This document shows, in pieces, positions 1 through 64,000 of a stretch of DNA of 64,000 bases. Location: positions 1,938,519 through 2,002,518 of the forward strand of contig CP166960.1 of the NCBI GenBank assembly GCA_041447175.1, given 5' to 3'. How positions within the stretch are numbered: position 1 is the stretch's first letter; each line of letters begins with the position of its first letter. A program made the position numbers and the translations under genes. Source of the stretch: Candidatus Bathyarchaeia archaeon (GTDB taxonomy: Archaea > Thermoproteota > Bathyarchaeia > Bathyarchaeales > Bathycorpusculaceae). The notes beneath the pieces were generated by a model that saw only the letters and a list, made by a program, of their open reading frames with translations, was not told where the DNA came from and made no database searches.

Positions 1-112
1 TCTCCGCAGATTTTCTGCGGGACGCGCTGTCTTTTTCGTCAGCATCGCCGGGAATCAGTTGAGCACATCTTGAAGTGCAAACGTCAACTTCTGATTCTGA
101 TTCTTGCGCCAA
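1..112 (-). CDS. Start of an unrecognised protein, cut by the window edge
   Basis: An open frame runs leftward off the window from a TTG codon at 112. The first residues read MAQESESEVDVC, followed by a charged, low-hydrophobicity stretch with two cysteines near residues 12 and 16. The start is chosen because a perfect GGAGG (125-121) lies 8 bases upstream and a TATA element (150-160) lies about 26 bases before the expected transcript start. Only 37 residues are visible, so no family can be named. A hairpin (CCGCAG at 4-9, CTGCGG at 15-20) lies inside the frame and may be incidental. Confidence 0.45.
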   Translation of the reverse strand, partial: MAQESESEVDVCTSRCAQLIPGDADEKDSASRRKSAE

Positions 113-149
113 TTATTCATCCTCCAATTTTTCTAAGGAACAAATCGGT

Positions 150-160
150 TAATAAATTCA
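150..160 (-). promoter_or_regulatory. TATA element for the gene at the left edge
   Basis: On the minus strand this reads TGAATTTATT. It is spaced to give a leader of roughly 17 bases that contains the GGAGG ribosome site before the TTG start. Confidence 0.35.
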
Positions 161-227
161 GCTAATAAAGGTTTCGCACGTCTTGTTCAACTATGCACAA
201 CACATAACACAAGAAACAGGACAGCCG

Positions 228-821
228 TTAGCGGAAACGGTCGTTCTTCCAAACATCCGCCGAGTCACTGTAGCCACGGCGCTCCCAAAACCCCAACTCT
301 TTGCCCCGCGTAAACCGCACACGAACCACCCACAAGGCGCTCTTGTACGCGTACTTGCCGGGCACTATGAGACGCACAGGAAAACCCAGCCCCTCCTCAA
401 GCAGTTCGCCGTCAAGCTTGTAAGCCAAAACCACATCCGCGGCAGCAAGTTCTCCACGATAAAGCGAAGTGGTGTAGGCGTCGGCGCACTCAAAAGTTAC
501 CGCTTTAGCCGCCTCTTTTGGTTTAACCAGCTGCTCAATTTCACTAAATCGCACGCCCTCCCAGTGGCAGTCCCGCACGCTCCAGCCTTCCACGCAGTGA
601 AAATCACTCACCGAAGCCACCGACGGCAACGCAGCAAACTCTGCCCAAGTCAGCTTTGCAGGTTTCTCCACTTCCCCGTCAATGACTAACGTGTATGTTT
701 CTTGTTTCAGGTGAGGGTTATCTGAAGTTATCCCCGGATGGTCAATCCCCCACCGCAAAATCCGCTTGGTCTCCGACTGGCCCGGAGGAAGAATTTTCTG
801 GCTTGCTTTTTGAGAAAACAA
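228..821 (-). CDS. Molybdopterin-dependent oxidoreductase, sulfite oxidase/MsrP-like
   Basis: This 197-residue protein matches the Mo-cofactor (oxidoreductase molybdopterin-binding) domain of the sulfite oxidase/YedY family. It opens with the typical LPPGQSET segment, has a VEKPAKLTWAEF strand region, and carries DFHCVEGWSV, whose Cys (about residue 75) is the usual molybdenum ligand. The C-terminal YKSALWVVRVRF segment is also typical. It is a stand-alone small domain without the dimerisation or heme domains of larger members. The start used is TTG with an AGGG six bases upstream. A few hydrophobic in-frame residues lie before it, so a longer, membrane-attached N-terminus is possible. The substrate is unknown; sulfoxide or sulfite chemistry is plausible by family. 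Confidence 0.8.
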   Translation of the reverse strand: MFSQKASQKILPPGQSETKRILRWGIDHPGITSDNPHLKQETYTLVIDGEVEKPAKLTWAEFAALPSVASVSDFHCVEGWSVRDCHWEGVRFSEIEQLVKPKEAAKAVTFECADAYTTSLYRGELAAADVVLAYKLDGELLEEGLGFPVRLIVPGKYAYKSALWVVRVRFTRGKELGFWERRGYSDSADVWKNDRFR

Positions 822-933
822 AAGAAACCCTACTAAAACAGGGTGCTAAGGGAAAATAAAGGTTGCTGGCTAACTCATTTTTCTATTCGCGCCAAAGTTG
901 AGCAGACATTGATTCTGGACAGTTGTACGTTTT

Positions 934-2040
934 TTATGGCTGAAAGAAGCTTGTTAACTGCTGCTGCCGCCGCTCCTCCTTGCTTAAATGCGCAACCCGC
1001 ACGCCAACCCGCCTAATTTCTAACTCGGTCTCGTTAAGGAGCCTTTCGAAGAGTTCCCGCGCGGCTATTTGGAGGGTTTCTTTGTCTTTAGCGGGTTTCT
1101 CCAGCGTTTTAGAGCGGCTCTTTGCGCTTAAATCCGTCATGATGGCGACAACGCCGACCAAGCGGTAGCTCAGCTTCTTCTGGGTGAACTCCGCGTAAAC
1201 CTCCTCGATTTGCGTGCCTATCTTCTGCATGAGAAACTCCAAGTCGCGGCTATCCTCCTTGAGGGTGCCCATCCTGCCGATGGATTCCGCTTCCCCTGCC
1301 TCTTGCACAGGGTCATTGTCCACGCCGTTGGCTGCGTTGTGGAAGTACACGCCCAAAGTTTTGCCGAAAACCTCCACCAACCGTTGCACATCAAACCCTG
1401 CAAGGTCGCCGACGGTTTTGATGCCCAAATCCGACATTTTGGCAACGGTTTTCTTGCCCACACCCAACAACGCGTCTACAGGCATCGGCGAAAGAAATCC
1501 TTCCACCTTTTCAGGCTCGACAACGGTGACGCCGTCGGGTTTATGACTGTCGGAAGCAATTTTTGCGACGAGCTTGTTGGGGGCAATTCCGACAGAGAAA
1601 GTAACGCCCACCTCCTGTTTAACGGCGGCTTTCATCTGCTGAACCAGCCCCTCTGCCGTCGTATAGCTGCCTTTTGCTTTCTCGGTGACATCGAGGTAGG
1701 CTTCGTCGATGCCTGCCTGCTCTAAAACGTCGGAGTATTCCCGAAGAATCGCCATTATTTTGTCGGAAATCTGCTGGTAATAATCGTAGTCCACGGGCAG
1801 AAAAACCGCGTCAACACCTTCAAGGCGTTTTTTCGCCAAAAACAAGGGTATGCCTGACTTTACGTCGTATTTACGTGCCAAGTAGTTACTAGTGCTGACG
1901 GCGCCGCTGGTTTCGGTTCGCCCACTGTACATGCCCACCACCACAGGTTTGCCTTTGAGGGCGGGGTTGCGTAGCTCTTCACATTGGGCAAAAAAGTAGT
2001 CCAAATCCACCAGCATCACAATTCGGCTCTGACTGGGCAC
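934..2040 (-). CDS. dinB: Y-family DNA polymerase IV (translesion synthesis)
   Basis: This 368-residue Dpo4/DinB polymerase copies past damaged bases. The N-terminal catalytic motif MLVDLDYFFAQCE supplies the first metal-binding Asp, with Phe-Phe in the steric-gate region, and the second acidic motif is AGIDEAYLDVT. A helix-hairpin-helix thumb (GVGKKTVAKMSDLGI) and little-finger domain follow. The last residues QQQLTSFF are a clear PIP box for binding PCNA, which is also encoded in this window. The GTG start at 2040 has GAGGTG just upstream, and the gene begins 4 bases after the stop of the SPL-like radical SAM gene. The pair is therefore probably one DNA-damage operon. Confidence 0.95.
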   Translation of the reverse strand: MPSQSRIVMLVDLDYFFAQCEELRNPALKGKPVVVGMYSGRTETSGAVSTSNYLARKYDVKSGIPLFLAKKRLEGVDAVFLPVDYDYYQQISDKIMAILREYSDVLEQAGIDEAYLDVTEKAKGSYTTAEGLVQQMKAAVKQEVGVTFSVGIAPNKLVAKIASDSHKPDGVTVVEPEKVEGFLSPMPVDALLGVGKKTVAKMSDLGIKTVGDLAGFDVQRLVEVFGKTLGVYFHNAANGVDNDPVQEAGEAESIGRMGTLKEDSRDLEFLMQKIGTQIEEVYAEFTQKKLSYRLVGVVAIMTDLSAKSRSKTLEKPAKDKETLQIAARELFERLLNETELEIRRVGVRVAHLSKEERRQQQLTSFFQP

Positions 2041-2044
2041 GTGT

Positions 2045-2914
2045 TCACCTCGCAGCGGCGGGAATCAGCCCTGAACCATCACATGCCGCCGTGTTCAGCT
2101 TGGGCAAGCTTTCGCGACAGACCCCAAACGTCATGCCCTGCGCCAACGCCATCTCCCGCACGTTTGACAGCAGTTTAAGTCGAAGGTCTTTGGGCAAAAG
2201 CGTGTTCCCGCCTACACGTTCTCCCTGTTGGAAGTATAGCGGCTTAAGCTTTTCGGCAACCGCAGGTAGGGCTTGGCTGAGGCGACGCCAATTGTCGGGT
2301 TTGGGCTTGTAGGTGGAACTGGTTATGTGCCGCACGCCAAGAGCAGCCAACTTGGAGATGAGCCTGCTTGGGTCATCGTTTACCAACGGAATTATAGGGT
2401 CTATGCGCACCGAAACAGGTATTCCTGCACCCATGAGGTCCTTAACTGCGCGCAGACGCTCCGAAGAGGAAGGCGCGTGGGGCTCAAGAACAGCCGCCAG
2501 CGGGTCGTCGTCTGTTGTTATGGTTAGCGCCACGGCGGAGGGCACTTTGGTGAGGAGGTCGTCGTCTCGGGTTACAAGGTTAGATTTGGTTATGATTTGG
2601 ATACGGCAGTTGCTTGCTGCCAGTAATTCGAGGCATTGGCGCGTCCAACCCAGATTCGCCTCCATGCGGGGGTAGGGGTCGGAGGAGTTGGAGATGGACA
2701 CGATTTCGCCTTTGAGCTTTGCCGCTTCCCTTCGCAGGGTGGGCAGCAGGTCCTTTTTGGGGCGGCACTCGGTGAAGTTTTGGACGTAGCTGCTAGCATA
2801 GCAGTAGAGGCAGCCGTGGTCGCATCCGCTGTACGGGTTAAAGGTCAGCTTTGGGGGGCAGGTGCAGGTGCTGTTTTTCCAAGGGTCAAAACCCGAAATC
2901 AAAGGCACAACCAA
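2045..2914 (-). CDS. SPL-family radical SAM protein
   Basis: This 289-residue radical SAM enzyme has the 4Fe-4S motif CDHGCLYCYA (CxxxCxxC, near residue 30), preceded by FNPYSGC. It also has ISNSSDPYP and an IRIDPIIP segment, as seen in the spore photoproduct lyase-like group. Members of this group are often annotated SPL-like without shown photoproduct lyase activity. The tight operon with the downstream translesion polymerase favours a role in DNA damage, but this is inference. The start is a TTG at 2914; a GTG two codons later is equally possible. A TATA-like element (about 2972-2984) lies upstream. Confidence 0.75.
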   Translation of the reverse strand: MVVPLISGFDPWKNSTCTCPPKLTFNPYSGCDHGCLYCYASSYVQNFTECRPKKDLLPTLRREAAKLKGEIVSISNSSDPYPRMEANLGWTRQCLELLAASNCRIQIITKSNLVTRDDDLLTKVPSAVALTITTDDDPLAAVLEPHAPSSSERLRAVKDLMGAGIPVSVRIDPIIPLVNDDPSRLISKLAALGVRHITSSTYKPKPDNWRRLSQALPAVAEKLKPLYFQQGERVGGNTLLPKDLRLKLLSNVREMALAQGMTFGVCRESLPKLNTAACDGSGLIPAAAR

Positions 2915-3084
2915 TCACTCAATACCCACTATAAGGAAAAGCAAAAAGAAAAAGCATTCCTTGCCGATTCGGTCATATAAACTCGTAAATCAAAGTTTAT
3001 AATTGATGGAACTTTATGTAATTTACAAATTGGATGATAATAAATATTTATAGTGGGAACTTAGAAGTAGGGGCAGGTGTATTA

Positions 3085-3180
3085 ATGTCCAAAAATGCAG
3101 AGGACGATAAGAAAAATCGAAGGTTTCAACCAGACGATGATGCAACGAGGTTCATTGCCGATCACGAAGACAAGAAGTAA
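3085..3180 (+). CDS. Possible 31-residue charged small protein
   Basis: An ATG frame encodes a very polar peptide (MSKNAEDDKKNRRF start, ending HEDKK). It sits 17 bases before the membrane protein gene at 3198, with a purine-rich AGGGGCAGG about 8 bases upstream. It may be a leader or a small partner of that gene. Nothing is recognised, and it could be chance. Confidence 0.3.
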   Translation: MSKNAEDDKKNRRFQPDDDATRFIADHEDKK

Positions 3181-3197
3181 TCAGAATAGAGAAACAA

Positions 3198-3710
3198 ATG
3201 TACACCGATGATGAGGAGCTGCAAAAAGCTAGATTCTATCACGACTCAGTTCTAAGACTCGGAGAAGCAACAACAAAGGCATACGAACGAAATATGACAA
3301 AGATTCAGATGATGTTAGGAATTCTTTCCGCAATTATCCCTATTTCAACAGGAGTTGGGTACTATATTCTATCAAATACATTCTCGCTACAATTCTTTTT
3401 TCTCTTCGTTAGTTGTTTAATTTTTTTCATTCTTGCTACGATTAGAGGCGTAGTTTTGTTAAACCCAAAATGGTTTACCTACAAGGACATAAAACTGTTA
3501 GTGAAAAGGTACGCGGACGAATCTCTTAGTTTTATGATTTTCAAAATAGCAACGAATCTTTTCGATTCAAATGAGAAAAACGTTAAAGTTGTGAACTCTT
3601 TGAGGTCAGGACTTAAACAGATGTCCATTTTGATAATTGTTGGTTTGATTTTGCTCATAAGTGCGTTTTTTTTGTTGGGAATACAAATTTATTATAATAT
3701 TGGTACGTGA
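3198..3710 (+). CDS. Small three-helix membrane protein of unknown function
   Basis: This 170-residue protein has an N-terminal amphipathic region (residues 1-35). It has a transmembrane hairpin (about 38-57 and 66-92, joined by a short loop), a charged middle with YKDIKLLVKRYADES, and a last transmembrane helix near residues 142-164. The layout resembles SLATT-type and other small membrane effectors, but I cannot assign a family. The gene and the 100 bases before it look visibly more AT-rich than the flanking genes, which suggests transfer. It is isolated between a leftward DNA-repair pair and a rightward Nudix gene. Confidence 0.7.
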   Translation: MYTDDEELQKARFYHDSVLRLGEATTKAYERNMTKIQMMLGILSAIIPISTGVGYYILSNTFSLQFFFLFVSCLIFFILATIRGVVLLNPKWFTYKDIKLLVKRYADESLSFMIFKIATNLFDSNEKNVKVVNSLRSGLKQMSILIIVGLILLISAFFLLGIQIYYNIGT

Positions 3711-3795
3711 CCAACTCAAAAATGCTTCTGGGTAACTGCAAAATCTTTTTCATCTTTCAATAAGCCCGAGGGCGTGTTCTCTTCGCGGGTTAAAC

Positions 3796-3804
3796 CTATA
3801 AATA
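3796..3804 (+). promoter_or_regulatory. TATA box of the Nudix gene
   Basis: CTATAAATA is a near-ideal archaeal TATA box 42 bases before the ATG at 3846. It predicts transcription starting near 3826, which excludes the longer in-frame start at 3774. Confidence 0.6.
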
Positions 3805-3845
3805 GAGGGGGTATAAACTCAAAATCGCAGCAGAGATACCCAACA

Positions 3846-4406
3846 ATGGTCACAGTGGAAACCCTCAAGAACCTTTCATCTAAGCTTAAGTCTGTTAGCG
3901 TTGAGCAGGACGCAAACGCCGCCGTAACCGTCATTCTCACAACCACCGAGGCCGACTTTCAAGTGCTCTTGGTTAAACGTGCAGTCAATGTGAGGGATGC
4001 TTGGTCGGGGCAGATGGCGCTTCCAGGCGGAAAACGCGAACCCACCGACGTCACGCTTCAGGCCACGGCAATCCGCGAGACCCAAGAGGAAACAGGCGTC
4101 CGACTCCGCGCGGGCCAGTTTCTGGGGGTTTTGGAGGCCGTTGAGCCAAGGACCAGAAGAGGTTTTCGGGTTGTGCCCTTCGTTGCCGCCTTGGATACCG
4201 AGCCGGAGGTGCATCTTAACAGTGGTGAGCTGCACAGTTACATGTGGGTTTCTCTTGAAAAAATTCGGGCAAGCCGCGGAAAAACCGCAGTGCCACACGT
4301 TGGCGAGGTTCCAGCGTTTCTGCTGCAGAACGAGGTTGTGTGGGGAATGACCTACAAAATCCTGCAAACTATCACCGAGAAAATGGATGAAATTAGGGTT
4401 CGGTAG
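3846..4406 (+). CDS. Nudix hydrolase, CoA-pyrophosphatase-like
   Basis: This 186-residue Nudix protein hydrolyses nucleoside diphosphate-linked substrates. The Nudix box begins LPGGKREPTDVT and continues AIRETQEETGV, giving the metal-binding REXXEE. The preceding SGQMALPGGKREP resembles the NudL/CoA diphosphatase group, so a CoA or acyl-CoA substrate is the best guess, though NudL motifs cannot be fully checked by eye. The ATG at 3846 is preferred over the upstream frame because of the TATA box at 3796. The 3' end overlaps the convergent MBL-rhodanese gene by 14 bases. Confidence 0.85.
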   Translation: MVTVETLKNLSSKLKSVSVEQDANAAVTVILTTTEADFQVLLVKRAVNVRDAWSGQMALPGGKREPTDVTLQATAIRETQEETGVRLRAGQFLGVLEAVEPRTRRGFRVVPFVAALDTEPEVHLNSGELHSYMWVSLEKIRASRGKTAVPHVGEVPAFLLQNEVVWGMTYKILQTITEKMDEIRVR

Positions 4407-5790
4407 GCTGCGGGGTGGGGGGCTTCACGGTTGGGTACCCCAGCTTTTTCCATGCATCCATGCCGCCCAACACGTTGCTAACTGCAGCAAATCCTTTGCG
4501 TTTAAGGAGGCTGGCTGCGATTCCTGAGCGGTTCCCCACCGAACAAATCACGGCGTAACGCTTGTTACGGTTCAGGTTGTCGGCTTGTTTGGGCAGGTCA
4601 GCAAAGAAAACCTGCTCTGCGCCTTCGATTATGCCTTCTTTGTGCCATTCGCTGGGTTCGCGCACATCCAAAACCACATACCGTGCAAGGTTGTCCTGTA
4701 AATCCTGCGCGGACAACACGTGCACTTGGCTTATGGGTTTGCCTTGTTCCTGCCATGCTGACACGCCCGTGCAGAGGTAGCCGTAGATGTTGTCAAAGCC
4801 TAGCCGCCAAAAATGTCGCAGCACCCGTTCCACATCGGCTTGACGCTCCACCACCAGCAGAATGCGCTGTTCGTAGCCCAAAATCCAGCCCGTGTAAACG
4901 GCTGTTCCGCCCTCCAACCACAGGTTCAGCGAGCCAGGTAGGTGGGAGCCTGCAAACGCGTAAGGCAAACGCGTATCCACCACGATGGAGTCTACTTCGT
5001 TTTTGGCGTCCTCAAATTCGTCTACGCCAAGCGGTTTAGGCAACGCAAGCCCACGCAGCAATGGGGCACCATGCAAGTTATACTGCTCCATCTTGCGGAA
5101 GTAAGCGGGCAGCAGCATCTCCTGCGCTACAGCACGCTGCACAAACTCCTCCTTGCCCAACTGCAGGTACGGGTTGGTTTTTTTCTCGTAGCCCAACGTG
5201 CTAAACTCCTGTTTGCCGATGCCGCTGCCGCACACGCTTCCAGCACCATGCCCTGGATAAACCAGCATGCCGTCGCCCAGCGGCAACAGCTTCTCATGCA
5301 GGCTCAAATAGAGTTTTTCTGCTTGGTTTGGCTGTTGTTTTTTGCCTTGCAGGTCAGTTCTGCCTACAGCGCCGACAAATAGGGTGTCGCCTGTGAAAAC
5401 CATCAGCGGCTCAGGGCTTTTCTGGGTGTTGCTGACGGCATAGCAAAGAGATTCGTCGGTGTGTCCCGGCGTGTGCAAAGCTTTGATTTGAAGATTACCC
5501 ACGTTCAACGTGTCACCATCATTAAGTCTGTGTTCACCATAAGTGAAGCCGAGTTGTTTGCTGTGGCAGATTTGGGCGTTAGTTAAGCTTTGAAGCTCCT
5601 TGGCGCCAACCACGAAGTCTTCGTTGCGGTGCGTCTCAAAAATCAGGCGGATTTTGGCGCAGTGCCGTTGGGCAAGGCGCGTGTAGATTTGGGCGTCGCG
5701 TCTTGGGTCAAAAACTGCCGCCTCGTTTTCGTCAATAAGCAGGTAGCTGTTGTGGGCTAATCCTTCGGATTTTATGGTGTACAATTTCAT
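4393..5790 (-). CDS. MBL-fold persulfide dioxygenase-like protein with two rhodanese domains
   Basis: This 465-residue protein has an N-terminal metallo-beta-lactamase domain (about 1-215) followed by two rhodanese modules (about 250-345 and 365-455). The arrangement resembles CstB/ETHE1-type enzymes that oxidise or transfer sulfane sulfur. The usual THxHxDH motif is changed to THRNEDF. The first His, HTPGHTDES and the GDTLFVG Asp remain, which matches the two-His-one-Asp iron site of ETHE1 rather than a dizinc site. The second rhodanese loop reads CSVGNRSG, with an active-site Cys. The first rhodanese lacks an obvious active-site Cys and is probably structural. The ATG at 5790 follows GAGG; a TTG five codons earlier is less likely. 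Confidence 0.85.
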   Translation of the reverse strand: MKLYTIKSEGLAHNSYLLIDENEAAVFDPRRDAQIYTRLAQRHCAKIRLIFETHRNEDFVVGAKELQSLTNAQICHSKQLGFTYGEHRLNDGDTLNVGNLQIKALHTPGHTDESLCYAVSNTQKSPEPLMVFTGDTLFVGAVGRTDLQGKKQQPNQAEKLYLSLHEKLLPLGDGMLVYPGHGAGSVCGSGIGKQEFSTLGYEKKTNPYLQLGKEEFVQRAVAQEMLLPAYFRKMEQYNLHGAPLLRGLALPKPLGVDEFEDAKNEVDSIVVDTRLPYAFAGSHLPGSLNLWLEGGTAVYTGWILGYEQRILLVVERQADVERVLRHFWRLGFDNIYGYLCTGVSAWQEQGKPISQVHVLSAQDLQDNLARYVVLDVREPSEWHKEGIIEGAEQVFFADLPKQADNLNRNKRYAVICSVGNRSGIAASLLKRKGFAAVSNVLGGMDAWKKLGYPTVKPPTPQPTEP

Positions 5791-5879
5791 GGGGGAAAAC
5801 CTCAAAAGTTTACGTTATAAACTCTGTGTCGGTTACAGAAATTTGTTACGTTGACGGCTTTTTTGCGGTTTGGCGGTAC

Positions 5880-5890
5880 AGTTTATTAAT
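5880..5890 (+). promoter_or_regulatory. TATA element of the DUF2096-like gene
   Basis: GTTTATTAATG lies 35-45 bases before the ATG at 5925, giving an expected transcript start near 5911. Confidence 0.4.
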
Positions 5891-5924
5891 GCTGTGTGGA
5901 TAAAGTTTGCTTGGTGAAAGGCGC

Positions 5925-6455
5925 ATGAGTCACGTTGCCAAATCTAAACTTCTTGAAGAGATAATCATAGAACTCCGAAAGAACAAAGTGGAAATTCCAG
6001 CAAACGTCATGACAGACTTAAAATCCGCGCGAACCCTCATCCAAATCGGAAATTCCGAATCCCGCGCAAGAGGCGAAACGGAACCGCAAATTGACCAGTA
6101 TCTTTCTAGTGTGGAAGCTTATGTTATGGCAGAAGCCGACAAGCGGTTGCCGCCTGAAAAAGTGGAAGAATGGCTGGCGGCGTTGGATTTGGCAAGCTGT
6201 AACAGCTGCGTTACGGCTCCGTGCGAAAAAGAAGAGAAGATGCGCCTAATTCCAGGTGTTCCCCGAGACAAAAAGTGGATTCGCGTCGAGCCAATTGAAG
6301 GGTTGCCTGTGGAGAAGCTGGAGCAGATGGCTACGGAGGCAAACCTTGGTTTTCGCCGTGAAGCAGATGGGCACTTAGTGGTCTATGGGGAAGACCAAGC
6401 CGTGAAGGGCTTCATAAAAAAGGCAATTAAGCCCAGTGAAAAAACCACTGCCTAA
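5925..6455 (+). CDS. Archaeal conserved protein, DUF2096-like
   Basis: This 176-residue soluble protein begins MSHVAKSKLLEE. It has an N-terminal helical half with IPANVMTDLKSARTLI and a Cys-containing linker (CNSCVTAPCEKEEK, about residues 90-105). A C-terminal mixed domain ends VYGEDQAVKGFIKKAI. The helical half recalls the archaeal DUF2096 family, whose function is unknown. The Cys-rich linker could bind a metal. The ATG was chosen over an upstream TTG because GGTGAAAGG precedes it. It faces the gasdermin/CHAT operon, converging with it across about 90 bases. Confidence 0.6.
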   Translation: MSHVAKSKLLEEIIIELRKNKVEIPANVMTDLKSARTLIQIGNSESRARGETEPQIDQYLSSVEAYVMAEADKRLPPEKVEEWLAALDLASCNSCVTAPCEKEEKMRLIPGVPRDKKWIRVEPIEGLPVEKLEQMATEANLGFRREADGHLVVYGEDQAVKGFIKKAIKPSEKTTA

Positions 6456-6546
6456 TTCCCAAACCCTCTTTTTTAAAAAAAAATCGTTTCCCAGTTTGTT
6501 TGAGTATTGTTGTTCTTTGATTTCAGTTGAAGGGGCGTTTTTGCGG

Positions 6547-7713
6547 TTAGTTCAGCCTCTCGTATGCCGTCCACTGGTTGCGGATGTTTTCAGCCACAGC
6601 TTTGTTGTTCCAGGCCAAAGCATATTGGGGGTCAATGTTTATGGCGTTGGTAAAGTAAGAAATGGCTTGGTTAAGCATGTCAATGTCGTGGCCGAGTTGG
6701 CTCATGTGTGTGAGTGCAAGTCCCTTGTTGTTTAAGGCAGGCACATGCATGGGGTTAACTTTGAGGGCTGCATCAATACATTTTAGGGCTTCCTTGAGCA
6801 AACTGGGGTTCTGGCTGGCAACGTACATGTTGATGTAGCTGAGACCCTTGTTGTTTAAGGCGTCAGCCATTTGAGGGTTAATCTTTAGGGCGGCGTCAAA
6901 ATGTTTTATGGCTTCTTGGTAATTGCCGTAGCTGAAAAAGGTCAATCCTTGCTGGTTCTCAGCCACCGGATTCCCCACAACAGTAGGCGATCCCCCGTCG
7001 TCATCATCTTCTTGTGGTAGTTCACTTCTCTTCACGCGCCGAAAGGTCTGTTTTCTTTTCGGCGTAGGGGCGGGTGTGGCGTCTACTTTTTCAGGAGCAA
7101 GAGTTTCAGCAGCTCCCGTGGAGACGAAGAAGACGTTTTGTGGGTCAACCCCTGGTTTGGTTAGTAACTGGGGCACTTTCTCTTGGTTAAGGTTGGCGAG
7201 GTCAATTTGGTTACATCCCAAATCAAAGGCGTCATGGACACTTCTGCCGTAAGCTAAAGCTTGGTAGAAAGAGCTGGCGAAATTGATGGCGGCTCGGTCG
7301 CCGATGGCTTGGGTCATGCCGATGACGCAGTCAATGTTTTCGGAGATGGCTTTTGCCTGCTGTTCACTAAAACAGGCATTGAGGACCACACATTTGATTG
7401 TGTCTTTGAAAACGCGAAACAGCCTGCCTAAGGCTTTGCTTGGAACAACGCGGCTGTTACCATTGAGGTCTTCAAGGATGATTTCGCTTGCAGGGCTGCC
7501 GTGTCCGCTAAAGTGAACAATGTTGGGCTTGTACCTGAGCAGGTGCCCCTGTAGGTCGTTGAAGCGGACCGCCCACTGCTGCTCCAAGTTGAAGCGGTCC
7601 CGAAATTCAGCACCCCGTAGCGCGTTGTCGATTGAGCGGACCTCTTGGTCTAGGCTAAGGGGGCTGCTGTCTTTGGGGTTAGCAGCCAGAAAAAGGATTT
7701 GAACTTGCTTCAT
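6547..7713 (-). CDS. CHAT-domain caspase-like protease with C-terminal TPRs
   Basis: This 388-residue protein has an N-terminal CHAT (caspase-fold) peptidase domain (about 1-205) and a C-terminal TPR array. The typical opening is ILFLAANPKDSS. The catalytic His is the second one in HFSGHG (residue 71) and the catalytic Cys is in LNACFSEQ (residue 114), so the dyad is intact. A proline- and lysine-rich linker (about 205-245) leads to about three TPRs (about 248-385), with repeats such as NYQEAIKHFDAALKINP. The ATG at 7713 follows GGTGAG; a GTG at 7725 would overlap the gasdermin stop. Translational coupling with the gasdermin-like gene predicts that it cleaves that protein. The TPRs probably sense the trigger or bind a partner, which is inference. 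Confidence 0.88.
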   Translation of the reverse strand: MKQVQILFLAANPKDSSPLSLDQEVRSIDNALRGAEFRDRFNLEQQWAVRFNDLQGHLLRYKPNIVHFSGHGSPASEIILEDLNGNSRVVPSKALGRLFRVFKDTIKCVVLNACFSEQQAKAISENIDCVIGMTQAIGDRAAINFASSFYQALAYGRSVHDAFDLGCNQIDLANLNQEKVPQLLTKPGVDPQNVFFVSTGAAETLAPEKVDATPAPTPKRKQTFRRVKRSELPQEDDDDGGSPTVVGNPVAENQQGLTFFSYGNYQEAIKHFDAALKINPQMADALNNKGLSYINMYVASQNPSLLKEALKCIDAALKVNPMHVPALNNKGLALTHMSQLGHDIDMLNQAISYFTNAINIDPQYALAWNNKAVAENIRNQWTAYERLN

Positions 7714-7717
7714 GCCT

Positions 7718-8512
7718 TCACTCACCTAAAGATACAAACGGCGCTGGAGATATCAACTTAGAACCCCCCACATTCGATGGCCCCCGCATGGGCAGGTCTT
7801 GTTGAGCAGGTTCAATACGGGTGTAACGACCGCGGTCATAAAATAACTGCACAGCTTGGAACCCAAAAACCAGAGGTGTTGCGCCCTCAAAGGTTATTGC
7901 TGAAGAGTTGCCGCCTTGACCTGTAACTTTGACCGTTGGGCTAACAACGTTCTGTATTACAGGAACCTGAATGCCAAGGTCGCCGCCTTTTGAGGATTGG
8001 GGGAAAATCGTGAATTTCTTACTTTTAATCGTTGCCGTAACCACGTAAACCTTGTCGCTGTCAAGCAGTTGCCCAACAAACCGCGAAAAAGGGCTTATGT
8101 CGGCATCACACAAAAACTGGTCCAACTCAGCAACGTCCACGCTGTCTTCTAACACCCCTTCATACTGAAACGCAATTGAATCAGCGTTAGAGAACTTGCT
8201 CTCTAACCCAGCAGTTGAGCCGCCTAAACCCGAAATTATATTCCCCAGAATGGAGAGCCCAAACCCTAAACTAAACTCGCCACTTTTCTTCCCAGAAATG
8301 TTTGCCACAGGGGAATTTTCCATAAGGGTGGGTTGGGGGATGTTGCCTTTTGACTTAAAAACCACGGAGAGCTCGCCTACCCGACTGAGTTCGTTATTTT
8401 TGCTTGCCATCAACTGCAGGGGTTTGATGGTGGCTTTGGGCAGCCGCACCACATTGTAGCCGTAGGATTTGAGCAGGGAAATTAGGGGGTCGCCTGAGAG
8501 AAAACGGAACAT
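7718..8512 (-). CDS. Gasdermin-like pore-forming protein
   Basis: This 264-residue protein resembles bacterial gasdermins. It has an N-terminal DPLISLLKSYGYNVVRLPKA segment followed by a PLQLM turn, a GELSVVFKSKG strand, a hydrophobic SLGFGLSILGNIISGLGG segment (about residues 95-112), and VFGFQAVQLFYDRGRYT near the end. The size and the short tail after residue 230 match bacterial members, which are held inactive by about 20 C-terminal residues. Arg243-Gly244, Leu240 and Asn247 are candidate cut sites. It lacks the N-terminal Cys that is acylated in many bacterial gasdermins. AAGGAG lies 9 bases before the ATG. The CHAT protease gene follows and overlaps or abuts it. By homology, cleavage should release membrane pores that kill the cell. 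The family call is from remembered sequence features and needs a structure prediction. Confidence 0.78.
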   Translation of the reverse strand: MFRFLSGDPLISLLKSYGYNVVRLPKATIKPLQLMASKNNELSRVGELSVVFKSKGNIPQPTLMENSPVANISGKKSGEFSLGFGLSILGNIISGLGGSTAGLESKFSNADSIAFQYEGVLEDSVDVAELDQFLCDADISPFSRFVGQLLDSDKVYVVTATIKSKKFTIFPQSSKGGDLGIQVPVIQNVVSPTVKVTGQGGNSSAITFEGATPLVFGFQAVQLFYDRGRYTRIEPAQQDLPMRGPSNVGGSKLISPAPFVSLGE

Positions 8513-8650
8513 GCTACAAGTCTCCTTGGCAGTTGGGTGTACGCCAGAGGTTACGGTGAGAATCTGACATGGCTTTTTTTATTGGTCTACTTGCTTTTAG
8601 ATTTTTGCATCTTACAAAGAACCCAAAGAAAAAAGCAGCAGCATATTTTG

Positions 8651-9211
8651 CTAGGGCAACTTGAGTTTTGAGATGAACGTTTTCTGCAGTTTGGAGATTT
8701 TTGGGGCTATGACGGCTTGGCAGTAGGGTTCTTTGGGGTGCTTTTTGAAGTAGTCTTTATGGTAGGTTTCGGCAGGATAAAACGTTTGTAGGGGCTCTAC
8801 AGCGGTCACTATGGGTTTGTCAAAGACCTTCTCGGCGGTTAACTCTGCAATCAACTGCTCCGCGGCGGCTTTCTGGTCTGCGTTGCGGTAAAAGATGACA
8901 CTGCGGTATTGAGTGCCTACGTCGGCGCCTTGCCTGTTTAGCTGCGTGGGGTCATGGGTTCCAAAGAAAATCTCCAAAAGCTCCCGAAAACTAACCTCTT
9001 CTGGGTCAAAGGTTATGGTGGCAACTTCCGCGTGGCCCGTTTGCCCCGTGGACACTTGTTCGTAGGTGGGGTTAGGCAAGCTGCCGCCTGCGTAGCCAGG
9101 TTCAACTTTTACTACGCCACGGATCTGCTGGAAGACGGCTTCGGTGCACCAGAAACAGCCTGCACCTAAAGTTACGGCTTCAAAACCTTCAGGTTTAGTA
9201 GCGTCGTTCAT
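8651..9211 (-). CDS. msrA: Peptide methionine-S-sulfoxide reductase
   Basis: This 186-residue MsrA repairs oxidised methionine. The active site GAGCFWCTEAVF has the catalytic Cys at residue 19. GYAGGS, GHAEVATITFDP, and the late TFYPAETYHKDYF segment are all typical. Length is normal for the family. The ATG at 9211 is used; an upstream GTG frame adds 11 residues of no family character. It ends about 140 bases upstream of the gasdermin operon and faces the same way, but it is probably a separate unit. Confidence 0.95.
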   Translation of the reverse strand: MNDATKPEGFEAVTLGAGCFWCTEAVFQQIRGVVKVEPGYAGGSLPNPTYEQVSTGQTGHAEVATITFDPEEVSFRELLEIFFGTHDPTQLNRQGADVGTQYRSVIFYRNADQKAAAEQLIAELTAEKVFDKPIVTAVEPLQTFYPAETYHKDYFKKHPKEPYCQAVIAPKISKLQKTFISKLKLP

Positions 9212-9284
9212 TGTTAATCTCTCAGAAAACTGCTTTAAGTCCACGTTTTATGTAGGGAGAGAGGGCTTTAAACTTGTTTGTAAA

Positions 9285-9293
9285 AGTATAAAC
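9285..9293 (+). promoter_or_regulatory. TATA box of the beta-helix surface protein
   Basis: AGTATAAAC is about 30 bases before the TTG at 9323, implying a leaderless or nearly leaderless transcript. Confidence 0.5.
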
Positions 9294-9322
9294 CCTTGCG
9301 CACCGTAAAGTAACCGATTGCT

Positions 9323-11464
9323 TTGGATAGAAAACAGGAATTGGCACTCTTTGCGGTCTTGCTGCTTGGGTTCTCGGCAGCGGCAGGGCTAAACCAAGTG
9401 GATGTGGCGGATGCGGAGTATGTGCCGTGGGTTTGGCACAACTCGGGAATCACCATCTTAAGCAACGGAACCGTCACACCCTCCAACGCGCCAATACGCG
9501 TCCAAGGCAACATTTACACGTTAACCTCGGACGTTTTTTCAGGCATCGCCGTCCTAAGAAATGACACCATACTTGAGGGAAACGGGGTGCGCATGTTTGG
9601 CCCCATGTATGGAACAGGCATTCTGCTTCAAGATGTCATCAACGTCACGGTGCAGAACGTGAATGTGCAGTATTTTGCTCAAGGCATTTACCTTGATAAC
9701 GCCAGCTCATGCGTCATTCAAGGCAACACGATGACGGGCTGCGACATTGAAGTTGCCCACAACAGCGCGGATAACAAAATCACCCACAACACCGTCACCC
9801 AAGAAATTCGGGTCAACTTTTGCCAAAACAACACCGTCACACACAACCTTGCCAGCAGCATCTGCACCTCGTGGGCAAGCAACATAACAATCGAGGGCAA
9901 CACGGTGTCCGATGCCAAACGGTCAGACGCAATGCTAAACCAGGGCAACTACACGGAGGGCATCTATGTGGACAACAGCGAAAACTGCCTCGTCTTAGAC
10001 AACAAGGTAGAACGCAAAAACGTCGGAGTTGACATATGGCAAAGTCGCAACATCACCCTCAAAGCAAACACCCTTCAGGACAACCAAGTCGGCTTCAAGC
10101 TTTGGGGGGCAGACTTGCCGCATAACCTGCACACCATAGACCTGACCAACACGGTGAACGGTAAACCTGTCTACTTTCTGGTTAACATAAGCGACTATCA
10201 GGTGCCCGCCGACGCAGGTTGGATAGCTGCCGTGAACTGCAACAACATCACCGTGCAGAACTGGAATTCAACTCCCAACTGGGACGGCGTGCTCTTCGTA
10301 GAAACAGGGCAGTCCCAGATTGCCAACTGCATGTTGGAGGACAACTTTAACGGTATCAGGCTACAAAACGCTTCCAGTTGTACACTGATCCAAAACCAAA
10401 TAGTCAACAACCAGTACGCGGCTCTGCAGATTGAGCAAACCTGCAACTGCACCATCTTTGATAACCAAGTTTTTGGTAACTACTGCTTTTTTGACGTGTG
10501 GCACAATGCTACAGGCAACCAAATTTACGGGAACGATTTTGTGGGCAACTGGACAGGCCCAATAGGTGCTGAAACGCGTAACCAATGGGACAACGAGGGG
10601 CAAGGCAACTACTGGAGCACCTTCACAGGCATAGACCGCGACCAAAACGGCATAAGCGACAGCCCCTACATCCTCAACACCGAATCGTCCGAAGCTGACC
10701 AGTACCCGCTTATGAAGCCCCTAAGCCAACCCCCCCAAGCCCAAACATCAAGCGGCGGCTTGCTTTTGTCGATGCCTGAAGAGTACCTCAACTACACCAT
10801 AGTTAACGTTGACGGCGCGCTTTGGGCGCAAATTGACGGCGTGTACCCTATTCACATGTCCGAAAAACCCACCGACCCCGTCCCCATGCTCTACCCCACC
10901 CCACCTGGAACAGTTAACATGCACATCAAGTTGGATGGAGCGGAGCAGTCATGGAGCAACTACAGCGAAGTGGACCCCTCAGCGTTGCACTACACCGACA
11001 TTGGGAACTGGGAGATGGTTTACTGCACTATTCAGCCCTCTTTGACGGATTTTCTTTTAGAAATCCACTACGAGCACCCCGTGGAAGTCATCAATGGTTC
11101 CTCCACGTTTCTTTATGACCTAAACATTGCACCCTACCTTTCCGCGTCAAGCGCCATCTCCACAGCCCATTTCAGGGTGCAGCTGCCTGTAAACCAGTCT
11201 AACGTGGCGGTTTTCACGACTGGCTACAGTGGCAGTTGGAGCCCCCTTGACGTTAACTCTGAAAACTGCTCTGAAGGGGTGATTTTAACGTTTGATGTGG
11301 TTTCTGAGTATGGTAAACCACTTTGGGGGGACATCGCGTTTGTTATGTCAAACAATCAAATTCCTGAATTTACCTTTGGGATGGCTTTGGGTTTGATTGC
11401 TGGCGCATCCTTAGCGTTTATAGGTGTTTATTTAAAGGATAAGCCACTGAAACAACGAAAATAG
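9323..11464 (+). CDS. NosD-like beta-helix surface protein with PEF-type C-terminal anchor
   Basis: This 713-residue secreted protein has a signal peptide (ELALFAVLLLGFSAAAGL, about 5-24). A long right-handed parallel beta-helix follows (about 50-460), with NosD/PbH1 repeats such as NCTIFDNQVFGNYCF and many N-glycosylation sequons. A WDNEGQGNYWSTF segment and an EF-hand-like DRDQNGISD close the helix. A beta-rich domain follows (about 490-670). The tail is IPEFTFG (PEF at 681-683), a transmembrane segment and basic KDKPLKQRK, resembling PEF-CTERM archaeosortase signals. The start is TTG, supported by the TATA box at 9285. The role at the cell surface is unknown. Confidence 0.8.
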   Translation: MDRKQELALFAVLLLGFSAAAGLNQVDVADAEYVPWVWHNSGITILSNGTVTPSNAPIRVQGNIYTLTSDVFSGIAVLRNDTILEGNGVRMFGPMYGTGILLQDVINVTVQNVNVQYFAQGIYLDNASSCVIQGNTMTGCDIEVAHNSADNKITHNTVTQEIRVNFCQNNTVTHNLASSICTSWASNITIEGNTVSDAKRSDAMLNQGNYTEGIYVDNSENCLVLDNKVERKNVGVDIWQSRNITLKANTLQDNQVGFKLWGADLPHNLHTIDLTNTVNGKPVYFLVNISDYQVPADAGWIAAVNCNNITVQNWNSTPNWDGVLFVETGQSQIANCMLEDNFNGIRLQNASSCTLIQNQIVNNQYAALQIEQTCNCTIFDNQVFGNYCFFDVWHNATGNQIYGNDFVGNWTGPIGAETRNQWDNEGQGNYWSTFTGIDRDQNGISDSPYILNTESSEADQYPLMKPLSQPPQAQTSSGGLLLSMPEEYLNYTIVNVDGALWAQIDGVYPIHMSEKPTDPVPMLYPTPPGTVNMHIKLDGAEQSWSNYSEVDPSALHYTDIGNWEMVYCTIQPSLTDFLLEIHYEHPVEVINGSSTFLYDLNIAPYLSASSAISTAHFRVQLPVNQSNVAVFTTGYSGSWSPLDVNSENCSEGVILTFDVVSEYGKPLWGDIAFVMSNNQIPEFTFGMALGLIAGASLAFIGVYLKDKPLKQRK

Positions 11465-11604
11465 CGCTGTTTAATAGAGCAATAATTAAATATGCCGCGT
11501 CGGTGAAATTGGCTTAATTGGGAGAAAGGAGAGAAGACTCACAATCACTTCACCCAAGCAAGTAAGTAGATAACCTTTTAACCCCACATTAAATGTGAGG
11601 TAAA

Positions 11605-12234
11605 ATGACAAACAACCCCGCCCCCACTGCAGTCTACTGGCTAAACAACAGCCTTTACCTAAACCTAACCAACCAATGCAGCAACAACTGCTGGTTCTGC
11701 TTTCGCAATTTTAAACCCGGCGTAGGCGGCTTCAACCTTAAACTCACCAAAGAACCCACCCTACCCGAAATCACCACCCAGCTCCAGCAGACCCTGCCAA
11801 ACCAGCGTTGGAAGGAGGTTGTGTTCTGCGGCTTTGGTGAACCTACCGCGCGGCTCGATATCCTGCTGGAAACAGCAAGGTGGATAAAAAAGCATCACCC
11901 GCAAATTCCGATTCGGCTGGACACTAACGGACACGGCTACGCCCTTAACCCGGGCAGAAACGTTGCTGAAGAACTTAAAGCCGCAGGGGTTAGCCGAGCC
12001 AGCGTTAGCCTAAACGGACATGACCAAGAGACCTACAGCGAGAACTGCCGCCCCAACATCCCCAACGCGTTCAAGGTAACGGTTGATTTTGTGCAGAAAG
12101 CTAAAGCGGGGGGGCTTGAGGTGGAGGTTTCCGCGGTGAGGATGCCCGAAGTGGACCTTGCAAAGGTTGGGGCAGTGGTGGAAGCTTTAGGGGTGCCCTT
12201 CCGAATCAGGGACTACATTCCATGCTTTTGGTAA
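11605..12234 (+). CDS. TatD-associated type radical SAM protein
   Basis: This 209-residue compact radical SAM protein has the cluster motif CSNNCWFCFRNF near residue 28 and the SAM-binding VVFCGFGEPT motif. IRLDTNGHG and VSLNGHDQETY segments follow. These match the short radical SAM family usually found beside TatD nucleases; no TatD gene is visible here. The function is unknown. GAGGTAAA lies directly before the ATG. The gene stands alone, with a structured non-coding stretch after it. Confidence 0.8.
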   Translation: MTNNPAPTAVYWLNNSLYLNLTNQCSNNCWFCFRNFKPGVGGFNLKLTKEPTLPEITTQLQQTLPNQRWKEVVFCGFGEPTARLDILLETARWIKKHHPQIPIRLDTNGHGYALNPGRNVAEELKAAGVSRASVSLNGHDQETYSENCRPNIPNAFKVTVDFVQKAKAGGLEVEVSAVRMPEVDLAKVGAVVEALGVPFRIRDYIPCFW

Positions 12235-12330
12235 CTAAAATAGCAGTCTGGAAACAGCAAATTCTTACGGATACGAAGTATATCGGGTTTGGACGCAAAA
12301 TCTAATAATGTTGTATCACCTTCAATTTTT

Positions 12331-12419
12331 GGCGGGCGATGAGGTTATCCAAACGCGGGAAAAGTCCCCAAACCCTCAACGAATTTTCCCTTCCGCGTGG
12401 CTAACGGCCTGACCCCGCC
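12331..12419. other. Nested inverted repeat, possible structured RNA or terminator
   Basis: In the gap between the radical SAM gene and thyA, an outer stem GGCGGG (12331-12336)/CCCGCC (12414-12419) encloses an inner stem. The inner stem pairs ACGCGG (12353-12358) with CCGCGT (12393-12398) and extends as GAAAA (12359-12363)/TTTTC (12384-12388). It could be a small RNA or a shared terminator of the two converging genes. A CGATGA and a CTGA lie just inside the outer stem but do not make convincing C/D boxes. Confidence 0.3.
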
Positions 12420-12455
12420 GATTCAACCCACTCACCACGCACAGCAGACTCATTT

Positions 12456-13196
12456 TTATTTAGGGTGGTTCTTGGAGGTGAAAGCGGCAGAAGAAGATTT
12501 GGTTTCGTTTTTGGGGTTTAACAGTTCCTCCACCAGCTTATACTGCCGTTGGTAGATGTGGCAGTTTTTGCTGTGAAAAATCAGTTTACCCGTTTCCAAG
12601 TCAAGGTTGCTGCGGCTGTTAATTTCTGACACGAATGCTTCGTTGAAGAGTTGGAGCCCCGCGATGTTGGCGGGTAACCCTGCGTAGGCGTCCCAACTGC
12701 GAAAGTAGCAGGTGAGGTGCATTTTGCCTTCAAGGATTTCGGTGTCGATTAGGCTGAGGCAGGGCGGTTCTGATTTTCGGTGGTGCTCATCGAATTTTTT
12801 GATGTCTTCGGGGAGCCGAATGACCATGGTGACTTGGCGGTCTCGTTGCTCTTCGACGTAACGGGCGACGGCTTCCTCGATTTGGTTAATCGGGCGCTTC
12901 TCGCCGTAGGGGTTGTTGAGTCTGCTTCCGTATGTGTAGGTTTCCTCCTGCTTTTCGCCACACCACAAATACTCCAACGCGTACCCCTGCACATACTTGA
13001 AGTCGCAAGGAGCCTTATCGCTGACTAACGGTCGGTTCTCGGGATGGGCAATCTCGATTGAGAGATTGAGTTTTTTGGTTTCGGTTTCTTCAGAGCCAAA
13101 ACCAACGCGGAAGATGTCGCCTTGAACCCAAATTTGGTTTAATGCTTCAAACCATGCATTGGGACAGTCAAAGGCGGAGATTTTTACGTGCTTCAG
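12456..13196 (-). CDS. thyA: Thymidylate synthase, methanogen/archaeal ThyA type
   Basis: This 246-residue enzyme makes dTMP from dUMP with a one-carbon donor. The SEPPCLSLIDTE segment holds the catalytic Cys. TCYFRSWDAYAGLPANIAG carries the conserved Arg, Asp and Asn for dUMP, and HSKNCHIYQRQY holds the late His-x-Tyr. No ATG, GTG or TTG lies between residue 1 of the conserved fold (LKHVKISAFDCPNAWFEAL) and a point upstream of the promoter. A CTG at 13196 with AGAGG seven bases before it is therefore the most likely start. Longer frames from a TTG at 13265 would begin before the TATA element. The C-terminus is a charged, Ser/Lys-rich tail. The fixed electron and methylene donor is not deducible. 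Confidence 0.85.
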   Translation of the reverse strand: MKHVKISAFDCPNAWFEALNQIWVQGDIFRVGFGSEETETKKLNLSIEIAHPENRPLVSDKAPCDFKYVQGYALEYLWCGEKQEETYTYGSRLNNPYGEKRPINQIEEAVARYVEEQRDRQVTMVIRLPEDIKKFDEHHRKSEPPCLSLIDTEILEGKMHLTCYFRSWDAYAGLPANIAGLQLFNEAFVSEINSRSNLDLETGKLIFHSKNCHIYQRQYKLVEELLNPKNETKSSSAAFTSKNHPK

Positions 13197-13246
13197 GGTG
13201 ATTCCTCTGCAAAACGGTAGTTGTAAAGCTACTTTGAGGCGTACAT

Positions 13247-13260
13247 GAATATAAAACTGG
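13247..13260 (-). promoter_or_regulatory. TATA element of thyA
   Basis: On the minus strand this reads CCAGTTTTATATTC. It predicts a transcript start near 13227, leaving a 31-base leader with AGAGG before the CTG start at 13196. Confidence 0.5.
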
Positions 13261-13317
13261 TGCAAAACGCAACTAAACAATAAACGGAGAACAGAAATTA
13301 AAAAGGGAAAAAGGTGC

Positions 13318-14991
13318 TTAGTAGGGCATTCCGCCCATACCAGGCATGCCACCCATACCGCCCATGCCTCCCATTCCGCCTGGGGGCATTGGTGGAGCGC
13401 CGCCGCCTGTGCCTTTGATGCTGATTAAGTCGTCGATTTTCAGAATCATGTTGGTTGCTTCTGTAGCAGATTTGACGACTTGCTGCTTCACGCGTAGAGG
13501 TTCCAGAATCAGCAGACCGCACATGTCCACGATTTTGCCGGTGGTTACGTCGATGCCAAAGGTTTTGCTGTTGGCTTCTTCGTGTTTGGCTCTGAGTGCG
13601 ACCATGATGTCTATGGGGTCTAAACCTGCGTTTTCTGCAAGCGTGAGGGGAATGGATTCAACGGCTTCAGCGAAGGCTTCAACTGCCAACTGCTCGCGAC
13701 CGCCAACCTTCACTGCAAACGCGCGCAGGTTTTTGGCTAGTTCTGCTTCGGGTGAGCCGCCGCCTGCAACGATTTTGCCGTCTTCCACAACGTTGCGGAT
13801 GACACATAGGGCATCGTGGAGGCTGCGTTCCGCTTCGTCAATAACGTGGTCGGTGCCGCCGCGGATGACGACGGTTACGGCTTTGGGATTTGCACAGTCA
13901 CGTATGTAGACCAGTTTGTCGTCGCCGATTTTGACTTCTTCCACCTTCTTGGCTTGACCAAGGGCTTGGGCGTTGAGGTCTTTGATGTTGGAGAGGATTT
14001 TGCCGCCGGTTGCTCGGGCAAGTTTTTCCATGTCGCTGCTGCTTACACTTTTAATGGCTAGCACGCCTGCTTTGCCCAAAAAGTGAAGCGCCATCTCGTC
14101 AATGCCTTTCTCGCAGAAAACAACGTTTGCGCCTGCGGTTACAACGGAATTGACCATTTCGCGGAGCATATGTTCTTCTTCGTCTAGGAAAGATTTCATC
14201 TGGTCTGGGCTTTCGATGTTTATTTTTGCGTCAAACTCGGTTTTTTCGATTTCGATCTTAGCGTTAAGTAAAGCGATTTTTGCGCCGTCAACGAGCTTGG
14301 GCATCTGGGAGTTGGAGACTTCCTTGTCGATGACCATGCCTTTGACAAGTTCGGTTTCTTCAAGGCTTTTGCCGTGTTTCTTCACGATTTTGATAAGGTC
14401 AATGTCGGCTTTCAAGCCGCCGTTGGCTTTCTCAGAAACCTGCTTAACCGCGTCAACAGCAATCTTGGCAAAGAGGTCCTTGGCATTGGAGATACCCTTG
14501 CTGGAAAGAGAAGTCAAAGCCACATCTTGCAAGGTTTTTTCGTCTTCAAACTTTACAGGCAACCCAAGAGCATCCAAGATTTCTTGGGCTTTATCGCTTG
14601 CTTTTTTGAAGCCTTCGATAATGACAGTTGGATGCACGTTTTTGTCTAGCAGAGTTTCTGCTTTGGAGAGCAATTCTCCAGCTAAAACCACTGCGGTTGT
14701 TGTTCCGTCGCCGACTTCGTTGTCTTGTGCTTTTGCAACTTCAACCAACATTTTTGCCGCTGGGTGCTGGACATCAAGTTCTTTCATGATGGTGGCGCCG
14801 TCATTGGTTATGGCGACGTCTCCCATGCTTGTTACAAGCATCTTATCCATGCCGCTTGGTCCCAACGTGCTTTTCACTGTTTCAGCTACGATTTTTGCAG
14901 CCATTATGTTGTTTTTTTGCGCTTCGCGACCGGTTGACCTTCCGGTTCCTTCTTTTAGTACGAGAATGGGAACTGTTCCACCTTGAGACAT
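13318..14991 (-). CDS. ths: Thermosome subunit (group II chaperonin)
   Basis: This 557-residue ATP-dependent chaperonin subunit forms the double-ring folding chamber. The equatorial domain has NIMAAKIVAETVKSTLGPSG, and DGTTTAVVLAGELL is the ATP-hydrolysis segment with GDGTT. The apical domain includes the helical protrusion region around residues 240-270. The tail is a Gly-Gly-Met repeat ending GMGGMPY, which projects into the cavity. It is the only chaperonin gene in this window. The promoter is a strong TATA at 15053-15066, with a leader of about 35 bases. Confidence 0.98.
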   Translation of the reverse strand: MSQGGTVPILVLKEGTGRSTGREAQKNNIMAAKIVAETVKSTLGPSGMDKMLVTSMGDVAITNDGATIMKELDVQHPAAKMLVEVAKAQDNEVGDGTTTAVVLAGELLSKAETLLDKNVHPTVIIEGFKKASDKAQEILDALGLPVKFEDEKTLQDVALTSLSSKGISNAKDLFAKIAVDAVKQVSEKANGGLKADIDLIKIVKKHGKSLEETELVKGMVIDKEVSNSQMPKLVDGAKIALLNAKIEIEKTEFDAKINIESPDQMKSFLDEEEHMLREMVNSVVTAGANVVFCEKGIDEMALHFLGKAGVLAIKSVSSSDMEKLARATGGKILSNIKDLNAQALGQAKKVEEVKIGDDKLVYIRDCANPKAVTVVIRGGTDHVIDEAERSLHDALCVIRNVVEDGKIVAGGGSPEAELAKNLRAFAVKVGGREQLAVEAFAEAVESIPLTLAENAGLDPIDIMVALRAKHEEANSKTFGIDVTTGKIVDMCGLLILEPLRVKQQVVKSATEATNMILKIDDLISIKGTGGGAPPMPPGGMGGMGGMGGMPGMGGMPY

Positions 14992-15052
14992 ATCATTTCA
15001 CCAGTGTTTTTTCTTGCTTACAATTGTTGAGTGCTAAACGGAACAATAAGAT

Positions 15053-15066
15053 GTATAAATATAAAT
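15053..15066 (-). promoter_or_regulatory. Strong TATA box of the thermosome gene
   Basis: ATTTATATTTATAC on the minus strand, about 65 bases before the ATG. TTAGCACTC downstream of it matches one arm of the bacterial CIRCE heat-shock operator, but there is no second arm. Confidence 0.6.
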
Positions 15067-15146
15067 TTTTCTCAAAAGCCCGAATACAAAAAATATGCAA
15101 GAGAAGAAAAGCAGCCGCGTCCACATGAAAAATGGGGTTTGTGAAG

Positions 15147-16223
15147 TTATGCGGTGGGTCCAGTGGGTGGCTTAATGATTTTGTAGCCTGAAGCCTTATA
15201 CAGGCGGTTCATAACCGCTAAGCCTAACCCATCAGAGGCTACACTTTCAGAGATAATCACATCCAAGTTTTCCTCGTCAAACTCTCTAAGCAGCCTAAAC
15301 AGGTTTGCAGCAATGGCGTCCAAGTTACGGCGGCTCCCCATGGACTTCACCACATCCGCCTCGTAAGCCCACGCCGTCTCATCCGTCGCCAAAACCCCCA
15401 CCCGCCGGTTCTCCAGCCAACAGGCGCTGATGAACTCTTTGACTTGATGCATAACCACAGGAATTGGTCCCTCGACCACATACATCGGCGCCTTTGGGGC
15501 GTAGTGTTTGTGTTTCATGCCCGGCGACCGCGCCTCTTTCGGTGCCAGTTCCGCTTCAGCGGTGATAAAGGGGTGAAGTTGCACCTCACCTAAAGCGCTT
15601 TTCAGGGCTTCTACGGAGGTTCCGCCTGGACGCAAAACCATAGGCGGGTCAACACTAACATCTAACACAGTGGATTCAACGCCAATCGTGGTTGGTCCAC
15701 CGTCGAGGATGGCGTCTATGCGCCCGTTCAAGTCGTCAAACACGTGCTGGGCGTTGGTGGGGCTGGGTTTGCCAGCGAGGTTTGCGCTGGGCGCTGCCAC
15801 AGGAACCTCACATGCTTTAATCAAAGCTAAAGCAACGGCATGTTTGGGCATCCGCACCGCCACCGTCGCCAACCCCGCGGTGGTCACCTCAGGCACATCC
15901 GCGTAACGCGGAAAAACCAGCGTTAAGGGTCCAGGCCAAAACTGCTTCATCAACAACTCCGCTTTAGGCGTCACTTCTTGAGCGAGCTTATAAACGCCTG
16001 AAACGTCAGCCACATGAACAATTGGCGGATTATCCAGCGGGCGCTGTTTAGCGGCAAACATCGCCAGAACTGCGTCGGCGTCAAGCGCGTTAGCGCCTAA
16101 CCCGTAAACGGTTTCAGTTGGGAAAGCAACCAGCCCACCTGACCGGATTATGGCTGCGGCTTCCGTTATCGCTTCGGCTTCGGGCTGCTGGGGGTTAACC
16201 TTGAAGAGTTTGGTCTGCTTCAT
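15147..16223 (-). CDS. sua5: L-threonylcarbamoyladenylate synthase (Sua5 type)
   Basis: This 358-residue enzyme makes threonylcarbamoyl-AMP from threonine, bicarbonate and ATP, for the t6A37 modification of tRNAs. The N-terminal YrdC domain (about 1-205) has GGLVAFPTETVYGLGANALD, APSANLAGKPSPT and ESTVLD. The C-terminal Sua5 domain (about 235-350) starts after the linker SPGMKHKHYAPKAP, so this is the long two-domain form. The ATG at 16223 is used because a TATA-like TTTAAAA near 16258 allows only a short leader. The downstream gap to the GNAT gene's own stop is 54 bases, so these may be co-transcribed. Confidence 0.95.
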   Translation of the reverse strand: MKQTKLFKVNPQQPEAEAITEAAAIIRSGGLVAFPTETVYGLGANALDADAVLAMFAAKQRPLDNPPIVHVADVSGVYKLAQEVTPKAELLMKQFWPGPLTLVFPRYADVPEVTTAGLATVAVRMPKHAVALALIKACEVPVAAPSANLAGKPSPTNAQHVFDDLNGRIDAILDGGPTTIGVESTVLDVSVDPPMVLRPGGTSVEALKSALGEVQLHPFITAEAELAPKEARSPGMKHKHYAPKAPMYVVEGPIPVVMHQVKEFISACWLENRRVGVLATDETAWAYEADVVKSMGSRRNLDAIAANLFRLLREFDEENLDVIISESVASDGLGLAVMNRLYKASGYKIIKPPTGPTA

Positions 16224-16277
16224 GACAAACGCCAAATGAAAATGTGGCTGCAAGTTTTTAAAGCATAAGGCGGCGTT

Positions 16278-16754
16278 TCACTGGTCCAGTCGCAGAATCA
16301 CGGAGGTTTCAGCTTGCCTGTCAGGTATGGTCCAGTATTGCCGCAGATGACTCTCTTTAGGGATGAGCCGAAAGCCGTTTTTCTCGTAGAACCGCACCGC
16401 CCACCAAGCAGCCTCCCAAGTCCCCACCAGCACTTGCCTCGTCTTCGCCAATCTCAACAGGTAAGATAGCAGCTTGGCGCCCAGCCCCCTCCGTTGGTGG
16501 CTTGTGAGCACGTAGGCGTGTCGAATCAAGGTGACATCCTTCACGGGCTGGATACCCATAACTGCCAGCAAAGCACCATTTTCGTACCAGCCATAAAACG
16601 CCACTCCCCGCGCGGCTTCCTCTGAGAGCTCTTGGGCGGTGATGTAGGGTTCGCGCCACATGTCTTGAGGAATCACGCCCTTGTAAGCCTGCGCGGCATC
16701 GTTAATCACGTCTAAAACGGCGTTAAACTCAGAAGGAAAAACCCTTCTAATCAC
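16278..16754 (-). CDS. GNAT-family N-acetyltransferase
   Basis: This 158-residue protein has the acetyl-CoA pyrophosphate-binding loop HQRRGLGAKLLSYLL (motif A, about residues 88-102) and the late motif AVRFYEKNGFRLIP. IRRVFPSEFNAVLDVI is the usual N-terminal GNAT start. The substrate is unknown. It lies 17 bases after the chaperone-like gene and before sua5 on the same strand, suggesting a short operon. Confidence 0.88.
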   Translation of the reverse strand: MIRRVFPSEFNAVLDVINDAAQAYKGVIPQDMWREPYITAQELSEEAARGVAFYGWYENGALLAVMGIQPVKDVTLIRHAYVLTSHQRRGLGAKLLSYLLRLAKTRQVLVGTWEAAWWAVRFYEKNGFRLIPKESHLRQYWTIPDRQAETSVILRLDQ

Positions 16755-16771
16755 ATCAACACCTCGGGGAG

Positions 16772-17149
16772 TTAGATTTTTTCTTGCGGCTTGGATTTTT
16801 CTCCGTCTAAAACTTTTTCAACCAGCCGCTTAAAAAACGACTGCGCCTGCATCTCGGTGTATTTCTCTAAGTAAACAGAGACCAGAGCGATTTTGCCTTT
16901 TTTGGTGGCGATGTACTCGGAGAACATACGCGCGGAAATCTCGTTCTTGTTACCCACCAGAATCGAAGAGGTAGCTACATAGCTGAGGCTGTCGCTGGGT
17001 TTAGGCACGGCAATGGCTAAGGTGCCCAGTTTGTCTTCGCTTTCGCTGAGCAGTACGAGCACGCTGTTTTTGGCTTCGACATAGACGGCTAAAAACTGGG
17101 TTTCCTGCTCAGTTATGGCTTCTTTAATTACGTTGGCTCGGTCATCCAT
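16772..17149 (-). CDS. Conserved protein, possibly proteasome assembly chaperone 4-like
   Basis: This 125-residue soluble alpha/beta protein has an early strand FLAVYVEAKNSVLVLLSE, a GTLAIAVP segment and SSILVGNKNEISARM. KIALVSVYLEKY follows before a Lys/Glu-rich tail. The strand-helix order and the VGNK plus VSVYLE segments recall PAC4/PSMG4-like assembly chaperones, but the match is weak and by eye. It heads the leftward set with the GNAT gene and sua5. Another possibility is a roadblock-like regulatory fold. Confidence 0.45.
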   Translation of the reverse strand: MDDRANVIKEAITEQETQFLAVYVEAKNSVLVLLSESEDKLGTLAIAVPKPSDSLSYVATSSILVGNKNEISARMFSEYIATKKGKIALVSVYLEKYTEMQAQSFFKRLVEKVLDGEKSKPQEKI

Positions 17150-17387
17150 GCTGATGCCTCTGTTCTCATGTGTTTTGAGCGGGTAGTGATGTGTAGGAAC
17201 TACTTAAAAAACTAACACTTCAAGCTTCACGTATGAAGTAAGGCTTAAGGTTCAACGCTAAAACAAGCAAACCCCAGCGGATAAGCTACAGCAGTGCTCA
17301 GCCACCGTTGTCAGCATGTTTAGTTCTTAATACAAACTCTTTAATGCCGCCTCGTAATAGTTTTCATCCCCACACTTTAGCTGAGGA

Positions 17388-17948
17388 ATGAGAGCGTTGC
17401 CGCTGAAACTGGAAAACTTGGACTTTCGTTTTGAAAATTCCCGCGTGAAAGTAATTGCTAACCGCAATTACCCAGAGATGAAGCTGGCAGGCATCAAAGT
17501 CGGTCCGTTTCAGGAAGGCAACGAATACGACGTGTACAACTGGATAGGTGAAGCCCTCGCCGAAGCGGGCATCGTGCACTTCCGGGAAGAAGACAATCTT
17601 GACGCAACCAAACTCTACAAGGTCCAGTGGAAAGAACGCGTGCAAGTCGCAGGGCAAATCAGCGAGTTACCTGAAGATTTTTACCCTAAAATCCGCCGCT
17701 ACCTCAAAGAGCTCAAACAAGACTTCGCACAGCAACCCGAAAAAATTCAGACCTACCAGCGAACCAAGCACCTCGCCGACGACATTGTAAATTCCCGCCT
17801 CAAAAAAATCGTGACCCTCTCAGCGGTGCCCATCCAAGGAGAACAAATCATAAACAAACTAACCGCGGAAGAACGGCTAATTTACCTGCAGTTGGCAAGA
17901 ATCGTCAGCGAATGGAAAGCCCACATCCTGCAACATGAAGCAACCTAA
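17388..17948 (+). CDS. gins23: GINS complex subunit, Gins23 type
   Basis: This 186-residue replication factor links the MCM helicase to Cdc45/GAN in the CMG-like complex. The small strand-rich B domain comes first (about 1-65, with VKVIANRNYPEMKLAGIKVG). The helical A domain follows (about 80-180, with ELPEDFYPKIRRYLKELKQ and LTAEERLIYLQLARIVSEW). This B-then-A order is that of Gins23. It is 16 bases upstream of mcm, the same pairing known in Sulfolobus. The partner subunit is encoded at 27501. Confidence 0.85.
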   Translation: MRALPLKLENLDFRFENSRVKVIANRNYPEMKLAGIKVGPFQEGNEYDVYNWIGEALAEAGIVHFREEDNLDATKLYKVQWKERVQVAGQISELPEDFYPKIRRYLKELKQDFAQQPEKIQTYQRTKHLADDIVNSRLKKIVTLSAVPIQGEQIINKLTAEERLIYLQLARIVSEWKAHILQHEAT

Positions 17949-17964
17949 AAAGGGGACTTAAGGT

Positions 17965-19998
17965 ATGGCAAGAGAAGATTCATCTGACCCACAAGAGCGT
18001 TTTCTGGAATTTTTCAAAAAAGAGACGTACCGAGAAAAAATCGGTCAGATGGCAATCCAAGGCAGAGAAAGCTTCACTGTTGACTTTGAAGACCTTTTTG
18101 CGTTTGACCAAAAACTCGCCGAAACCCTGCTGGATAAACCCGACGAGTACCTCCAGCACGCCAACAACGCCGCCTACGCCCAGTTAATCATTGAAGACCG
18201 CGAATACGCCGAGAGAACCGAAAAAATCACGGTACGCATAGTCAACCTGCTGGGCAGAGAACAGCTCCGCAAACTAGGCAGCAAACAAATGGGCAAACTG
18301 GTCATGCTTGAAGCCATCGTTGTCCGCGCCACCCCCGTCCGACCCATGGTCATGGTAGCCGCCTTCAAATGCAAACGATGCGGCACCGTCAACCGCGTCG
18401 AACAGTCAGGCCAATTCCTCAAGGCACCAGCAGTCTGCAGCAGCCCCGACTGCAGCAAAGACGGCCCCTTCGAATTCATGCAAGACGACTCCGCATTCAT
18501 CGACAGCCAAGACCTGCGCCTGCAGGAACGCCCCGAAGACCTCCCCCCAGGGCAACTGCCCCGAATGTTAGCCGTCAAACTAATCGGCAGCGAAGTCGTC
18601 GACGTGGCTCGACCAGGCGACCACGTTAGCATCGTAGGTATAGTGCACGCCTTCGCCCCCAGCCGCCCTGGCATCGGCAAGCTCCGCACCTTCATTTTGC
18701 AGTTGGACGCCAACAGCATCGAGGTTATGGGAAAAGAACCCGAAACCACAATCATAACCAAAGAGGAAGAAGAAAAAATCCTCGCCTTAGCCAGAGACCC
18801 CCAAGTTCACAAGAAACTCACCAGCAGCATCGCCCCCAGCATCTTCGGTTACAGCCACATCAAAGAAGCCATCCTGTACCTGCTCTGCGGCGGCTGCAGC
18901 AAAACCTTGCCTGATGTAAACGTCAGAGGCGAAATGAATGCACTTTTGATCGGCGATCCTGGAACCGCCAAAAGCCAGATGCTGCAGTACGTGTCCAGGA
19001 TTGCTCCGCGGGGCTTGTACACTTCAGGCAGAGGCACCACCGCGGCAGGTTTAACGGCGGCTGTGGTCCGAGAGAAGGGCGGCTCCATGTCGTTGGAAGC
19101 AGGCGCGCTGGTACTAGCCGACAAAGGAATTGCCTGTATCGACGAAATGGACAAGATGCGTCCGGAAGACCGCGTTGCCATCCACGAAGCCATGGAACAG
19201 CACACGGTTTCCGTCGCAAAAGGCGGCATCGTCGCCACACTTAACGCACGAACCGCAGTTTTAGCGGCGGCTAACCCCGCGTTGGGCAGGTATGAGCCTC
19301 ACCGAACCGTCGCAGAAAACATCAGCCTACCCGTCACCATCCTTTCCAGATTCGACATCATCTTTGTGCTGCGAGATGTGCCCGACCGGGAAGCGGACGG
19401 CAAAATGAGCCAGCACATCTTGGAGATTCACCAACGCGGCATCAGCCCCGTGGAGGCCCCCGTGGACGCGGAATTCCTGCGCAAATACATCAGCTACGCC
19501 AAAAGCATCCAGCCCGAACTCTCCAACGACGCCTTGAATCGGCTGCGTGAGTTCTACTTAGCCATGCGTTCCGCAAGCGAATCAGAAGGCTCGCCAGTGG
19601 CAATCACAGCCAGACAGTTAGAGTCGCTGGTCCGAGTTGCCGAAGCCCGTGCACGTTCAGCTTTGCGCAAAGAAGTCACTGGCGAAGATGCCGAAGCTGC
19701 AATTACTCTGATGAGACGCAGTCTGGAAGAAGTGGGCATTGACATGTCCAGCTACAAAATGGACATCGATATCATAATGACGGGCAGACCAAAAAGCGTC
19801 CGCGACAAGCTGCAGGTTGTGCTCTCGGCAGTCGTTGACATGGAGCGGGAAACTGGAACGGTAGAGAAAGACGCGTTGGTTGCGGTGTTGGAGGAGAAGC
19901 ATAAGCTGTCGCGGTCTGAAATTGAGCGGATGATTGGGCAGCTGCTGCGGGAAGGCACCTTGTATGAGCCAGGGGAAGGACGCCTAAAGAAAACCTAA
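17965..19998 (+). CDS. mcm: Replicative helicase MCM
   Basis: This 677-residue hexameric 3'-5' DNA helicase is of normal length. The N-terminal domain has a zinc site (CKRCG near residue 136 and CSSPDC near 160). The AAA+ core has Walker A GDPGTAKSQ (about 329-337), Walker B CIDEMDKM, sensor 1 AAANPALGRYE and the arginine-finger segment LSRFDIIFVL. The C-terminus is a winged helix (about 600-677). No intein is present. It is co-transcribed with gins23 and converges on the PAC2-type gene. Confidence 0.98.
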   Translation: MAREDSSDPQERFLEFFKKETYREKIGQMAIQGRESFTVDFEDLFAFDQKLAETLLDKPDEYLQHANNAAYAQLIIEDREYAERTEKITVRIVNLLGREQLRKLGSKQMGKLVMLEAIVVRATPVRPMVMVAAFKCKRCGTVNRVEQSGQFLKAPAVCSSPDCSKDGPFEFMQDDSAFIDSQDLRLQERPEDLPPGQLPRMLAVKLIGSEVVDVARPGDHVSIVGIVHAFAPSRPGIGKLRTFILQLDANSIEVMGKEPETTIITKEEEEKILALARDPQVHKKLTSSIAPSIFGYSHIKEAILYLLCGGCSKTLPDVNVRGEMNALLIGDPGTAKSQMLQYVSRIAPRGLYTSGRGTTAAGLTAAVVREKGGSMSLEAGALVLADKGIACIDEMDKMRPEDRVAIHEAMEQHTVSVAKGGIVATLNARTAVLAAANPALGRYEPHRTVAENISLPVTILSRFDIIFVLRDVPDREADGKMSQHILEIHQRGISPVEAPVDAEFLRKYISYAKSIQPELSNDALNRLREFYLAMRSASESEGSPVAITARQLESLVRVAEARARSALRKEVTGEDAEAAITLMRRSLEEVGIDMSSYKMDIDIIMTGRPKSVRDKLQVVLSAVVDMERETGTVEKDALVAVLEEKHKLSRSEIERMIGQLLREGTLYEPGEGRLKKT

Positions 19999-20100
19999 AC
20001 GACAAAGCACACGCTAACCTGAAGCATTTTCTTGTTTATCTATGAGAAGGTAGGCGCTTGAAGGCTGCGAAAACGTAGAGGGATAGAGGTAGGTCCAAGA

Positions 20101-20115
20101 CGTAGCTAAGCTACG
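20101..20115. terminator. Hairpin between convergent genes
   Basis: CGTAGC (20101-20106) and GCTACG (20110-20115) form a perfect six-base stem with a TAA loop. It lies four bases past the stop of the leftward PAC2-type gene. There is no long T run, so termination is only a suggestion. Confidence 0.35.
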
Positions 20116-20118
20116 GAT

Positions 20119-20892
20119 CTAGGAGATGTAGGTAGTTTTCTTGTCTTCTTCCTTGCGCGTTTCCTCTGCCTGCACTGCTAGTTTCTCCTCGATTTTCTGC
20201 AGCCGCACCACCATCTTGTCGGCTTTGTCAACCTCTTGGTTTATGCCTGTCAAGTCAATGTTGAGGTTGAACATGTTGTTTATAACTTCGATGACGCTTT
20301 TTGCCGCCAACGGGTCAGGCAGGTAGCCGCGAGTTTCACCCAGCAAGCATAAGGCATCAATTTTTTTGAAGCGCGCTAACCCCAGAATCAGCCCTGCGGT
20401 GCCTACAATGGGGCTGCCTGTTTCGCTGACTGTTGCGCCGCCTTCTTTGGCTTTTTCTAGGATGCGTTGGTTGGTGCCTGCAACGACCACTTTGGGTTTT
20501 TCTTCTGTTTCCATGCGGTAGCCGCCGATGGTGACTATGGTGTGTACACTTTGTTTCTTAGCAAAGGAGACCATTTTGGCGGCGATTTCGTATTGCCCCT
20601 CAATGGTTTGGGATTGGCTGTCCCCCGTGAACAGGATGAGGTCATTTTTCTCCGCGGGGTCTTTGACGTAGTAGAAGGCTCCACGCAGAAGCCTCACGCT
20701 GCCCTTGCTGTTAACAAGAACGAAATACGGAAAATGGGGACTGTAGAGGTAGGCGAATTTTTTGGCTTTAAACTGTTTAATCAGGTAGCGTAGGGCGATT
20801 TTGCCCACCAAACCTAACCCAGGCAAGCCTTCAATTAAGATGGGGTTGTTTGCCTGAATCGGCGAGAACTCTTTGACGTATGTGGATTTCAT
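20119..20892 (-). CDS. Proteasome assembly chaperone, PAC2/PbaB family
   Basis: This 257-residue PAC2-family protein has ILIEGLPGLGLVGKIALRYLI at the start, TIVTIGGYRME, and GSPIVGTAGLILGLA. It also has a LCLLGETRGYLPDPLAAKSVI segment and a coiled-coil Lys/Glu-rich tail. Archaeal PbaB helps assemble or activate the proteasome through a C-terminal HbYX motif; here the tail ends TTYIS, which is not a clean HbYX. It is the last gene of the rpl44e operon, and its ATG overlaps the nop10 TGA (ATGA). Confidence 0.85.
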   Translation of the reverse strand: MKSTYVKEFSPIQANNPILIEGLPGLGLVGKIALRYLIKQFKAKKFAYLYSPHFPYFVLVNSKGSVRLLRGAFYYVKDPAEKNDLILFTGDSQSQTIEGQYEIAAKMVSFAKKQSVHTIVTIGGYRMETEEKPKVVVAGTNQRILEKAKEGGATVSETGSPIVGTAGLILGLARFKKIDALCLLGETRGYLPDPLAAKSVIEVINNMFNLNIDLTGINQEVDKADKMVVRLQKIEEKLAVQAEETRKEEDKKTTYIS

Positions 20893-21068
20893 TTTGCTTG
20901 CTGCTCCTGCGCCTGCTTTTTGAGTGCTAAACGGTACTTTAGATATTTATCTTCAGGAGAGAACTTGGCAGGATGCGGAACGTGTACCTTGCCGCCGCAG
21001 TGAGGGCAAACATCCGTGTTAAGTGTGTAGCGGCTGCAGCGTTCACATCTACGCAGAAGCCAAACCAC
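20889..21068 (-). CDS. nop10: H/ACA ribonucleoprotein subunit Nop10
   Basis: This is a 59-residue zinc-ribbon protein of H/ACA RNPs, which guide pseudouridine formation in rRNA. The N-terminus MVWLLRRCERC pairs with CPHCGGK to bind zinc. The tail PHPAKFSPEDKYLKYR is the classic Nop10 helix that contacts Cbf5. The GTG start overlaps the last base of the aIF2-alpha stop (TAGTG), and the stop overlaps the next ATG, so translation is coupled on both sides. The gene is easily missed because it is under 60 codons. Confidence 0.95.
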   Translation of the reverse strand: MVWLLRRCERCSRYTLNTDVCPHCGGKVHVPHPAKFSPEDKYLKYRLALKKQAQEQQAK

Positions 21069-21856
21069 TACTTCTCCCTTCTAAAAGAACCCTGCCCGCC
21101 AGCCTTAGTCACGTTAGTCACCACAGCTTGGCTAACTCGCTGCAAAAGCTCCTCGGCACGTTTCCAGTTATCCGCAGAAACCTCCAAACTGTATTTTGGT
21201 GCAGCAATGACGGCGAACTCGATTTTGGCGTCACGGGCTTTTTCAGATTTTCGTGCAGCCGCAAAGGCATCCTGTACACATCGAACGCCGTTGGGTTTCA
21301 TACAACGAATTTCCAAAGTGCCGCGGACTTTAACCATCTTGAGGCGGATACGTTCTTCGGCAACCTGAGCAAAAACATTAGCCAGCTCCTCAGAAACGCC
21401 CAGCTTAGTCAAAACTTCAGGTCCATCTTTAACGAGCTTTTCAAAGCCTTCGTATAAGCCGTATTTTTCGTCCAAAGGCAAACCTGCTTTCTCGTAAACC
21501 TCGTCGGCAGTTAAACCCACTTTTTCAGCTACCCCACGCAACAGGGCGTCAGCTTTGCGTTCTTTTTTCCACGACTTGATTTTTTCGATGCGTTCCCGCT
21601 TGGTGACCCGCCTCAGCGACAAGTCAACATGCCCCTTCACAGGGTCAACGCGGAGAACTTTGAGAACCATTTTTTGGTTTTCACGCACAAAATCGCGGAT
21701 GTTGCGGATCCAGCTGCTGCTGATTTCAGAGACGTGGAGTAAACCTCGTTTATCGTATTCGTCGAGTTTAGCGTACGCTCCGTAGTCGGTGACGTTTTCT
21801 ATCGTCGCGATAACCAGGTCGCCTGGTTCGGGGTATTCGGGTTTTCTCTCCGCCAT
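21068..21856 (-). CDS. Translation initiation factor aIF2 subunit alpha
   Basis: This 262-residue subunit works in the heterotrimer that brings initiator tRNA to the ribosome. It has an N-terminal S1/OB domain (about 1-85, with GDLVIATIENVTDYGAYAKL and VDLSLRRV) and a helical middle domain. A C-terminal alpha/beta domain (about 175-255) binds the gamma subunit. Its position between rps27e and nop10 is the conserved archaeal order. Confidence 0.97.
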   Translation of the reverse strand: MAERKPEYPEPGDLVIATIENVTDYGAYAKLDEYDKRGLLHVSEISSSWIRNIRDFVRENQKMVLKVLRVDPVKGHVDLSLRRVTKRERIEKIKSWKKERKADALLRGVAEKVGLTADEVYEKAGLPLDEKYGLYEGFEKLVKDGPEVLTKLGVSEELANVFAQVAEERIRLKMVKVRGTLEIRCMKPNGVRCVQDAFAAARKSEKARDAKIEFAVIAAPKYSLEVSADNWKRAEELLQRVSQAVVTNVTKAGGQGSFRREK

Positions 21857-21876
21857 CCGGGGTTCTTCCTTTGGGT

Positions 21877-22074
21877 TTATTCGAGAACTGCTTGCACGTC
21901 GCCTTTAATTTCGGCTTTTCCGCCGCGGGGCTCAGCGAGCACAGCGTTGCATACGTTGCAGTTAACGACATTGACGGCGTGGCTGAAAATCAGCTGTTCG
22001 TTGCCGCATTTGGGACATTTTACTCGCAGGAATGAACTGCGGGGTTTGGGTATGAGTTTGTTCCATTCGCTCAT
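21877..22074 (-). CDS. rps27e: Ribosomal protein S27e
   Basis: This 65-residue small-subunit protein has one zinc ribbon, with [14 protein letters not shown] and [16 protein letters not shown] giving four cysteines. Length and motif spacing are standard. It lies 11 bases after rpl44e and 20 bases before the aIF2-alpha gene in a tight operon. Confidence 0.97.
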
Positions 22075-22085
22075 GTTTTTTTCTC

Positions 22086-22370
22086 CTAAGCAATTGTGAG
22101 TTTTCTAAGGCGCATGCCCTCTTTGTGGCGCATGAAGCCGCAGGTTTTGCATTTTAGGCGCAAAGTCTGTTTTTTGGTGGTTTTGGCAAATTCTTTCTGC
22201 AGGGGGAAGCCTTGTCCGCCGTAGCCTTCTTTTTCGCGTTTGTGGTGGCGTTCGCCTACTGCCATGGCTCTGCGTTTGCCTGCCTTGTAGAGGGCGACTT
22301 GATGTGCCTTGTGAGCTTTACACTTTGGGCAATACGTGGTTACTTCTTTGGGAACGTTCACGGTTTTCAC
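22086..22370 (-). CDS. rpl44e: Ribosomal protein L44e
   Basis: This 94-residue large-subunit protein near the E site has zinc ligands in CPKCKAHK and CKTCGF. The conserved loop GEGRRxx-like region here reads [19 protein letters not shown], and the C-terminal [13 protein letters not shown] is also typical. The start is GTG, and the leader is about 11 bases from the TATA at 22401. It heads the translation operon. Confidence 0.97.
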
Positions 22371-22400
22371 TACCAGCTTTCCATAAAGAAAACATGCGCA

Positions 22401-22413
22401 CTCTTATACTTTT
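22401..22413 (-). promoter_or_regulatory. TATA box of the rpl44e operon
   Basis: AAAAGTATAAGAG on the minus strand, placing the transcript start near 22381, just before the GTG at 22370. Confidence 0.55.
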
Positions 22414-22752
22414 TCGCTACCCGCGGCGTTTTGGTTGGCGCCAGCGTGGTCTATGACGCCCAGCAATTTCGGTGAAGCGTGTTTAGATAGCCCCTGTTCT
22501 TGTTAAGGTAGTGCCACGCTTAATGCGCGGCTTTGTGTTTTCTTGACTATCCACCTGAACAACACATGCTCACACATAAAACATTGAGCAGCACAGTATT
22601 GATTGAGGGTTTGCTGGGGCCCCAAGCGAAAGCATTAGGAGAGAAGGATGAAGCCCAACAAGCAAGTTGGAATCAGCTTCTTTAAGCCCGTCCACTCAGC
22701 CCCTCGTAACATCGACAGCGTTTTACAAAAGAAAAAAGGGAAATGTTGGTGG
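22414..22752. other. Intergenic stretch, one doubtful small frame
   Basis: Between the rpl44e promoter and the end of the large surface protein gene I see no RNA gene or repeat. A 40-codon frame (22648-22770, plus strand, starting MKPNKQVGISFF) is preceded by a strong AGGAGAGAAGG. It has an unusual tail (KCWWLFAFS) and runs into the 3' end of the opposite gene, so I do not call it. Confidence 0.3.
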
Positions 22753-25323
22753 CTATTTGCGTTTTCTTAGCACCAATGCAGCTGCAGTAACGACGATGAC
22801 AACTACGGCTGCGCCTATGGCTATGTAGGTCATTGTGGGTGACGCTGCGGTTGTGGCTGGCTGCGGAGCTTCGCTAGGTGAAGGGGCAACTGTCTGTGCT
22901 GGGGTTTGGGCTGGTGTTGGTGCGGCTGTTTGCGTTGGCGGTTGAGTTGGCGTCACAGCGGGCGCGGCGGCTTCGGAGACAACAAAAGAGGCTCCTGCTT
23001 CGCTGGGGTAGTAGGATGCTGAACCTTCAAATGATGCGGTCACAGTGTACATTCCTGGTATTGGGGGCGTCCAATCAAATGCGTAGTTACCTAAGTAGTC
23101 GCTGACTGCGGTGCCGATTTCTTGGGTGTTGCCGTTGGAATCAAGAGCGGTCAAATGTACCGAAACGCCTGTTAGGTCGTTTGGTTTGGGCTGCTGCATG
23201 TAGAGGTACTCCATCCATGCGCTCATGTCTTCGTCTGAGATTGCGGGAACTCCGTTTGGATAACGTGCTGCCAGTGCATCTTGGTTTGTGCCTGCTGCGA
23301 CGTCAGTAACAGTGCCGCTGAGTATGATGCTTGACCCTAAGGGTACACCAACATTTGGTGCGGTAACTGTAGTTGCGGTGGGTCCCTTCCCATAGCAGTA
23401 TATTTGACCGTCATAGGAGTTGTATGCCACTAGGTAACCGTCGGCGATTAGCATAGGATTGTATGAATGGAAGCCCAAGAGGCTCCAGATGAGTTCACCG
23501 TTGGTTGCGTTAACACAGTACATTTTTGCTCCTTTGAACAGCGGTGGATTGTAGCCGTGACCCGACGACACGTAGACTTTTCCGTCAGCGATTACTGGGG
23601 ATGGATGGTTAAGAGGCCATGCACCATAGGGAGTTTCTATTCCGCTGCTTCCTGCAAAGAAGTCCCATTCAAGCTCGCCTGTCTGGATGTTGTATGCGTG
23701 TAGGTATCCGCCGTAGTCAATTGCGTACAGTATGCCGTCAGCGTTGCTTGACCGCCAAGAGTACATACCAAAAGCTCTTGGGTAGGATTCAGTTGGACCC
23801 CAGAGTTGCTCGCCACTGTAGAGGTCAAAGCCTTGCCATTCGGTTGAGCTTTGATAGAATTCGGTGTAGACGCCGTCTCCTGCGCTGCCCATGAGCGCCC
23901 AAGAAGTTGCCCCAACGGGTGTGGAGCGGTTTTGCACCCACAACTCTTCGCCAGTTCTTGCGTCATAGCCGATTTCCATTTGGGAACTATACCCAGCCAT
24001 CATGGATCCAGTGGTTGCAAGCACAATATCGTCGGTGACTGCCGCAATTGATTGCGTCGCGGGACTGCTGTAGGAGTTAGTAGTTACGTTCCATTGTATT
24101 CCTTTTCCCCAATCCATCGTTCTTACAGTGAGCGGTCTCCAAGTCCAGGGGTTGGTTGCGTACTCCATAACGGCTTTGGTTGAGTTCCACAATGCAAGCC
24201 AATTATTCCGTCCGTCAAGGATGTATACCAGCAGTTCTCCGTTTGGACCGTAGAGGGTTGAGCCGGTGGTTGCGTTCTCGAAGCTAAACAGCCAGTCCCC
24301 TGTGTCTGGGTCATACACGTTGTATGTGCGTCCAGTTGACCATAAGTAGGGGATTGCTCCGAATTGGTTTGGTGACATGTAATCGAACTCTTGTCCAAAC
24401 GAGATACTGATGTCTTTTTGGTGCCATAGGGTTTCGCCGGTTCGTAGGTCAATGCAGACAGTTCCGCCTATGCCTGCGGAGGTGCTAAGAGGCATATTGA
24501 AATAGAGTCGCCCGTACATGATTACTGGGTTGGTGAATTTGTTTTCGTAGGACATTCCAGTGTAGTAGTTTGTGTCAGTGTAGTCTCCTCCAACTACGCC
24601 TCCAATGGCTACGGGGTAGGTCCACATTATGTGTGCACTGTCTGGTGCGGTGCTGTAGGGGTTGTAGCTGTTTACGCTGGAGTCGGGAACGTCGCGGCTG
24701 GTCATCAGCCAGTCTCCTGAAATCGCCTTCCATTCGGGATTCATGTTATTTATGGGGCGCGTCCAATAGTCATTGGGGAAAGGCGTTGCGGGCCAGGGCT
24801 CTATTGGGTCTTGCTGCACAGTAACTTCGACTATGTGACTGATGCTGGGCTGGTAGTAGTCGCCAACGTATTCATTAACTGGACCTGGCGCAGGGTTCTC
24901 GTTGCTTAGTATTTGCCCAGGAAATGAGAACTGGAAGGAATAGACTCCAACAGTTTCAGGCATAAACTCGGCCCAAGCTGCCCCAACATTGTCGGAGGTA
25001 AATGGTCCAAGGGTTTGGGTTGACCCGTCAGGTTTTGTAACGTCGATTGTAAAATCTTGCCATCGGTCGCCGTAAATTGTGTTTGACGTGGGGGGCACTT
25101 TGTCAAGCCAGAAGGTCAACAGCAGAGTCTGACCGACCCCCACGGGGTCAGGAGCAACGTTGAGGTAAGCATATGTGGGGATGTTCCATTCGGGTGTGTG
25201 AGCGGTTGCAATCGGAAGGGCTACGGCTAAGGAAGAAAAAGACAGCAGCAGAATCAGAGTCATTGTCGCCACAGATTTTGTCCCTTTAAATCTAACCTTA
25301 TTTAAGGGTTGGTTGTTTGTCAT
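22753..25323 (-). CDS. Large PQQ-propeller surface protein with C-terminal anchor
   Basis: This 856-residue secreted protein has a signal segment (SVATMTLILLLSFSSLAVAL, about residues 18-37) and an N-terminal Ig-like region. A long beta-propeller follows, with PQQ-type repeats such as RTGETLWHQ, RTGEELWVQ, SGEQLWGP, TGELEWDF and NGELIWSL. A second Ig-like domain comes next (about 660-770). A Pro/Thr/Ala-rich stalk, a single transmembrane helix and LRKRK end the protein. The ATG at 25323 has GGAGAGAG upstream, so the longer frame is rejected. Similar proteins are often abundant wall or S-layer components. The divergent TrmB gene may control it. Confidence 0.8.
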   Translation of the reverse strand: MTNNQPLNKVRFKGTKSVATMTLILLLSFSSLAVALPIATAHTPEWNIPTYAYLNVAPDPVGVGQTLLLTFWLDKVPPTSNTIYGDRWQDFTIDVTKPDGSTQTLGPFTSDNVGAAWAEFMPETVGVYSFQFSFPGQILSNENPAPGPVNEYVGDYYQPSISHIVEVTVQQDPIEPWPATPFPNDYWTRPINNMNPEWKAISGDWLMTSRDVPDSSVNSYNPYSTAPDSAHIMWTYPVAIGGVVGGDYTDTNYYTGMSYENKFTNPVIMYGRLYFNMPLSTSAGIGGTVCIDLRTGETLWHQKDISISFGQEFDYMSPNQFGAIPYLWSTGRTYNVYDPDTGDWLFSFENATTGSTLYGPNGELLVYILDGRNNWLALWNSTKAVMEYATNPWTWRPLTVRTMDWGKGIQWNVTTNSYSSPATQSIAAVTDDIVLATTGSMMAGYSSQMEIGYDARTGEELWVQNRSTPVGATSWALMGSAGDGVYTEFYQSSTEWQGFDLYSGEQLWGPTESYPRAFGMYSWRSSNADGILYAIDYGGYLHAYNIQTGELEWDFFAGSSGIETPYGAWPLNHPSPVIADGKVYVSSGHGYNPPLFKGAKMYCVNATNGELIWSLLGFHSYNPMLIADGYLVAYNSYDGQIYCYGKGPTATTVTAPNVGVPLGSSIILSGTVTDVAAGTNQDALAARYPNGVPAISDEDMSAWMEYLYMQQPKPNDLTGVSVHLTALDSNGNTQEIGTAVSDYLGNYAFDWTPPIPGMYTVTASFEGSASYYPSEAGASFVVSEAAAPAVTPTQPPTQTAAPTPAQTPAQTVAPSPSEAPQPATTAASPTMTYIAIGAAVVVIVVTAAALVLRKRK

Positions 25324-25481
25324 TTCGAACTCTCTCTCCTTAATTTTTGCAGCCTCCCATTTGTCTGGGTGAATTTTTAAAAAATGGCGTCTGTTGCCTA
25401 CATAAACAGAAACAGAAAAAATTATTAAGCGACTAAAAAGGAAACAATCAGCAAGTAACGGAAGCTTTGAAGAAGATAAAA

Positions 25482-26315
25482 ATGATAATTGAAGAAGATA
25501 TTCAGACACTTACTCGTTTGGGGCTTACGATTCTGCAAGCCGAAATCTATCTCACGCTCACTAAGCTGGAAAAAGCCACCATAAAAACACTCTCAAACAC
25601 CACCAAAATAGACCGAGCTAATGTATATCGGATAGTATCCAAACTTCAAGAGTTACGTTTAGTTGAAAAAATGATTACCAACCCAACCGTTTACAAGGCT
25701 GTGCCTATACAGGATGGGGCGCCGATGCTGCTTGAACGGCAAACACAAGAATATCGGGAAATCAGGTTAAGAACAAAAGAGCTGCTTAGAAGAAACACAA
25801 GAAGCGACAAAGAAAAACTGCCTCAACAGGAATACCAGTTTGCCCTGATTCCTCATAACAGAGCCACGTGGAGGAAACTAGACGAAATGAAGGAGCGCAG
25901 CCAAAAGAACTGTGATTTTCTTTTCTATTGGAAGGCGTTCTCCATGTTTGGAATTGAGAGTGTGATGCATTTTTTGAAGAAACCAGCAGATAAGGGCTTA
26001 AACGTTCGGCTTATTACATACATGAATGAAGGCGAGAAGCTGCATAAAAAAGTCTTAACCTTACAGGACAAAGGCAATTTTGAAGTCAGATGCACTTTTG
26101 ACTCTCCGCCCATCACGCTGTCGTTGTTTGATAATAAGGAGGTCTTGATGAACACCACGACGTTCAGCCCTTTTGGGACGCCAAGTTTGTGGTCAAACAA
26201 CCCCGTGTTGATTGGGATTTTTCAGGATTACTTCGATGAGAAGTGGAGCAACGCAACAGACCAAGTTGAAGTTATGCGTAACACAGAAAAGAGAAAAACC
26301 GTAAGCAGGATTTAA
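25482..26315 (+). CDS. TrmB-family transcriptional regulator
   Basis: This 277-residue protein has an N-terminal winged helix-turn-helix typical of TrmB: LTRLGLTILQAEIYLTLTK, then IDRANVYRIVSKLQELRLVE. After a coiled-coil linker (about 85-115) comes the C-terminal TrmB/phospholipase D-like effector domain, with VMHFLKKPADKGLNVRLIT and NTTTFSPFGTPSLW. It shares a short divergent promoter region with the large surface protein gene, and the archaeosortase gene lies 180 bases beyond. Control of surface-protein genes is a reasonable inference. The ATG is used; an in-frame TTG lies five codons earlier. Confidence 0.85.
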   Translation: MIIEEDIQTLTRLGLTILQAEIYLTLTKLEKATIKTLSNTTKIDRANVYRIVSKLQELRLVEKMITNPTVYKAVPIQDGAPMLLERQTQEYREIRLRTKELLRRNTRSDKEKLPQQEYQFALIPHNRATWRKLDEMKERSQKNCDFLFYWKAFSMFGIESVMHFLKKPADKGLNVRLITYMNEGEKLHKKVLTLQDKGNFEVRCTFDSPPITLSLFDNKEVLMNTTTFSPFGTPSLWSNNPVLIGIFQDYFDEKWSNATDQVEVMRNTEKRKTVSRI

Positions 26316-26497
26316 CTAAAATAATGTTTGGGCTAAGGATAGAGATTTGGAGAAGCAAAAAGAAGAGAATAAAAAAGGTAAGACAAAACGCTATAGGAAA
26401 TATATCATCTATACTGAAAACAGGAATCCTCTAAGCGGTTTGCGTACGGTTTTTTAAACACAAACCGACCGTAGTATAGCATCAGGTCAAAAAGGTT

Positions 26498-27538
26498 ATG
26501 CTCAACCTTCTGCAGACCCTCAAGCAACACGCAAACCTCATATTTAAGTTGCTACCTGTGGCTGCGTTTGCTGTTCCGCTGCTGTGGCTGTACGGGTTGG
26601 AGCCTGTGTCGTTTGAGGCAATGTGGAAGGGCAGAACGTTTCAGCTGTTTTTCATCTGGCTTATTGCCTTGGAACTAATTTTGGGTGCGGAAGCCCTAAA
26701 CAAAACCAAGCTTCAACGGCTCGCTTCAGCCCGAACCGCCGCGTTTACAGCTTCTCTGGCGTTGCCGACCCTTTATGTTGTGGCGTCTTACTATTGGGGC
26801 TTAAACGGCGCCATCGCAGACGGGGCAACCCAGATGAACATCGCATGGGCAAGCTCGATGCCGCTGTCGATTGAGTACCTTGCGTTTGCCGCCATGTTCT
26901 GCGCCATCATGCTCCTCGCCTTCGGCTTCAAAGGCTTAAAGGCGTTTGTGCTACCCGCCTTCTTTCTCATAATGGTGGGTGCCATCTACACCATAGACAA
27001 CGTTTTCCCCTACGGGCAGTTTACGCCGTTTCAGATTTTTGTTCCCACCACAACCACCCTTGCCGCCGCCATCCTCAACCTCATGGGCTACACCACCAGC
27101 ATCACATACTTCGAGAACACGCCCACCTTAACCGCGGCAGACCCCAACAGCCTCGCCTCCGCAAGCTTCTCCATCGCGTGGCCCTGCGCAGGCATCGAAA
27201 GCTTCCTCATCTTCACCGTCGTCATCTTGCTGTTTCTCAAACGCATACCCATCAGCGTAAAAAGCAAAATCGGACTCTTCGCGTGTGGCGCCTTAGTCAC
27301 GTACTTTATCAATTCTCTGCGGATTGTGAACATTTTTTTGGCAGGCATGACCTACGGCGAAAACTCCATCCAAGTGCAAGACATTCACTTCTACTATGGT
27401 CCGCTGTATGCGATGACGTGGATTGTGGTTTATCCGCTGCTGATTTTGGCTGTCCATAGCCTGTGGCGTAAACACAAAAAAACTAAACCTAAACCGTCCG
27501 TTAATGCAGGTCAATCTGTTTTGCTAAACCCTGCTTGA
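26498..27538 (+). CDS. Archaeosortase/exosortase-family transpeptidase
   Basis: This 346-residue polytopic membrane protein has about nine hydrophobic helices. The family catalytic triad is visible: Cys230 in IAWPCAGIES, Arg275 in INSLRIVNI and His297 in DIHFYYGPL. Archaeosortases cut C-terminal tripartite signals on surface proteins and attach them to a lipid. Three proteins in this window end in PEF-type signals (9323, 43702 and 46552), so they are likely substrates. The C-terminus is Lys-rich and cytoplasmic. The last 38 bases overlap the convergent gins51 gene. AAAAAGG precedes the ATG. Confidence 0.85.
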   Translation: MLNLLQTLKQHANLIFKLLPVAAFAVPLLWLYGLEPVSFEAMWKGRTFQLFFIWLIALELILGAEALNKTKLQRLASARTAAFTASLALPTLYVVASYYWGLNGAIADGATQMNIAWASSMPLSIEYLAFAAMFCAIMLLAFGFKGLKAFVLPAFFLIMVGAIYTIDNVFPYGQFTPFQIFVPTTTTLAAAILNLMGYTTSITYFENTPTLTAADPNSLASASFSIAWPCAGIESFLIFTVVILLFLKRIPISVKSKIGLFACGALVTYFINSLRIVNIFLAGMTYGENSIQVQDIHFYYGPLYAMTWIVVYPLLILAVHSLWRKHKKTKPKPSVNAGQSVLLNPA

Positions 27539-28079
27539 CCAGAATTTTAGCGTTCTCAATGGGCACCGACGCCACGTCTTCCACCAAGAAGGGCCCGTAG
27601 CTTTTCATGTCTGACCCGATGATGGAGGGCACCGGTTTTAGGAACCGCAAAGTAACCCGTTTATGCACAATTGGCGGCTCTGAAGCAGCCTCGGTCGGGG
27701 CTTGGACGTTGAGGACAAACAGTTTGCCCTCCAAAAGCCCCGCGGCAAACCGGGCAAACGCTTCCGCAGAAGGCACAATACCCGTGCACAACTGCTGCTC
27801 CTCAAGCGCCAAGCAATCCATCGGCGGCGTTTTTCCCGCCACAATCATCTTCGCCAGCTTACGGTACCGAGCCGCAATCAACTCGCCGGTCATCTTTGTC
27901 ACGTTTGTCTTTTCGCGTTCCAGCAGCTTGGTTTTGAGGGTTTTCTGCTCCTGCACATGGTTTTCTTCTTTGATTTGGCGCAGGTAATCAGCAACCCGCG
28001 AGTAGAAGTCGGAGGGCAAGCTGCCTAACTCGGCGTTTTCGATTTCCAGCCGCCACGCAGCATAAAGCTCATCATACAT
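27501..28079 (-). CDS. gins51: GINS complex subunit, Gins51 (Gins15) type
   Basis: This 192-residue protein has the helical A domain first (about 1-120, with LPSDFYSRVADYLRQIKEE). The strand-rich B domain follows at the end (about 145-190, with VTLRFLKPVPSIIGSDMKSY and GPFLVEDVASVP). This A-then-B order is that of Gins51/Gins15, complementary to the Gins23 gene at 17388. Its ATG overlaps the end of priS by 8 bases, the same primase-GINS linkage known in other archaea. Together the two genes supply the whole archaeal GINS. Confidence 0.85.
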   Translation of the reverse strand: MYDELYAAWRLEIENAELGSLPSDFYSRVADYLRQIKEENHVQEQKTLKTKLLEREKTNVTKMTGELIAARYRKLAKMIVAGKTPPMDCLALEEQQLCTGIVPSAEAFARFAAGLLEGKLFVLNVQAPTEAASEPPIVHKRVTLRFLKPVPSIIGSDMKSYGPFLVEDVASVPIENAKILVKQGLAKQIDLH

Positions 28080-29352
28080 GACTGTTTTGCTCCTCCGCTA
28101 ACTTTGCCCTGCCCTTAAGTATGAGCAGCACCGCCGCCGCCGTCGAAACCTCAGCCTTCTGGTTTTTGTAGGGTCCAAACGTTTTGCCCCTCAACGTAAA
28201 CTGCGGCGCATCTGAGACCACAACTTGCGCGGTGCCCTTTTTAAAAGCTACTGCCCCCATAAACGGGTCAAAAGAATCCAACTCCGTAACGGGAAACTCC
28301 ACCTTCAGCAAGCCTGTTTTACCGTGCAAGGTGCCGTTGGCGCGGATAAGGCGGTGCACGTCGGTGGTGACCACGGTGTCGATTTGGGCGATTTCACGGT
28401 CTTTGACGTGTTCGGCTATTTGCATCCAGGTTTCGTAGCCGACCCCTTTGAGGATGTCCCAGCGTTCCTCTTCGATGTACCGCTGCAGCAGGGTATCTTT
28501 GTTGTTGAAAATGATGCTTGCTGCTTTTTTGTTGGCAACGATTTCTTTCAGGTCCTCTTTTGTGGCTTGTGTGAGGTATTTGCGTATGCCGACTTTGAGG
28601 CGTCGCTTCCACCCGTACTCGCCAAGGCTGAAAACCCGTGACTGCTTTTTGCTCTTCTTGCCCTTTTTAGATTTGTCTTTGCGGTTCTTGTCAAACAAGT
28701 CTAAGCCTATGCCGCAGACGTAGTCCACGATTTCTTTACGTGCCGTGGTGTCAAGGCTGCGGACGGCTTCGTTTTCGACGTGGATGTGGTAGCCGCGGTG
28801 CCCCGAAAAATAGGTGTGAATCTCATGTTTTGAGAAACCAAAATCGTTGGTGAGCATGTCAAGGAGCTTGCGGGTTTCCGTGCGGGTTGTGTCGATGCAT
28901 TGTTCGCATGCCCAAGTTTTGGTTTCGAATTTGACACCGCCGCAGGCGGGGCACTCTTCGGGGGTTACGCCTTTGCCCACCATGCCGCCTTCCACGAGGC
29001 ATTTGGGGTTGCTGCAGTGCCATTCGTCGTGGATTTTGCCGCAGCTTGTGGGAATGTGGTCGGCGTCGATGTCAAAAACCAAGTCTGCACCCTGCCAGCC
29101 TTTCTTATCCATATCGGCTTGGGGGTTCTCGTAGTACGCGCAGGAATGGTAAACGTCGGAGGGGATGCGCTCTCGTAGCGCAGAACGTAGAGCTGTGGGG
29201 CTGGCGAATTCTTTGTGGCGAACCATGGCGCGTTCTTTGAAGAGTAGAAAAGCGTATTCGCGTTGGCTAAAGGAGGAAGGCTGTGGAAACTGGTAGTTGG
29301 CGTCTTTGTAGAAGGCGCTAAATTGCGTGTAAACCCAGTCTCTAGAAGCCAT
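28072..29352 (-). CDS. priS: DNA primase small (catalytic) subunit
   Basis: This 426-residue subunit makes RNA/DNA primers. The catalytic acids are in LVFDIDADH (about residues 94 and 96). SGHRGYHIHVE holds the conserved nucleotide-binding His and Arg. A zinc-binding insertion after the catalytic site is Cys-rich (CSNPKC, CPACGG and CEQC), which makes the protein longer than most archaeal PriS. The ATG at 29352 is used; a TTG two codons earlier is possible. It is translationally coupled to gins51. Confidence 0.95.
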   Translation of the reverse strand: MASRDWVYTQFSAFYKDANYQFPQPSSFSQREYAFLLFKERAMVRHKEFASPTALRSALRERIPSDVYHSCAYYENPQADMDKKGWQGADLVFDIDADHIPTSCGKIHDEWHCSNPKCLVEGGMVGKGVTPEECPACGGVKFETKTWACEQCIDTTRTETRKLLDMLTNDFGFSKHEIHTYFSGHRGYHIHVENEAVRSLDTTARKEIVDYVCGIGLDLFDKNRKDKSKKGKKSKKQSRVFSLGEYGWKRRLKVGIRKYLTQATKEDLKEIVANKKAASIIFNNKDTLLQRYIEEERWDILKGVGYETWMQIAEHVKDREIAQIDTVVTTDVHRLIRANGTLHGKTGLLKVEFPVTELDSFDPFMGAVAFKKGTAQVVVSDAPQFTLRGKTFGPYKNQKAEVSTAAAVLLILKGRAKLAEEQNSHV

Positions 29353-29447
29353 TGTCAACCCTCCGTAGCCATGTTCTGGTAGTTAGTCTGCGGGTTTAGC
29401 AATTAAGCTCTTTGGAATGAAGCTAGAAAAGTTCAAGGAAAACAGGC

Positions 29448-31142
29448 TTAGAAGCCAAGCACATGCCGTATGTTGTCTACAAGCGCCAGTGGATTAAAGG
29501 CTATGCCCCCAAACGTCAAAATTAGCGCCACCAAAACAAGCCACAACGTCGACGCCCGCAATGAAGGCTTTGACTGAGGAATCAATAGATAAACAAAAAA
29601 GAACAGCAAGTACCAAGGCTGGAAATACGGCATCGAAAAGATGGGCAGCAAAGTGAAAGCGGCACACAGAGCCATCAATCGTGTTCGGTTCAAAACATAC
29701 AGCGTGCAGGTTAAGGTAAGGGCAAGCGTCAGGGACACTGCCAAAGCTTGTAGCCCCCAGGGAATTTGGGCATGCGGATTGAACGCGTTGGCAACATTCA
29801 TTATTAATTCGGGTCGAGCATTGGATAGAAACGGGGCGCTCAAGTACGCCGTGAACAAATCAACCACAGCTAAGCCCACGGCAGCTAGGAACACTTTGTT
29901 TTTGAGCAATATTTTAGGCGGGGAAGCCTGAAACAGCTTAATCAGACTCACCACTACAAAGGGCAGCAGAAAAATGCCGGCTTGATACTTGAAAGTGGTG
30001 GAAACGGCTCCGAGCAGAAGAAACAGGTCGTATCGTTCTTGCAAGAAGAAGGAAACGGCAAGTATGGAGAAAAGAAAGGCAACCGAATCGGACTGCCCGT
30101 TAGCTGCGAAAACTACCAGCACAATGTAGAAGATGTAGACTGCTAAAGCTTTCAAGGCGAAGTTAAGGTCCTGCTTCCAGAACCGTTTAAGAAACAGGTA
30201 CAAACACACGTGTGAGACAACCAGCAGCAAGGCAAGCTCCAGCTTGTAAACCAAAGCCTGCGAAATGCCCCCTTCAAGCAAGGCACCAAAAGGCAGATAC
30301 AAAAAGACGCTACCAATGGGGTAGAGGTTAGGCATTTCGGACCAAGTTACGAACTTGTAAAAAGAGTGGTCCGCGTTGGAAAGAACGCCCAGAGGTGTGT
30401 CAAACACGGAAAAACCAGTTTTGGTGAAAAGAATTGAAGTGTACGGATGCCGCGCGCTGTCCGTGTACCAGTTTTCAAATGTTGCCATCGGATAAGCATT
30501 CACCACCAAAAGCACCAACCAAAACGCCAGCGACAGCAAAACGGCTACTTGAAGCCAGCGGAGACGTTTGCCCTTCAGAAACGAAGGGAGAGGAGACGTT
30601 TTTTTGGGGGTTTGGATGCGGTGTTTCATGAAGGGCAGAAGGATGAACAGCATTAGGGTTGCCCAGCCGACGTAGAACAGGATTTTGGCGGGGAGGCTTA
30701 GCCAAGAAAACGGGTAAGTCAGAGAGGGTTCGATTACGAACGCCTGAAGATGCACTTGCGTGGCGGTGAATGCGTTGGCTTGGAAGGCGACTTCGTAGTA
30801 GTCTGCGCCTGCGGGAAAAGTGTGAGTGAGGTTGGCGGCGGAAACGGTGGAGTAACGTTGCCCATTGTAGGTTAGCAGAGTGAAGTTTAGAGCCCCTGTT
30901 CCGGTTTGGTTCACATAGAGGGTTATTGTTTCGTCGCCGTGGAAGCTTCCCAGCCCTTCACGGTAAGTCTCGTTAGGCGACAAACAAAACGTATCATCAA
31001 CTATGACACCCCCCTGCTGCAGACCACCTGAATTGGGGAAGAAGCTGACAAGCGAAAGCGAAACCCCCAAAAGGACAAGCAGCAAAGACCCAACCAGAAG
31101 AAAATTTCCTGCCCTAAAACGCTTCAGGAAATCAGCCTCCAA
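29448..31142 (-). CDS. Polytopic membrane protein, probable GT-C glycosyltransferase
   Basis: This 564-residue membrane protein has an N-terminal helix (about 12-33) and an extracellular beta-rich domain with several N-glycosylation sequons (about 45-135). About eleven further helices follow. The loop with ENWYTDSARHPYTSILF and TWSEMPNLYPIGSVFLY resembles lumenal loops of dolichol-sugar-using mannosyltransferases, but the family DxD-type motif is not clear. It is next to a dolichol-phosphate mannosyltransferase gene, which would supply the donor. The start is TTG. It lies in a long leftward series between primase subunit genes. The substrate is unknown. Confidence 0.6.
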   Translation of the reverse strand: MEADFLKRFRAGNFLLVGSLLLVLLGVSLSLVSFFPNSGGLQQGGVIVDDTFCLSPNETYREGLGSFHGDETITLYVNQTGTGALNFTLLTYNGQRYSTVSAANLTHTFPAGADYYEVAFQANAFTATQVHLQAFVIEPSLTYPFSWLSLPAKILFYVGWATLMLFILLPFMKHRIQTPKKTSPLPSFLKGKRLRWLQVAVLLSLAFWLVLLVVNAYPMATFENWYTDSARHPYTSILFTKTGFSVFDTPLGVLSNADHSFYKFVTWSEMPNLYPIGSVFLYLPFGALLEGGISQALVYKLELALLLVVSHVCLYLFLKRFWKQDLNFALKALAVYIFYIVLVVFAANGQSDSVAFLFSILAVSFFLQERYDLFLLLGAVSTTFKYQAGIFLLPFVVVSLIKLFQASPPKILLKNKVFLAAVGLAVVDLFTAYLSAPFLSNARPELIMNVANAFNPHAQIPWGLQALAVSLTLALTLTCTLYVLNRTRLMALCAAFTLLPIFSMPYFQPWYLLFFFVYLLIPQSKPSLRASTLWLVLVALILTFGGIAFNPLALVDNIRHVLGF

Positions 31143-31269
31143 GTCTAAGTGTGCATTTGACGGGAAGCGGCGTCATGTTTCCGTACTTAGTCAGAGAAGT
31201 TCTTAAAGGTTCACCTTATCTGAAAAAAATAAAAGAAAGCAAACAGCCGTTAAAATAAGAAAAAATGGT

Positions 31270-32019
31270 TTAAGGGTTTGGACTGCTAAGGACAGTCTTG
31301 AATATGTAGGAGAGGTAGTTTTCGATTTCCACAAGGGTAAGCTTTGATTTTCCCCGTTTCCTGTTAACAAACACGATGGGAACTTCTTTTATTGTGAAGC
31401 CTTGCGAATGAGCTTGCTTAACAGTTTCAATTTGAATATCATAGGTCTGGCTGTGCAGATAACCGATGGTTTTTTCCACCAAACTTGTGGAGTAGCACCG
31501 AAAGCCGCTGGTGCAGTCGTGAAGCTTTAACCCCAAGATTCCTCGCGCAATGGCGTTAGCGCCTCGACTGATGACTTTTCGGGCAAACGGCCAACCTTCA
31601 ATTTTGCCGCCTCTACAGTATCGGCTGCCGACAACCAAATCACATCCGCCGCCTACATGAGACACCAAGCGGGGCAGGTCCGCTGGGTTATGAGAGTAGT
31701 CAGCGTCCATGGTGACCACAAATTGGGGGACATTTTTGAGCCGTAGGAAAGCGCGAAAGCCGTCAGTGATTGCTGAGCCTAAGCCACTTTTTTTGGGGCG
31801 CACCATCAAAAGTAGGTTGTCATTTTTTGTTTGAAGGTTCCTCACGATTTCTGCGGTTTGGTCGGGGCTGCTGTCATCGATGACAAGAACCGACGCTTGC
31901 AGAGGAAGTGCGCCAATTTCGTTGATTAGGCGTCCTATGTTTTGGGCTTCGCAGTATGTAGGCAGAATGATGCCCAAATTTGTGTTGACTTCTAAATTGC
32001 CCTCAACATGGCAAGACAT
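31270..32019 (-). CDS. Dolichol-phosphate mannosyltransferase-like GT2 enzyme
   Basis: This 249-residue family-2 glycosyltransferase moves a sugar (usually mannose) from GDP to dolichol phosphate on the cytoplasmic face. The motifs are LGIILPTYCEAQNIGRLI at the start, VIDDSSPDQTAE, the catalytic MDADYSHNPADLP, and VVGSRYCRGGKIEGWP. No long C-terminal membrane domain is present, as in the soluble or peripheral class. The ATG at 32019 is chosen because the conserved fold begins 13 residues later; the longer frame overlaps priL. The neighbouring GT-C-like gene may use its product. Confidence 0.88.
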   Translation of the reverse strand: MSCHVEGNLEVNTNLGIILPTYCEAQNIGRLINEIGALPLQASVLVIDDSSPDQTAEIVRNLQTKNDNLLLMVRPKKSGLGSAITDGFRAFLRLKNVPQFVVTMDADYSHNPADLPRLVSHVGGGCDLVVGSRYCRGGKIEGWPFARKVISRGANAIARGILGLKLHDCTSGFRCYSTSLVEKTIGYLHSQTYDIQIETVKQAHSQGFTIKEVPIVFVNRKRGKSKLTLVEIENYLSYIFKTVLSSPNP

Positions 32020-32110
32020 AGAGACGCCTTCAACTGTAAATTCAAATTGGTAGGGGTAATAAAGGTTGTACAGAAGACTGCGGTTCGAATAGACTAACGG
32101 AACCTTGGAT

Positions 32111-33175
32111 TTATGCGTTCGGTGTCTCAGGTGGAGACAACTTTTGCTTAAGCAAATAGTAACGCAAGGGATGTCGTACGCGGCGGCAAAGGCCATCGCT
32201 GCCCACGCAAACACCGTGAGTCTGAAGCGTAGAGCAACTGGGCGGCGTGTATTGAGTGCCTGAACCGCGGGAGCCTGCGATGTGTTCCACTTGGTAACGG
32301 GTAAGCCGAGCGTTATAGTCTGAGGAAGTCTTGAAAACTTCAGCCACTTTCTCAGGAGGCATGCCGATGGTAACCAAGAAGGAGGTCAAGGTGAATCTGC
32401 CCACGTGCCCTATGTGGCGTCCATGTGATGCTGCGTCGTAGAGCGCCACGATGCAGGGTGGAAATGCGGATTGCGAAACCACTTTGGGGAACCCTTCCAT
32501 TTCGGATTCGCCGATTTTCTCTTTTGCCAACTCGACAAGCTTGTCGGCTATATCCATTATGGGCGGGGGAAACTGGGGCACCTCCTTGGTGTCTAACCTC
32601 GCTTCGATGCGTCTTTGCACTTCCTCCTGAAGGAGTCGCGCGACATCGTGCTGACTTAAGTAAACTCTGCCTTTGACCATGAAACGGTTAATGAGCTTCC
32701 ACTTTTCTTCGCGCAGATGGGTTATGTTTCGCAGGTAATCAGCCAGCCCCACCGAAAAATAATCCATAGGAAGCCCCATCAACTCTGCGTCGGTATTTTG
32801 GGCGATTTGCCAGCCAAAATCTTGGGCTATAGCCACCAGTTTGTCTTTGGGTTCCAACTGAAAATCAAAATGAGCTTGCTTGGCTTCTGCCAAAGCGTAG
32901 CGTCGTTTAATGAAGCTGTTTTTGGTGGCTATGGCAAGCATTATAGCCACGGGAAAAGAGGGAATCTCAACATCGTTTATGCTGCGGTCGCCTACAGAAA
33001 CAAACAAAAGAGATTTTTCCAGCCGGTCATGCGCACGGCTCAAAATTTGAGCTAAATCAGGGCTAGTCAACTCGTCGATATCTAAGCCAATCCTCTTCAT
33101 GTATGAGGAGGTGTCTTTCAGGAAAGGGTACTTCGCCAAATCATTGGGGGTAAACTTGACTGTTTCCAGCGTCAT
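32111..33175 (-). CDS. priL: DNA primase large subunit
   Basis: This 354-residue regulatory subunit carries a 4Fe-4S cluster and helps start primers. The N-terminal helical domain has VSVGDRSINDVEIPSFPVAI and a DYFSVGLADYLRN segment. The C-terminal iron-sulfur domain contains FPPCIVAL, a YTPPSCSTLQTHGVC segment and a last Cys in GLCRR, giving four conserved cysteines. It is 13 bases downstream of the PCNA gene. The catalytic subunit is encoded about 3 kb further along the same strand. Confidence 0.95.
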   Translation of the reverse strand: MTLETVKFTPNDLAKYPFLKDTSSYMKRIGLDIDELTSPDLAQILSRAHDRLEKSLLFVSVGDRSINDVEIPSFPVAIMLAIATKNSFIKRRYALAEAKQAHFDFQLEPKDKLVAIAQDFGWQIAQNTDAELMGLPMDYFSVGLADYLRNITHLREEKWKLINRFMVKGRVYLSQHDVARLLQEEVQRRIEARLDTKEVPQFPPPIMDIADKLVELAKEKIGESEMEGFPKVVSQSAFPPCIVALYDAASHGRHIGHVGRFTLTSFLVTIGMPPEKVAEVFKTSSDYNARLTRYQVEHIAGSRGSGTQYTPPSCSTLQTHGVCVGSDGLCRRVRHPLRYYLLKQKLSPPETPNA

Positions 33176-33188
33176 ACCCGTTTCCTAA

Positions 33189-33944
33189 TTACTCGGTCTC
33201 GATGCGGGGTGCCAAGAAGAACGTCAATTTGCCCTCTTTGGTCTGCTGGAAGTCAATCCGCACTGGCATGTCCGTGGAGAACTCCAAGGTGGCTATGTCG
33301 CTGGTTGCTGAGGCTGCCTTGATGATTTCTGTCAAGTAGCTTAAGCTGAAAGTGGCCTTTGAAGTCTCTTTTGTCTCCAAATCCAGCAGGGCATCATTGC
33401 CTTTCTGTAGAGTAATTGTGGCGCCCATCAGGTCACCCATGGCGTGTAAAGTCAGCTTTTCGGCGTCCGCCTCAATCTTCACGTGGTCGCTGACCAGTTG
33501 GGCGTCTTCGATGGCTTGGCTTAAACCTTGGGTGGTGGTTTTTGCTTTCACATTAAACGTGATTTTGGGGGTGGGCACTTCTTCTTCGGATGCTTCAAGC
33601 GTGGGCATGGTGAATTTGCGTGAATATTTGCCCGTGATTTTAATCTCTAATTTTCCAGTTTTGTCGTCAAGGCTTAACTCGACGGATTCTTCTTTGCCGG
33701 CGCGTTTGAGTAGTTTGAGCATTTCGCTTATGTTTATGCACATTTTGGAGGGTTCAGCGCATTCGTACTGTTCAAAAATGGTTTTGGGCCACTCGAAGTC
33801 TATCATGGCGACGCGGGAGGGGTCCATCGCCCTCAGTTTTAAGCCGTCGGGTTCAATTTTGAATGTGGCTTCATCGACCAGAATGGAAATTGCTGTAGCC
33901 ATGTCTCGTAGGAGTTTGGCGTCGGTTACTTTGAGCTTAAACAT
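33189..33944 (-). CDS. pcn: DNA sliding clamp PCNA
   Basis: This 251-residue sliding clamp tethers polymerases and other factors to DNA. It has the typical start FKLKVTDAKLLRDMATAI and the DPSRVAMIDFEWP segment. The C-terminal SFSLSYLTEIIKAAS and the final FLAPRIE are also standard. It is the only PCNA here, suggesting a homotrimer, although other copies may lie outside the window. AGAGG precedes the ATG by few bases. DinB in this window has a matching PIP box. Confidence 0.97.
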   Translation of the reverse strand: MFKLKVTDAKLLRDMATAISILVDEATFKIEPDGLKLRAMDPSRVAMIDFEWPKTIFEQYECAEPSKMCINISEMLKLLKRAGKEESVELSLDDKTGKLEIKITGKYSRKFTMPTLEASEEEVPTPKITFNVKAKTTTQGLSQAIEDAQLVSDHVKIEADAEKLTLHAMGDLMGATITLQKGNDALLDLETKETSKATFSLSYLTEIIKAASATSDIATLEFSTDMPVRIDFQQTKEGKLTFFLAPRIETE

Positions 33945-34067
33945 CCTCTGCTATCCTCTCTAGTGCTTATGCGTTATGCAGTGATATGTTGATTTAGCTC
34001 TTAACCCTTACGCTAAAAAATCGTGTTCATCAAACTCAAAAAGGAAGAATAAAGGAAACAGAGTTTG

Positions 34068-34424
34068 CTAGCTGTATTCCCTGAAAGTGTAGTTGCATTT
34101 AGTGCAACGCAAGAATTGAGTTGATGATTCATCGGAGCCTCTTGTCTGCACCTGCCAAACATAGGCAGTGTTGTTTCCACATTTAGGACATTCAACCCTA
34201 ACGGTAGGCAAGGTCCGCAGTTTCTGCTCTTCCTTTCCTATAACAGCGACTAGCTGCTGGGGGCTATGTTGTATGACTTTACCTACAACCTTAGGCGGCT
34301 CAGCTTTTTGCGCTGTTTCTTTTTTGTATCCATCTTTGGGGCAGACAAGAACGATGGTTGCCTCTTTGCCGTTCTTTGATTTCTTTGGTTCTAGGCGAGA
34401 ACCACACTTAGGACAAAACTCCAT
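34068..34424 (-). CDS. tfs: Transcription elongation/cleavage factor TFS
   Basis: This 118-residue TFIIS-like factor stimulates RNA cleavage by stalled RNA polymerase. It has an N-terminal zinc ribbon (CPKCGSRL and a later single Cys, CPKDG, forming the set). The C-terminal zinc ribbon has CPKCGNN and CTKCNYTF. The catalytic acidic pair is in QTRGSDESSTQFLRC. Length is standard. It is upstream of the PCNA gene in the same direction. Confidence 0.96.
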   Translation of the reverse strand: MEFCPKCGSRLEPKKSKNGKEATIVLVCPKDGYKKETAQKAEPPKVVGKVIQHSPQQLVAVIGKEEQKLRTLPTVRVECPKCGNNTAYVWQVQTRGSDESSTQFLRCTKCNYTFREYS

Positions 34425-34491
34425 AGTTCAAATCTCCGGTTTCCGCTGTTTCCTTTACGCGGTTCCTTTTTAACTTTTGCTAATTACAACC

Positions 34492-35082
34492 TTAAGTACT
34501 ATTTAGGCTTATTCCAGACGCAACCAAATGCGCCACCCTCAAGGGCTCAGGGGTTTTGCTTCGGGTGCAAGTTAACCGCAACACCTCCACGGCCTTTGCC
34601 ATATCCAAACCTGCCACTTCCACGTAGACTTGGTGTGTCCTTCGGGTGGTTACAGGGAAAATTTCGCCTGCCTTTAAAACCGCCGCCCACCGCTCTTGGC
34701 TGTTTGGCAAATTCTGCAGGGCAGCGTGGACTTGGGTTAGGTTAGGTTTTCTTGTGGTCACTGCAATGACAGGCAGGTCAATTTTGGCGTTGAGAGTTTG
34801 AATGTCAACCACGTTAAAGCCGCCTAAGGTTATGCCGTTAAGCATCACCACACGAAGCTGCTTGTAGTGAGGCGAAGCAGTCACCATACTGGCGATGTTG
34901 GAGGTGGCGTCTAACCCGTCAACCGTTATGCGCGTGCTCATCACACCTTCAAGCCAGAAACCTCCGCGGAAAACCACCCCCACCACAGGAACCATGCTTT
35001 TTGAGTGGGGAACAAATCTGCCATCATCTATTCCCAAAACGCGGATTTCAGGTTTAACAACGCGCAAGCGTTTCTGAGCCAA
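34492..35082 (-). CDS. DUF99 family protein, endonuclease V-related fold
   Basis: This 196-residue archaeal protein belongs to DUF99. It begins near RVLGIDDGRFVPH, has VVFRGGFWLEGVMST, and carries VMLNGITLGGFNVVDI. It ends with a helical VYVEVAGLDMAKAVEVL segment. The family shares the RNase H-like fold of endonuclease V, and the Asp-Asp near residue 19 could be an active-site pair, but activity is unproven. It sits between rpoL and tfs in a transcription/replication gene series. Confidence 0.85.
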   Translation of the reverse strand: MAQKRLRVVKPEIRVLGIDDGRFVPHSKSMVPVVGVVFRGGFWLEGVMSTRITVDGLDATSNIASMVTASPHYKQLRVVMLNGITLGGFNVVDIQTLNAKIDLPVIAVTTRKPNLTQVHAALQNLPNSQERWAAVLKAGEIFPVTTRRTHQVYVEVAGLDMAKAVEVLRLTCTRSKTPEPLRVAHLVASGISLNST

Positions 35083-35170
35083 AATGGTTCCCCAACCGTT
35101 TATGGATAAGAAACCATTATAAGGTTAACGAAAAACAACGCGCCCACAAAAAGAAGGCGCAATATGGGGT

Positions 35171-35452
35171 TTAGGGTTTTATGATTTCTTCTAAAGCTGT
35201 AGCGAAAGCCTGATTTGACGCGCGGGCTTGCGCGGCAGCTTCCAGCAGAACCTCTTTTGGCGAAACGCCCTCAACAGTACGCAGGTAAATCACGGGGTTA
35301 GACGCCAAGGGGTGAGGCACATCGTAGCCTGCTTGGTCAATTTTTTTATTTTCCAAAAGTTTTTTCTGAAGCAAGTTGCAGACGCCGTGCCCAGCGCCTT
35401 CAATTTCGATTTTAAGCTCGTTGTCAGTTTGATTAAGGATGCGGATTTTCAT
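35171..35452 (-). CDS. rpoL: DNA-directed RNA polymerase subunit L
   Basis: This 93-residue Rpb11/RpoL subunit pairs with RpoD in polymerase assembly. It has the signature EIEGAGHGVCNLLQKKLLEN and the YDVPHPLASNPVIYLRT segment. The ATG at 35452 is used; the much longer upstream frame overlaps the Csl4 gene and lacks family character. It lies 16 bases after the csl4 stop, so csl4 and rpoL form an operon, as in many archaea. Confidence 0.96.
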   Translation of the reverse strand: MKIRILNQTDNELKIEIEGAGHGVCNLLQKKLLENKKIDQAGYDVPHPLASNPVIYLRTVEGVSPKEVLLEAAAQARASNQAFATALEEIIKP

Positions 35453-35468
35453 GCTTGTCGGGTTTCTC

Positions 35469-36050
35469 CTACAATTTTTCTTTTCCGTAGTCCTCAGCGG
35501 TTTTGCGTCTCTCCACATTGCCACATTTTGTACATTGCAGCTCATGCTTCGCCTTATCCAAGGGGCTACCGCAGAGCGAACAGAAACCGTAAAGAACACC
35601 TAGTCTTCTGTCTGCAGTGGTAAGGTGAAACACTTGGTTTTTTTCGCTTATAACTTTGGCGCGGATGATATCTCCTGTTTTGCAGACGTCATTCATGGAG
35701 TCTATGTAGCGGTCGGAGACGTCGCTTATGTGGAGAATTCCGCTGAAAACGCCTGACATCTTTTTCTTCTTGCCGACTTGGAGGATGCGGACAAGAACGT
35801 TGTCAGATTGGGCGTTGCCCACTTGACCCACAACGGTTATGCCTACTTTGGGAACCACGGCACCCTCGTTTAGGGGGTAAACGGATACGCGGCGGTTTAA
35901 CATGTCCATGAGGGTGCGTCCGATGATTTTGGAGTAGATGACTCCGTCTCTAACGTATGTTCCTGAGTCGGGGATGAATTCTTCGATGACGCCGAGGCGT
36001 TCCCCGGGCAGAACCAAGTTGCCGTTTCTTTCTTCAGATTTTTGGGTCAT
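35469..36050 (-). CDS. csl4: Exosome RNA-binding subunit Csl4
   Basis: This 193-residue cap protein of the archaeal RNA exosome has an N-terminal domain (VLPGERLGVIEEFIPDSGTY). A central S1 domain follows (about 65-150, with GVFSGILHISDVSDRYI). A C-terminal zinc ribbon has CSLCGSPL and CTKCGNVERR. Length and order are standard. The ATG at 36050 is used, ten codons after the longest possible start. The gene begins the csl4-rpoL-DUF99 series. Confidence 0.95.
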   Translation of the reverse strand: MTQKSEERNGNLVLPGERLGVIEEFIPDSGTYVRDGVIYSKIIGRTLMDMLNRRVSVYPLNEGAVVPKVGITVVGQVGNAQSDNVLVRILQVGKKKKMSGVFSGILHISDVSDRYIDSMNDVCKTGDIIRAKVISEKNQVFHLTTADRRLGVLYGFCSLCGSPLDKAKHELQCTKCGNVERRKTAEDYGKEKL

Positions 36051-36303
36051 TTCGTTTTCCCGTTGGTTGAGCATAAGCAAGTTTGGGGTTTAACCAAACA
36101 AGTACATTCCATAAATTCCAGCCTGTGCAATAAACCTTTTGATTAACCCGTAGACAATAAGAACATAATGGGCAGGTCAGGTGCTGCTTTGCAGGCGAAA
36201 CAAAAAAGCTTGTCTATCTGGCTACTTGTTCGGTTTGCTGTGAAGGCACAGTCACATACCCTAATAAAACCTGCCTTCTCCCTTTTTTGAAGGTGGAAAA
36301 CAA

Positions 36304-36690
36304 ACGTTAGGCGACCAAATCGGCGAGTTCCGCGGCAAAAACACCGGCTACCGAGTCCTGCCCGACGGAAAAATTGAAAGCTCCAGCCAAGGCACAGGCA
36401 AACTGCTGGGCATAGACGCCTTCATCCTATCCACAGCGGTGGGGGTCATGCGGAAGGGGCTTTTTGTGGGCGAAGTTTACAGCGTCATCACCACCATGGA
36501 CGGCGACGCCGTCACCCTGAAAGGCAACGCAGTAGGTTGGCCGACAGGAAGCGGCGGCAGCACCCGAAGCGCCACCACCCAAACCACCAGCGCACAAAAA
36601 CTAATGAAGCTCAACAAAATTCTCGGGTTGCATGAGTATGAGACAGACCGCGAAGACAACTGGGTCGGCAAAATCTGGGAATGGAAATAG
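36304..36690 (+). CDS. Conserved small beta-rich protein with a probable ACG start
   Basis: This 128-residue protein reads LGDQIGEFRGKNTGYRVLPD, then KIESSSQGTGKLLGIDAFIL, and ends EYETDREDNWVGKIWEWK. The RVLPDGKIE opening and the closing WEWK match a small uncharacterised family I recognise only as a pattern. Its function is unknown. No ATG, GTG or TTG is at the expected beginning. An ACG at 36304 with GAAGGTGG seven bases upstream fits, and a TATA-like CTAATAAAAC (about 36261) supports it. A start at GTG 36439 would remove the first third of the conserved fold. The ACG could be a true rare start or a mutated ATG. Confidence 0.6.
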   Translation, partial: TLGDQIGEFRGKNTGYRVLPDGKIESSSQGTGKLLGIDAFILSTAVGVMRKGLFVGEVYSVITTMDGDAVTLKGNAVGWPTGSGGSTRSATTQTTSAQKLMKLNKILGLHEYETDREDNWVGKIWEWK

Positions 36691-36700
36691 CCAAAAACGG

Positions 36701-37399
36701 CTATAGCTTCTTTATCACGTATAAGTCGATGATGATTTCTTGTTTTGTCTTCGTGTGGAAATCAAACATATGCGGAATAGTCAGCGGTAAAGCGTAAACT
36801 GCTTCCACAAAGCCGCCACACTCCTCCACAAATCGCTGCATGAACTGGGAAGCCTTCACCCTGAGCGGTTGCCCCCCATTAGCCTTCAGTGCAGCAAGTA
36901 GTCGTTTGTCGAAAACGGGGTGATTATGCAGCGAATAAACCGTGCCCGCCAGTTCGAGGGCTTTTTGGATAAAGCGGCGGTCGGCGTTGCGTTTCTGTAC
37001 GCCAAAGGGCGGATTCTGCACCACCGTGTCAAACTTGCCTGTGACGGCGTCGATGTCGCCTGCCACCCAGCTGGTCTGGTCTTTGAAGCCCAGGGACACC
37101 GATTTATCGTGTGCCATTTTAACAGCGGATTTGTCGATGTCCACACCCACCACGGACGCTGCACCCAGAAAAGCCGCTGCCAACCCAAGCCTACCTGTGC
37201 CGCACCCTAAGTCCAGCACGTGTTTGTCGACAATGTCGCCGTAGGTGTATGCGGCTAAGTGGAGCATTGTTGATGCCGCGGATTCGGAGGTGGTGTATTG
37301 TTCAAGGTCTGCCCGCGGCGAAGAATGCGGCGGAATTTGGCTTAGGAACCGTTGGAGGTCTAGTTTTCGAATAAGCCGCCTTTGAGCAGGTTCTCCCAA
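36701..37399 (-). CDS. METTL5-like RNA N6-adenine methyltransferase
   Basis: This 232-residue class I SAM methyltransferase has the SAM-binding motif VLDLGCGTGRLGLAAAFLGA and acidic VVGVDIDKSA. The catalytic NPPFG is in VVQNPPFGVQKRNADR, followed by YSLHN. The NPPFG plus this context is typical of METTL5-type enzymes, which methylate an adenine of small-subunit rRNA. The TTG start at 37399 lies inside the end of dph2 (40-base overlap), with GGGGAG five bases before it, indicating coupling to dph2. Confidence 0.85.
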   Translation of the reverse strand: MGEPAQRRLIRKLDLQRFLSQIPPHSSPRADLEQYTTSESAASTMLHLAAYTYGDIVDKHVLDLGCGTGRLGLAAAFLGAASVVGVDIDKSAVKMAHDKSVSLGFKDQTSWVAGDIDAVTGKFDTVVQNPPFGVQKRNADRRFIQKALELAGTVYSLHNHPVFDKRLLAALKANGGQPLRVKASQFMQRFVEECGGFVEAVYALPLTIPHMFDFHTKTKQEIIIDLYVIKKL

Positions 37400-38361
37400 G
37401 AAGACTCCCCTGAAACCACCTTAAACTCCTGCACCGTCAACACGGGCTTATTGAAGCGGGAAGCGTCATCCAGCGAGATTCGGGGACAAGCCGTATTCAC
37501 GTACGCATCCACCGTTGGGAACTCAACCAACACGTTGGGCTGAATTTCGCGAACCGCAAACAGACACGCCGATTTACCCATACTCTTGAGGGCTTGCTTC
37601 ACTCTGAGGGCTTCCTCTATGTGCTGCTGTCCAGGTTTGAGGCTAATGAGGACGCCGAAGGTTTTGGCGTTTTGGGCTTCTTGGATGCAGACGTAGCGCT
37701 GTTTTTGGATTTTCTGCACTTCCGCTTCCACAGAGTGCGCTGTGCCGCTGTAGGGGTCAGCAATAAAGGTAGGTTTAGACGTACCCAACGCGACGCCCAG
37801 AGCGTGGAATTTTCCGCCGCCTATAAACAGGAAAGCATCCACGTCCGCCGCTACAGATTTAACGTTACTAAAGTCACAGCCCACAACCTGCCCAGCATAG
37901 GGTAGTCGTCGTGCGTCGCCGACTTCGATGGTTTTGCCTGCGCGCACCAAAATCTCCCTTACCACATCCAATGCTTGCACGTGCTGCACCGTCGTTGCCA
38001 ACCCAATTCTTGTGTACGGCGCCAGCAGAGGAAGTGCAGCGGCAACCGCGTCGTCAACTGTCTGGGTGGCTCTTGCCTCTATGTAGAGGGTGGGGACTTT
38101 TTCGTGTTTGAGCATTTTTGCGTGCCCAAAATGTACAAGCAAATCAGCGTTAAGGCTTTCCGCTTCAGAGGTGGCTAAGTCACAGGCGCCATAGCAGGGG
38201 TCCGCAGACACAATTGGCAGGGCACCAGCTTTCTCAACAAGTTTGGCGATGCGGGGAGCGTCAGGTTTGAGCCCTTCAGGCAACTGGATAAGGACGCGTT
38301 TGGCGTTTAGGCGGGTGATTTCTTGTTTTAGGCGTTCTTCTTCAAAATCAAAACCCTTCAT
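37360..38361 (-). CDS. dph2: Diphthamide synthase Dph2 (radical 3-amino-3-carboxypropyl transferase)
   Basis: This 333-residue enzyme starts diphthamide formation on a His of elongation factor aEF2. Archaeal Dph2 is an iron-sulfur enzyme that cuts SAM in an unusual way. The three cluster cysteines are expected in SADPCYGACDLA (first), VGCDFSNVK (middle) and NTACPRISLDDA (last), and all are present. It also has QLPEGLKPDAPRIAKLV near the start and the closing KPVLTVQEF. It is coupled to the METTL5-like gene, so both modify the translation machinery. Confidence 0.95.
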   Translation of the reverse strand: MKGFDFEEERLKQEITRLNAKRVLIQLPEGLKPDAPRIAKLVEKAGALPIVSADPCYGACDLATSEAESLNADLLVHFGHAKMLKHEKVPTLYIEARATQTVDDAVAAALPLLAPYTRIGLATTVQHVQALDVVREILVRAGKTIEVGDARRLPYAGQVVGCDFSNVKSVAADVDAFLFIGGGKFHALGVALGTSKPTFIADPYSGTAHSVEAEVQKIQKQRYVCIQEAQNAKTFGVLISLKPGQQHIEEALRVKQALKSMGKSACLFAVREIQPNVLVEFPTVDAYVNTACPRISLDDASRFNKPVLTVQEFKVVSGESSWENLLKGGLFEN

Positions 38362-38433
38362 GCATGAACCTCAATTGATTAACAAAGAGGATATGGAATA
38401 AAAGAAAGAAAAGGTTTGCCGAAAAGTCGGCGG

Positions 38434-40863
38434 CTACTGTTCCCATTCCCAGTCAGGAGTGGGTTTCTTGAGGGGTTTACCCGCGGCTAATGCGGCTTGT
38501 TCGGCGAGGCGTTCCAGAACGATTTTTTGTTCGACGGCTGCGACGTTCTGTTTTGTGGCGACTACGGCGTCGTTGTTGACGGATATGCTGTCGATGCCTG
38601 CGCGGACAAGGAACTCTGCAAAGTCAGGCAAGTTGCTGGGGCCTTCGCCGCAGATGCTGACGGTGCAGCCGTTTTCGTGTGCCACGCGGATTAGCCTTGC
38701 GATGATGCGTTTGACTGCGGGGTCGCGTTCGTCGAAGTAGCCCATTTGTCCGAGGCGCTCGCTGTCGCGGTCAATCATGAGTATACCTTGGGTCATGTCG
38801 TTGCTGCCGATGCTAAAGCCGTCAACGAGTTTGCTGAATTCGTCTGCCATGATGGCGATTGAGGGGGTTTCGGCCATGAACCAAATCTTAAAGTCACGTC
38901 CGCGTTCAAGTCCTTCTTCTTTCATGATTTCCAGAACCCGGCGAGCCTCCCAGAGGGTGCGAATCATGGGGAGCATGACGTAAACGTTTTTGAGTCCCCA
39001 CTCGGTGCGGCACTTCTGGATTGCTTTGCATTCCAGCCTGAAGGCGTCGATGTACCATTTGCTGATGTAGCGGCTGCAGCCTCTCCAGCCTAACATGGGG
39101 TTTTCTTCGACGATTTCGTATTTTTCGCCGCCTTTGAGGTCGCGGTACTCGTTGGTCTTGAAGTCGCTGAACCGAACCACTACTGGTCGGGGCTGGATGG
39201 CGCGTGCTACTGTGGCGACGCCTTCGGCGAATTTGTCAACCAGCTTTTGGCTTTGCCCAGACTCCATAAGGTACAAGGGGTGTTCGCCAATGTAGTCGGC
39301 GAAGATGAATTCGGTGCGCATCAAGCCGATGCCTTGGAAGGGCAAATCCTTGTATTGCTCAATCATGTCGGGTATGGCGAGGTTCATGTAAATCTTTGTT
39401 GCCGTAACAGGAGCTGCAGCCTGCACAATGGTTGTCCCGCTTGCTTCGATAGGTTTCTCTACGGCTTGGGCTAAGACTCCTTCGTAGATGACGCCGTTTC
39501 GGGAATCCACGGTGTACTGCTGCCCGGTCTTCATGACTTGCGTGGCTGTTTCGGTGCCGACAACGCAGGGGATGCTGAGTTCGCGGCTGACGATTGCTGC
39601 GTGGCTGGTGACGCCGCCTTTGTCGGTGACGATGGCGCTGGCGATTTTCATGAAGGGCACAAAGTCAGGGTTAGTCATGTCGGTAACGAGGATGTCGCCT
39701 TTCTTCATTTCACTGTTGGCTTCATCAGGGTTAAGCACAACTTTTGCGACACCTACACCGTAACCGCGTTTGCCAGCGGAAATGCCTTTGGCGATGACTT
39801 TCAGCTGTTCTTCGGGTTTCACCGTTTCGGCTGGTGCGGCTGCTTCTTCGGCAGTTTTTGAGCTCCAAACGGTTTCCGGTCGGGCTTGAACGATGAACAT
39901 GTTCTGAGGGAAAGGAAGGTCTTGGTCAATTGCCCACTCAATATCCATGGCTTTGCCATAGTGTCGTTCGATACGTTTAGCGAGGTCAGCAAGTTTTAGA
40001 ACTTCTTCGTCGCTGACACAGGGCACTTTCTGCTTGTCTTCAGGAACATCCTCATGGATGGTGCTGCCTGTCTTGGGGTCACGGATGTACATGACGGTTT
40101 TTTTGGCGGTTCGGCGCTCTTTTATCGCAACGGTCTTCTTGTCAACGAGAAAGTTGTCAGGGTTAACTGCACCTGAAACTACGGTTTCGCCTAAGCCAAA
40201 GTTGCCTTCAATCATAATTTCGTCGGGTGTGCCGTTTGTGGGGTTAATTGTAAACATGACGCCTGCGGCGCGGGAGTTCACCATTTTCTGCACGCCCACA
40301 CTGATGAAAACCTTCTCGTGTGCAAAGCCTTTTTCGTTGCGGTAGAAAATTGCGCGTGGAGTAAACAGGCTGCTCCAGCATTTGACCACTTTATCCAGCA
40401 GATCCTTAGGACCGCGGATGTTCAGAAAAGTTTCCTGCTGCCCCGCAAAAGATGCATCAGGCAAATCTTCAGCCGTTGCGCTTGACCTCACTGCGACGAA
40501 GGTTTCTTTCAGGTTAAGCTTGGTGTTGAGTTCTTTGTATGCTGCGGTTATGGCTTTGGAGATTTCTTTGGGGACAGGGGTTTGCTCGATGAGTTCACGG
40601 ATTTTCTTTGAAGCATCATCGTACTGTTTGGGGTTGTTTTTGTCGGTGATAACTTCGTTGATAACTTTGTAGATTTTTTCAGCAAGATTGGTTTCTTGGA
40701 GGAAATGTTCGTAAGAAAAAGCAGTCACGGCAAAGCCCGGGGGAACGGGCAAGCCCGCGTTAATCATTTCGCCCAAGCTGGCGTTTTTGCCGCCAACAGA
40801 GGGAATATCAGTCACTCGGAGAGTTTCAAACCAACTTACAAGCTCTTTTTTCGGGTCACTCAC
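38434..40863 (-). CDS. ppsA: Phosphoenolpyruvate synthase
   Basis: This 809-residue enzyme converts pyruvate, ATP and water to PEP, AMP and phosphate for gluconeogenesis. The N-terminal ATP-grasp domain starts VGGKNASLGEMINAGLPVPP and has VRSSATAEDLPDASFAGQQE. The mobile His domain has GGVTSHAAIVSREL (near residue 420). The C-terminal TIM-barrel domain has GLMRTEFIFAD and GSNDMTQGILMIDRDS. The GTG start at 40863 overlaps the rpl10e stop (GTGAGTGA), and GGTGG lies six bases before it, so the longer frame is rejected. Coupling to a ribosomal gene links it to growth-rate control, by inference. Confidence 0.96.
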   Translation of the reverse strand: MSDPKKELVSWFETLRVTDIPSVGGKNASLGEMINAGLPVPPGFAVTAFSYEHFLQETNLAEKIYKVINEVITDKNNPKQYDDASKKIRELIEQTPVPKEISKAITAAYKELNTKLNLKETFVAVRSSATAEDLPDASFAGQQETFLNIRGPKDLLDKVVKCWSSLFTPRAIFYRNEKGFAHEKVFISVGVQKMVNSRAAGVMFTINPTNGTPDEIMIEGNFGLGETVVSGAVNPDNFLVDKKTVAIKERRTAKKTVMYIRDPKTGSTIHEDVPEDKQKVPCVSDEEVLKLADLAKRIERHYGKAMDIEWAIDQDLPFPQNMFIVQARPETVWSSKTAEEAAAPAETVKPEEQLKVIAKGISAGKRGYGVGVAKVVLNPDEANSEMKKGDILVTDMTNPDFVPFMKIASAIVTDKGGVTSHAAIVSRELSIPCVVGTETATQVMKTGQQYTVDSRNGVIYEGVLAQAVEKPIEASGTTIVQAAAPVTATKIYMNLAIPDMIEQYKDLPFQGIGLMRTEFIFADYIGEHPLYLMESGQSQKLVDKFAEGVATVARAIQPRPVVVRFSDFKTNEYRDLKGGEKYEIVEENPMLGWRGCSRYISKWYIDAFRLECKAIQKCRTEWGLKNVYVMLPMIRTLWEARRVLEIMKEEGLERGRDFKIWFMAETPSIAIMADEFSKLVDGFSIGSNDMTQGILMIDRDSERLGQMGYFDERDPAVKRIIARLIRVAHENGCTVSICGEGPSNLPDFAEFLVRAGIDSISVNNDAVVATKQNVAAVEQKIVLERLAEQAALAAGKPLKKPTPDWEWEQ

Positions 40864-41398
40864 TCGCGTCCACCTTGGTTGCATCATCTTTAGACTCGAC
40901 TTCAGGCTTAATTTTTTCAACAATAATCCTGCAGGTGAGAGGCAACTTTGCCGTTCCCCGTTTTAGGGATTCTTTAGCGGCTTCAAGCCCAGCCGCTTTA
41001 ACCTTAACAGTCATTATTGTTTGTCCAGGTTCAATTCGAGCAGCCGTGCCCACGGTGCGCCCAAATGACCTGCGCATTCCCTGCTGAAGTCGGTCAGCAT
41101 GAGCCCCAAAGATCATCTTGTTTTCTCTGAGGATAACATGTGGATAAGGCAAAACAGTCATAAGGTAATCGTTAATCAGCTTCTCCATTAAGACACGGTT
41201 TGTCGCTACGCGGGCAGCTTCCAGTGCCATGTGACGGATTTGTTTCCGCTGAATTGACACCAGCCGCGCTTCGTAATCCCATGTTCCTTTGATGTCGCCC
41301 ATGGTAAACTTGACGATTTTAGGCGGAGGAAAACCCTTCACGTATTCCTTCCGGGTATAAGCCTGCCCTTTGACAGGTCCGTAGTTGCGAGCCTTCAT
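40856..41398 (-). CDS. rpl10e: Ribosomal protein L10e (L16 family)
   Basis: This 180-residue large-subunit protein lies near the peptidyl transferase centre. It begins MKARNYGPVKGQAYTRKEY and has HVILRENKMIFGAHADRLQQ, then MRRSFGRTVGTAARI. The charged C-terminal tail (KPEVESKDDATKVDASE) is an extension. The ATG at 41398 is preferred over a TTG ten codons upstream because the TATA at 41431 leaves only a short leader. It is co-transcribed with the PEP synthase gene. Confidence 0.95.
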   Translation of the reverse strand: MKARNYGPVKGQAYTRKEYVKGFPPPKIVKFTMGDIKGTWDYEARLVSIQRKQIRHMALEAARVATNRVLMEKLINDYLMTVLPYPHVILRENKMIFGAHADRLQQGMRRSFGRTVGTAARIEPGQTIMTVKVKAAGLEAAKESLKRGTAKLPLTCRIIVEKIKPEVESKDDATKVDASE

Positions 41399-41430
41399 TA
41401 GATAATCCCTTTTTACGGATACTTTCAAGC

Positions 41431-41442
41431 GGTATTTAAACG
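41431..41442 (-). promoter_or_regulatory. TATA box of the rpl10e-ppsA operon
   Basis: CGTTTAAATACC on the minus strand, predicting transcription from about 41410 and a leader near 12 bases. Confidence 0.5.
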
Positions 41443-41636
41443 ATTTGTAACCTCACTCAGGGATAAAACAGGAATTTAACAAATTCCCATACAACAAGCG
41501 TGTTTAGTTGAAAAGGTTCTGCGGCTCAAAAAACACAAAACCGTTTTCCAAAAACTTGCAAAACGGCTAAACTGTTTCTTCTTTAGATTTATTAGTTTGT
41601 TTCTTAAACTACAATTAAAACAACGGGGCAAGAAAA

Positions 41637-42122
41637 GTGACAACCACTCCAAGACCAGACTGGGACAGGTACTTTTTAGACCTCTGCGAAGCGGTTTCCA
41701 AACGCGCCACCTGCGACCGCGGCAAAGCAGGCTGCGTCATCGTCAAAGACAAACGCATCATGACCACAGGCTACGTGGGCGCCCCCGCTGGACTGCCACA
41801 CTGCGACGAAGCTGGACATGACATGCGCAAAGTCTTTAACAGCAATGGCGAAGTCACCCAGCACTGCGTCCGCACGCTACACGCGGAACAAAACGCCATA
41901 ATCCAAGCGGCGCGTTTTGGCATACCGCTGGAGGGCGCCACGCTTTACTGTAAAATGACGCCGTGTCGAACCTGTGCCATGATGATAATCAACGCAGGAA
42001 TCAAACGGGTTGTCTGCGAGAAACGCTACCACGCCGACGCCGAAACCATCGAGATGTTTAGGCAAGCAGGCATAGAACTGGTCATAGCTAACAACGAATT
42101 TGAAAAATACGAAGGCCAATAA
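41637..42122 (+). CDS. dCMP deaminase / ComEB-type zinc deaminase
   Basis: This 161-residue cytidine-deaminase-fold enzyme likely converts dCMP to dUMP, the substrate of the thymidylate synthase encoded at 12456. The zinc site is HAEQNAI (His82, Glu84) plus TPCRTC (Cys110, Cys113). TTGYVGAPAGLPHCDEAGH is the substrate and allosteric loop seen in dCMP deaminases. The start is GTG with GGGGCAAG upstream. The gene stands alone and converges with the Trm11-like gene. Confidence 0.9.
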   Translation: MTTTPRPDWDRYFLDLCEAVSKRATCDRGKAGCVIVKDKRIMTTGYVGAPAGLPHCDEAGHDMRKVFNSNGEVTQHCVRTLHAEQNAIIQAARFGIPLEGATLYCKMTPCRTCAMMIINAGIKRVVCEKRYHADAETIEMFRQAGIELVIANNEFEKYEGQ

Positions 42123-42132
42123 ACGGCCGCCC

Positions 42133-42169
42133 TACCTGCAACGACGCAGGTTCTCCACGTTTCAGGTAG
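42133..42169. terminator. Overlapping hairpins between convergent genes
   Basis: ACCTGC (42134-42139) can pair with GCAGGT (42146-42151). The alternative CTACCTG (42132-42138) can pair with CAGGTAG (42163-42169). The site is in the 117-base gap between the deaminase and Trm11-like genes. A mutually exclusive pair of stems is visible, but a termination role is only suggested. Confidence 0.3.
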
Positions 42170-42239
42170 ACCCCCCCTCTATAGGTTCTGCATCGATTTT
42201 TTAATAACATCCAAATGGACGGCAAATAGGCGGAGGGTG

Positions 42240-43556
42240 CTATTTGGGTTTGTGGAAGACGCTGATTTCCCGCCCGATTTTGTGCCGCTCATCCACATCC
42301 ACAAACGAAGCCAACTCACGCAGCGGAAAATCTGCCGCCTCCCCAACAAATGCAACATCGGCGAAGGGCGTGACGGGTTCAAAGCCTACTTCCTCGGCTA
42401 ACTTGCCGATGCCCATGGAGACGAATTTGCCGCCCCGCGTCCGGATATACGGCGTAACCAAAGCCAAGTAGCCGCCCCTCCGCAAAACCCCATACGCCGA
42501 AGAAAGAAAATCCTCAAACAGCGGAGTCTGGCTGCGTATGATTTTCTCCGCATACGCTTCCGTGGGAACCTCCCGCAGGGCTGGTCCCAAGTCGGGTTCG
42601 GTGGCAATGCAGTCCACTTCGTCGCCGACTTTACGCCGCAGGTCCCTTGCGTCGCCCTGCACCACCGCATAATCCACATCTCTCAACTCGTACTCCTGCG
42701 TGACCCATTGGAGGTTCCGTTTGGAGGCATCCACACACCAACGATTAATATCCACCCCTATGACGCGGGCTTTGGCAAGCAACGCCTCCAGCAAAATGTT
42801 CCCCACCCCACAGAATGGGTCCAAGAAAACTTTGCTAGGCGTGCACTGGGTGAGGTTGAGGAGAAGTTTGGCAACCCGCGGCGAAATACCAAAGATTTTG
42901 CGTTGCACGGGTTTGTCTAAGTCGCGTTTTTGGAATTCAAACGGGTTATGCACGGCGATTGTGGTGCCTATTGCGGTTTGTTGGGTGCCGATGCAGAGCA
43001 GGATTTCGGCGTGGTTTTCCAGCAGCCCCTGCTTGATGACTTCGACGGGGGTGAGTTGGGGGTTGGAGCGGTCGTGGGGGAACCCCATGAAGCGGGCTTT
43101 CTTGTCCTGCTCTTTGAGCTCGTCTTTGAGGGCGCTACCTACGAAGCGTTGCGCGAGGCGTCCAGCGGGTTTGAAGAAGGGGTCGGCCCAGTAGACGCTT
43201 ACGCCGAAAACCGCTTTGCCCGAGGAAGCGCGGGGCATCTGGTCTGCTAGAGCGTCGAAGGGGAAGTCGAATTTGAGTTGTTTTTTGACCTGTTTGTTCT
43301 CTTCGAGGAAGGCGTCGGTTATGCGTTTGGTGGGAACAAACCCCGCGATCTTGGCGATTTTTAGGGTGCCGCCCAAATCGTCAATGACTGAGGCGCCTAT
43401 GGGGGTTTGGGTTTTGAGGGTGAAGAAGCTGCGGCTAAACTCCAAAACCTCAAACCCGCAGCCACGCGCGTTGAGGTATGTGGTGAGTTCGGCAAGAGAA
43501 AGCTTCCAATTCTTACCCGAAATAAAGCAGTAAACATTCTCTTGTGGGGAGGACAT
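42240..43556 (-). CDS. Trm11-like RNA methyltransferase with THUMP-type N-terminus
   Basis: This 438-residue protein resembles archaeal Trm11/TrmG10 enzymes that methylate G10 of tRNA. The N-terminal half (about 1-160) looks like the NFLD-THUMP module. The SAM motif is VFLDPFCGVGNILLEALLAK, with VIGVDINRW. Motif IV is CIATEPDLGP where most relatives have DPPYG-like residues, so the exact base and amine acted on are uncertain. A late GGYLALVTPYIRTRGG strand is typical. The ATG at 43556 is used, three codons after a TTG. Confidence 0.75.
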   Translation of the reverse strand: MSSPQENVYCFISGKNWKLSLAELTTYLNARGCGFEVLEFSRSFFTLKTQTPIGASVIDDLGGTLKIAKIAGFVPTKRITDAFLEENKQVKKQLKFDFPFDALADQMPRASSGKAVFGVSVYWADPFFKPAGRLAQRFVGSALKDELKEQDKKARFMGFPHDRSNPQLTPVEVIKQGLLENHAEILLCIGTQQTAIGTTIAVHNPFEFQKRDLDKPVQRKIFGISPRVAKLLLNLTQCTPSKVFLDPFCGVGNILLEALLAKARVIGVDINRWCVDASKRNLQWVTQEYELRDVDYAVVQGDARDLRRKVGDEVDCIATEPDLGPALREVPTEAYAEKIIRSQTPLFEDFLSSAYGVLRRGGYLALVTPYIRTRGGKFVSMGIGKLAEEVGFEPVTPFADVAFVGEAADFPLRELASFVDVDERHKIGREISVFHKPK

Positions 43557-43701
43557 GGTTTTCAAGGTTAAAAGTTGAGTCGAAGCATTTGACTGTAACG
43601 GTTTCCAAACAAAAACTTACCACAAAAGGAGCCCGCATAAAACTAGAATCAGGATACCTAAAAAATAGTTTTTTCGTTCCGCAGATAGCCCTTCTGGATA
43701 G

Positions 43702-44631
43702 TTAAGTAGCATCATTAAACGTCTTTGTAACTAGCTTGCTGGGAATGCTTTTTCTTGTACCAAGTATAGCAAGACCTATTGCCACTGCCAAAACCATGAT
43801 GGTTGTAACCGTGAATTCGGGGACGGATGGCGATGGGCTTGAGGAAGGCAGTTGGGATACGTCAAAGTGTATCGTTATTGAGGTTCCCATGTTTCCCGCG
43901 GTGTCGTTGGCGTACACTATGAGGTCATGTGGTCCGTCAGTTAGCCCCGCCAGAGTTGTGTTTCCAGCTATAGTGACGTTTGTTTTTCCATCTAAACAGT
44001 AGCCTATCCAAGAAGGTGGCTCATCTATTATGAAGTTTAAAGGCAGTTCATTTCGGATGTAAGTTTTATTTTCAAGAGACAGATTTGAAATAACCGGGGG
44101 AGCGCAATCAGTTATAGTGAAGTAAACGCTACTAGTGTCTAATCCGATAAACTCTTGATAACCATTAGTGTACTCGTATTTTGCGTAAACTGTAAGAGCA
44201 TGTGTGCCTTCAGATAATTTTGGTAAAGCCACCCACCCAGCAATTGTGTCTGGAACAAACGGCGGTTCACCTTGAACTGTCTCAGTAGTGCCATTTGCAT
44301 AAGTTATGTTTACTAATTTAACTTCGGGAATTTCTGCGACGGGAATTGTGACATTATCTTTTCCGTCCACGCAATAAACCATTGTTATATTTAGGGTGCT
44401 TGGATCAAATACGGTCAGGGCAGTGATGTTTAGAGTTAGAAAATTAGAGTTATACGTCGTATTAGAGGGAGATATTATGGTAGTTGGGTAAACAATAGGA
44501 AAACTCTTTTCATCTACAGTATTCTGAGCTTTAACAGTTTGACCGCCCATCAATAACGAACCAACCAATAACGAGGCAAGGAACCAAAAAACAAAATTAA
44601 AGACCGCGTTTAGAGAGAATATCTTGCTCAC
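43702..44631 (-). CDS. Surface protein with Ig-like repeats and PEF-type C-terminal signal
   Basis: This 309-residue secreted protein has a signal segment (FVFWFLASLLVGSLLM, about 13-28) and two Ig-like domains with many N-glycosylation sequons. Related strands such as SWIGYCLDGKTNVTIAGNTT and DGPHDLIVYANDTAGNMGTS also occur in the beta-helix protein at 45015. The end is a Ser/Pro linker, VPEFTV, a transmembrane segment and basic GTRKSIPSK, as in PEF-CTERM archaeosortase substrates. The GTG at 44631 is used because GAGGTG lies seven bases before it. The cell role is unknown. Confidence 0.7.
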   Translation of the reverse strand: MSKIFSLNAVFNFVFWFLASLLVGSLLMGGQTVKAQNTVDEKSFPIVYPTTIISPSNTTYNSNFLTLNITALTVFDPSTLNITMVYCVDGKDNVTIPVAEIPEVKLVNITYANGTTETVQGEPPFVPDTIAGWVALPKLSEGTHALTVYAKYEYTNGYQEFIGLDTSSVYFTITDCAPPVISNLSLENKTYIRNELPLNFIIDEPPSWIGYCLDGKTNVTIAGNTTLAGLTDGPHDLIVYANDTAGNMGTSITIHFDVSQLPSSSPSPSVPEFTVTTIMVLAVAIGLAILGTRKSIPSKLVTKTFNDAT

Positions 44632-45014
44632 ACAGGCACACCTCAAATATCAGTGACCATAAGTGTATTTGGCTATTTCCGAGGAACAAACTGTTCCTCC
44701 AAAGGAACAGCCAACTACTGTCCAATTTCCTTATCAGGAAAATATCGGGAAAGTTATTCTGTTTTTTGGAAGGCTCATCTCTACCTCTATTTCTCCGATA
44801 TACGCAGTCCCTTAAGATTTATTATAAAAAAGGGATTTTCCTTAAGGGTACCTAAGTTGAGGATGAAACAAACCGGTACTTGATAGTTCATCTGCAGTCG
44901 CTACAGGTGTTGTTTGGTCAACAAATTGAGCATAACTCAATGAATAACAGAAAAAAGGGCATCTTCCCTTTGAAAAAGCCTCTGTACCAGTCAGACAAAA
45001 CCCCAGAAACCGTT
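44632..45014. other. Intergenic stretch with a seven-base inverted repeat
   Basis: GAGGAAC (44681-44687) and GTTCCTC (44693-44699) form a perfect inverted repeat with a five-base spacer, followed by another GGAAC at 44704. It lies about 50 bases before the start of the leftward PEF-tailed gene, where an operator is possible. The rest is AT-rich and holds no gene I can support. Confidence 0.35.
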
Positions 45015-46361
45015 TCAACGTTTTTTTAGCAAGAAAACTGCGACAGCAACCACCCCGCCCGTAACTGCCGCACCCGTTACGATTATGTATTCTATGGGCA
45101 AGGACGGCGCTGGTTTAGTGTTTGAGGTTTGTGTGGGTTGCCCTGTGGCGGAAGGTGACGGCGGGACAGTCGAAGTCGAAGTGGGTGAAGAGGTTGGGAG
45201 GACCACGGTAAAATGCTTTATGCCTGAGGTGCCCATGTTGCCCTCGGTGTTGTTAGCGTACAGGATTAAGCTGTGGTCGCCTTCTGCCATGTCAGAAAGA
45301 GACGTGTTTCCCAAGAGAGTCACGTTGGTTTGGTGGTCCAAACTGTAGCCAACCCACGAAACTGTCTCGGGCACGTTAAAGGTTAAGGGAATGTTTGGGG
45401 TTTTGTAGGTGGAATTTGCTAGTTCAAAAACTTCTACCTCAGGGGAACCAAAAGGGCACATAAGCGGAAAATGGTCTGCGTTATTTTCGTGCAGCCCATA
45501 AGGAACATCACCTATTCCGTCTTTGTCTGCGTCCGTGCCGTTGTAGCTGTTCCAGTAGTTGCCTTCCACACCGTTATCCCACGAGTTTACAAACGGTGTG
45601 TCTTGAAAGTAGACGGGATTAGAGTTGTTTACAAAATTGTTGAGGTAAAGTCTGTTGCTGGAGGTGTTGTAGGGGTATATTGCGTGAGTTATCAGGCTTA
45701 CGGCGGTAAATTTACCAATTATGTTGTTGCATTGGATACTGTTTTTTGGCGAATTCATAAGCATAATACCGGGATAGTCACTAATGGAATCAAACCCGTA
45801 GCTGGTTATGTTGTTTCCAAAAAGTTCATTTTCGCTTGATAATTCAAGCTGTATCCCCATACTATTGGTGTCTATCTGATTTTCGGTAACAATATTGCCG
45901 TGGCTTTTTCCCAGAAGGATGCCTGCAGTGCCGATGTTTTCTGCCGTGATTTCCGAAACGGTGCAGTTTGAAGAATTGTCAAGGTATACCCCGGCAAATG
46001 TAAAATAAGATAAGCGGGTGTTCTTTACGGTCACGTTGGTTACGTCAGATAGAAAGATTCCGCTGCCAACAAAGTGTCTGCCGTCTATCGTATGGTTCTG
46101 TCCATCAATCACAATGTTGCTGCAGTGCACCTCAAGAACATACTGTTGAATGATATCACTGTTTAGATAGTAGGTGTTACCTGTTTGGTTGATTAAATTT
46201 GTTACAGGCGCGATGCTTCCATCAGGGTTGATTTGGATTGCTGGCAAACTCTCGGCAGGGGGAAGATAAAAGTTCGCGTTAGCCCCTTCAAAAAAGGGGC
46301 ATGCAAATAGTAAAATCACTGCTGAGGTCACGATTGCCACTATAACTGTTCGGTTACCCAT
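45015..46361 (-). CDS. NosD-like beta-helix surface protein
   Basis: This 448-residue secreted protein has a signal segment (TVIVAIVTSAVILLFACPFF, about 5-24). A right-handed beta-helix follows (about 60-260), with repeats such as NCTVSEITAENIGTAGI. Then come SWDNGVEGNYWNSYNG and DADKDGIGD, the same closing module as in the protein at 9323. An Ig-like domain (about 315-395) precedes a Ser/Thr/Pro stalk, one transmembrane helix and KKR. It lacks a PEF motif, so it is probably simply membrane-anchored. It shares the Ig-like module SWVGYSLDHQTNVTLLGNTS with its neighbour at 43702, pointing to local duplication. Confidence 0.78.
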   Translation of the reverse strand: MGNRTVIVAIVTSAVILLFACPFFEGANANFYLPPAESLPAIQINPDGSIAPVTNLINQTGNTYYLNSDIIQQYVLEVHCSNIVIDGQNHTIDGRHFVGSGIFLSDVTNVTVKNTRLSYFTFAGVYLDNSSNCTVSEITAENIGTAGILLGKSHGNIVTENQIDTNSMGIQLELSSENELFGNNITSYGFDSISDYPGIMLMNSPKNSIQCNNIIGKFTAVSLITHAIYPYNTSSNRLYLNNFVNNSNPVYFQDTPFVNSWDNGVEGNYWNSYNGTDADKDGIGDVPYGLHENNADHFPLMCPFGSPEVEVFELANSTYKTPNIPLTFNVPETVSWVGYSLDHQTNVTLLGNTSLSDMAEGDHSLILYANNTEGNMGTSGIKHFTVVLPTSSPTSTSTVPPSPSATGQPTQTSNTKPAPSLPIEYIIVTGAAVTGGVVAVAVFLLKKR

Positions 46362-46551
46362 AGCAATCGAGTAACTTCAAGGTTAACTCGCCTAAAAAGC
46401 CTGTTTGTAAAGATTTCTTATGTCAAGAAAAATGCAGCGTCGCCTTTTCAATTGCCACCAAGGACAGCGGGTGTTCTTTTGTGAGAACCATGTTGTTCCA
46501 AAGGGAGAGCTAAGTACGCTTACACCTTTAGACTTTACAGGAAGTATCCAA

Positions 46552-47340
46552 ATGCACACTAGATCGGTGCGGAGCGTTCTAGTCGTTTTGGCGTTTGCAG
46601 CTTTAGCATTGACTAACGTGCAGGTTATGAACGTTGTTTATGGAAGGTATGTGGTCGATTCGATAGAGGTATCAATCCAGAAGCCCGAGGATGCACACGT
46701 TGAAGCCAACACTAACATTACATTAATTGTTAGGGCAAGTTTCCGTTACGGCACAACATCAACTTTGGACGAATTCTCTTTTGAGAACATAACCTGCCGC
46801 TACAGCTTGGACAAGGGCGAATGGAAAAACATCACATCAAAAAATGTAACCTCAAACACAGCGACCCCCGACATTAACTTTTGGAATGGCTACATGCATA
46901 CGTTAAACGCCACATACAAAACGGTTCTGGAAGGACTCCCCGAAGGCGCGCATTTCATAAATGTAACATTGACAGCCAAAAACAAAAGGGGCGACGTAAA
47001 CGATTCAGACACACTAAGGTTAAGCGTAACTGACATGCCGTCCAACTCCTCAAATCAAACCGTAACCCCTGCACTCTCCAACCCACAACTTGCACAAACA
47101 GTCTCCTCTAAACCGCAAACTCAACCACCTCAACCAGAAGCCCCAGAATTCAAATATGCTATACTTAGTTTCGCAATAGCCATGGTAGCAATCACCGTGG
47201 GTGCCCTTTCAGCAAAAACAAAAAGCCATGAACGAAGGATAAAACAGCAGGCTTGTACCGCCCAATTTCTGCCAAACAGTGCCAAATCTTGCCTATCTAC
47301 ACCGTTTCCCGCCGCGAAAAAAGACTGGTTCAGCTTCTGA
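46552..47340 (+). CDS. Secreted protein with PEF-type signal and unusual C-terminal extension
   Basis: This 262-residue protein has a signal segment (VRSVLVVLAFAALALTNVQV, about 6-25). One beta-sandwich domain with Asn-glycosylation sites follows (about 35-175), then a Gln/Pro linker and APEFKYAIL with a transmembrane segment and KTKSHERR. After the basic residues there are about 30 further residues with two Cys, so the signal is not at the very end as in usual sorting tails. The ATG at 46552 is chosen because AGGAAG precedes it; an upstream frame adds 44 residues without a signal peptide. The function is unknown. Confidence 0.65.
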   Translation: MHTRSVRSVLVVLAFAALALTNVQVMNVVYGRYVVDSIEVSIQKPEDAHVEANTNITLIVRASFRYGTTSTLDEFSFENITCRYSLDKGEWKNITSKNVTSNTATPDINFWNGYMHTLNATYKTVLEGLPEGAHFINVTLTAKNKRGDVNDSDTLRLSVTDMPSNSSNQTVTPALSNPQLAQTVSSKPQTQPPQPEAPEFKYAILSFAIAMVAITVGALSAKTKSHERRIKQQACTAQFLPNSAKSCLSTPFPAAKKDWFSF

Positions 47341-47426
47341 ATCAAAAACAACCGAAAACGGGCGTTGCATTAAGGTTATGACAGTTTTGCGCATGGTAGA
47401 TGCTCTTTGTGCGGGGTGAATCAAAG

Positions 47427-47930
47427 ATGCATCGGGGTTTTCTGGATGGAAAACAAGAAATACACCTTGCATGTAACAGCATTGGAACGGGGAAACTAAT
47501 CTTGGATGAAGTGTTGGAGCTACTGGAAAGGATCGCCAAACGCAACCAGAAACTCTTTGAAGAAACTAAAGAAACCGCTCAAAAGCAAACAGCCGCTTAC
47601 GAGCTGATTATGAAGAAAAAAGAGGCAACCGACGAGCAGAAACTCAGAGCGTTCATGGGCCGGATGATTGCCTACGACCGTTTAGACAGGCTCTCGTCCC
47701 AGCTTACCTTGTTGTATTCGCTGCAGATTTTTGCTTTCAAAGTCAAAGTGCTCGAAGTTTCCGTGGACAAAATCAAAGAACAACTGGAAAAGTCGGGTGT
47801 TTTGGCGAAAGGCAACGAAATCGGTGAAATCCGTAAACACATTGACGCTCTCAAAATCCTTGTCGAGGCTCAGTATGAGTCGCTTAAGGAGATTAAAGAG
47901 AAAGGCAAAGACATACCCTACATCTTCTAA
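47427..47930 (+). CDS. Coiled-coil protein of unknown function
   Basis: This 167-residue, almost fully helical protein is rich in Lys, Glu and Leu. It has heptad-like segments (LILDEVLELLERIAKRNQKL, about 23-42, and VLEVSVDKIKEQLEKSG, about 105-122). No transmembrane segment or catalytic motif is seen. GGGGTGA lies about seven bases before the ATG. It is followed 39 bases later by a two-helix membrane protein on the same strand, so the two may work together. Confidence 0.65.
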   Translation: MHRGFLDGKQEIHLACNSIGTGKLILDEVLELLERIAKRNQKLFEETKETAQKQTAAYELIMKKKEATDEQKLRAFMGRMIAYDRLDRLSSQLTLLYSLQIFAFKVKVLEVSVDKIKEQLEKSGVLAKGNEIGEIRKHIDALKILVEAQYESLKEIKEKGKDIPYIF

Positions 47931-47969
47931 CCACTCTTTATTGCTCTCTTTTGAGAGGCGAGTCGGTTC

Positions 47970-48509
47970 TTGCCCCAAGCAATCATCAACGCAGAAATCA
48001 ACCAAACCTACAACAAACTCAAAGCTCTGCTAATCCAGAGCCAGCATAACCTAACGGCACAAGACCCGCCCACTACAATAACAACAGTTCAAGGCAGCAT
48101 CTGGGGCACTCAACCAAAAACCGCAAAAAAACAGACCACCTTCAAGCTCCAAGAACAACAGGGCAAAACACAAATCACAAGCACCACAAGGCCAACCCAA
48201 GACTACAAAACCGTCACCATAATCGGATGCATTTTTTCGGCTGGACTAATGCTGCTCTGCTTGTGGATTGGGTGGGACCTGCAAAACTACGCGGCGTCGG
48301 GCGCGAGCGTTTGGTCATGGCTTGCGTGGAGCAACGGAACGGGGCGGTTTGAACCCAACGCCGCTGCCCTACTCGTGAGGGTAACGTGGGTTCTGGCAGC
48401 GTTTCTTACATGCACGCTTATCGTCGAAGGCCTTATCGTGGGTAACATCCATGCCAAAATTGATGCAGCAGCGGAAGAGACTCTTAAGGCGATGCACCAG
48501 AACGCTTAG
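47970..48509 (+). CDS. Membrane protein with two C-terminal helices, unknown function
   Basis: This 179-residue protein has a polar Gln/Thr-rich N-terminal half (1-80). Two transmembrane helices follow (about 82-101 and 132-155) around a Trp-rich extracellular loop (SVWSWLAWSNGTG). A short amphipathic helix ends the protein. The start is TTG with GAGGCGAG upstream. It is probably in one transcript with the coiled-coil gene before it. I do not recognise a family. Confidence 0.6.
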   Translation: MPQAIINAEINQTYNKLKALLIQSQHNLTAQDPPTTITTVQGSIWGTQPKTAKKQTTFKLQEQQGKTQITSTTRPTQDYKTVTIIGCIFSAGLMLLCLWIGWDLQNYAASGASVWSWLAWSNGTGRFEPNAAALLVRVTWVLAAFLTCTLIVEGLIVGNIHAKIDAAAEETLKAMHQNA

Positions 48510-48567
48510 TTGGTAAGTCGATGAACGGTGCATGGAAAGTTACTCAGGAAGGGTTTGCGAAAAAGCG

Positions 48568-48720
48568 TTACTGCCCTTCCTGGAAAAGGAGTTTACATTT
48601 AGGGCACTGCCGCAAACTTACGCGTATTTTCTTTTTGGCTACTTCGATTACGGGTTTGTCAAGTTCTATGGTTTCGCTATTGCATCTTGGGCAAAGGGTT
48701 CGCAAAGGTTTTTCCCCCAT
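48568..48720 (-). CDS. Tiny zinc-ribbon protein
   Basis: This 50-residue protein begins MGEKPLRTLCPRCNSETIEL and ends QCPKCKLLFQEGQ. The two CxxC pairs form a zinc ribbon. A TATA-like CTTAAAAC near 48750 would give a leaderless or near-leaderless transcript from the ATG. Plus-strand frames over the same DNA (48521-48786) have no such motif and are considered shadows. It is one of four small zinc-ribbon genes between 48.5 and 55.5 kb. The function is unknown; RNA or DNA binding is usual for such folds. Confidence 0.65.
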   Translation of the reverse strand: MGEKPLRTLCPRCNSETIELDKPVIEVAKKKIRVSLRQCPKCKLLFQEGQ

Positions 48721-48996
48721 ATATTGAAGAAGATACAGGGTAGGAGTTTTAAGACTATTGGAACGCCACGTGACAAAAAACCTTGAAAAAACCCACAGAA
48801 ACCTCTCCGCGGTTCATCATATTTTGCAAGTTTGTGTCTAAAACTGGACATGTGGAAACTAAGAAAAACTGAATAAAACGCAAATCACTCCAAGCAGCCT
48901 CCCCAAATGACCCAAAAGATAGCTTTCTTCAATATACCAGCATGTTATGAACTCTTTAATGCCCACCCAGAGATATTGTGGTAAGGTGTGGATTAA

Positions 48997-49293
48997 ATGA
49001 GCACAGAAAATGAGAAAACACAGGAAATATCATTTGGAACGCCCAGATACATCAGGTGCCCTGACTGCGGCGAACAAATCATGATGGCGCCAGTGCTCTC
49101 GCAGATGATTGAAATAATAGAGAACCACCTATCCACCCATAAAGTTCCCCAATGCCAAACCTTAAAGCCCGAACTAAACCTCCAGTCGCCAAAACCTTAC
49201 TTCGAAGAAAACCTCGCTGGGAAAGTTTTGGAGCGGGCTGCAGAAATAAGTGATGTGTTGGGTAAAAATCAAAACTGGATAAGCAAACAATAA
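48997..49293 (+). CDS. Small protein with C2H2-like zinc site
   Basis: This 98-residue protein has CPDCGEQIMM (about 21-30), followed by HLSTHK (about 44-49). It thus has a Cys-Cys-His-His set with an unusually long helix-bearing spacer. The C-terminal half is helical (ENLAGKVLERAAEISDVLG). No family is recognised. A hairpin with a T-rich tail follows the stop. Confidence 0.6.
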   Translation: MSTENEKTQEISFGTPRYIRCPDCGEQIMMAPVLSQMIEIIENHLSTHKVPQCQTLKPELNLQSPKPYFEENLAGKVLERAAEISDVLGKNQNWISKQ

Positions 49294-49299
49294 CAGCTT

Positions 49300-49325
49300 A
49301 GGGCGTTTTGCCCTTGTTTACTTTT
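49300..49325 (+). terminator. Hairpin plus T-rich tail
   Basis: AGGGC (49300-49304) and GCCCT (49310-49314) form a stem around GTTTT, followed by TGTTTACTTTT. It begins seven bases after the stop of the preceding gene. Confidence 0.5.
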
Positions 49326-49505
49326 GCGGACGCCTTCTTTTGAGAAAAGAACCAAACTTTGCGAGCCAAGATGGCAACGTTTGGCTTGCGGTTAAAGCAC
49401 AGATATCCACAGCACCAACCATTTAGCAATCAATCACCCACATCAAAACCCAACAAACAAACTATTGTTTGCAAATTAAGATAAAGTATGAACAAATCAC
49501 AAGCA

Positions 49506-49515
49506 CGTTTATATC
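49506..49515 (+). promoter_or_regulatory. TATA box of the small zinc-ribbon gene at 49580
   Basis: CGTTTATATC lies about 70 bases before the ATG, giving a leader near 40 bases that ends in GGGAAGGTGGAG. Confidence 0.5.
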
Positions 49516-49579
49516 AGGTGCCCCATAGAATAAATACACTAAACCACCACAAGCAAACAAAAACAGGGAAGGTGGAGAA

Positions 49580-49876
49580 ATGCAGAAAATCCGAGAAGAA
49601 TTTGTATTGGACCTCACTATAGCAGAAGGAAGTGGCGACTTCAAATGCCCAAAATGCAAGGTCACCATCTCACCAGATGACCACACTGAAAACGTTTACA
49701 CAATCAGGGAAGCCAAAACCAAAAGGGACACTTTAGTGGAACTGCTCATCCAATGCAACAAATGCATGAGCATAATCCACCTAACAGGCTTCAACATAGC
49801 CAACCCAACAAGCAAACAGGCTACAAAGAAAAAACAGACCCCAAAAAACGCGTACCCGATGCAAATTCCTTGCTAA
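49580..49876 (+). CDS. Small zinc-ribbon protein
   Basis: This 98-residue protein has CPKCKVTIS (about 23-31) and CNKCMSIIHL (about 60-69), a four-Cys zinc ribbon with a charged intervening segment. A basic, Lys/Thr-rich C-terminal tail follows. AAGGTGG lies shortly before the ATG. No family is recognised; nucleic acid binding is a guess from the fold and basic tail. Confidence 0.65.
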   Translation: MQKIREEFVLDLTIAEGSGDFKCPKCKVTISPDDHTENVYTIREAKTKRDTLVELLIQCNKCMSIIHLTGFNIANPTSKQATKKKQTPKNAYPMQIPC

Positions 49877-50104
49877 CACCATTCCTTACACCCGCATAAC
49901 TTCAGCGCGAACCAGGAGGGCGTAGGGAAACATGTGTAAAAGGCTGAAACAAAGCCAAATGCACATTTGTCTAAATAAAACAGACTTTTGTTTAAACTCT
50001 TCAGATTCAATTTTGAATTTTCAGCAACACGTAAAGTTGAAAAACTATATACAAGAAAAGCATAAAAAGACGCAAGGCAATATGAATCTCTAATTGAGGG
50101 CAAA

Positions 50105-51694
50105 ATGAGGGCATTATTAGCTAACATGGGGTTTGTCCTGCAGATCTCTGGGATTTTTATTCTTATTCCCATAGTGGTTTCATTTATCTACAACGAAACC
50201 CAAGCCACAATTGCACTTTTCTTAACCGCAACCGCATTTTTAGCCCTCGGATTCGCATTAAACACTCTCTGCGAAAAAAAAGAACTCAGCTACAAACAAT
50301 CCTGCACCCTTGTCGTGCTGGTTTTTGTTATCCTAAGCCTAATTGGCTCCATCCCTTACTTCTACGTAGACACCAACGTTAACATCCTACAAAGAATAAC
50401 TGACAGCATCTTTGAATCCACATCAGGATTCACAACCACTGGTTTCTCAGTAATACCCGACGTATCCCTGCTCCCCAAATCAATCATCCTATACCGCGGC
50501 TTGACCCAGTTCATCGGAGGAGTGGGCATCGTGCTGGTTCTGATCGCATTCTTTTATCCTGAAACCAAACTGCACGAGTTCGCCAGAAGTATGGGATTAA
50601 CCAAAAACGGCAAAGTCAAAAAAGCCATCACACTAATTATCACGGTCTACTGCGGTCTTACAATTGCATTGATTAGCGCAGGGTTAATTTTTGGCTATCA
50701 CGACATCATAAACTTGGCGTCCATCGTTTTTGCTGCCTTAGGCACAGGCGGTTTCTCGCCTGTTCCAGACATAACCCCAATCGCTACTCAACCCCCAATG
50801 AACGCCATCATCTTGGTCAGCATTGTCCTTGGCGCCACAAACTTTTTGGCTTTGGCAGGATTGTTTAAGGGCAAAATTAAAGCGTTTTTCAACTCTGAAA
50901 TCTCTGTCTTCCTCGCCCTTGCAGCCGTCTCAATCGTAGGAGTTGTTGTCTTCTTTGACTTCTCAGTTTTTGACGCAACATTTCACGTCTTAAGTGCCAT
51001 GTCGTGCACAGGATTTGCGGTTCTTTCTGTCCCTGCTTTTCCTGATTCGCTTAAGCTGTTTTTTGTGTTCTTGATGCTAGTAGGTGGCGCCAGTTTTTCC
51101 ACAGCGGGCGGCATTAAGATTTTCAGGTTTGTTTTACTGCTGAAAGCAACCAAAAAAGCCATTGTAGACACCGTCACAGAAAATGATGAACAGAAGATAA
51201 AGCTGTTTGGCAGATCATACACGAACATTGAAGTTATGCACGCCGCAATGCTTGTGCTTTTGGCAATTGCCATAATTTTTGTTTCATCACTAGTCGTTTG
51301 CCACTACGGGTACAGACCTATCGACGCAATTTTTGAAACCACATCAGCCCTTGCAACCGCAGGCTTAAGCGCAGGCATTGTTTCATTCTCATTGGCTACA
51401 GAACTAAAATGGCTCTTCATCTTCCTCATGCTGCTAGGCAGGGTTGAAATTATGGCGTTTCTAATCATGTTCTTCAGAGAGAAAAACGGAAACGTAAACG
51501 GAAAAGACACTGTCCAATGCAAACGGAGCAGACACCGAAAGAAAAATGGCACAACAAAAAGTAAACCTAAAGAAGAGCCAGCACCTGAACCGCCACCAAC
51601 ACCTCAAGCGCCTGAAGACAATGAAGAAGCAGAAGACCAAACTGCAGAGTTGGAGCTGCAAGCATTATCTGACGCTGACGCTCAATTACCTTAG
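50105..51694 (+). CDS. trkH: TrkH-family potassium transport subunit with acidic C-terminal extension
   Basis: This 529-residue membrane protein is of the Trk/Ktr superfamily, which takes up K+ (or Na+). Four pore-loop repeats are visible: ESTSGFTTTGFS, AALGTGGFSP, SAMSCTGFAVLS and ETTSALATAGLS. The conserved filter glycine is thus present in each. The last about 70 residues are an extra hydrophilic tail: a basic stretch, then Pro/Glu-rich repeats. No TrkA/KtrA regulatory gene is adjacent. A TATA element (50042-50051) lies upstream, and GAGGGC precedes the ATG. The tail might replace or recruit the regulator; this is inference. Confidence 0.9.
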   Translation: MRALLANMGFVLQISGIFILIPIVVSFIYNETQATIALFLTATAFLALGFALNTLCEKKELSYKQSCTLVVLVFVILSLIGSIPYFYVDTNVNILQRITDSIFESTSGFTTTGFSVIPDVSLLPKSIILYRGLTQFIGGVGIVLVLIAFFYPETKLHEFARSMGLTKNGKVKKAITLIITVYCGLTIALISAGLIFGYHDIINLASIVFAALGTGGFSPVPDITPIATQPPMNAIILVSIVLGATNFLALAGLFKGKIKAFFNSEISVFLALAAVSIVGVVVFFDFSVFDATFHVLSAMSCTGFAVLSVPAFPDSLKLFFVFLMLVGGASFSTAGGIKIFRFVLLLKATKKAIVDTVTENDEQKIKLFGRSYTNIEVMHAAMLVLLAIAIIFVSSLVVCHYGYRPIDAIFETTSALATAGLSAGIVSFSLATELKWLFIFLMLLGRVEIMAFLIMFFREKNGNVNGKDTVQCKRSRHRKKNGTTKSKPKEEPAPEPPPTPQAPEDNEEAEDQTAELELQALSDADAQLP

Positions 51695-51699
51695 ATAAA

Positions 51700-51710
51700 C
51701 TTAAATTTTG
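51700..51710 (+). promoter_or_regulatory. TATA element of the tRNA gene
   Basis: CTTAAATTTTG lies 25-35 bases before the tRNA 5' end, the usual archaeal spacing. Confidence 0.45.
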
Positions 51711-51734
51711 CTTAGCTTATGAAACATAGGCAAT

Positions 51735-51813
51735 GCGGCCGTCGTCTAGTCTGGTTTAGGACTTTAGCCTTCCAAGCTAATGATCCCGGGTTCAAATCCC
51801 GGCGACCGCACCA
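51735..51813 (+). tRNA. tRNA-Gly (anticodon TCC)
   Basis: The cloverleaf is readable by hand. The acceptor arm is GCGGCCG/CGACCGC, the D arm has GTC/GAC, and the anticodon stem is TTAGC/GCTAA around CTTCCAA (anticodon TCC). The T arm is CCGGG TTCAAAT CCCGG, then A73 and an encoded CCA (51811-51813). There is no intron. The fifth acceptor pair is a C-A mismatch (C5 with A68), which is unusual. Confidence 0.95.
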
Positions 51814-51827
51814 AAACATCTTTGCAG

Positions 51828-53714
51828 CTACTTCTTTTTTGCCTTAAACATCCAAAAGGTTATCCCCAGCACTGCTCCGACCACAACAACTACAGCAACG
51901 GTCAGCATTAATGGGAACCCACCTTCCTCTGCTACGCCATTTAAGCCAGCGGCGGTTGCAGTGACGCTTTGACCAGTCGTCACATCAATAAAGTCTCCAG
52001 TTGTTTTTGAGACAAATCTGACAACGCCTTCCTGAACACTAAGCGTAGTTTCACCCGCCCCATGGGTGACTGTGAACGTGGTTCCTTTGACGATGGCGGA
52101 TGCCTCAGAGGTTTCAACTTCAACGGTGGCGCCTTCAGGCAGATTTTTCACATCCGCCGTGACTTCGCCCTGTACGAGCTCTAGTGTCTGGCTGCTCTCG
52201 GACGACGATTGAATTTCTATCAGGGAGTTTGGTGCAAGTTGAAGCTTTGTTGTTCCACTGAGCGTTAAGTCTCCACTGGACTCGGAGGTTTTAATTTTTG
52301 TTCCTGCAGAAAAAGAAGCACCATCAGTTGCAGAAACCCATCCGTTCTGTCCAGGAGCCTGCACTTCTATTTGCCCAGCAACCTCTTCAACTGAAGCGGA
52401 GGGGGACCCTTCTGGAGGTGTTTCTGTGGGTTCTGTTTTGACGAGAAAAACATCAACGTGACTTCCGTCCCATGCGTTCTCGGTTGTGCCGGCGATTACG
52501 TATGCACCGTCGTTGGTTCTGGTCAGGGAGTAGGCGAAATCTTCGCTTTTAGTGTTTGATGTGGCATTAATTTTTGCGTTATATGTTTTTGTCCATTGGA
52601 TGTTTCCTGATGAATCCGTCCGAACTATAGCTAAGTCCCTGCTTATTGGGCCAGTGGTTCCTGCTTCCGTGATGGTTCCGCCTATTGCGAAGCCCCCGTC
52701 GGCAAGTTGCACCACGGAACAAGGCGTGTCAACGTATTTGTCGCCATAAGTTTGCCGCCACTGGAAATCCCCAGCGGAATCCACCTTCGTTAAATAGAAA
52801 TCGTTGTCGTCAGAAGACTTCTCTTCGGAACCTACGAAAGCATAGCCCTCATCATTGGTTTGTACCACTTGTATGTCTTCCAAAAAATGCAGCCCTCCAG
52901 CCAGATACTGCTCGGCGTATTTTTTGTTCCATTCTTCTGCGCCAGAAGAGTCGGTTTTGACTAGCCAAAAATCAGGGGAATTATACCCCATTGACTGACC
53001 AGCTATGACGTAGCCGCCGTCGCGGGTTTGAATCAGTGAATAGGCTTCGTCATCTCGGTTGTATGTGTCCCCTGAAGGGTTCGGTGTTGTGCCACTGTCA
53101 AAGGTTTTGGTCCATTGAACGTTGCCTGTGGTGTCCACTTTTAAGAGGCAAAAATCGCTGCTTCCGCCACTGTTTTGGCTTGATGCACTACCAGCGAACA
53201 GGTAGCCGCCGTCCTTTGTCTGAATCATCGAGTTTGCAAGATTAAAGTAATCGTTGGCGTTTTGACTGGTGTAAGTTTTATTCCATTGTATTATTCCTGA
53301 AATGTCCGTCTTGATTAGCCACCACTCGGAGCCTGCGGTGTTTCCCCCAATTGCGTATCCTCCATCACGGGTTTGGACTAAACTGTAGCGGCCACCTGAA
53401 GCAAGGGGAGTTGTTGTTCCGTAAATCTGCTTCCACTGCATGTTGCCGGAAGAGTCCGTTTTGATTAGCCAAAGCTGGTATTGCTCTGTCAGGTGCCAAG
53501 AGGGGGATTCTTCAACTTGTTTAGTGTCGGCGAAAACTGCCAGAGCATATCCGCCGTCGCTGGTCTGTATGACCGCGTATGGAAACAGGGCATCGTAGCC
53601 GTCGCCTTCGTATGTTTGGGTCCAACCTAGCGACGCATAACTGGTATGGATAAGGAATATTGGAATGATTAGAAAACAAAGAACGAAAATAACTACAAGA
53701 CGGTTCCTTCTCAC
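51828..53714 (-). CDS. Secreted beta-propeller protein with FecR domain and C-terminal anchor
   Basis: This 628-residue surface protein has a signal segment (VVIFVLCFLIIPIFLIHTSY, about 7-26). About eight propeller repeats follow, with the pattern QTxDGGYxxxG followed by WLxKTDSSGNxQWxKTY (about 35-440). A FecR-type domain comes next (about 460-580, with GTKIKTSESSGDLTLS and VETSEASAIVKGTTFTV). A transmembrane helix and KAKKK end it. The GTG at 53714 fits a TATA at 53753 and GGAGA upstream. It ends 15 bases from the tRNA-Gly CCA. The role is unknown; FecR domains usually bind or sense surface partners. Confidence 0.78.
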   Translation of the reverse strand: MRRNRLVVIFVLCFLIIPIFLIHTSYASLGWTQTYEGDGYDALFPYAVIQTSDGGYALAVFADTKQVEESPSWHLTEQYQLWLIKTDSSGNMQWKQIYGTTTPLASGGRYSLVQTRDGGYAIGGNTAGSEWWLIKTDISGIIQWNKTYTSQNANDYFNLANSMIQTKDGGYLFAGSASSQNSGGSSDFCLLKVDTTGNVQWTKTFDSGTTPNPSGDTYNRDDEAYSLIQTRDGGYVIAGQSMGYNSPDFWLVKTDSSGAEEWNKKYAEQYLAGGLHFLEDIQVVQTNDEGYAFVGSEEKSSDDNDFYLTKVDSAGDFQWRQTYGDKYVDTPCSVVQLADGGFAIGGTITEAGTTGPISRDLAIVRTDSSGNIQWTKTYNAKINATSNTKSEDFAYSLTRTNDGAYVIAGTTENAWDGSHVDVFLVKTEPTETPPEGSPSASVEEVAGQIEVQAPGQNGWVSATDGASFSAGTKIKTSESSGDLTLSGTTKLQLAPNSLIEIQSSSESSQTLELVQGEVTADVKNLPEGATVEVETSEASAIVKGTTFTVTHGAGETTLSVQEGVVRFVSKTTGDFIDVTTGQSVTATAAGLNGVAEEGGFPLMLTVAVVVVVGAVLGITFWMFKAKKK

Positions 53715-53752
53715 AACTCTCTTCTCCGTTGGACAATAGGTGGCTCGGGAAG

Positions 53753-53763
53753 GATATATAAAT
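53753..53763 (-). promoter_or_regulatory. TATA box of the propeller-FecR gene
   Basis: ATTTATATATC on the minus strand is a near-ideal TATA. It predicts transcription from about 53732, just before the GTG at 53714. Confidence 0.55.
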
Positions 53764-53840
53764 GTAAAGAAATTCCGCCTCGGAGCTGCGTTGTCTCGGA
53801 CATCAGGCGTTGTAAGGATACTCATGGAATATGCGGTCAC

Positions 53841-54177
53841 TTTTCTACGTTTGCTTTTAACGCAAATAAAAAAGAAGCCAGAAACACACTGGACATTGGT
53901 GGAGGATTGCTTACGGGTCGGGGTGTGGGATTTTTCTTCTTGCAGGAAAACCTTTGGCGTTTGTCGGGTCTAGAATGTTTGGGTGGGCACAGGTTTGACG
54001 GTAACGTCCATAAGTTCAGGCAGAAAAGACAAAAACAAACTGCGTCACGTAGCTTCTGATACTTCAGAAAAAACAGCTCAAGCTATTTTATGTCAAATAC
54101 TAAATAAAAATATTTTGAACAATACGTTCAGGAACACTTTTAGGTCGTTTTTACATCATAGTCTGACGTGGTAGAAT
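53841..54177. other. Intergenic stretch with a six-base inverted repeat
   Basis: TTCTGA (54054-54059) and TCAGAA (54064-54069) flank TACT, about 110 bases before the nitroreductase ATG and upstream of an AT-rich TATA-like ACTAAATAAAAA (about 54099-54110). It may be an operator for that gene. Nothing else is recognised. Confidence 0.3.
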
Positions 54178-54789
54178 ATGGATTCAGTAATCGAAGCAAT
54201 AAACAGCAGAAAATCCACAAGGTCCTTTGAAGCAAAACCCGTTTCAAAAGACATACTCAACACCATAATCGAAGCAGGAAACCATGCACCATTCACATCC
54301 ATGACCCGCGCCCAGCCATGGCGTTTTGTCGTTGCCCAAGAACCCGAGTTCAAGCAGAAACTCTTTCAGACCGCGTTTCCAATTTGGAAACAATCCATCG
54401 ACGCCATGAAGGACGCCAGCCCCGAACTCTACAAGATGGCAATGACCCTTCACGATGCATTGGATGACCCCAAAGACGTAGTTTACTACTCCGCACCGGT
54501 CATCCTCTTTGTCATAGGTCCCCAAGATAACGCCGTAAGCTGTGCACTAGCTTGCGAAAACGTAATGATTGCCGCCCAAGCCTTGGGGCTGGGAAGCTGC
54601 TACGTAGGCTTTGGTTCAATGGTGAAAGGCAACACAGACGTCGTTGCTGCCCTTGAATTAAAAGAAAACGAACAAATTTACGGGCCAATCTTGCTGGGCT
54701 ACCCAAAAGAAAACCTTAGCGAAGCCATTCGTAACGCGCTTGAAAGCATCGGACCACAAAAAAAGTCCCCTGTAACCAAATGGATATAG
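54178..54789 (+). CDS. Nitroreductase-family flavoprotein
   Basis: This 203-residue FMN-dependent oxidoreductase fold starts MDSVIEAINSRKSTRSFEAK (RKSTRSF being the FMN phosphate-binding segment). It has APFTSMTRAQPWRFVV and AQALGLGSCYVGF, and ends with the LLGYPKE segment. The electron acceptor is not predictable from sequence. It has its own upstream region with an inverted repeat. Confidence 0.92.
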   Translation: MDSVIEAINSRKSTRSFEAKPVSKDILNTIIEAGNHAPFTSMTRAQPWRFVVAQEPEFKQKLFQTAFPIWKQSIDAMKDASPELYKMAMTLHDALDDPKDVVYYSAPVILFVIGPQDNAVSCALACENVMIAAQALGLGSCYVGFGSMVKGNTDVVAALELKENEQIYGPILLGYPKENLSEAIRNALESIGPQKKSPVTKWI

Positions 54790-55061
54790 CAACGGACAAA
54801 ATTCCTTCTTTTTCTGTTATTGTTCAGGGTTGAATTGATGCAGGCGCAGCATTTGAGTAAATGGTTGAGGCTCATCGGACGTTGAAGAGGGCGCAAAGGG
54901 AAACGTAATTGTAGCTGTAGAGCATCAATAAGCAACCGCCAGCTTGTGGCAAGGTTTTTATTAAACCAAAAAGCGCCCGGAAGTTTAACTGCAACATTAA
55001 GTTTGTGATTTTTGGACAAAACAGAAATATTCCACGCTTAGTAATTTTGAAGTGAAGAAAA
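54790..55061. other. Intergenic stretch, nothing recognised
   Basis: This 272-base gap contains an AT-rich TTTTTATTAAACC (about 54955) that may serve as a promoter for the next gene. A leftward frame overlapping it (to 54699) is not credible because of its composition. Confidence 0.3.
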
Positions 55062-55469
55062 ATGAAATGTGGAGATTGTGGTCAAGAAATTCTGCAGGCA
55101 GACCCCGCAATGTGTCCTTACTGCCGCAGCAAGAACCTGATTTCGGACGAAGACGAAACAAAAGCCAGAAAGGAAATTGACCGTTTAGCCAAAGCGGGAA
55201 ACTATGAAGAGGCAGCGTTGAAATACGAGAAAATGGAGTTGTGGGACAAAGCTAAAGAATGCAGGATAATGGCGAAAAAGAAGCAGCAGAAGGGCGCAGC
55301 GAAAAATGAGGCGGGCAAAGTTGTGGCAGTCACTTTGAGTTGTCCACATTGCAGTGCGGAGCAGCCGTTTGCGGGGAAAGCGCAGGAAGAAATGTGTAGC
55401 CGTTGCGGAACAACCTATCGCGTGCCGAAGAATGCTGTTGCGTTAATGCAGCCCACCGAAAACAGCTGA
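55062..55469 (+). CDS. Protein with two zinc ribbons and a helical linker
   Basis: This 135-residue protein has an N-terminal ribbon (MKCGDCGQE and MCPYCRSKN, about 1-28). A helical middle follows (about 35-75, with EEAALKYEKMELWDKAKECR). A C-terminal ribbon has SCPHCSAEQ and CSRCGTTYRVP (about 93-125). The middle repeats an EEAALKYEKM/WDKAKECR helix pair that looks like a short TPR-like hairpin. The function is unknown. Confidence 0.75.
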   Translation: MKCGDCGQEILQADPAMCPYCRSKNLISDEDETKARKEIDRLAKAGNYEEAALKYEKMELWDKAKECRIMAKKKQQKGAAKNEAGKVVAVTLSCPHCSAEQPFAGKAQEEMCSRCGTTYRVPKNAVALMQPTENS

Positions 55470-55666
55470 CGAGACCAACAGGACAGAAAAACGGTTATAC
55501 AGCGTTAACGCACGAAAATGCCGTAAATCAAGCAACTTTTTTACTCTTGTTTGTTAAGTTTTAGCTTTTTACGTCAAAATAACCCGAGGCAGCAAAGCGG
55601 CCACTTCGAAGTTCGAAGAGCAAGCCAGGAGAATTGTTATAATAAAAAACACCCATAGATTCAGCC

Positions 55667-55777
55667 ATGGCAAAACCTAACACACCAATAAACATTGAAG
55701 ACGACCAAAAAACAGACCGCGTCATAGTGGAGCGTCTTGCCAAACTAATCGAAGATTTGCCAGACTTAGAAAACTAG
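55667..55777 (+). CDS. Possible 36-residue acidic protein
   Basis: An ATG frame reads MAKPNTPINIEDDQ and ends IEDLPDLEN, a small acidic, helix-prone peptide. A TATA-like TTATAATAAAAA (about 55636) lies some 25-30 bases upstream, consistent with a leaderless message. No family is recognised. Confidence 0.35.
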   Translation: MAKPNTPINIEDDQKTDRVIVERLAKLIEDLPDLEN

Positions 55778-55852
55778 CTTCTCAGCTTACAGGTACCTTC
55801 GGCAACTATTTAATTAAAGCCACTTCTCATAGTCGTAGGTGTGGTGTTTTAA

Positions 55853-56182
55853 TTGGCTGAACCCAAAAAATCAAAAAACCACGACGAATGCGTAAGAACC
55901 ATCGTCGAAGAATTGAAAAAAGACAAATGGAACGTCAAGGCTAACCTGCCTGATTTTGAGGAGCCAGCACAAATCGGCAACTACACACCCGACCTGGAAG
56001 CAAAAAAAGACGGCTGCAGCAAACGCATCTGCGAAATCGCCACGGAGGACATGTTTGAAGGCGACAAACAAAGGTATTTAGAAGTGAAGAACTACTGCGA
56101 AGAATACGACTTCCACATGTACGTTGTGGATAAAGAGGGAAAACGCAGAGAAATTGACCCCGAAACCTTTGGCAAAAAATAA
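55853..56182 (+). CDS. Small protein with PD-(D/E)XK-like features
   Basis: This 109-residue protein has IGNYTPDLEAKKDG and KRICEIATEDMF, which together resemble the D and ExK strands of the restriction-endonuclease fold. HMYVVDKEGKRREI follows. The usual catalytic Lys of ExK is not in place (EIA), so it may be inactive or only similar. A TTG start is preceded by a TATA-like CTATTTAATT (about 55806). The function is unknown. Confidence 0.6.
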   Translation: MAEPKKSKNHDECVRTIVEELKKDKWNVKANLPDFEEPAQIGNYTPDLEAKKDGCSKRICEIATEDMFEGDKQRYLEVKNYCEEYDFHMYVVDKEGKRREIDPETFGKK

Positions 56183-56194
56183 CAACCCGCGTTA

Positions 56195-57538
56195 CTAGTA
56201 GCGTTCAAGCAGGTAAGGTTTTAACCGTACAAAGGCGCAGGCTTGCTCTATGATTTGTTTCTCGGTCTCAGCAGGGCTAACAAGCAAAGTTTCTTTAATG
56301 AAAGCGGCGAGCCTGCCTGTCCAAAGCACCTGCAAAGCGTCAATGATGGACTCGCGGGCGGCGGGTTCTGCCCTGTGAAAAGCTGCAATGAAGGCATAAA
56401 CTGTTTTTGCCCAAGCATCCATCGAAACACTAACCTTGCTGTTTTCTAAATTCTGGAGTCGGTCAAACTCTTCTAGAAGGTCCTGACTGAGTAGGGCGTT
56501 GTAGAGGTTACGGTGGCTGCCGTATTTTTCGTTGAAAGTGTTTATCATGTTTTGCAGGTCGATGGGTATGGGCGGTTGGGAGTTGATGTGTTTTTCTTCG
56601 CCCACCATTTCTAGTTCAGTAACTTCTTGGATTGGTCTCCATTTGGATTCGTACTTTTCAATGCATGTGAACATGGTGCCGATGACCTGCCGGAACATGG
56701 GTGCCAGCTGCTTGGTGGGGTCTTTTGGGTCGTGGTCTTTGATGCCCAAAAACGCTTGCTTCACCTCGAAACCTTCGGCCAAGGCGGTGTGCGTTTCAAA
56801 GATGTCGATGCCGAATTCGTGCACATCACGCATTTGCCAAAGCGGAGAACCTAAAAGTGCCTCAACCAGCGCCGCGGAAAGCCCAAAGTCGCCGCCTATC
56901 GGTTGCCGCACGTTCTTTCCGTAAAGGCTTGCGGTGACAGGGTAGCATAAGAAGTTGGTTATGGTTCCATCGTATTTACGGCGGTTGTAGTAGGGAACCA
57001 CCAGACCTGCCCCTTCAAAGACTGGGGTAAGCAGCAGATCCATCCATTTTGGGGTTATCGTGCGCAGGTCAGAGTCAACCAACGCTACCGCTTTCACTTC
57101 GAGAAAACGGGCGGCTTCAAAAACGGCTTTAAGAGCGGAGCCTTTGCCTGAAATGCCCAAGTAGACAGCAGGAATCAGGTCCAGGTTGCCTTGTGAGCCG
57201 TGTGTGCGTGGAAGCTGAACCGTCTTGATTGAGGTTAGAGTTCCGTCTACAGAGTTGCCGTCTGAAACAAAAATTACTGAACGTGAATGAGGAAAATAGG
57301 TTTCTAAGCCTTTAACCACCTGAGATATAACGTAGCTTGCGGTTAAGACGTTGTTGTAGCTGGGTATGCCCACTAAAATGTCGGCCTGTTTGATTTTTTG
57401 CAGGTGTGTGTAGGCTTCTTGGGATAGCGCGCAGTCAAGGTTTTGAGACATGAAGTCCACCATGTGTTTGAAGCGTTTTGAAAGTTTTTGCCAGACTGGC
57501 ACCCATCCAGAAAACCAGTCGGCGAAGTTCCTTTGCAT
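56195..57538 (-). CDS. GT-A-fold glycosyltransferase, GT81/GT78-like
   Basis: This 447-residue protein has ILVGIPSYNNVLTASYVISQ, VSDGNSVDGT, and the metal-binding VDSDLRTITPKWMDLLL. VVPYYNRRKYDGTITNFLCY, then RQPIGGDFGLS and EFGIDIFETHTAL follow. These recall glucosyl-3-phosphoglycerate and mannosylglycerate synthases, which make compatible solutes or glycolipid precursors, but the family branch is uncertain. A C-terminal helical domain (about 300-447) is present. The transferred sugar is unknown. Its gene converges with the 55853 gene, ending 12 bases from it. Confidence 0.75.
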   Translation of the reverse strand: MQRNFADWFSGWVPVWQKLSKRFKHMVDFMSQNLDCALSQEAYTHLQKIKQADILVGIPSYNNVLTASYVISQVVKGLETYFPHSRSVIFVSDGNSVDGTLTSIKTVQLPRTHGSQGNLDLIPAVYLGISGKGSALKAVFEAARFLEVKAVALVDSDLRTITPKWMDLLLTPVFEGAGLVVPYYNRRKYDGTITNFLCYPVTASLYGKNVRQPIGGDFGLSAALVEALLGSPLWQMRDVHEFGIDIFETHTALAEGFEVKQAFLGIKDHDPKDPTKQLAPMFRQVIGTMFTCIEKYESKWRPIQEVTELEMVGEEKHINSQPPIPIDLQNMINTFNEKYGSHRNLYNALLSQDLLEEFDRLQNLENSKVSVSMDAWAKTVYAFIAAFHRAEPAARESIIDALQVLWTGRLAAFIKETLLVSPAETEKQIIEQACAFVRLKPYLLERY

Positions 57539-57674
57539 TAGGAACTAAAGCTACATAAAAATATCGTTAAACGAAAACGGTTTAAACAAAGCGCGGGAGT
57601 GTTTTTGCTAAAAAAGCATAGCGAAAAGGTGAAAAGCAAAGACGTCGCTAAATACAAACAAAGGTGTAACAAAC

Positions 57675-57863
57675 ATGACTGAAGAAGTAAACCAAGCAAG
57701 CATCCAGCTGAAGGGCGATAAACAAAACTTTATCCTTGACCCAAAAGAATTCAAAACAGGCAGCAAAGGCTACTACTCACAAGGCAAAATGGTGGCTGGA
57801 GGCAAAAAATACCAAGTCCAAATTCAATGCGTAGAAATCGGCTCCAAACCAAAAGAGAAGTAG
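57675..57863 (+). CDS. Small conserved-looking protein of unknown function
   Basis: This 62-residue polar protein begins MTEEVNQASIQLKGDKQNF and has a GSKGYYSQGKMVAGGKKYQVQ beta-hairpin-like segment ending in Lys/Glu. The ATG has a weak AAAGG about 17 bases away, and no clear promoter is seen. It may be a small RNA- or protein-binding OB-like piece; no family is recognised. Confidence 0.5.
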   Translation: MTEEVNQASIQLKGDKQNFILDPKEFKTGSKGYYSQGKMVAGGKKYQVQIQCVEIGSKPKEK

Positions 57864-57918
57864 AGCGCACCCACCGCTTTCTTTTCTAAAATTTTTACAA
57901 AAAAGAAAAAAAGTTTTC

Positions 57919-58686
57919 TTAAGGCAGAACTTGTGCCCTAATTAACGTGACTTCGTCAATGGGCTGCGAATATTCCCCGTAAACATTTGATGTCACGGGC
58001 ACCTTAGAGATGTTTGTAACAACATCCATGCCGCTGATTACTTTGCCAAAGACGGTGTAGACTGCGTCGAATTTGGTTCCTGCTTGGTCGATAACATTGT
58101 TTCCGTTGTCATCTACATTTATGAAGAACTGGCTGGTCGCCGAGTTAGGCTCGTCGGTTTTTGCCATAGCTATGGTGCCTTCCACGTTTCGGTTGTCGTT
58201 ACCAATCTCATCAGAGATTTTTGCAACATCTGCAGATTGGTTCATTCCACCCTGAATCATGAAACCATCAATGATTCGGTGAAAGACAGTGTCGTCGTAT
58301 AATCCTTGATTCACCAAGTTCACGAAGTTTTGGGTAGTTATCGGCTTGTCATCACGCATCTGAATTATGATGTTGCCCATTGAGGTTTCCAGAAGAACTT
58401 GGGTTCCGTCTGCACTGTATTCACCTTCGGGAGAAGTCAGCGGAGGCGCAGCAGTGGGCATCGGAGTTGGAGACCCACTTGGAGATGGTGAGGGGCTGCT
58501 GGAAGGGTTAGCAAATAAGGCATTTTGACTCAGAGCCAAAACGACTCCCACGACCACTATAGCAGCTATGATAACACCCACTATCATAAGGTTTCTTTTG
58601 TTTTTGGCTTTTGTCTGCGGGTTGTTTTTGCCCCATTCGGGCTTTGCCTGATTTTTCCGGTATCTACGTGAACGTGGCATGCTCAT
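57919..58686 (-). CDS. Membrane-anchored cyclophilin-type peptidyl-prolyl isomerase
   Basis: This 255-residue protein has a basic N-terminus, one transmembrane helix (about 33-52), and a Ser/Pro linker (about 60-85). The cyclophilin domain is outside the cell (about 95-250). Active-site features include VFHRIIDGFMIQGG (with the catalytic Arg), GTIAMAKTDEPNSATSQFFI and FGKVISGMDVV. It speeds proline isomerisation during folding of exported proteins. The TATA at 58700 would give a leaderless transcript starting at this ATG or at a second ATG two codons on. Confidence 0.92.
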   Translation of the reverse strand: MSMPRSRRYRKNQAKPEWGKNNPQTKAKNKRNLMIVGVIIAAIVVVGVVLALSQNALFANPSSSPSPSPSGSPTPMPTAAPPLTSPEGEYSADGTQVLLETSMGNIIIQMRDDKPITTQNFVNLVNQGLYDDTVFHRIIDGFMIQGGMNQSADVAKISDEIGNDNRNVEGTIAMAKTDEPNSATSQFFINVDDNGNNVIDQAGTKFDAVYTVFGKVISGMDVVTNISKVPVTSNVYGEYSQPIDEVTLIRAQVLP

Positions 58687-58699
58687 TTTTACGGAGGGC

Positions 58700-58712
58700 T
58701 TTTTATATAAAC
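58700..58712 (-). promoter_or_regulatory. TATA box of the cyclophilin gene
   Basis: GTTTATATAAAAAG on the minus strand, placed for a leaderless transcript starting near the ATG. Confidence 0.5.
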
Positions 58713-58777
58713 ATTTTAGATTTTCTATCTAAAGACAAGAAGAGAGAAAAAAGGCAGAAAGAAGAAGCCCATGCAGG

Positions 58778-60406
58778 TTATTCGGAGGGTGTGGGTTGGT
58801 ATCGGGACAGGTAGCCTTTGGTTATTTTTTTAGGCAGAGGCTTCCATTCTGCCAGTCTATGTTGGAGTTCCTGCTCGGAAAGGTCCACACTTAAGATGCG
58901 GTTGGGGATGTCAATGGTTATGACGTCGCCGTTTTGGACAACTGCTATGGGTCCGCCTTCCGCCGCTTCTGGCGCCACATGCCCAATGCAGCCTCCTCGA
59001 GTCGCACCTGAAAAGCGCCCGTCAGTTATGAGCGCCACGGAGTCGCTTAACCCCATACCAGAAATTGTTGCGGTAGGCAACAGCATTTCGGGCATGCCAG
59101 GTCCCCCACGTGGTCCCTCATAGCGGATAACAACCACGTCGCCTGCTTTGACTTCGAGGCGTTTCATTGCGGCTTCGGCTTCTTTCTCGGAGTCGTAGAC
59201 TTTGGCTGGACCAACATGTTTGAGCATTTTGGGTGACACGGCAACGGCTTTGACCACGGAACCTTTCGGCGCGAGATTGCCTTTCAGGATGGCTATGCCG
59301 CCTTCTTTGTGCACGGGGTTATTTAGGGGTCGGATGACTTCGTTGTCGATGACTTGAGCGGTTTGGATGTTTTCGCCCACCGTCTTAGTGGTCACGGTTA
59401 AGCTATTTAGGTTAAGGAATGATGCGAGCTCTTTCATGATGGCAGGTACGCCGCCTGCGTTACCCAGCTCTTCCATATCGTGGGGTCCGCTGGGGACCAT
59501 GCTGGACAGGTGAGGGACTTTGCGGCTGATGTCGTCAAAGGTCATAATTGGCAGCGACACGCCCGCTTCTTTGGCGATGGCAGCCAAATGTAACACGGTG
59601 TTTGTTGAGCCGCCCAATGCGGTGTCGACAACAACGGCGTTTTCAAAAGCCGCTTTTGTGAGGATGCTGCTGGGCTTGAGGTCTTTGCGGACAAGCTCCA
59701 AAATCTTTTCTCCGGATGCCTTGGCTATGCGTTCTTTTTCGGCGCTTGTGGCTAACGCGGTTGCGCAGTAAGGAAGCGACATGCCTAACGCTTCAGTCAT
59801 GCATGCCATGGTGTTGGCTGTGAACATGCCGTTGCAGCTTCCACAGCCGGGGCAGGCGGCGCGTTCCAGTTTTGATAGTTCTTCGTTGGTGATTTTGCCT
59901 GCGAAGGCTTTGCCGACCGCTTCAAAGACGCTGTCCACGCCGACCTTTCTGCCTTGGTGAAAGCCTGATTCCATGGGTCCGCCTGTGACTGAAATTGTGG
60001 GCACATCAAGCCGCGCGGCTGCCATGAGCATACCAGGGGTGATTTTGTCGCAGTTTGAAAGCGTAACTAACCCGTCCAATCGGTGGGCTTGCACCATGAC
60101 CTCCACTGAGTCAGCGATTAGCTCGCGGCTGGGCAGGCTGTAGCGCATGCCTTCATGTCCCATGGCGATGCCGTCACAGACGGCAATGGTGTTAAATTGG
60201 AAGGGAACTCCGCCGGCAGCAAGTATGCCTTCTTTGACGGCTTCACCCAGCCGTTGAAGGTGAATGTGACCGGGAACGATGCTTGTGTAGCTGTTGGCTA
60301 TACCGATGAAGGGTTTGCCAAAGTCTTCGTCGGTTAATCCGTCGGCTTTGAGCAGGGCACGTGCGGCTGCTCTTTCCACGCCAAGTTTTACTTCGTCGCT
60401 TCGCAT
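58778..60406 (-). CDS. ilvD: Dihydroxy-acid dehydratase
   Basis: This 542-residue iron-sulfur enzyme makes 2-ketoacids in valine, isoleucine and leucine synthesis. It begins [19 protein letters not shown] and has cluster cysteines in [12 protein letters not shown] and [34 protein letters not shown] and [19 protein letters not shown] are also typical. The ATG at 60406 is chosen because GAGAGG lies seven bases upstream and relatives begin with this MRSD; a further ATG at 60421 is possible. It is divergent from the LeuA/CimA gene. Confidence 0.96.
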
Positions 60407-60571
60407 TTCCAAACCTCTCATAATGAAGCTTTGTTGCAGTGTATTATGCAAGCGGCGGTTAAGTCTTTTGCGACAGCTCTTGACTGCTAAGTGAGAAGCA
60501 GAAAATTTTAATCCCACCAAAAAGACAGCATTGCCAAAGCAGCAAGAACAAAAGAATAAACGCTCCAAAAA

Positions 60572-60580
60572 TTTTATATC
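60572..60580 (+). promoter_or_regulatory. TATA box of the LeuA/CimA gene
   Basis: TTTTATATC lies about 30 bases before the GTG at 60609, implying a leaderless transcript. The upstream TTG at 60531 is therefore unlikely. Confidence 0.5.
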
Positions 60581-60608
60581 TTCGCTTGCCGTTTTGAAAA
60601 AGACTAAC

Positions 60609-62162
60609 GTGAGAGATGTAAAATGGGGTATTGCTTTATCCAACCCTAACTGTTTCCCGAAAAAAATAAGAATTTTAGACACCACACTCCGCGATGGTGA
60701 ACAAACACCCGGAGTCAGCTTGACTCCTGAAAACAAACTCCGCATTGCTAAACGCCTAGACGAACTCGGAGTGGACATAATCGAGGCTGGTTTTGCAGCG
60801 GTTTCCCAAGGCGAACTGGAAGCAGTCAAGCTCATCGCCCAAGCAGGTTTGAAAGCGGAAATCTGCAGCTGCTCCCGAGGAACCATAAACGACATCGACG
60901 CAGTCGCAAAAGCCGAAGCCGACAGCATCCACTTGGTGATTCCCACAAGCGACATCCATATAGACTGGAAACTCAAAAAAACCCGCGACCAAGTTCTGCA
61001 GATCACCGAAAAATGTGTCAAACACGCCAAAGACTGCGGCTTAGTGGTGGAGCTTTCGGCAGAGGATTCAACCCGAAGCGACCGCGACTACCTCAAAAAG
61101 GTTTTCAGCACTGGAATCTCCGCCGGTGCCGACCGCGTTGTTGCATGCGACACCGTTGGAGTGTTGACGCCTGAAAAAGCCTATGAGTTCTACCATGACC
61201 TCGTCGAAAGCTTAACCGTCCCCGTAAGTGTCCATTGCCACAACGACTTTGGCATGGCAGTAGCCAACTCAGTTTCGGCTTTACGGGCAGGCTGCAGCGA
61301 AGTTCACTGCACCATCAACGGGTTAGGCGAACGCGCAGGAAACGCCTCCTTAGAGGAGATTGTAGTTGCACTCAAATCCCTCTACGAGATAGACGCAGGA
61401 GTCAAAACTGAACTGCTCTACAGCACCTCACAGCTGGTTTCACGGCTCACAGGCATCATGGTACAACCTAACAAGGCAATTGTCGGCGAAAACGCCTTCA
61501 CCCACGAATCAGGCATCCACACCCAAGGCTTGCTGGAGAACCCGTCCACCTACGAATCCATTGACCCAAGCATGGTCGGCGTAGCAAGACGCATCTCGCC
61601 AGGCAAACACAGCGGCACCCACGCCATAAAAGCCTCCGTGGAATCCATGGGCATACACCCCAATGAAGAGCAACTCAAAGAGATTTGGCTCCGAGTAAAA
61701 ACCGTAGGCGACAAAGGCAAAACCGTTTCCGACGCAGACTTGCTGGCAATCGCCGAGGCAGTCACTGGTTTAGCAAAACTCAAGGTGATTCAGCTACAGG
61801 AAGTCACTGTTGTCAGCGGAAACAAAGTCACGCCCACCGCGTCAGTAAGGCTAAAGCTAAACCAGAACGAACTCACTGAAGCAGCCACAGGGGTGGGCCC
61901 CGTTGACGCCGTCATAAACGCAGTCAAGAAAGCGGTGTCGGCAACAGAACCCATAACGTTGGAGCAGTACCATGTGAAGTCGATTACTGGTGGAACAGAC
62001 GCCATGGTTGAAGTCGTGGTTCGCATGCGCAAAGGCAACAAAACAGCCACAGCCACTGGAGTGCGCGAAGACATCGTCATGGCAAGCATGGACGCGGTAC
62101 TTGCAGGCATGAACGTACTGACAGCGTTAAACGGCAACGGTACAAAAGCCGTGAACCAATAA
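60609..62162 (+). CDS. 2-isopropylmalate synthase / citramalate synthase family
   Basis: This 517-residue enzyme condenses acetyl-CoA with a 2-ketoacid. The TIM barrel (about 20-290) has [40 protein letters not shown] and [19 protein letters not shown]. The C-terminal regulatory LeuA dimer domain (about 390-510) senses the product. Archaeal LeuA and CimA are too alike to separate by eye: LeuA would make leucine precursors, CimA the isoleucine precursor citramalate. Both fit the divergent ilvD neighbour. The GTG at 60609 is supported by the TATA box. Confidence 0.9.
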
Positions 62163-62336
62163 ACAAAATAGACGGCAAATAAGTCGCCGCTCTTTTCTTC
62201 TTTTATACAAAATTTTTTCCAAAAGGCGATAAACTTGGCGCTATCAGCAATCCAATAAACACCTACCCCATCAGAACTACAATTTTTTCTGTAAAAAGTC
62301 TTAAAAACCCAAGCCACGTAGAAGATTCGATGCGAC

Positions 62337-63518
62337 GTGGTTGACATCTCCACTGCACTTATGATATGTGCTACCGTAATCATAGTAGGGTTCGTAGCGA
62401 ACTACCTTTTCAACAAAACCCGAATACCGGACATGCTTATCCTAATCTTCATAGGTGCACTCGCAGGACCAATCTTGGGAGCAATAGAACCCGCTGCTGT
62501 TCAGAGCTTTGCCCCCTACATCGCCGCTTTAGCGCTGGTTTACATACTGTTTGATGGCGGCATGGGTTTAACCATACAAAAAGTGGTAAAACACAGTCCA
62601 AGAGCGGTAATTCTCGCAGTTGTCGGATTCATCCTAAGCGTTCTGGTCACCGCGGTCATAACCATCGTCGCCTTCGGCGTACCCATCCTTTACGGGTTAC
62701 TGTTTGGAAGCATCTACGGCGGAAGCAGCTCCATCGTGGTAATCTCTGTAGCCTCAAAAATCAAAATTAGCGAAAAAGCCGCCACCACCCTAATCTTGGA
62801 ATCCGCAATAACAGACATCCTCTGCATCGTCGTAAGCTTAGTCATAATCGGCGTAATAACCACAGGACAAACAAACTACTCCTCAATTGCAGTGGGTATC
62901 GGAGGCAAATTCTTAATCGGCGCAGCCATCGGCGTGTTTGTCGGCCTCATCTGGCTACTGATCATGAGACGAGTTAACACACTTCCCTTCTCATACATAC
63001 TCACCCTAGCAATAGTCATGTTTGCATATGCCTTCTCAGAGAGCCTTGGCGGAAGCGGAGCACTTAGCGCACTGCTATTTGGATTAGTCTTGGGCAATGA
63101 ACAGCAAATCTTGAGCTTTTTCAAGCTTTCCGACAATGGAGAAGTCGCCATAACAGATGGCTTAAGACGATTCGAATCGGAAATCGCCTTCCTCATACGC
63201 ACCTTCTTCTTTGTGTTCCTAGGGATAATTGCCACCTTCTCAAGCCTCAGTCTTCTGGCGGTGGGAGTGATTTTGTCTGTTGCACTACTAGGGGCTAGAT
63301 ACGGCGCAGTATGGCTAACCACCATAAAAAGCGAAATGAGAACCGAAAGCAAACTGATGTCAACAATTCTCACCCGAGGCTTAGCCGCAGCCGTATTAGC
63401 CACATTACCCGCACAATACGGGCTACCCTACGCTGACCTATTCGTGAACACAGCCGTTGTGGTCATCGTGACAACTGCAATCATAGCCAGCATCGGCATA
63501 TTCACCAACAAAAAATAG
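62337..63518 (+). CDS. Cation/proton antiporter, CPA family
   Basis: This 393-residue transporter has about twelve membrane segments. Residues 29-46 (RIPDMLILIFIGALAGPI) and IAALALVYILFDGGMGL match the usual start. The ion-binding region is LILESAITDILCIV, and SLGGSGALSALLFGLVLGN is a later family segment. No cytoplasmic regulatory domain follows. It probably exchanges Na+ or K+ for H+. The start is GTG, with a TATA-like GTCTTAAAAACC at about 62298. Confidence 0.88.
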   Translation: MVDISTALMICATVIIVGFVANYLFNKTRIPDMLILIFIGALAGPILGAIEPAAVQSFAPYIAALALVYILFDGGMGLTIQKVVKHSPRAVILAVVGFILSVLVTAVITIVAFGVPILYGLLFGSIYGGSSSIVVISVASKIKISEKAATTLILESAITDILCIVVSLVIIGVITTGQTNYSSIAVGIGGKFLIGAAIGVFVGLIWLLIMRRVNTLPFSYILTLAIVMFAYAFSESLGGSGALSALLFGLVLGNEQQILSFFKLSDNGEVAITDGLRRFESEIAFLIRTFFFVFLGIIATFSSLSLLAVGVILSVALLGARYGAVWLTTIKSEMRTESKLMSTILTRGLAAAVLATLPAQYGLPYADLFVNTAVVVIVTTAIIASIGIFTNKK

Positions 63519-63537
63519 CACAAAAGTCTTGCCAAAA

Positions 63538-64000
63538 CTATGGCAGGCGATTAGCTTTAGGGTACGACCCTAAAATCTTTACAAAAGCCGCAAACTTCTC
63601 CAGCCCCTTAAGCGCCTCCACACAACGGGCTTCACTTCGGTGACCTTCAAAATCTAAATAAAAATTGTACTCCCAAGGCTTCTGCTTTGTGGGTCGGGAC
63701 TCAATTTTAGTCAAGTTTATGCCGCGTCTTGCAAATTCCCCCAAAGCATGGTAAAGGGAACCAGGCGAATGAGCCGCTGAGAAAATTATGGAGGTTTTGT
63801 CTTTGCCTGAAAACTGGGCGTCCTCTTGAGATAAAACAAAGAACCGCGTATAGTTTTCATGGTTATCCGCGATGTCGTTGGCAAGAATCTGCATGCCATA
63901 AAGTTTAGCTGCCCGTTCGCTGGCGATAGCCGCAGCGTTACGGAAACTGTTTTCTTTTAGCATCTTTACGCTACCCGCCGTGTCATATGTTGGGATAAGT
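63538..64000 (-). CDS. pheA: Prephenate dehydratase, C-terminal part (5' end beyond window)
   Basis: The frame is open to the right edge, reading PTYDTAGSVKMLKENSF, then SERAAKLYGMQIL and DNHENYTRFFVL. These are the end of the prephenate dehydratase catalytic domain, including the TRF motif. The ACT regulatory domain follows, with SPGSLYHALGEFARRGINL and ESRPTK, the phenylalanine-binding motif. At least 153 residues are visible. It makes phenylpyruvate for phenylalanine synthesis and should be inhibited by phenylalanine. The ATG at 63963 is internal, not a start. Confidence 0.93.
   Translation of the reverse strand, partial: LIPTYDTAGSVKMLKENSFRNAAAIASERAAKLYGMQILANDIADNHENYTRFFVLSQEDAQFSGKDKTSIIFSAAHSPGSLYHALGEFARRGINLTKIESRPTKQKPWEYNFYLDFEGHRSEARCVEALKGLEKFAAFVKILGSYPKANRLP

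Follow-up and report, generated by a model that had tools for sequence, protein, structure and literature searches.

Between a DUF2096-like gene and the peptide methionine sulfoxide reductase gene msrA of a Bathyarchaeia chromosome lie two adjacent minus-strand genes, encoding a prokaryotic gasdermin (bGSDM) and a caspase-like CHAT protease with TPRs; the pair is probably a horizontally acquired two-gene cell-suicide module. Positions below refer to the window, the whole stretch of 64,000 nucleotides that was analysed. Published statements on archaeal gasdermins diverge: they are said to be absent from archaea in PMC11249213 and present in PMC10989679 and PMC12881547, while according to PMC10989679 there is no functional work on gasdermins in archaea, and gasdermin goes unmentioned in the main text of two recent archaeal-defence surveys. 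Because gasdermin-protease clusters have already been reported in archaeal genomes (PMC12881547, PMC9079055), their presence in archaea, although rare, is not without precedent. Two-gene gasdermin-protease units and TPR-CHAT activators have likewise been described, and the kind is known in bacteria.

The gasdermin gene (7718..8512, minus strand) is an intact open reading frame of 264 residues; its ATG has no in-frame start codon upstream and is preceded, 9 nt on the 5′ side, by the Shine-Dalgarno-like sequence AAGGAG (8522..8527, minus strand). A first-pass annotation had proposed a gasdermin here from features that we recovered: the sequence YGYNVVRLPKA at residues 17–27, a Gly-rich stretch (GFGLSILGNIISGLGGSTAG) and a short tail, which extends beyond the final predicted strand. 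Several tests identify the product as a prokaryotic gasdermin. It gave full-length matches above cut-off to the curated gasdermin models of PADLOC (bGSDM, PDLC02986; E=1.1e-84, residues 7–261) and NCBIfam (prok_gasdermin, NF051890; 213.2 bits, curated cut-off 100 bits); a Pfam search of the ORF found no matching model. A phmmer search of the PDB returned the Vitiosangium bGSDM (8sl0/7n51) at E~3e-37, with Runella and Bradyrhizobium structures next. The AlphaFold model, derived from a two-sequence alignment, was weak (mean pLDDT 51, pTM 0.51); when it was searched against the PDB with Foldseek, 8/8 matches with E below 0.001 were bacterial gasdermins, 7n51 being the top match at 9e-15. Since the TM-scores were 0.45 or lower, with a Foldseek score that includes sequence, the fold comparison backs the sequence result and would not stand alone. 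Together, the PDB sequence match and this low-confidence model point to a gasdermin N-domain fold, so that the structural check named in the first-pass annotation as a possible refutation did not refute it.

Characterized bGSDMs are kept inactive by a tail of ~20 residues and their N-domain forms pores once the tail is cut; cleavage follows a Leu or Arg ~20 aa from the C-terminus, and a Gly at P1′ was essential in the tested case (PMC9612521, PMC9079055). By this rule, residues 244–264 (GPSN...APFVSLGE; 7721..7783, minus strand) are the predicted inhibitory C-terminal tail: R243-G244 stands 21 aa from the C-terminus, and our best guess is a cut after R243, between LPMR and GPSN. The tail motif APFV is common to this gasdermin and to the best relative that was found, a Myxococcota gasdermin (L026, genome G721) with 38% identity over 230 aa. 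The N-terminal palmitoylation Cys is absent; the protein begins MFRFLSGDP, with Ser where others have Cys, and its sole Cys is C135. As this residue is carried by ‘the majority’ of bGSDMs and is not universal (PMC9612521), it is not a requirement for bGSDM membership. The Myxococcota relative is also devoid of the N-terminal Cys, so the loss is not assignable to archaeal life, which weakens the idea of an archaeal adaptation.

The missing Cys bears on whether the gasdermin could be an acquired but non-functional relic, expressed and perhaps cleaved, yet incapable of membrane insertion when not palmitoylated or when faced with ether lipids. This possibility draws on the observation that lipid removal reduces pore formation where the lipid occurs (PMC9612521), but palmitoylation mutants still leak liposomes (PMC9079055) and the Cys-less Myxococcota relative shows that the archaeal protein does not stand alone. 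Moreover, both ORFs are intact, the catalytic residues of the protease are kept, and the GC contents of the two genes (0.489 and 0.506) match that of the window (0.491), and it follows that the genes are maintained. We consider a relic quite improbable, and return to the reading of the pair as a suicide module.

The second gene (6547..7713, minus strand, stop included) encodes a caspase-like protease that joins a CHAT domain to C-terminal TPRs and, read from the ATG at 7713, is 388 aa long. An alternative start, GTG 7725, would yield 392 aa and an 8-bp overlap with the gasdermin gene; the ATG is the likelier start because it lies 4 bp downstream of the gasdermin stop and has its own SD-like GGTGAG in front. 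The protein matched Pfam CHAT (PF12770) at 31.1 bits (cut-off 24), Pfam TPR_1 at 58.7 bits in three stretches, and PADLOC chat (PDLC02988) at E=1e-68 over residues 5–387; profile searches thus agreed with the first-pass annotation for gasdermin and CHAT alike, and the PADLOC models matched by the pair have near-consecutive accessions. The CHAT domain aligned to the SAVED-CHAT structure 8tl0 at 2e-18, HFSGHG falling on HFIGHG and LNACFS on LNACCT. The catalytic dyad is therefore in place, at His71 (HFSGHG; codon 7501..7503, minus strand) and Cys114 (NACFS; codon 7372..7374, minus strand), the two residues that had been named from the letters alone and that are correct in ATG 7713 numbering. A CHAT domain with its His/Cys dyad hence adjoins the bGSDM. 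Residues 249–387 (6553..6969, minus strand), a putative sensor or adaptor, contain the three TPRs originally claimed: single-sequence AlphaFold yielded three TPR helix pairs and a capping helix with pLDDT mostly 75–94, and folded the CHAT half without confidence. A second archaeal CHAT protein was seen in the same archaeal family (L030:5074-6087; G065:C4). It comprises 337 aa, is without TPRs or a gasdermin, and its CHAT domain is 48% identical to that of the CHAT-TPR protease; a gene for a large terminase subunit lies ~500 bp upstream of it, and the CHAT protease may be provirus-borne.

Both ORFs are present, intact and adjacent on the minus strand, as first described, and their spacing suggests that they share one promoter. 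The description of the unit as a minimal form needs qualifying: simple pairs of a gasdermin and a protease already make up a recognised class (PMC9612521), and the unit is not specially minimal. No NLR-like ATPase or CARD genes, as in the Lysobacter-type operon, were found beside the pair, whose neighbours are msrA and the DUF2096-like gene.

The archaeal identity of the host, likewise proposed at the outset, is well marked. The genome is one 2.73-Mb contig of the class Bathyarchaeia; a thermosome, MCM and the primase PriS are encoded in the window with the gasdermin-CHAT pair, and the SSU rRNA scored 1472 bits against the archaeal Rfam model and contains the exact 19-nt target of the Bathyarchaeia-specific probe MCG493 (probe sequence from PMC10477458). 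To the left of the pair, the DUF2096-like gene (5907..6455, plus strand) is kept in 7/7 genomes of the genus; to the right, msrA (8651..9244, minus strand) is present in 5/7. In two congeners, G004 and G003, the DUF2096-like gene adjoins msrA in the same arrangement without the cassette, and outer neighbours are kept at these empty sites as well (MBL-rhodanese in G004, radical SAM in G003). The cassette was therefore gained here or lost elsewhere; gain by horizontal transfer is the simpler reading, and we infer that the transfer was directed into this lineage. No integration signature emerged when the surroundings of the cassette were searched for repeats, the gasdermin found no match in phages, plasmids or IMG/VR, and the CHAT protein found none in IMG/VR. 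A single scan of genome contigs yielded one relative, too few to trace the donor lineage.

Bacterial contamination of the archaeal assembly would offer another account of a gasdermin in this genome, and the only other gasdermin-like match in the class (1/257 genomes; G028, contig C200, E=3e-25) does look like contamination. Here, however, the one contig of 2.73 Mb that carries the locus also has archaeal genes for rRNA and replication, the genes on both sides of the cassette are conserved within the genus, and the same junction, minus the cassette, exists in two congeners; contamination is thereby largely refuted, and we hold it to be extremely improbable. The G028 match itself (L025) is a gasdermin of divergent sequence, which PADLOC bGSDM recognises at E=8e-26 and whose N-terminal MKCTDP includes a cysteine. 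Its contig is 4.5 kb long and also encodes GatB fragments and a LuxR-like protein, and the MAG, made up of 620 contigs, has 8% contamination; we treated the match as probable bacterial contamination, not as a second archaeal gasdermin. Weak matches in two further genomes of the phylum (G218 and G401, among 398 genomes) are false positives, surrounded as they are by genes for histidine biosynthesis.

Comparison with known systems places the putative suicide module among several relatives and analogues. Bacterial gasdermin systems (Johnson et al. 2022, as summarised in PMC9079055 and PMC9612521) possess the same ~260-aa gasdermin, short tail and adjoining caspase-like protease, and the Runella, Bradyrhizobium, Vitiosangium and Lysobacter bGSDMs are homologous precedents for the mechanism (PMC9079055, PMC9612521); the Vitiosangium bGSDM is 33% identical to the Bathyarchaeia gasdermin. 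Unlike these systems, the Bathyarchaeia pair resides on an archaeal chromosome, its gasdermin is without the N-terminal Cys, and its protease is a compact N-terminal CHAT followed by three TPRs. CHAT is one of the kinds of protease known from gasdermin loci, and in a two-gene cluster of the fungus Podospora anserina the activator of the gasdermin is a CHAT protein that bears TPRs (PMC12881547). That cluster belongs to a eukaryotic, allorecognition setting and is likened to the Bathyarchaeia pair by description, not sequence. The structure 8tl0 has the same CHAT domain and catalytic motifs, but a SAVED nucleotide-sensing domain where the Bathyarchaeia protease has TPRs. The TPR-CHAT of Craspase (type III-E CRISPR) shows the same pairing of CHAT and TPRs (PMC9729208); by comparison, no gRAMP/Cas7-11 gene was seen beside the Bathyarchaeia pair, its TPRs are C-terminal, and the expected substrate is the gasdermin.

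A mechanistic model can be proposed by homology. The gasdermin would be made in an autoinhibited form, and the TPRs would take part in sensing a trigger, probably virus infection; most known pairs stay silent until they are triggered. Once activated, CHAT would cut near the gasdermin C-terminus, most plausibly after R243; the freed N-terminal domain would oligomerise and open large pores in the cytoplasmic membrane, which would kill or arrest the cell before virus release. Archaeal membranes are built of isoprenoid ether lipids, unlike the bilayers in which gasdermins were tested, and this counts against the suicide-module reading, as do the low-confidence gasdermin model and the missing palmitoylation Cys. 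We assign somewhat less than an even chance to the tentative proposal that the pair works as a pyroptosis-like system in an archaeon, its gasdermin opening pores, without being lipid-modified, in a membrane of isoprenoid ether lipids, possibly tetraethers. If true, neither palmitoylation nor a bilayer of ester lipids is required for the gasdermin mechanism, and archaea use a bacterial and eukaryotic suicide module.

The pair may alternatively be real and active without serving virus defence, acting instead in controlled lysis, content release or conflict with kin or competitors. Two lines of evidence lean this way: i) the bGSDM operons described so far vary in make-up, and for most of them the trigger is unknown (PMC9612521), and ii) no obvious defence island surrounds the locus, as no other defence genes were found among ten neighbours bar two marginal matches, a result that also counts against the defence-module reading. 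Yet the single bGSDM operon challenged with phage in PMC9079055 was antiphage, and patchy presence with empty sites is typical of defence genes; we judge a non-defence role unlikely and favour cell suicide upon infection. Near the pair, a short radical SAM protein (11605-12234, plus strand) gave a marginal match to prokaryotic viperin (E=3.4e-5); it is a conserved neighbour in the genus and hence probably not a viperin.

With a single-contig chromosome, empty sites in congeners and both genes intact, the locus is a clean archaeal case that bears on the spread of gasdermins between domains, and it makes testable whether a gasdermin that is not palmitoylated can function in the ether-lipid membranes of archaea.

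Three bGSDM loci were also seen in bacteria. In the Myxococcota locus (L026:5009-9447), the Cys-less bGSDM with its APFV tail motif is followed by a metallophosphoesterase gene and then by a gene for a 784-aa CHAT protein; the Bathyarchaeia pair shares the Cys absence, the motif and the downstream CHAT gene, but the two CHAT proteins are without significant similarity and the metallophosphoesterase gene intervenes only in the former. A Labilithrix sp. MAG (L005:4995-8889) encodes a bGSDM with an N-terminal Cys, then a 742-aa protein with a C-terminal CHAT, and a Peptidase_C14 caspase on the opposite strand. On a plasmid of the cyanobacterium Gloeothece (NC_014533.1; L027:4001-4957), PADLOC identifies as a bGSDM (E=6.6e-64) the product of a gene that is annotated ‘hypothetical protein’; the annotation shows no adjacent protease, and transposases lie nearby.
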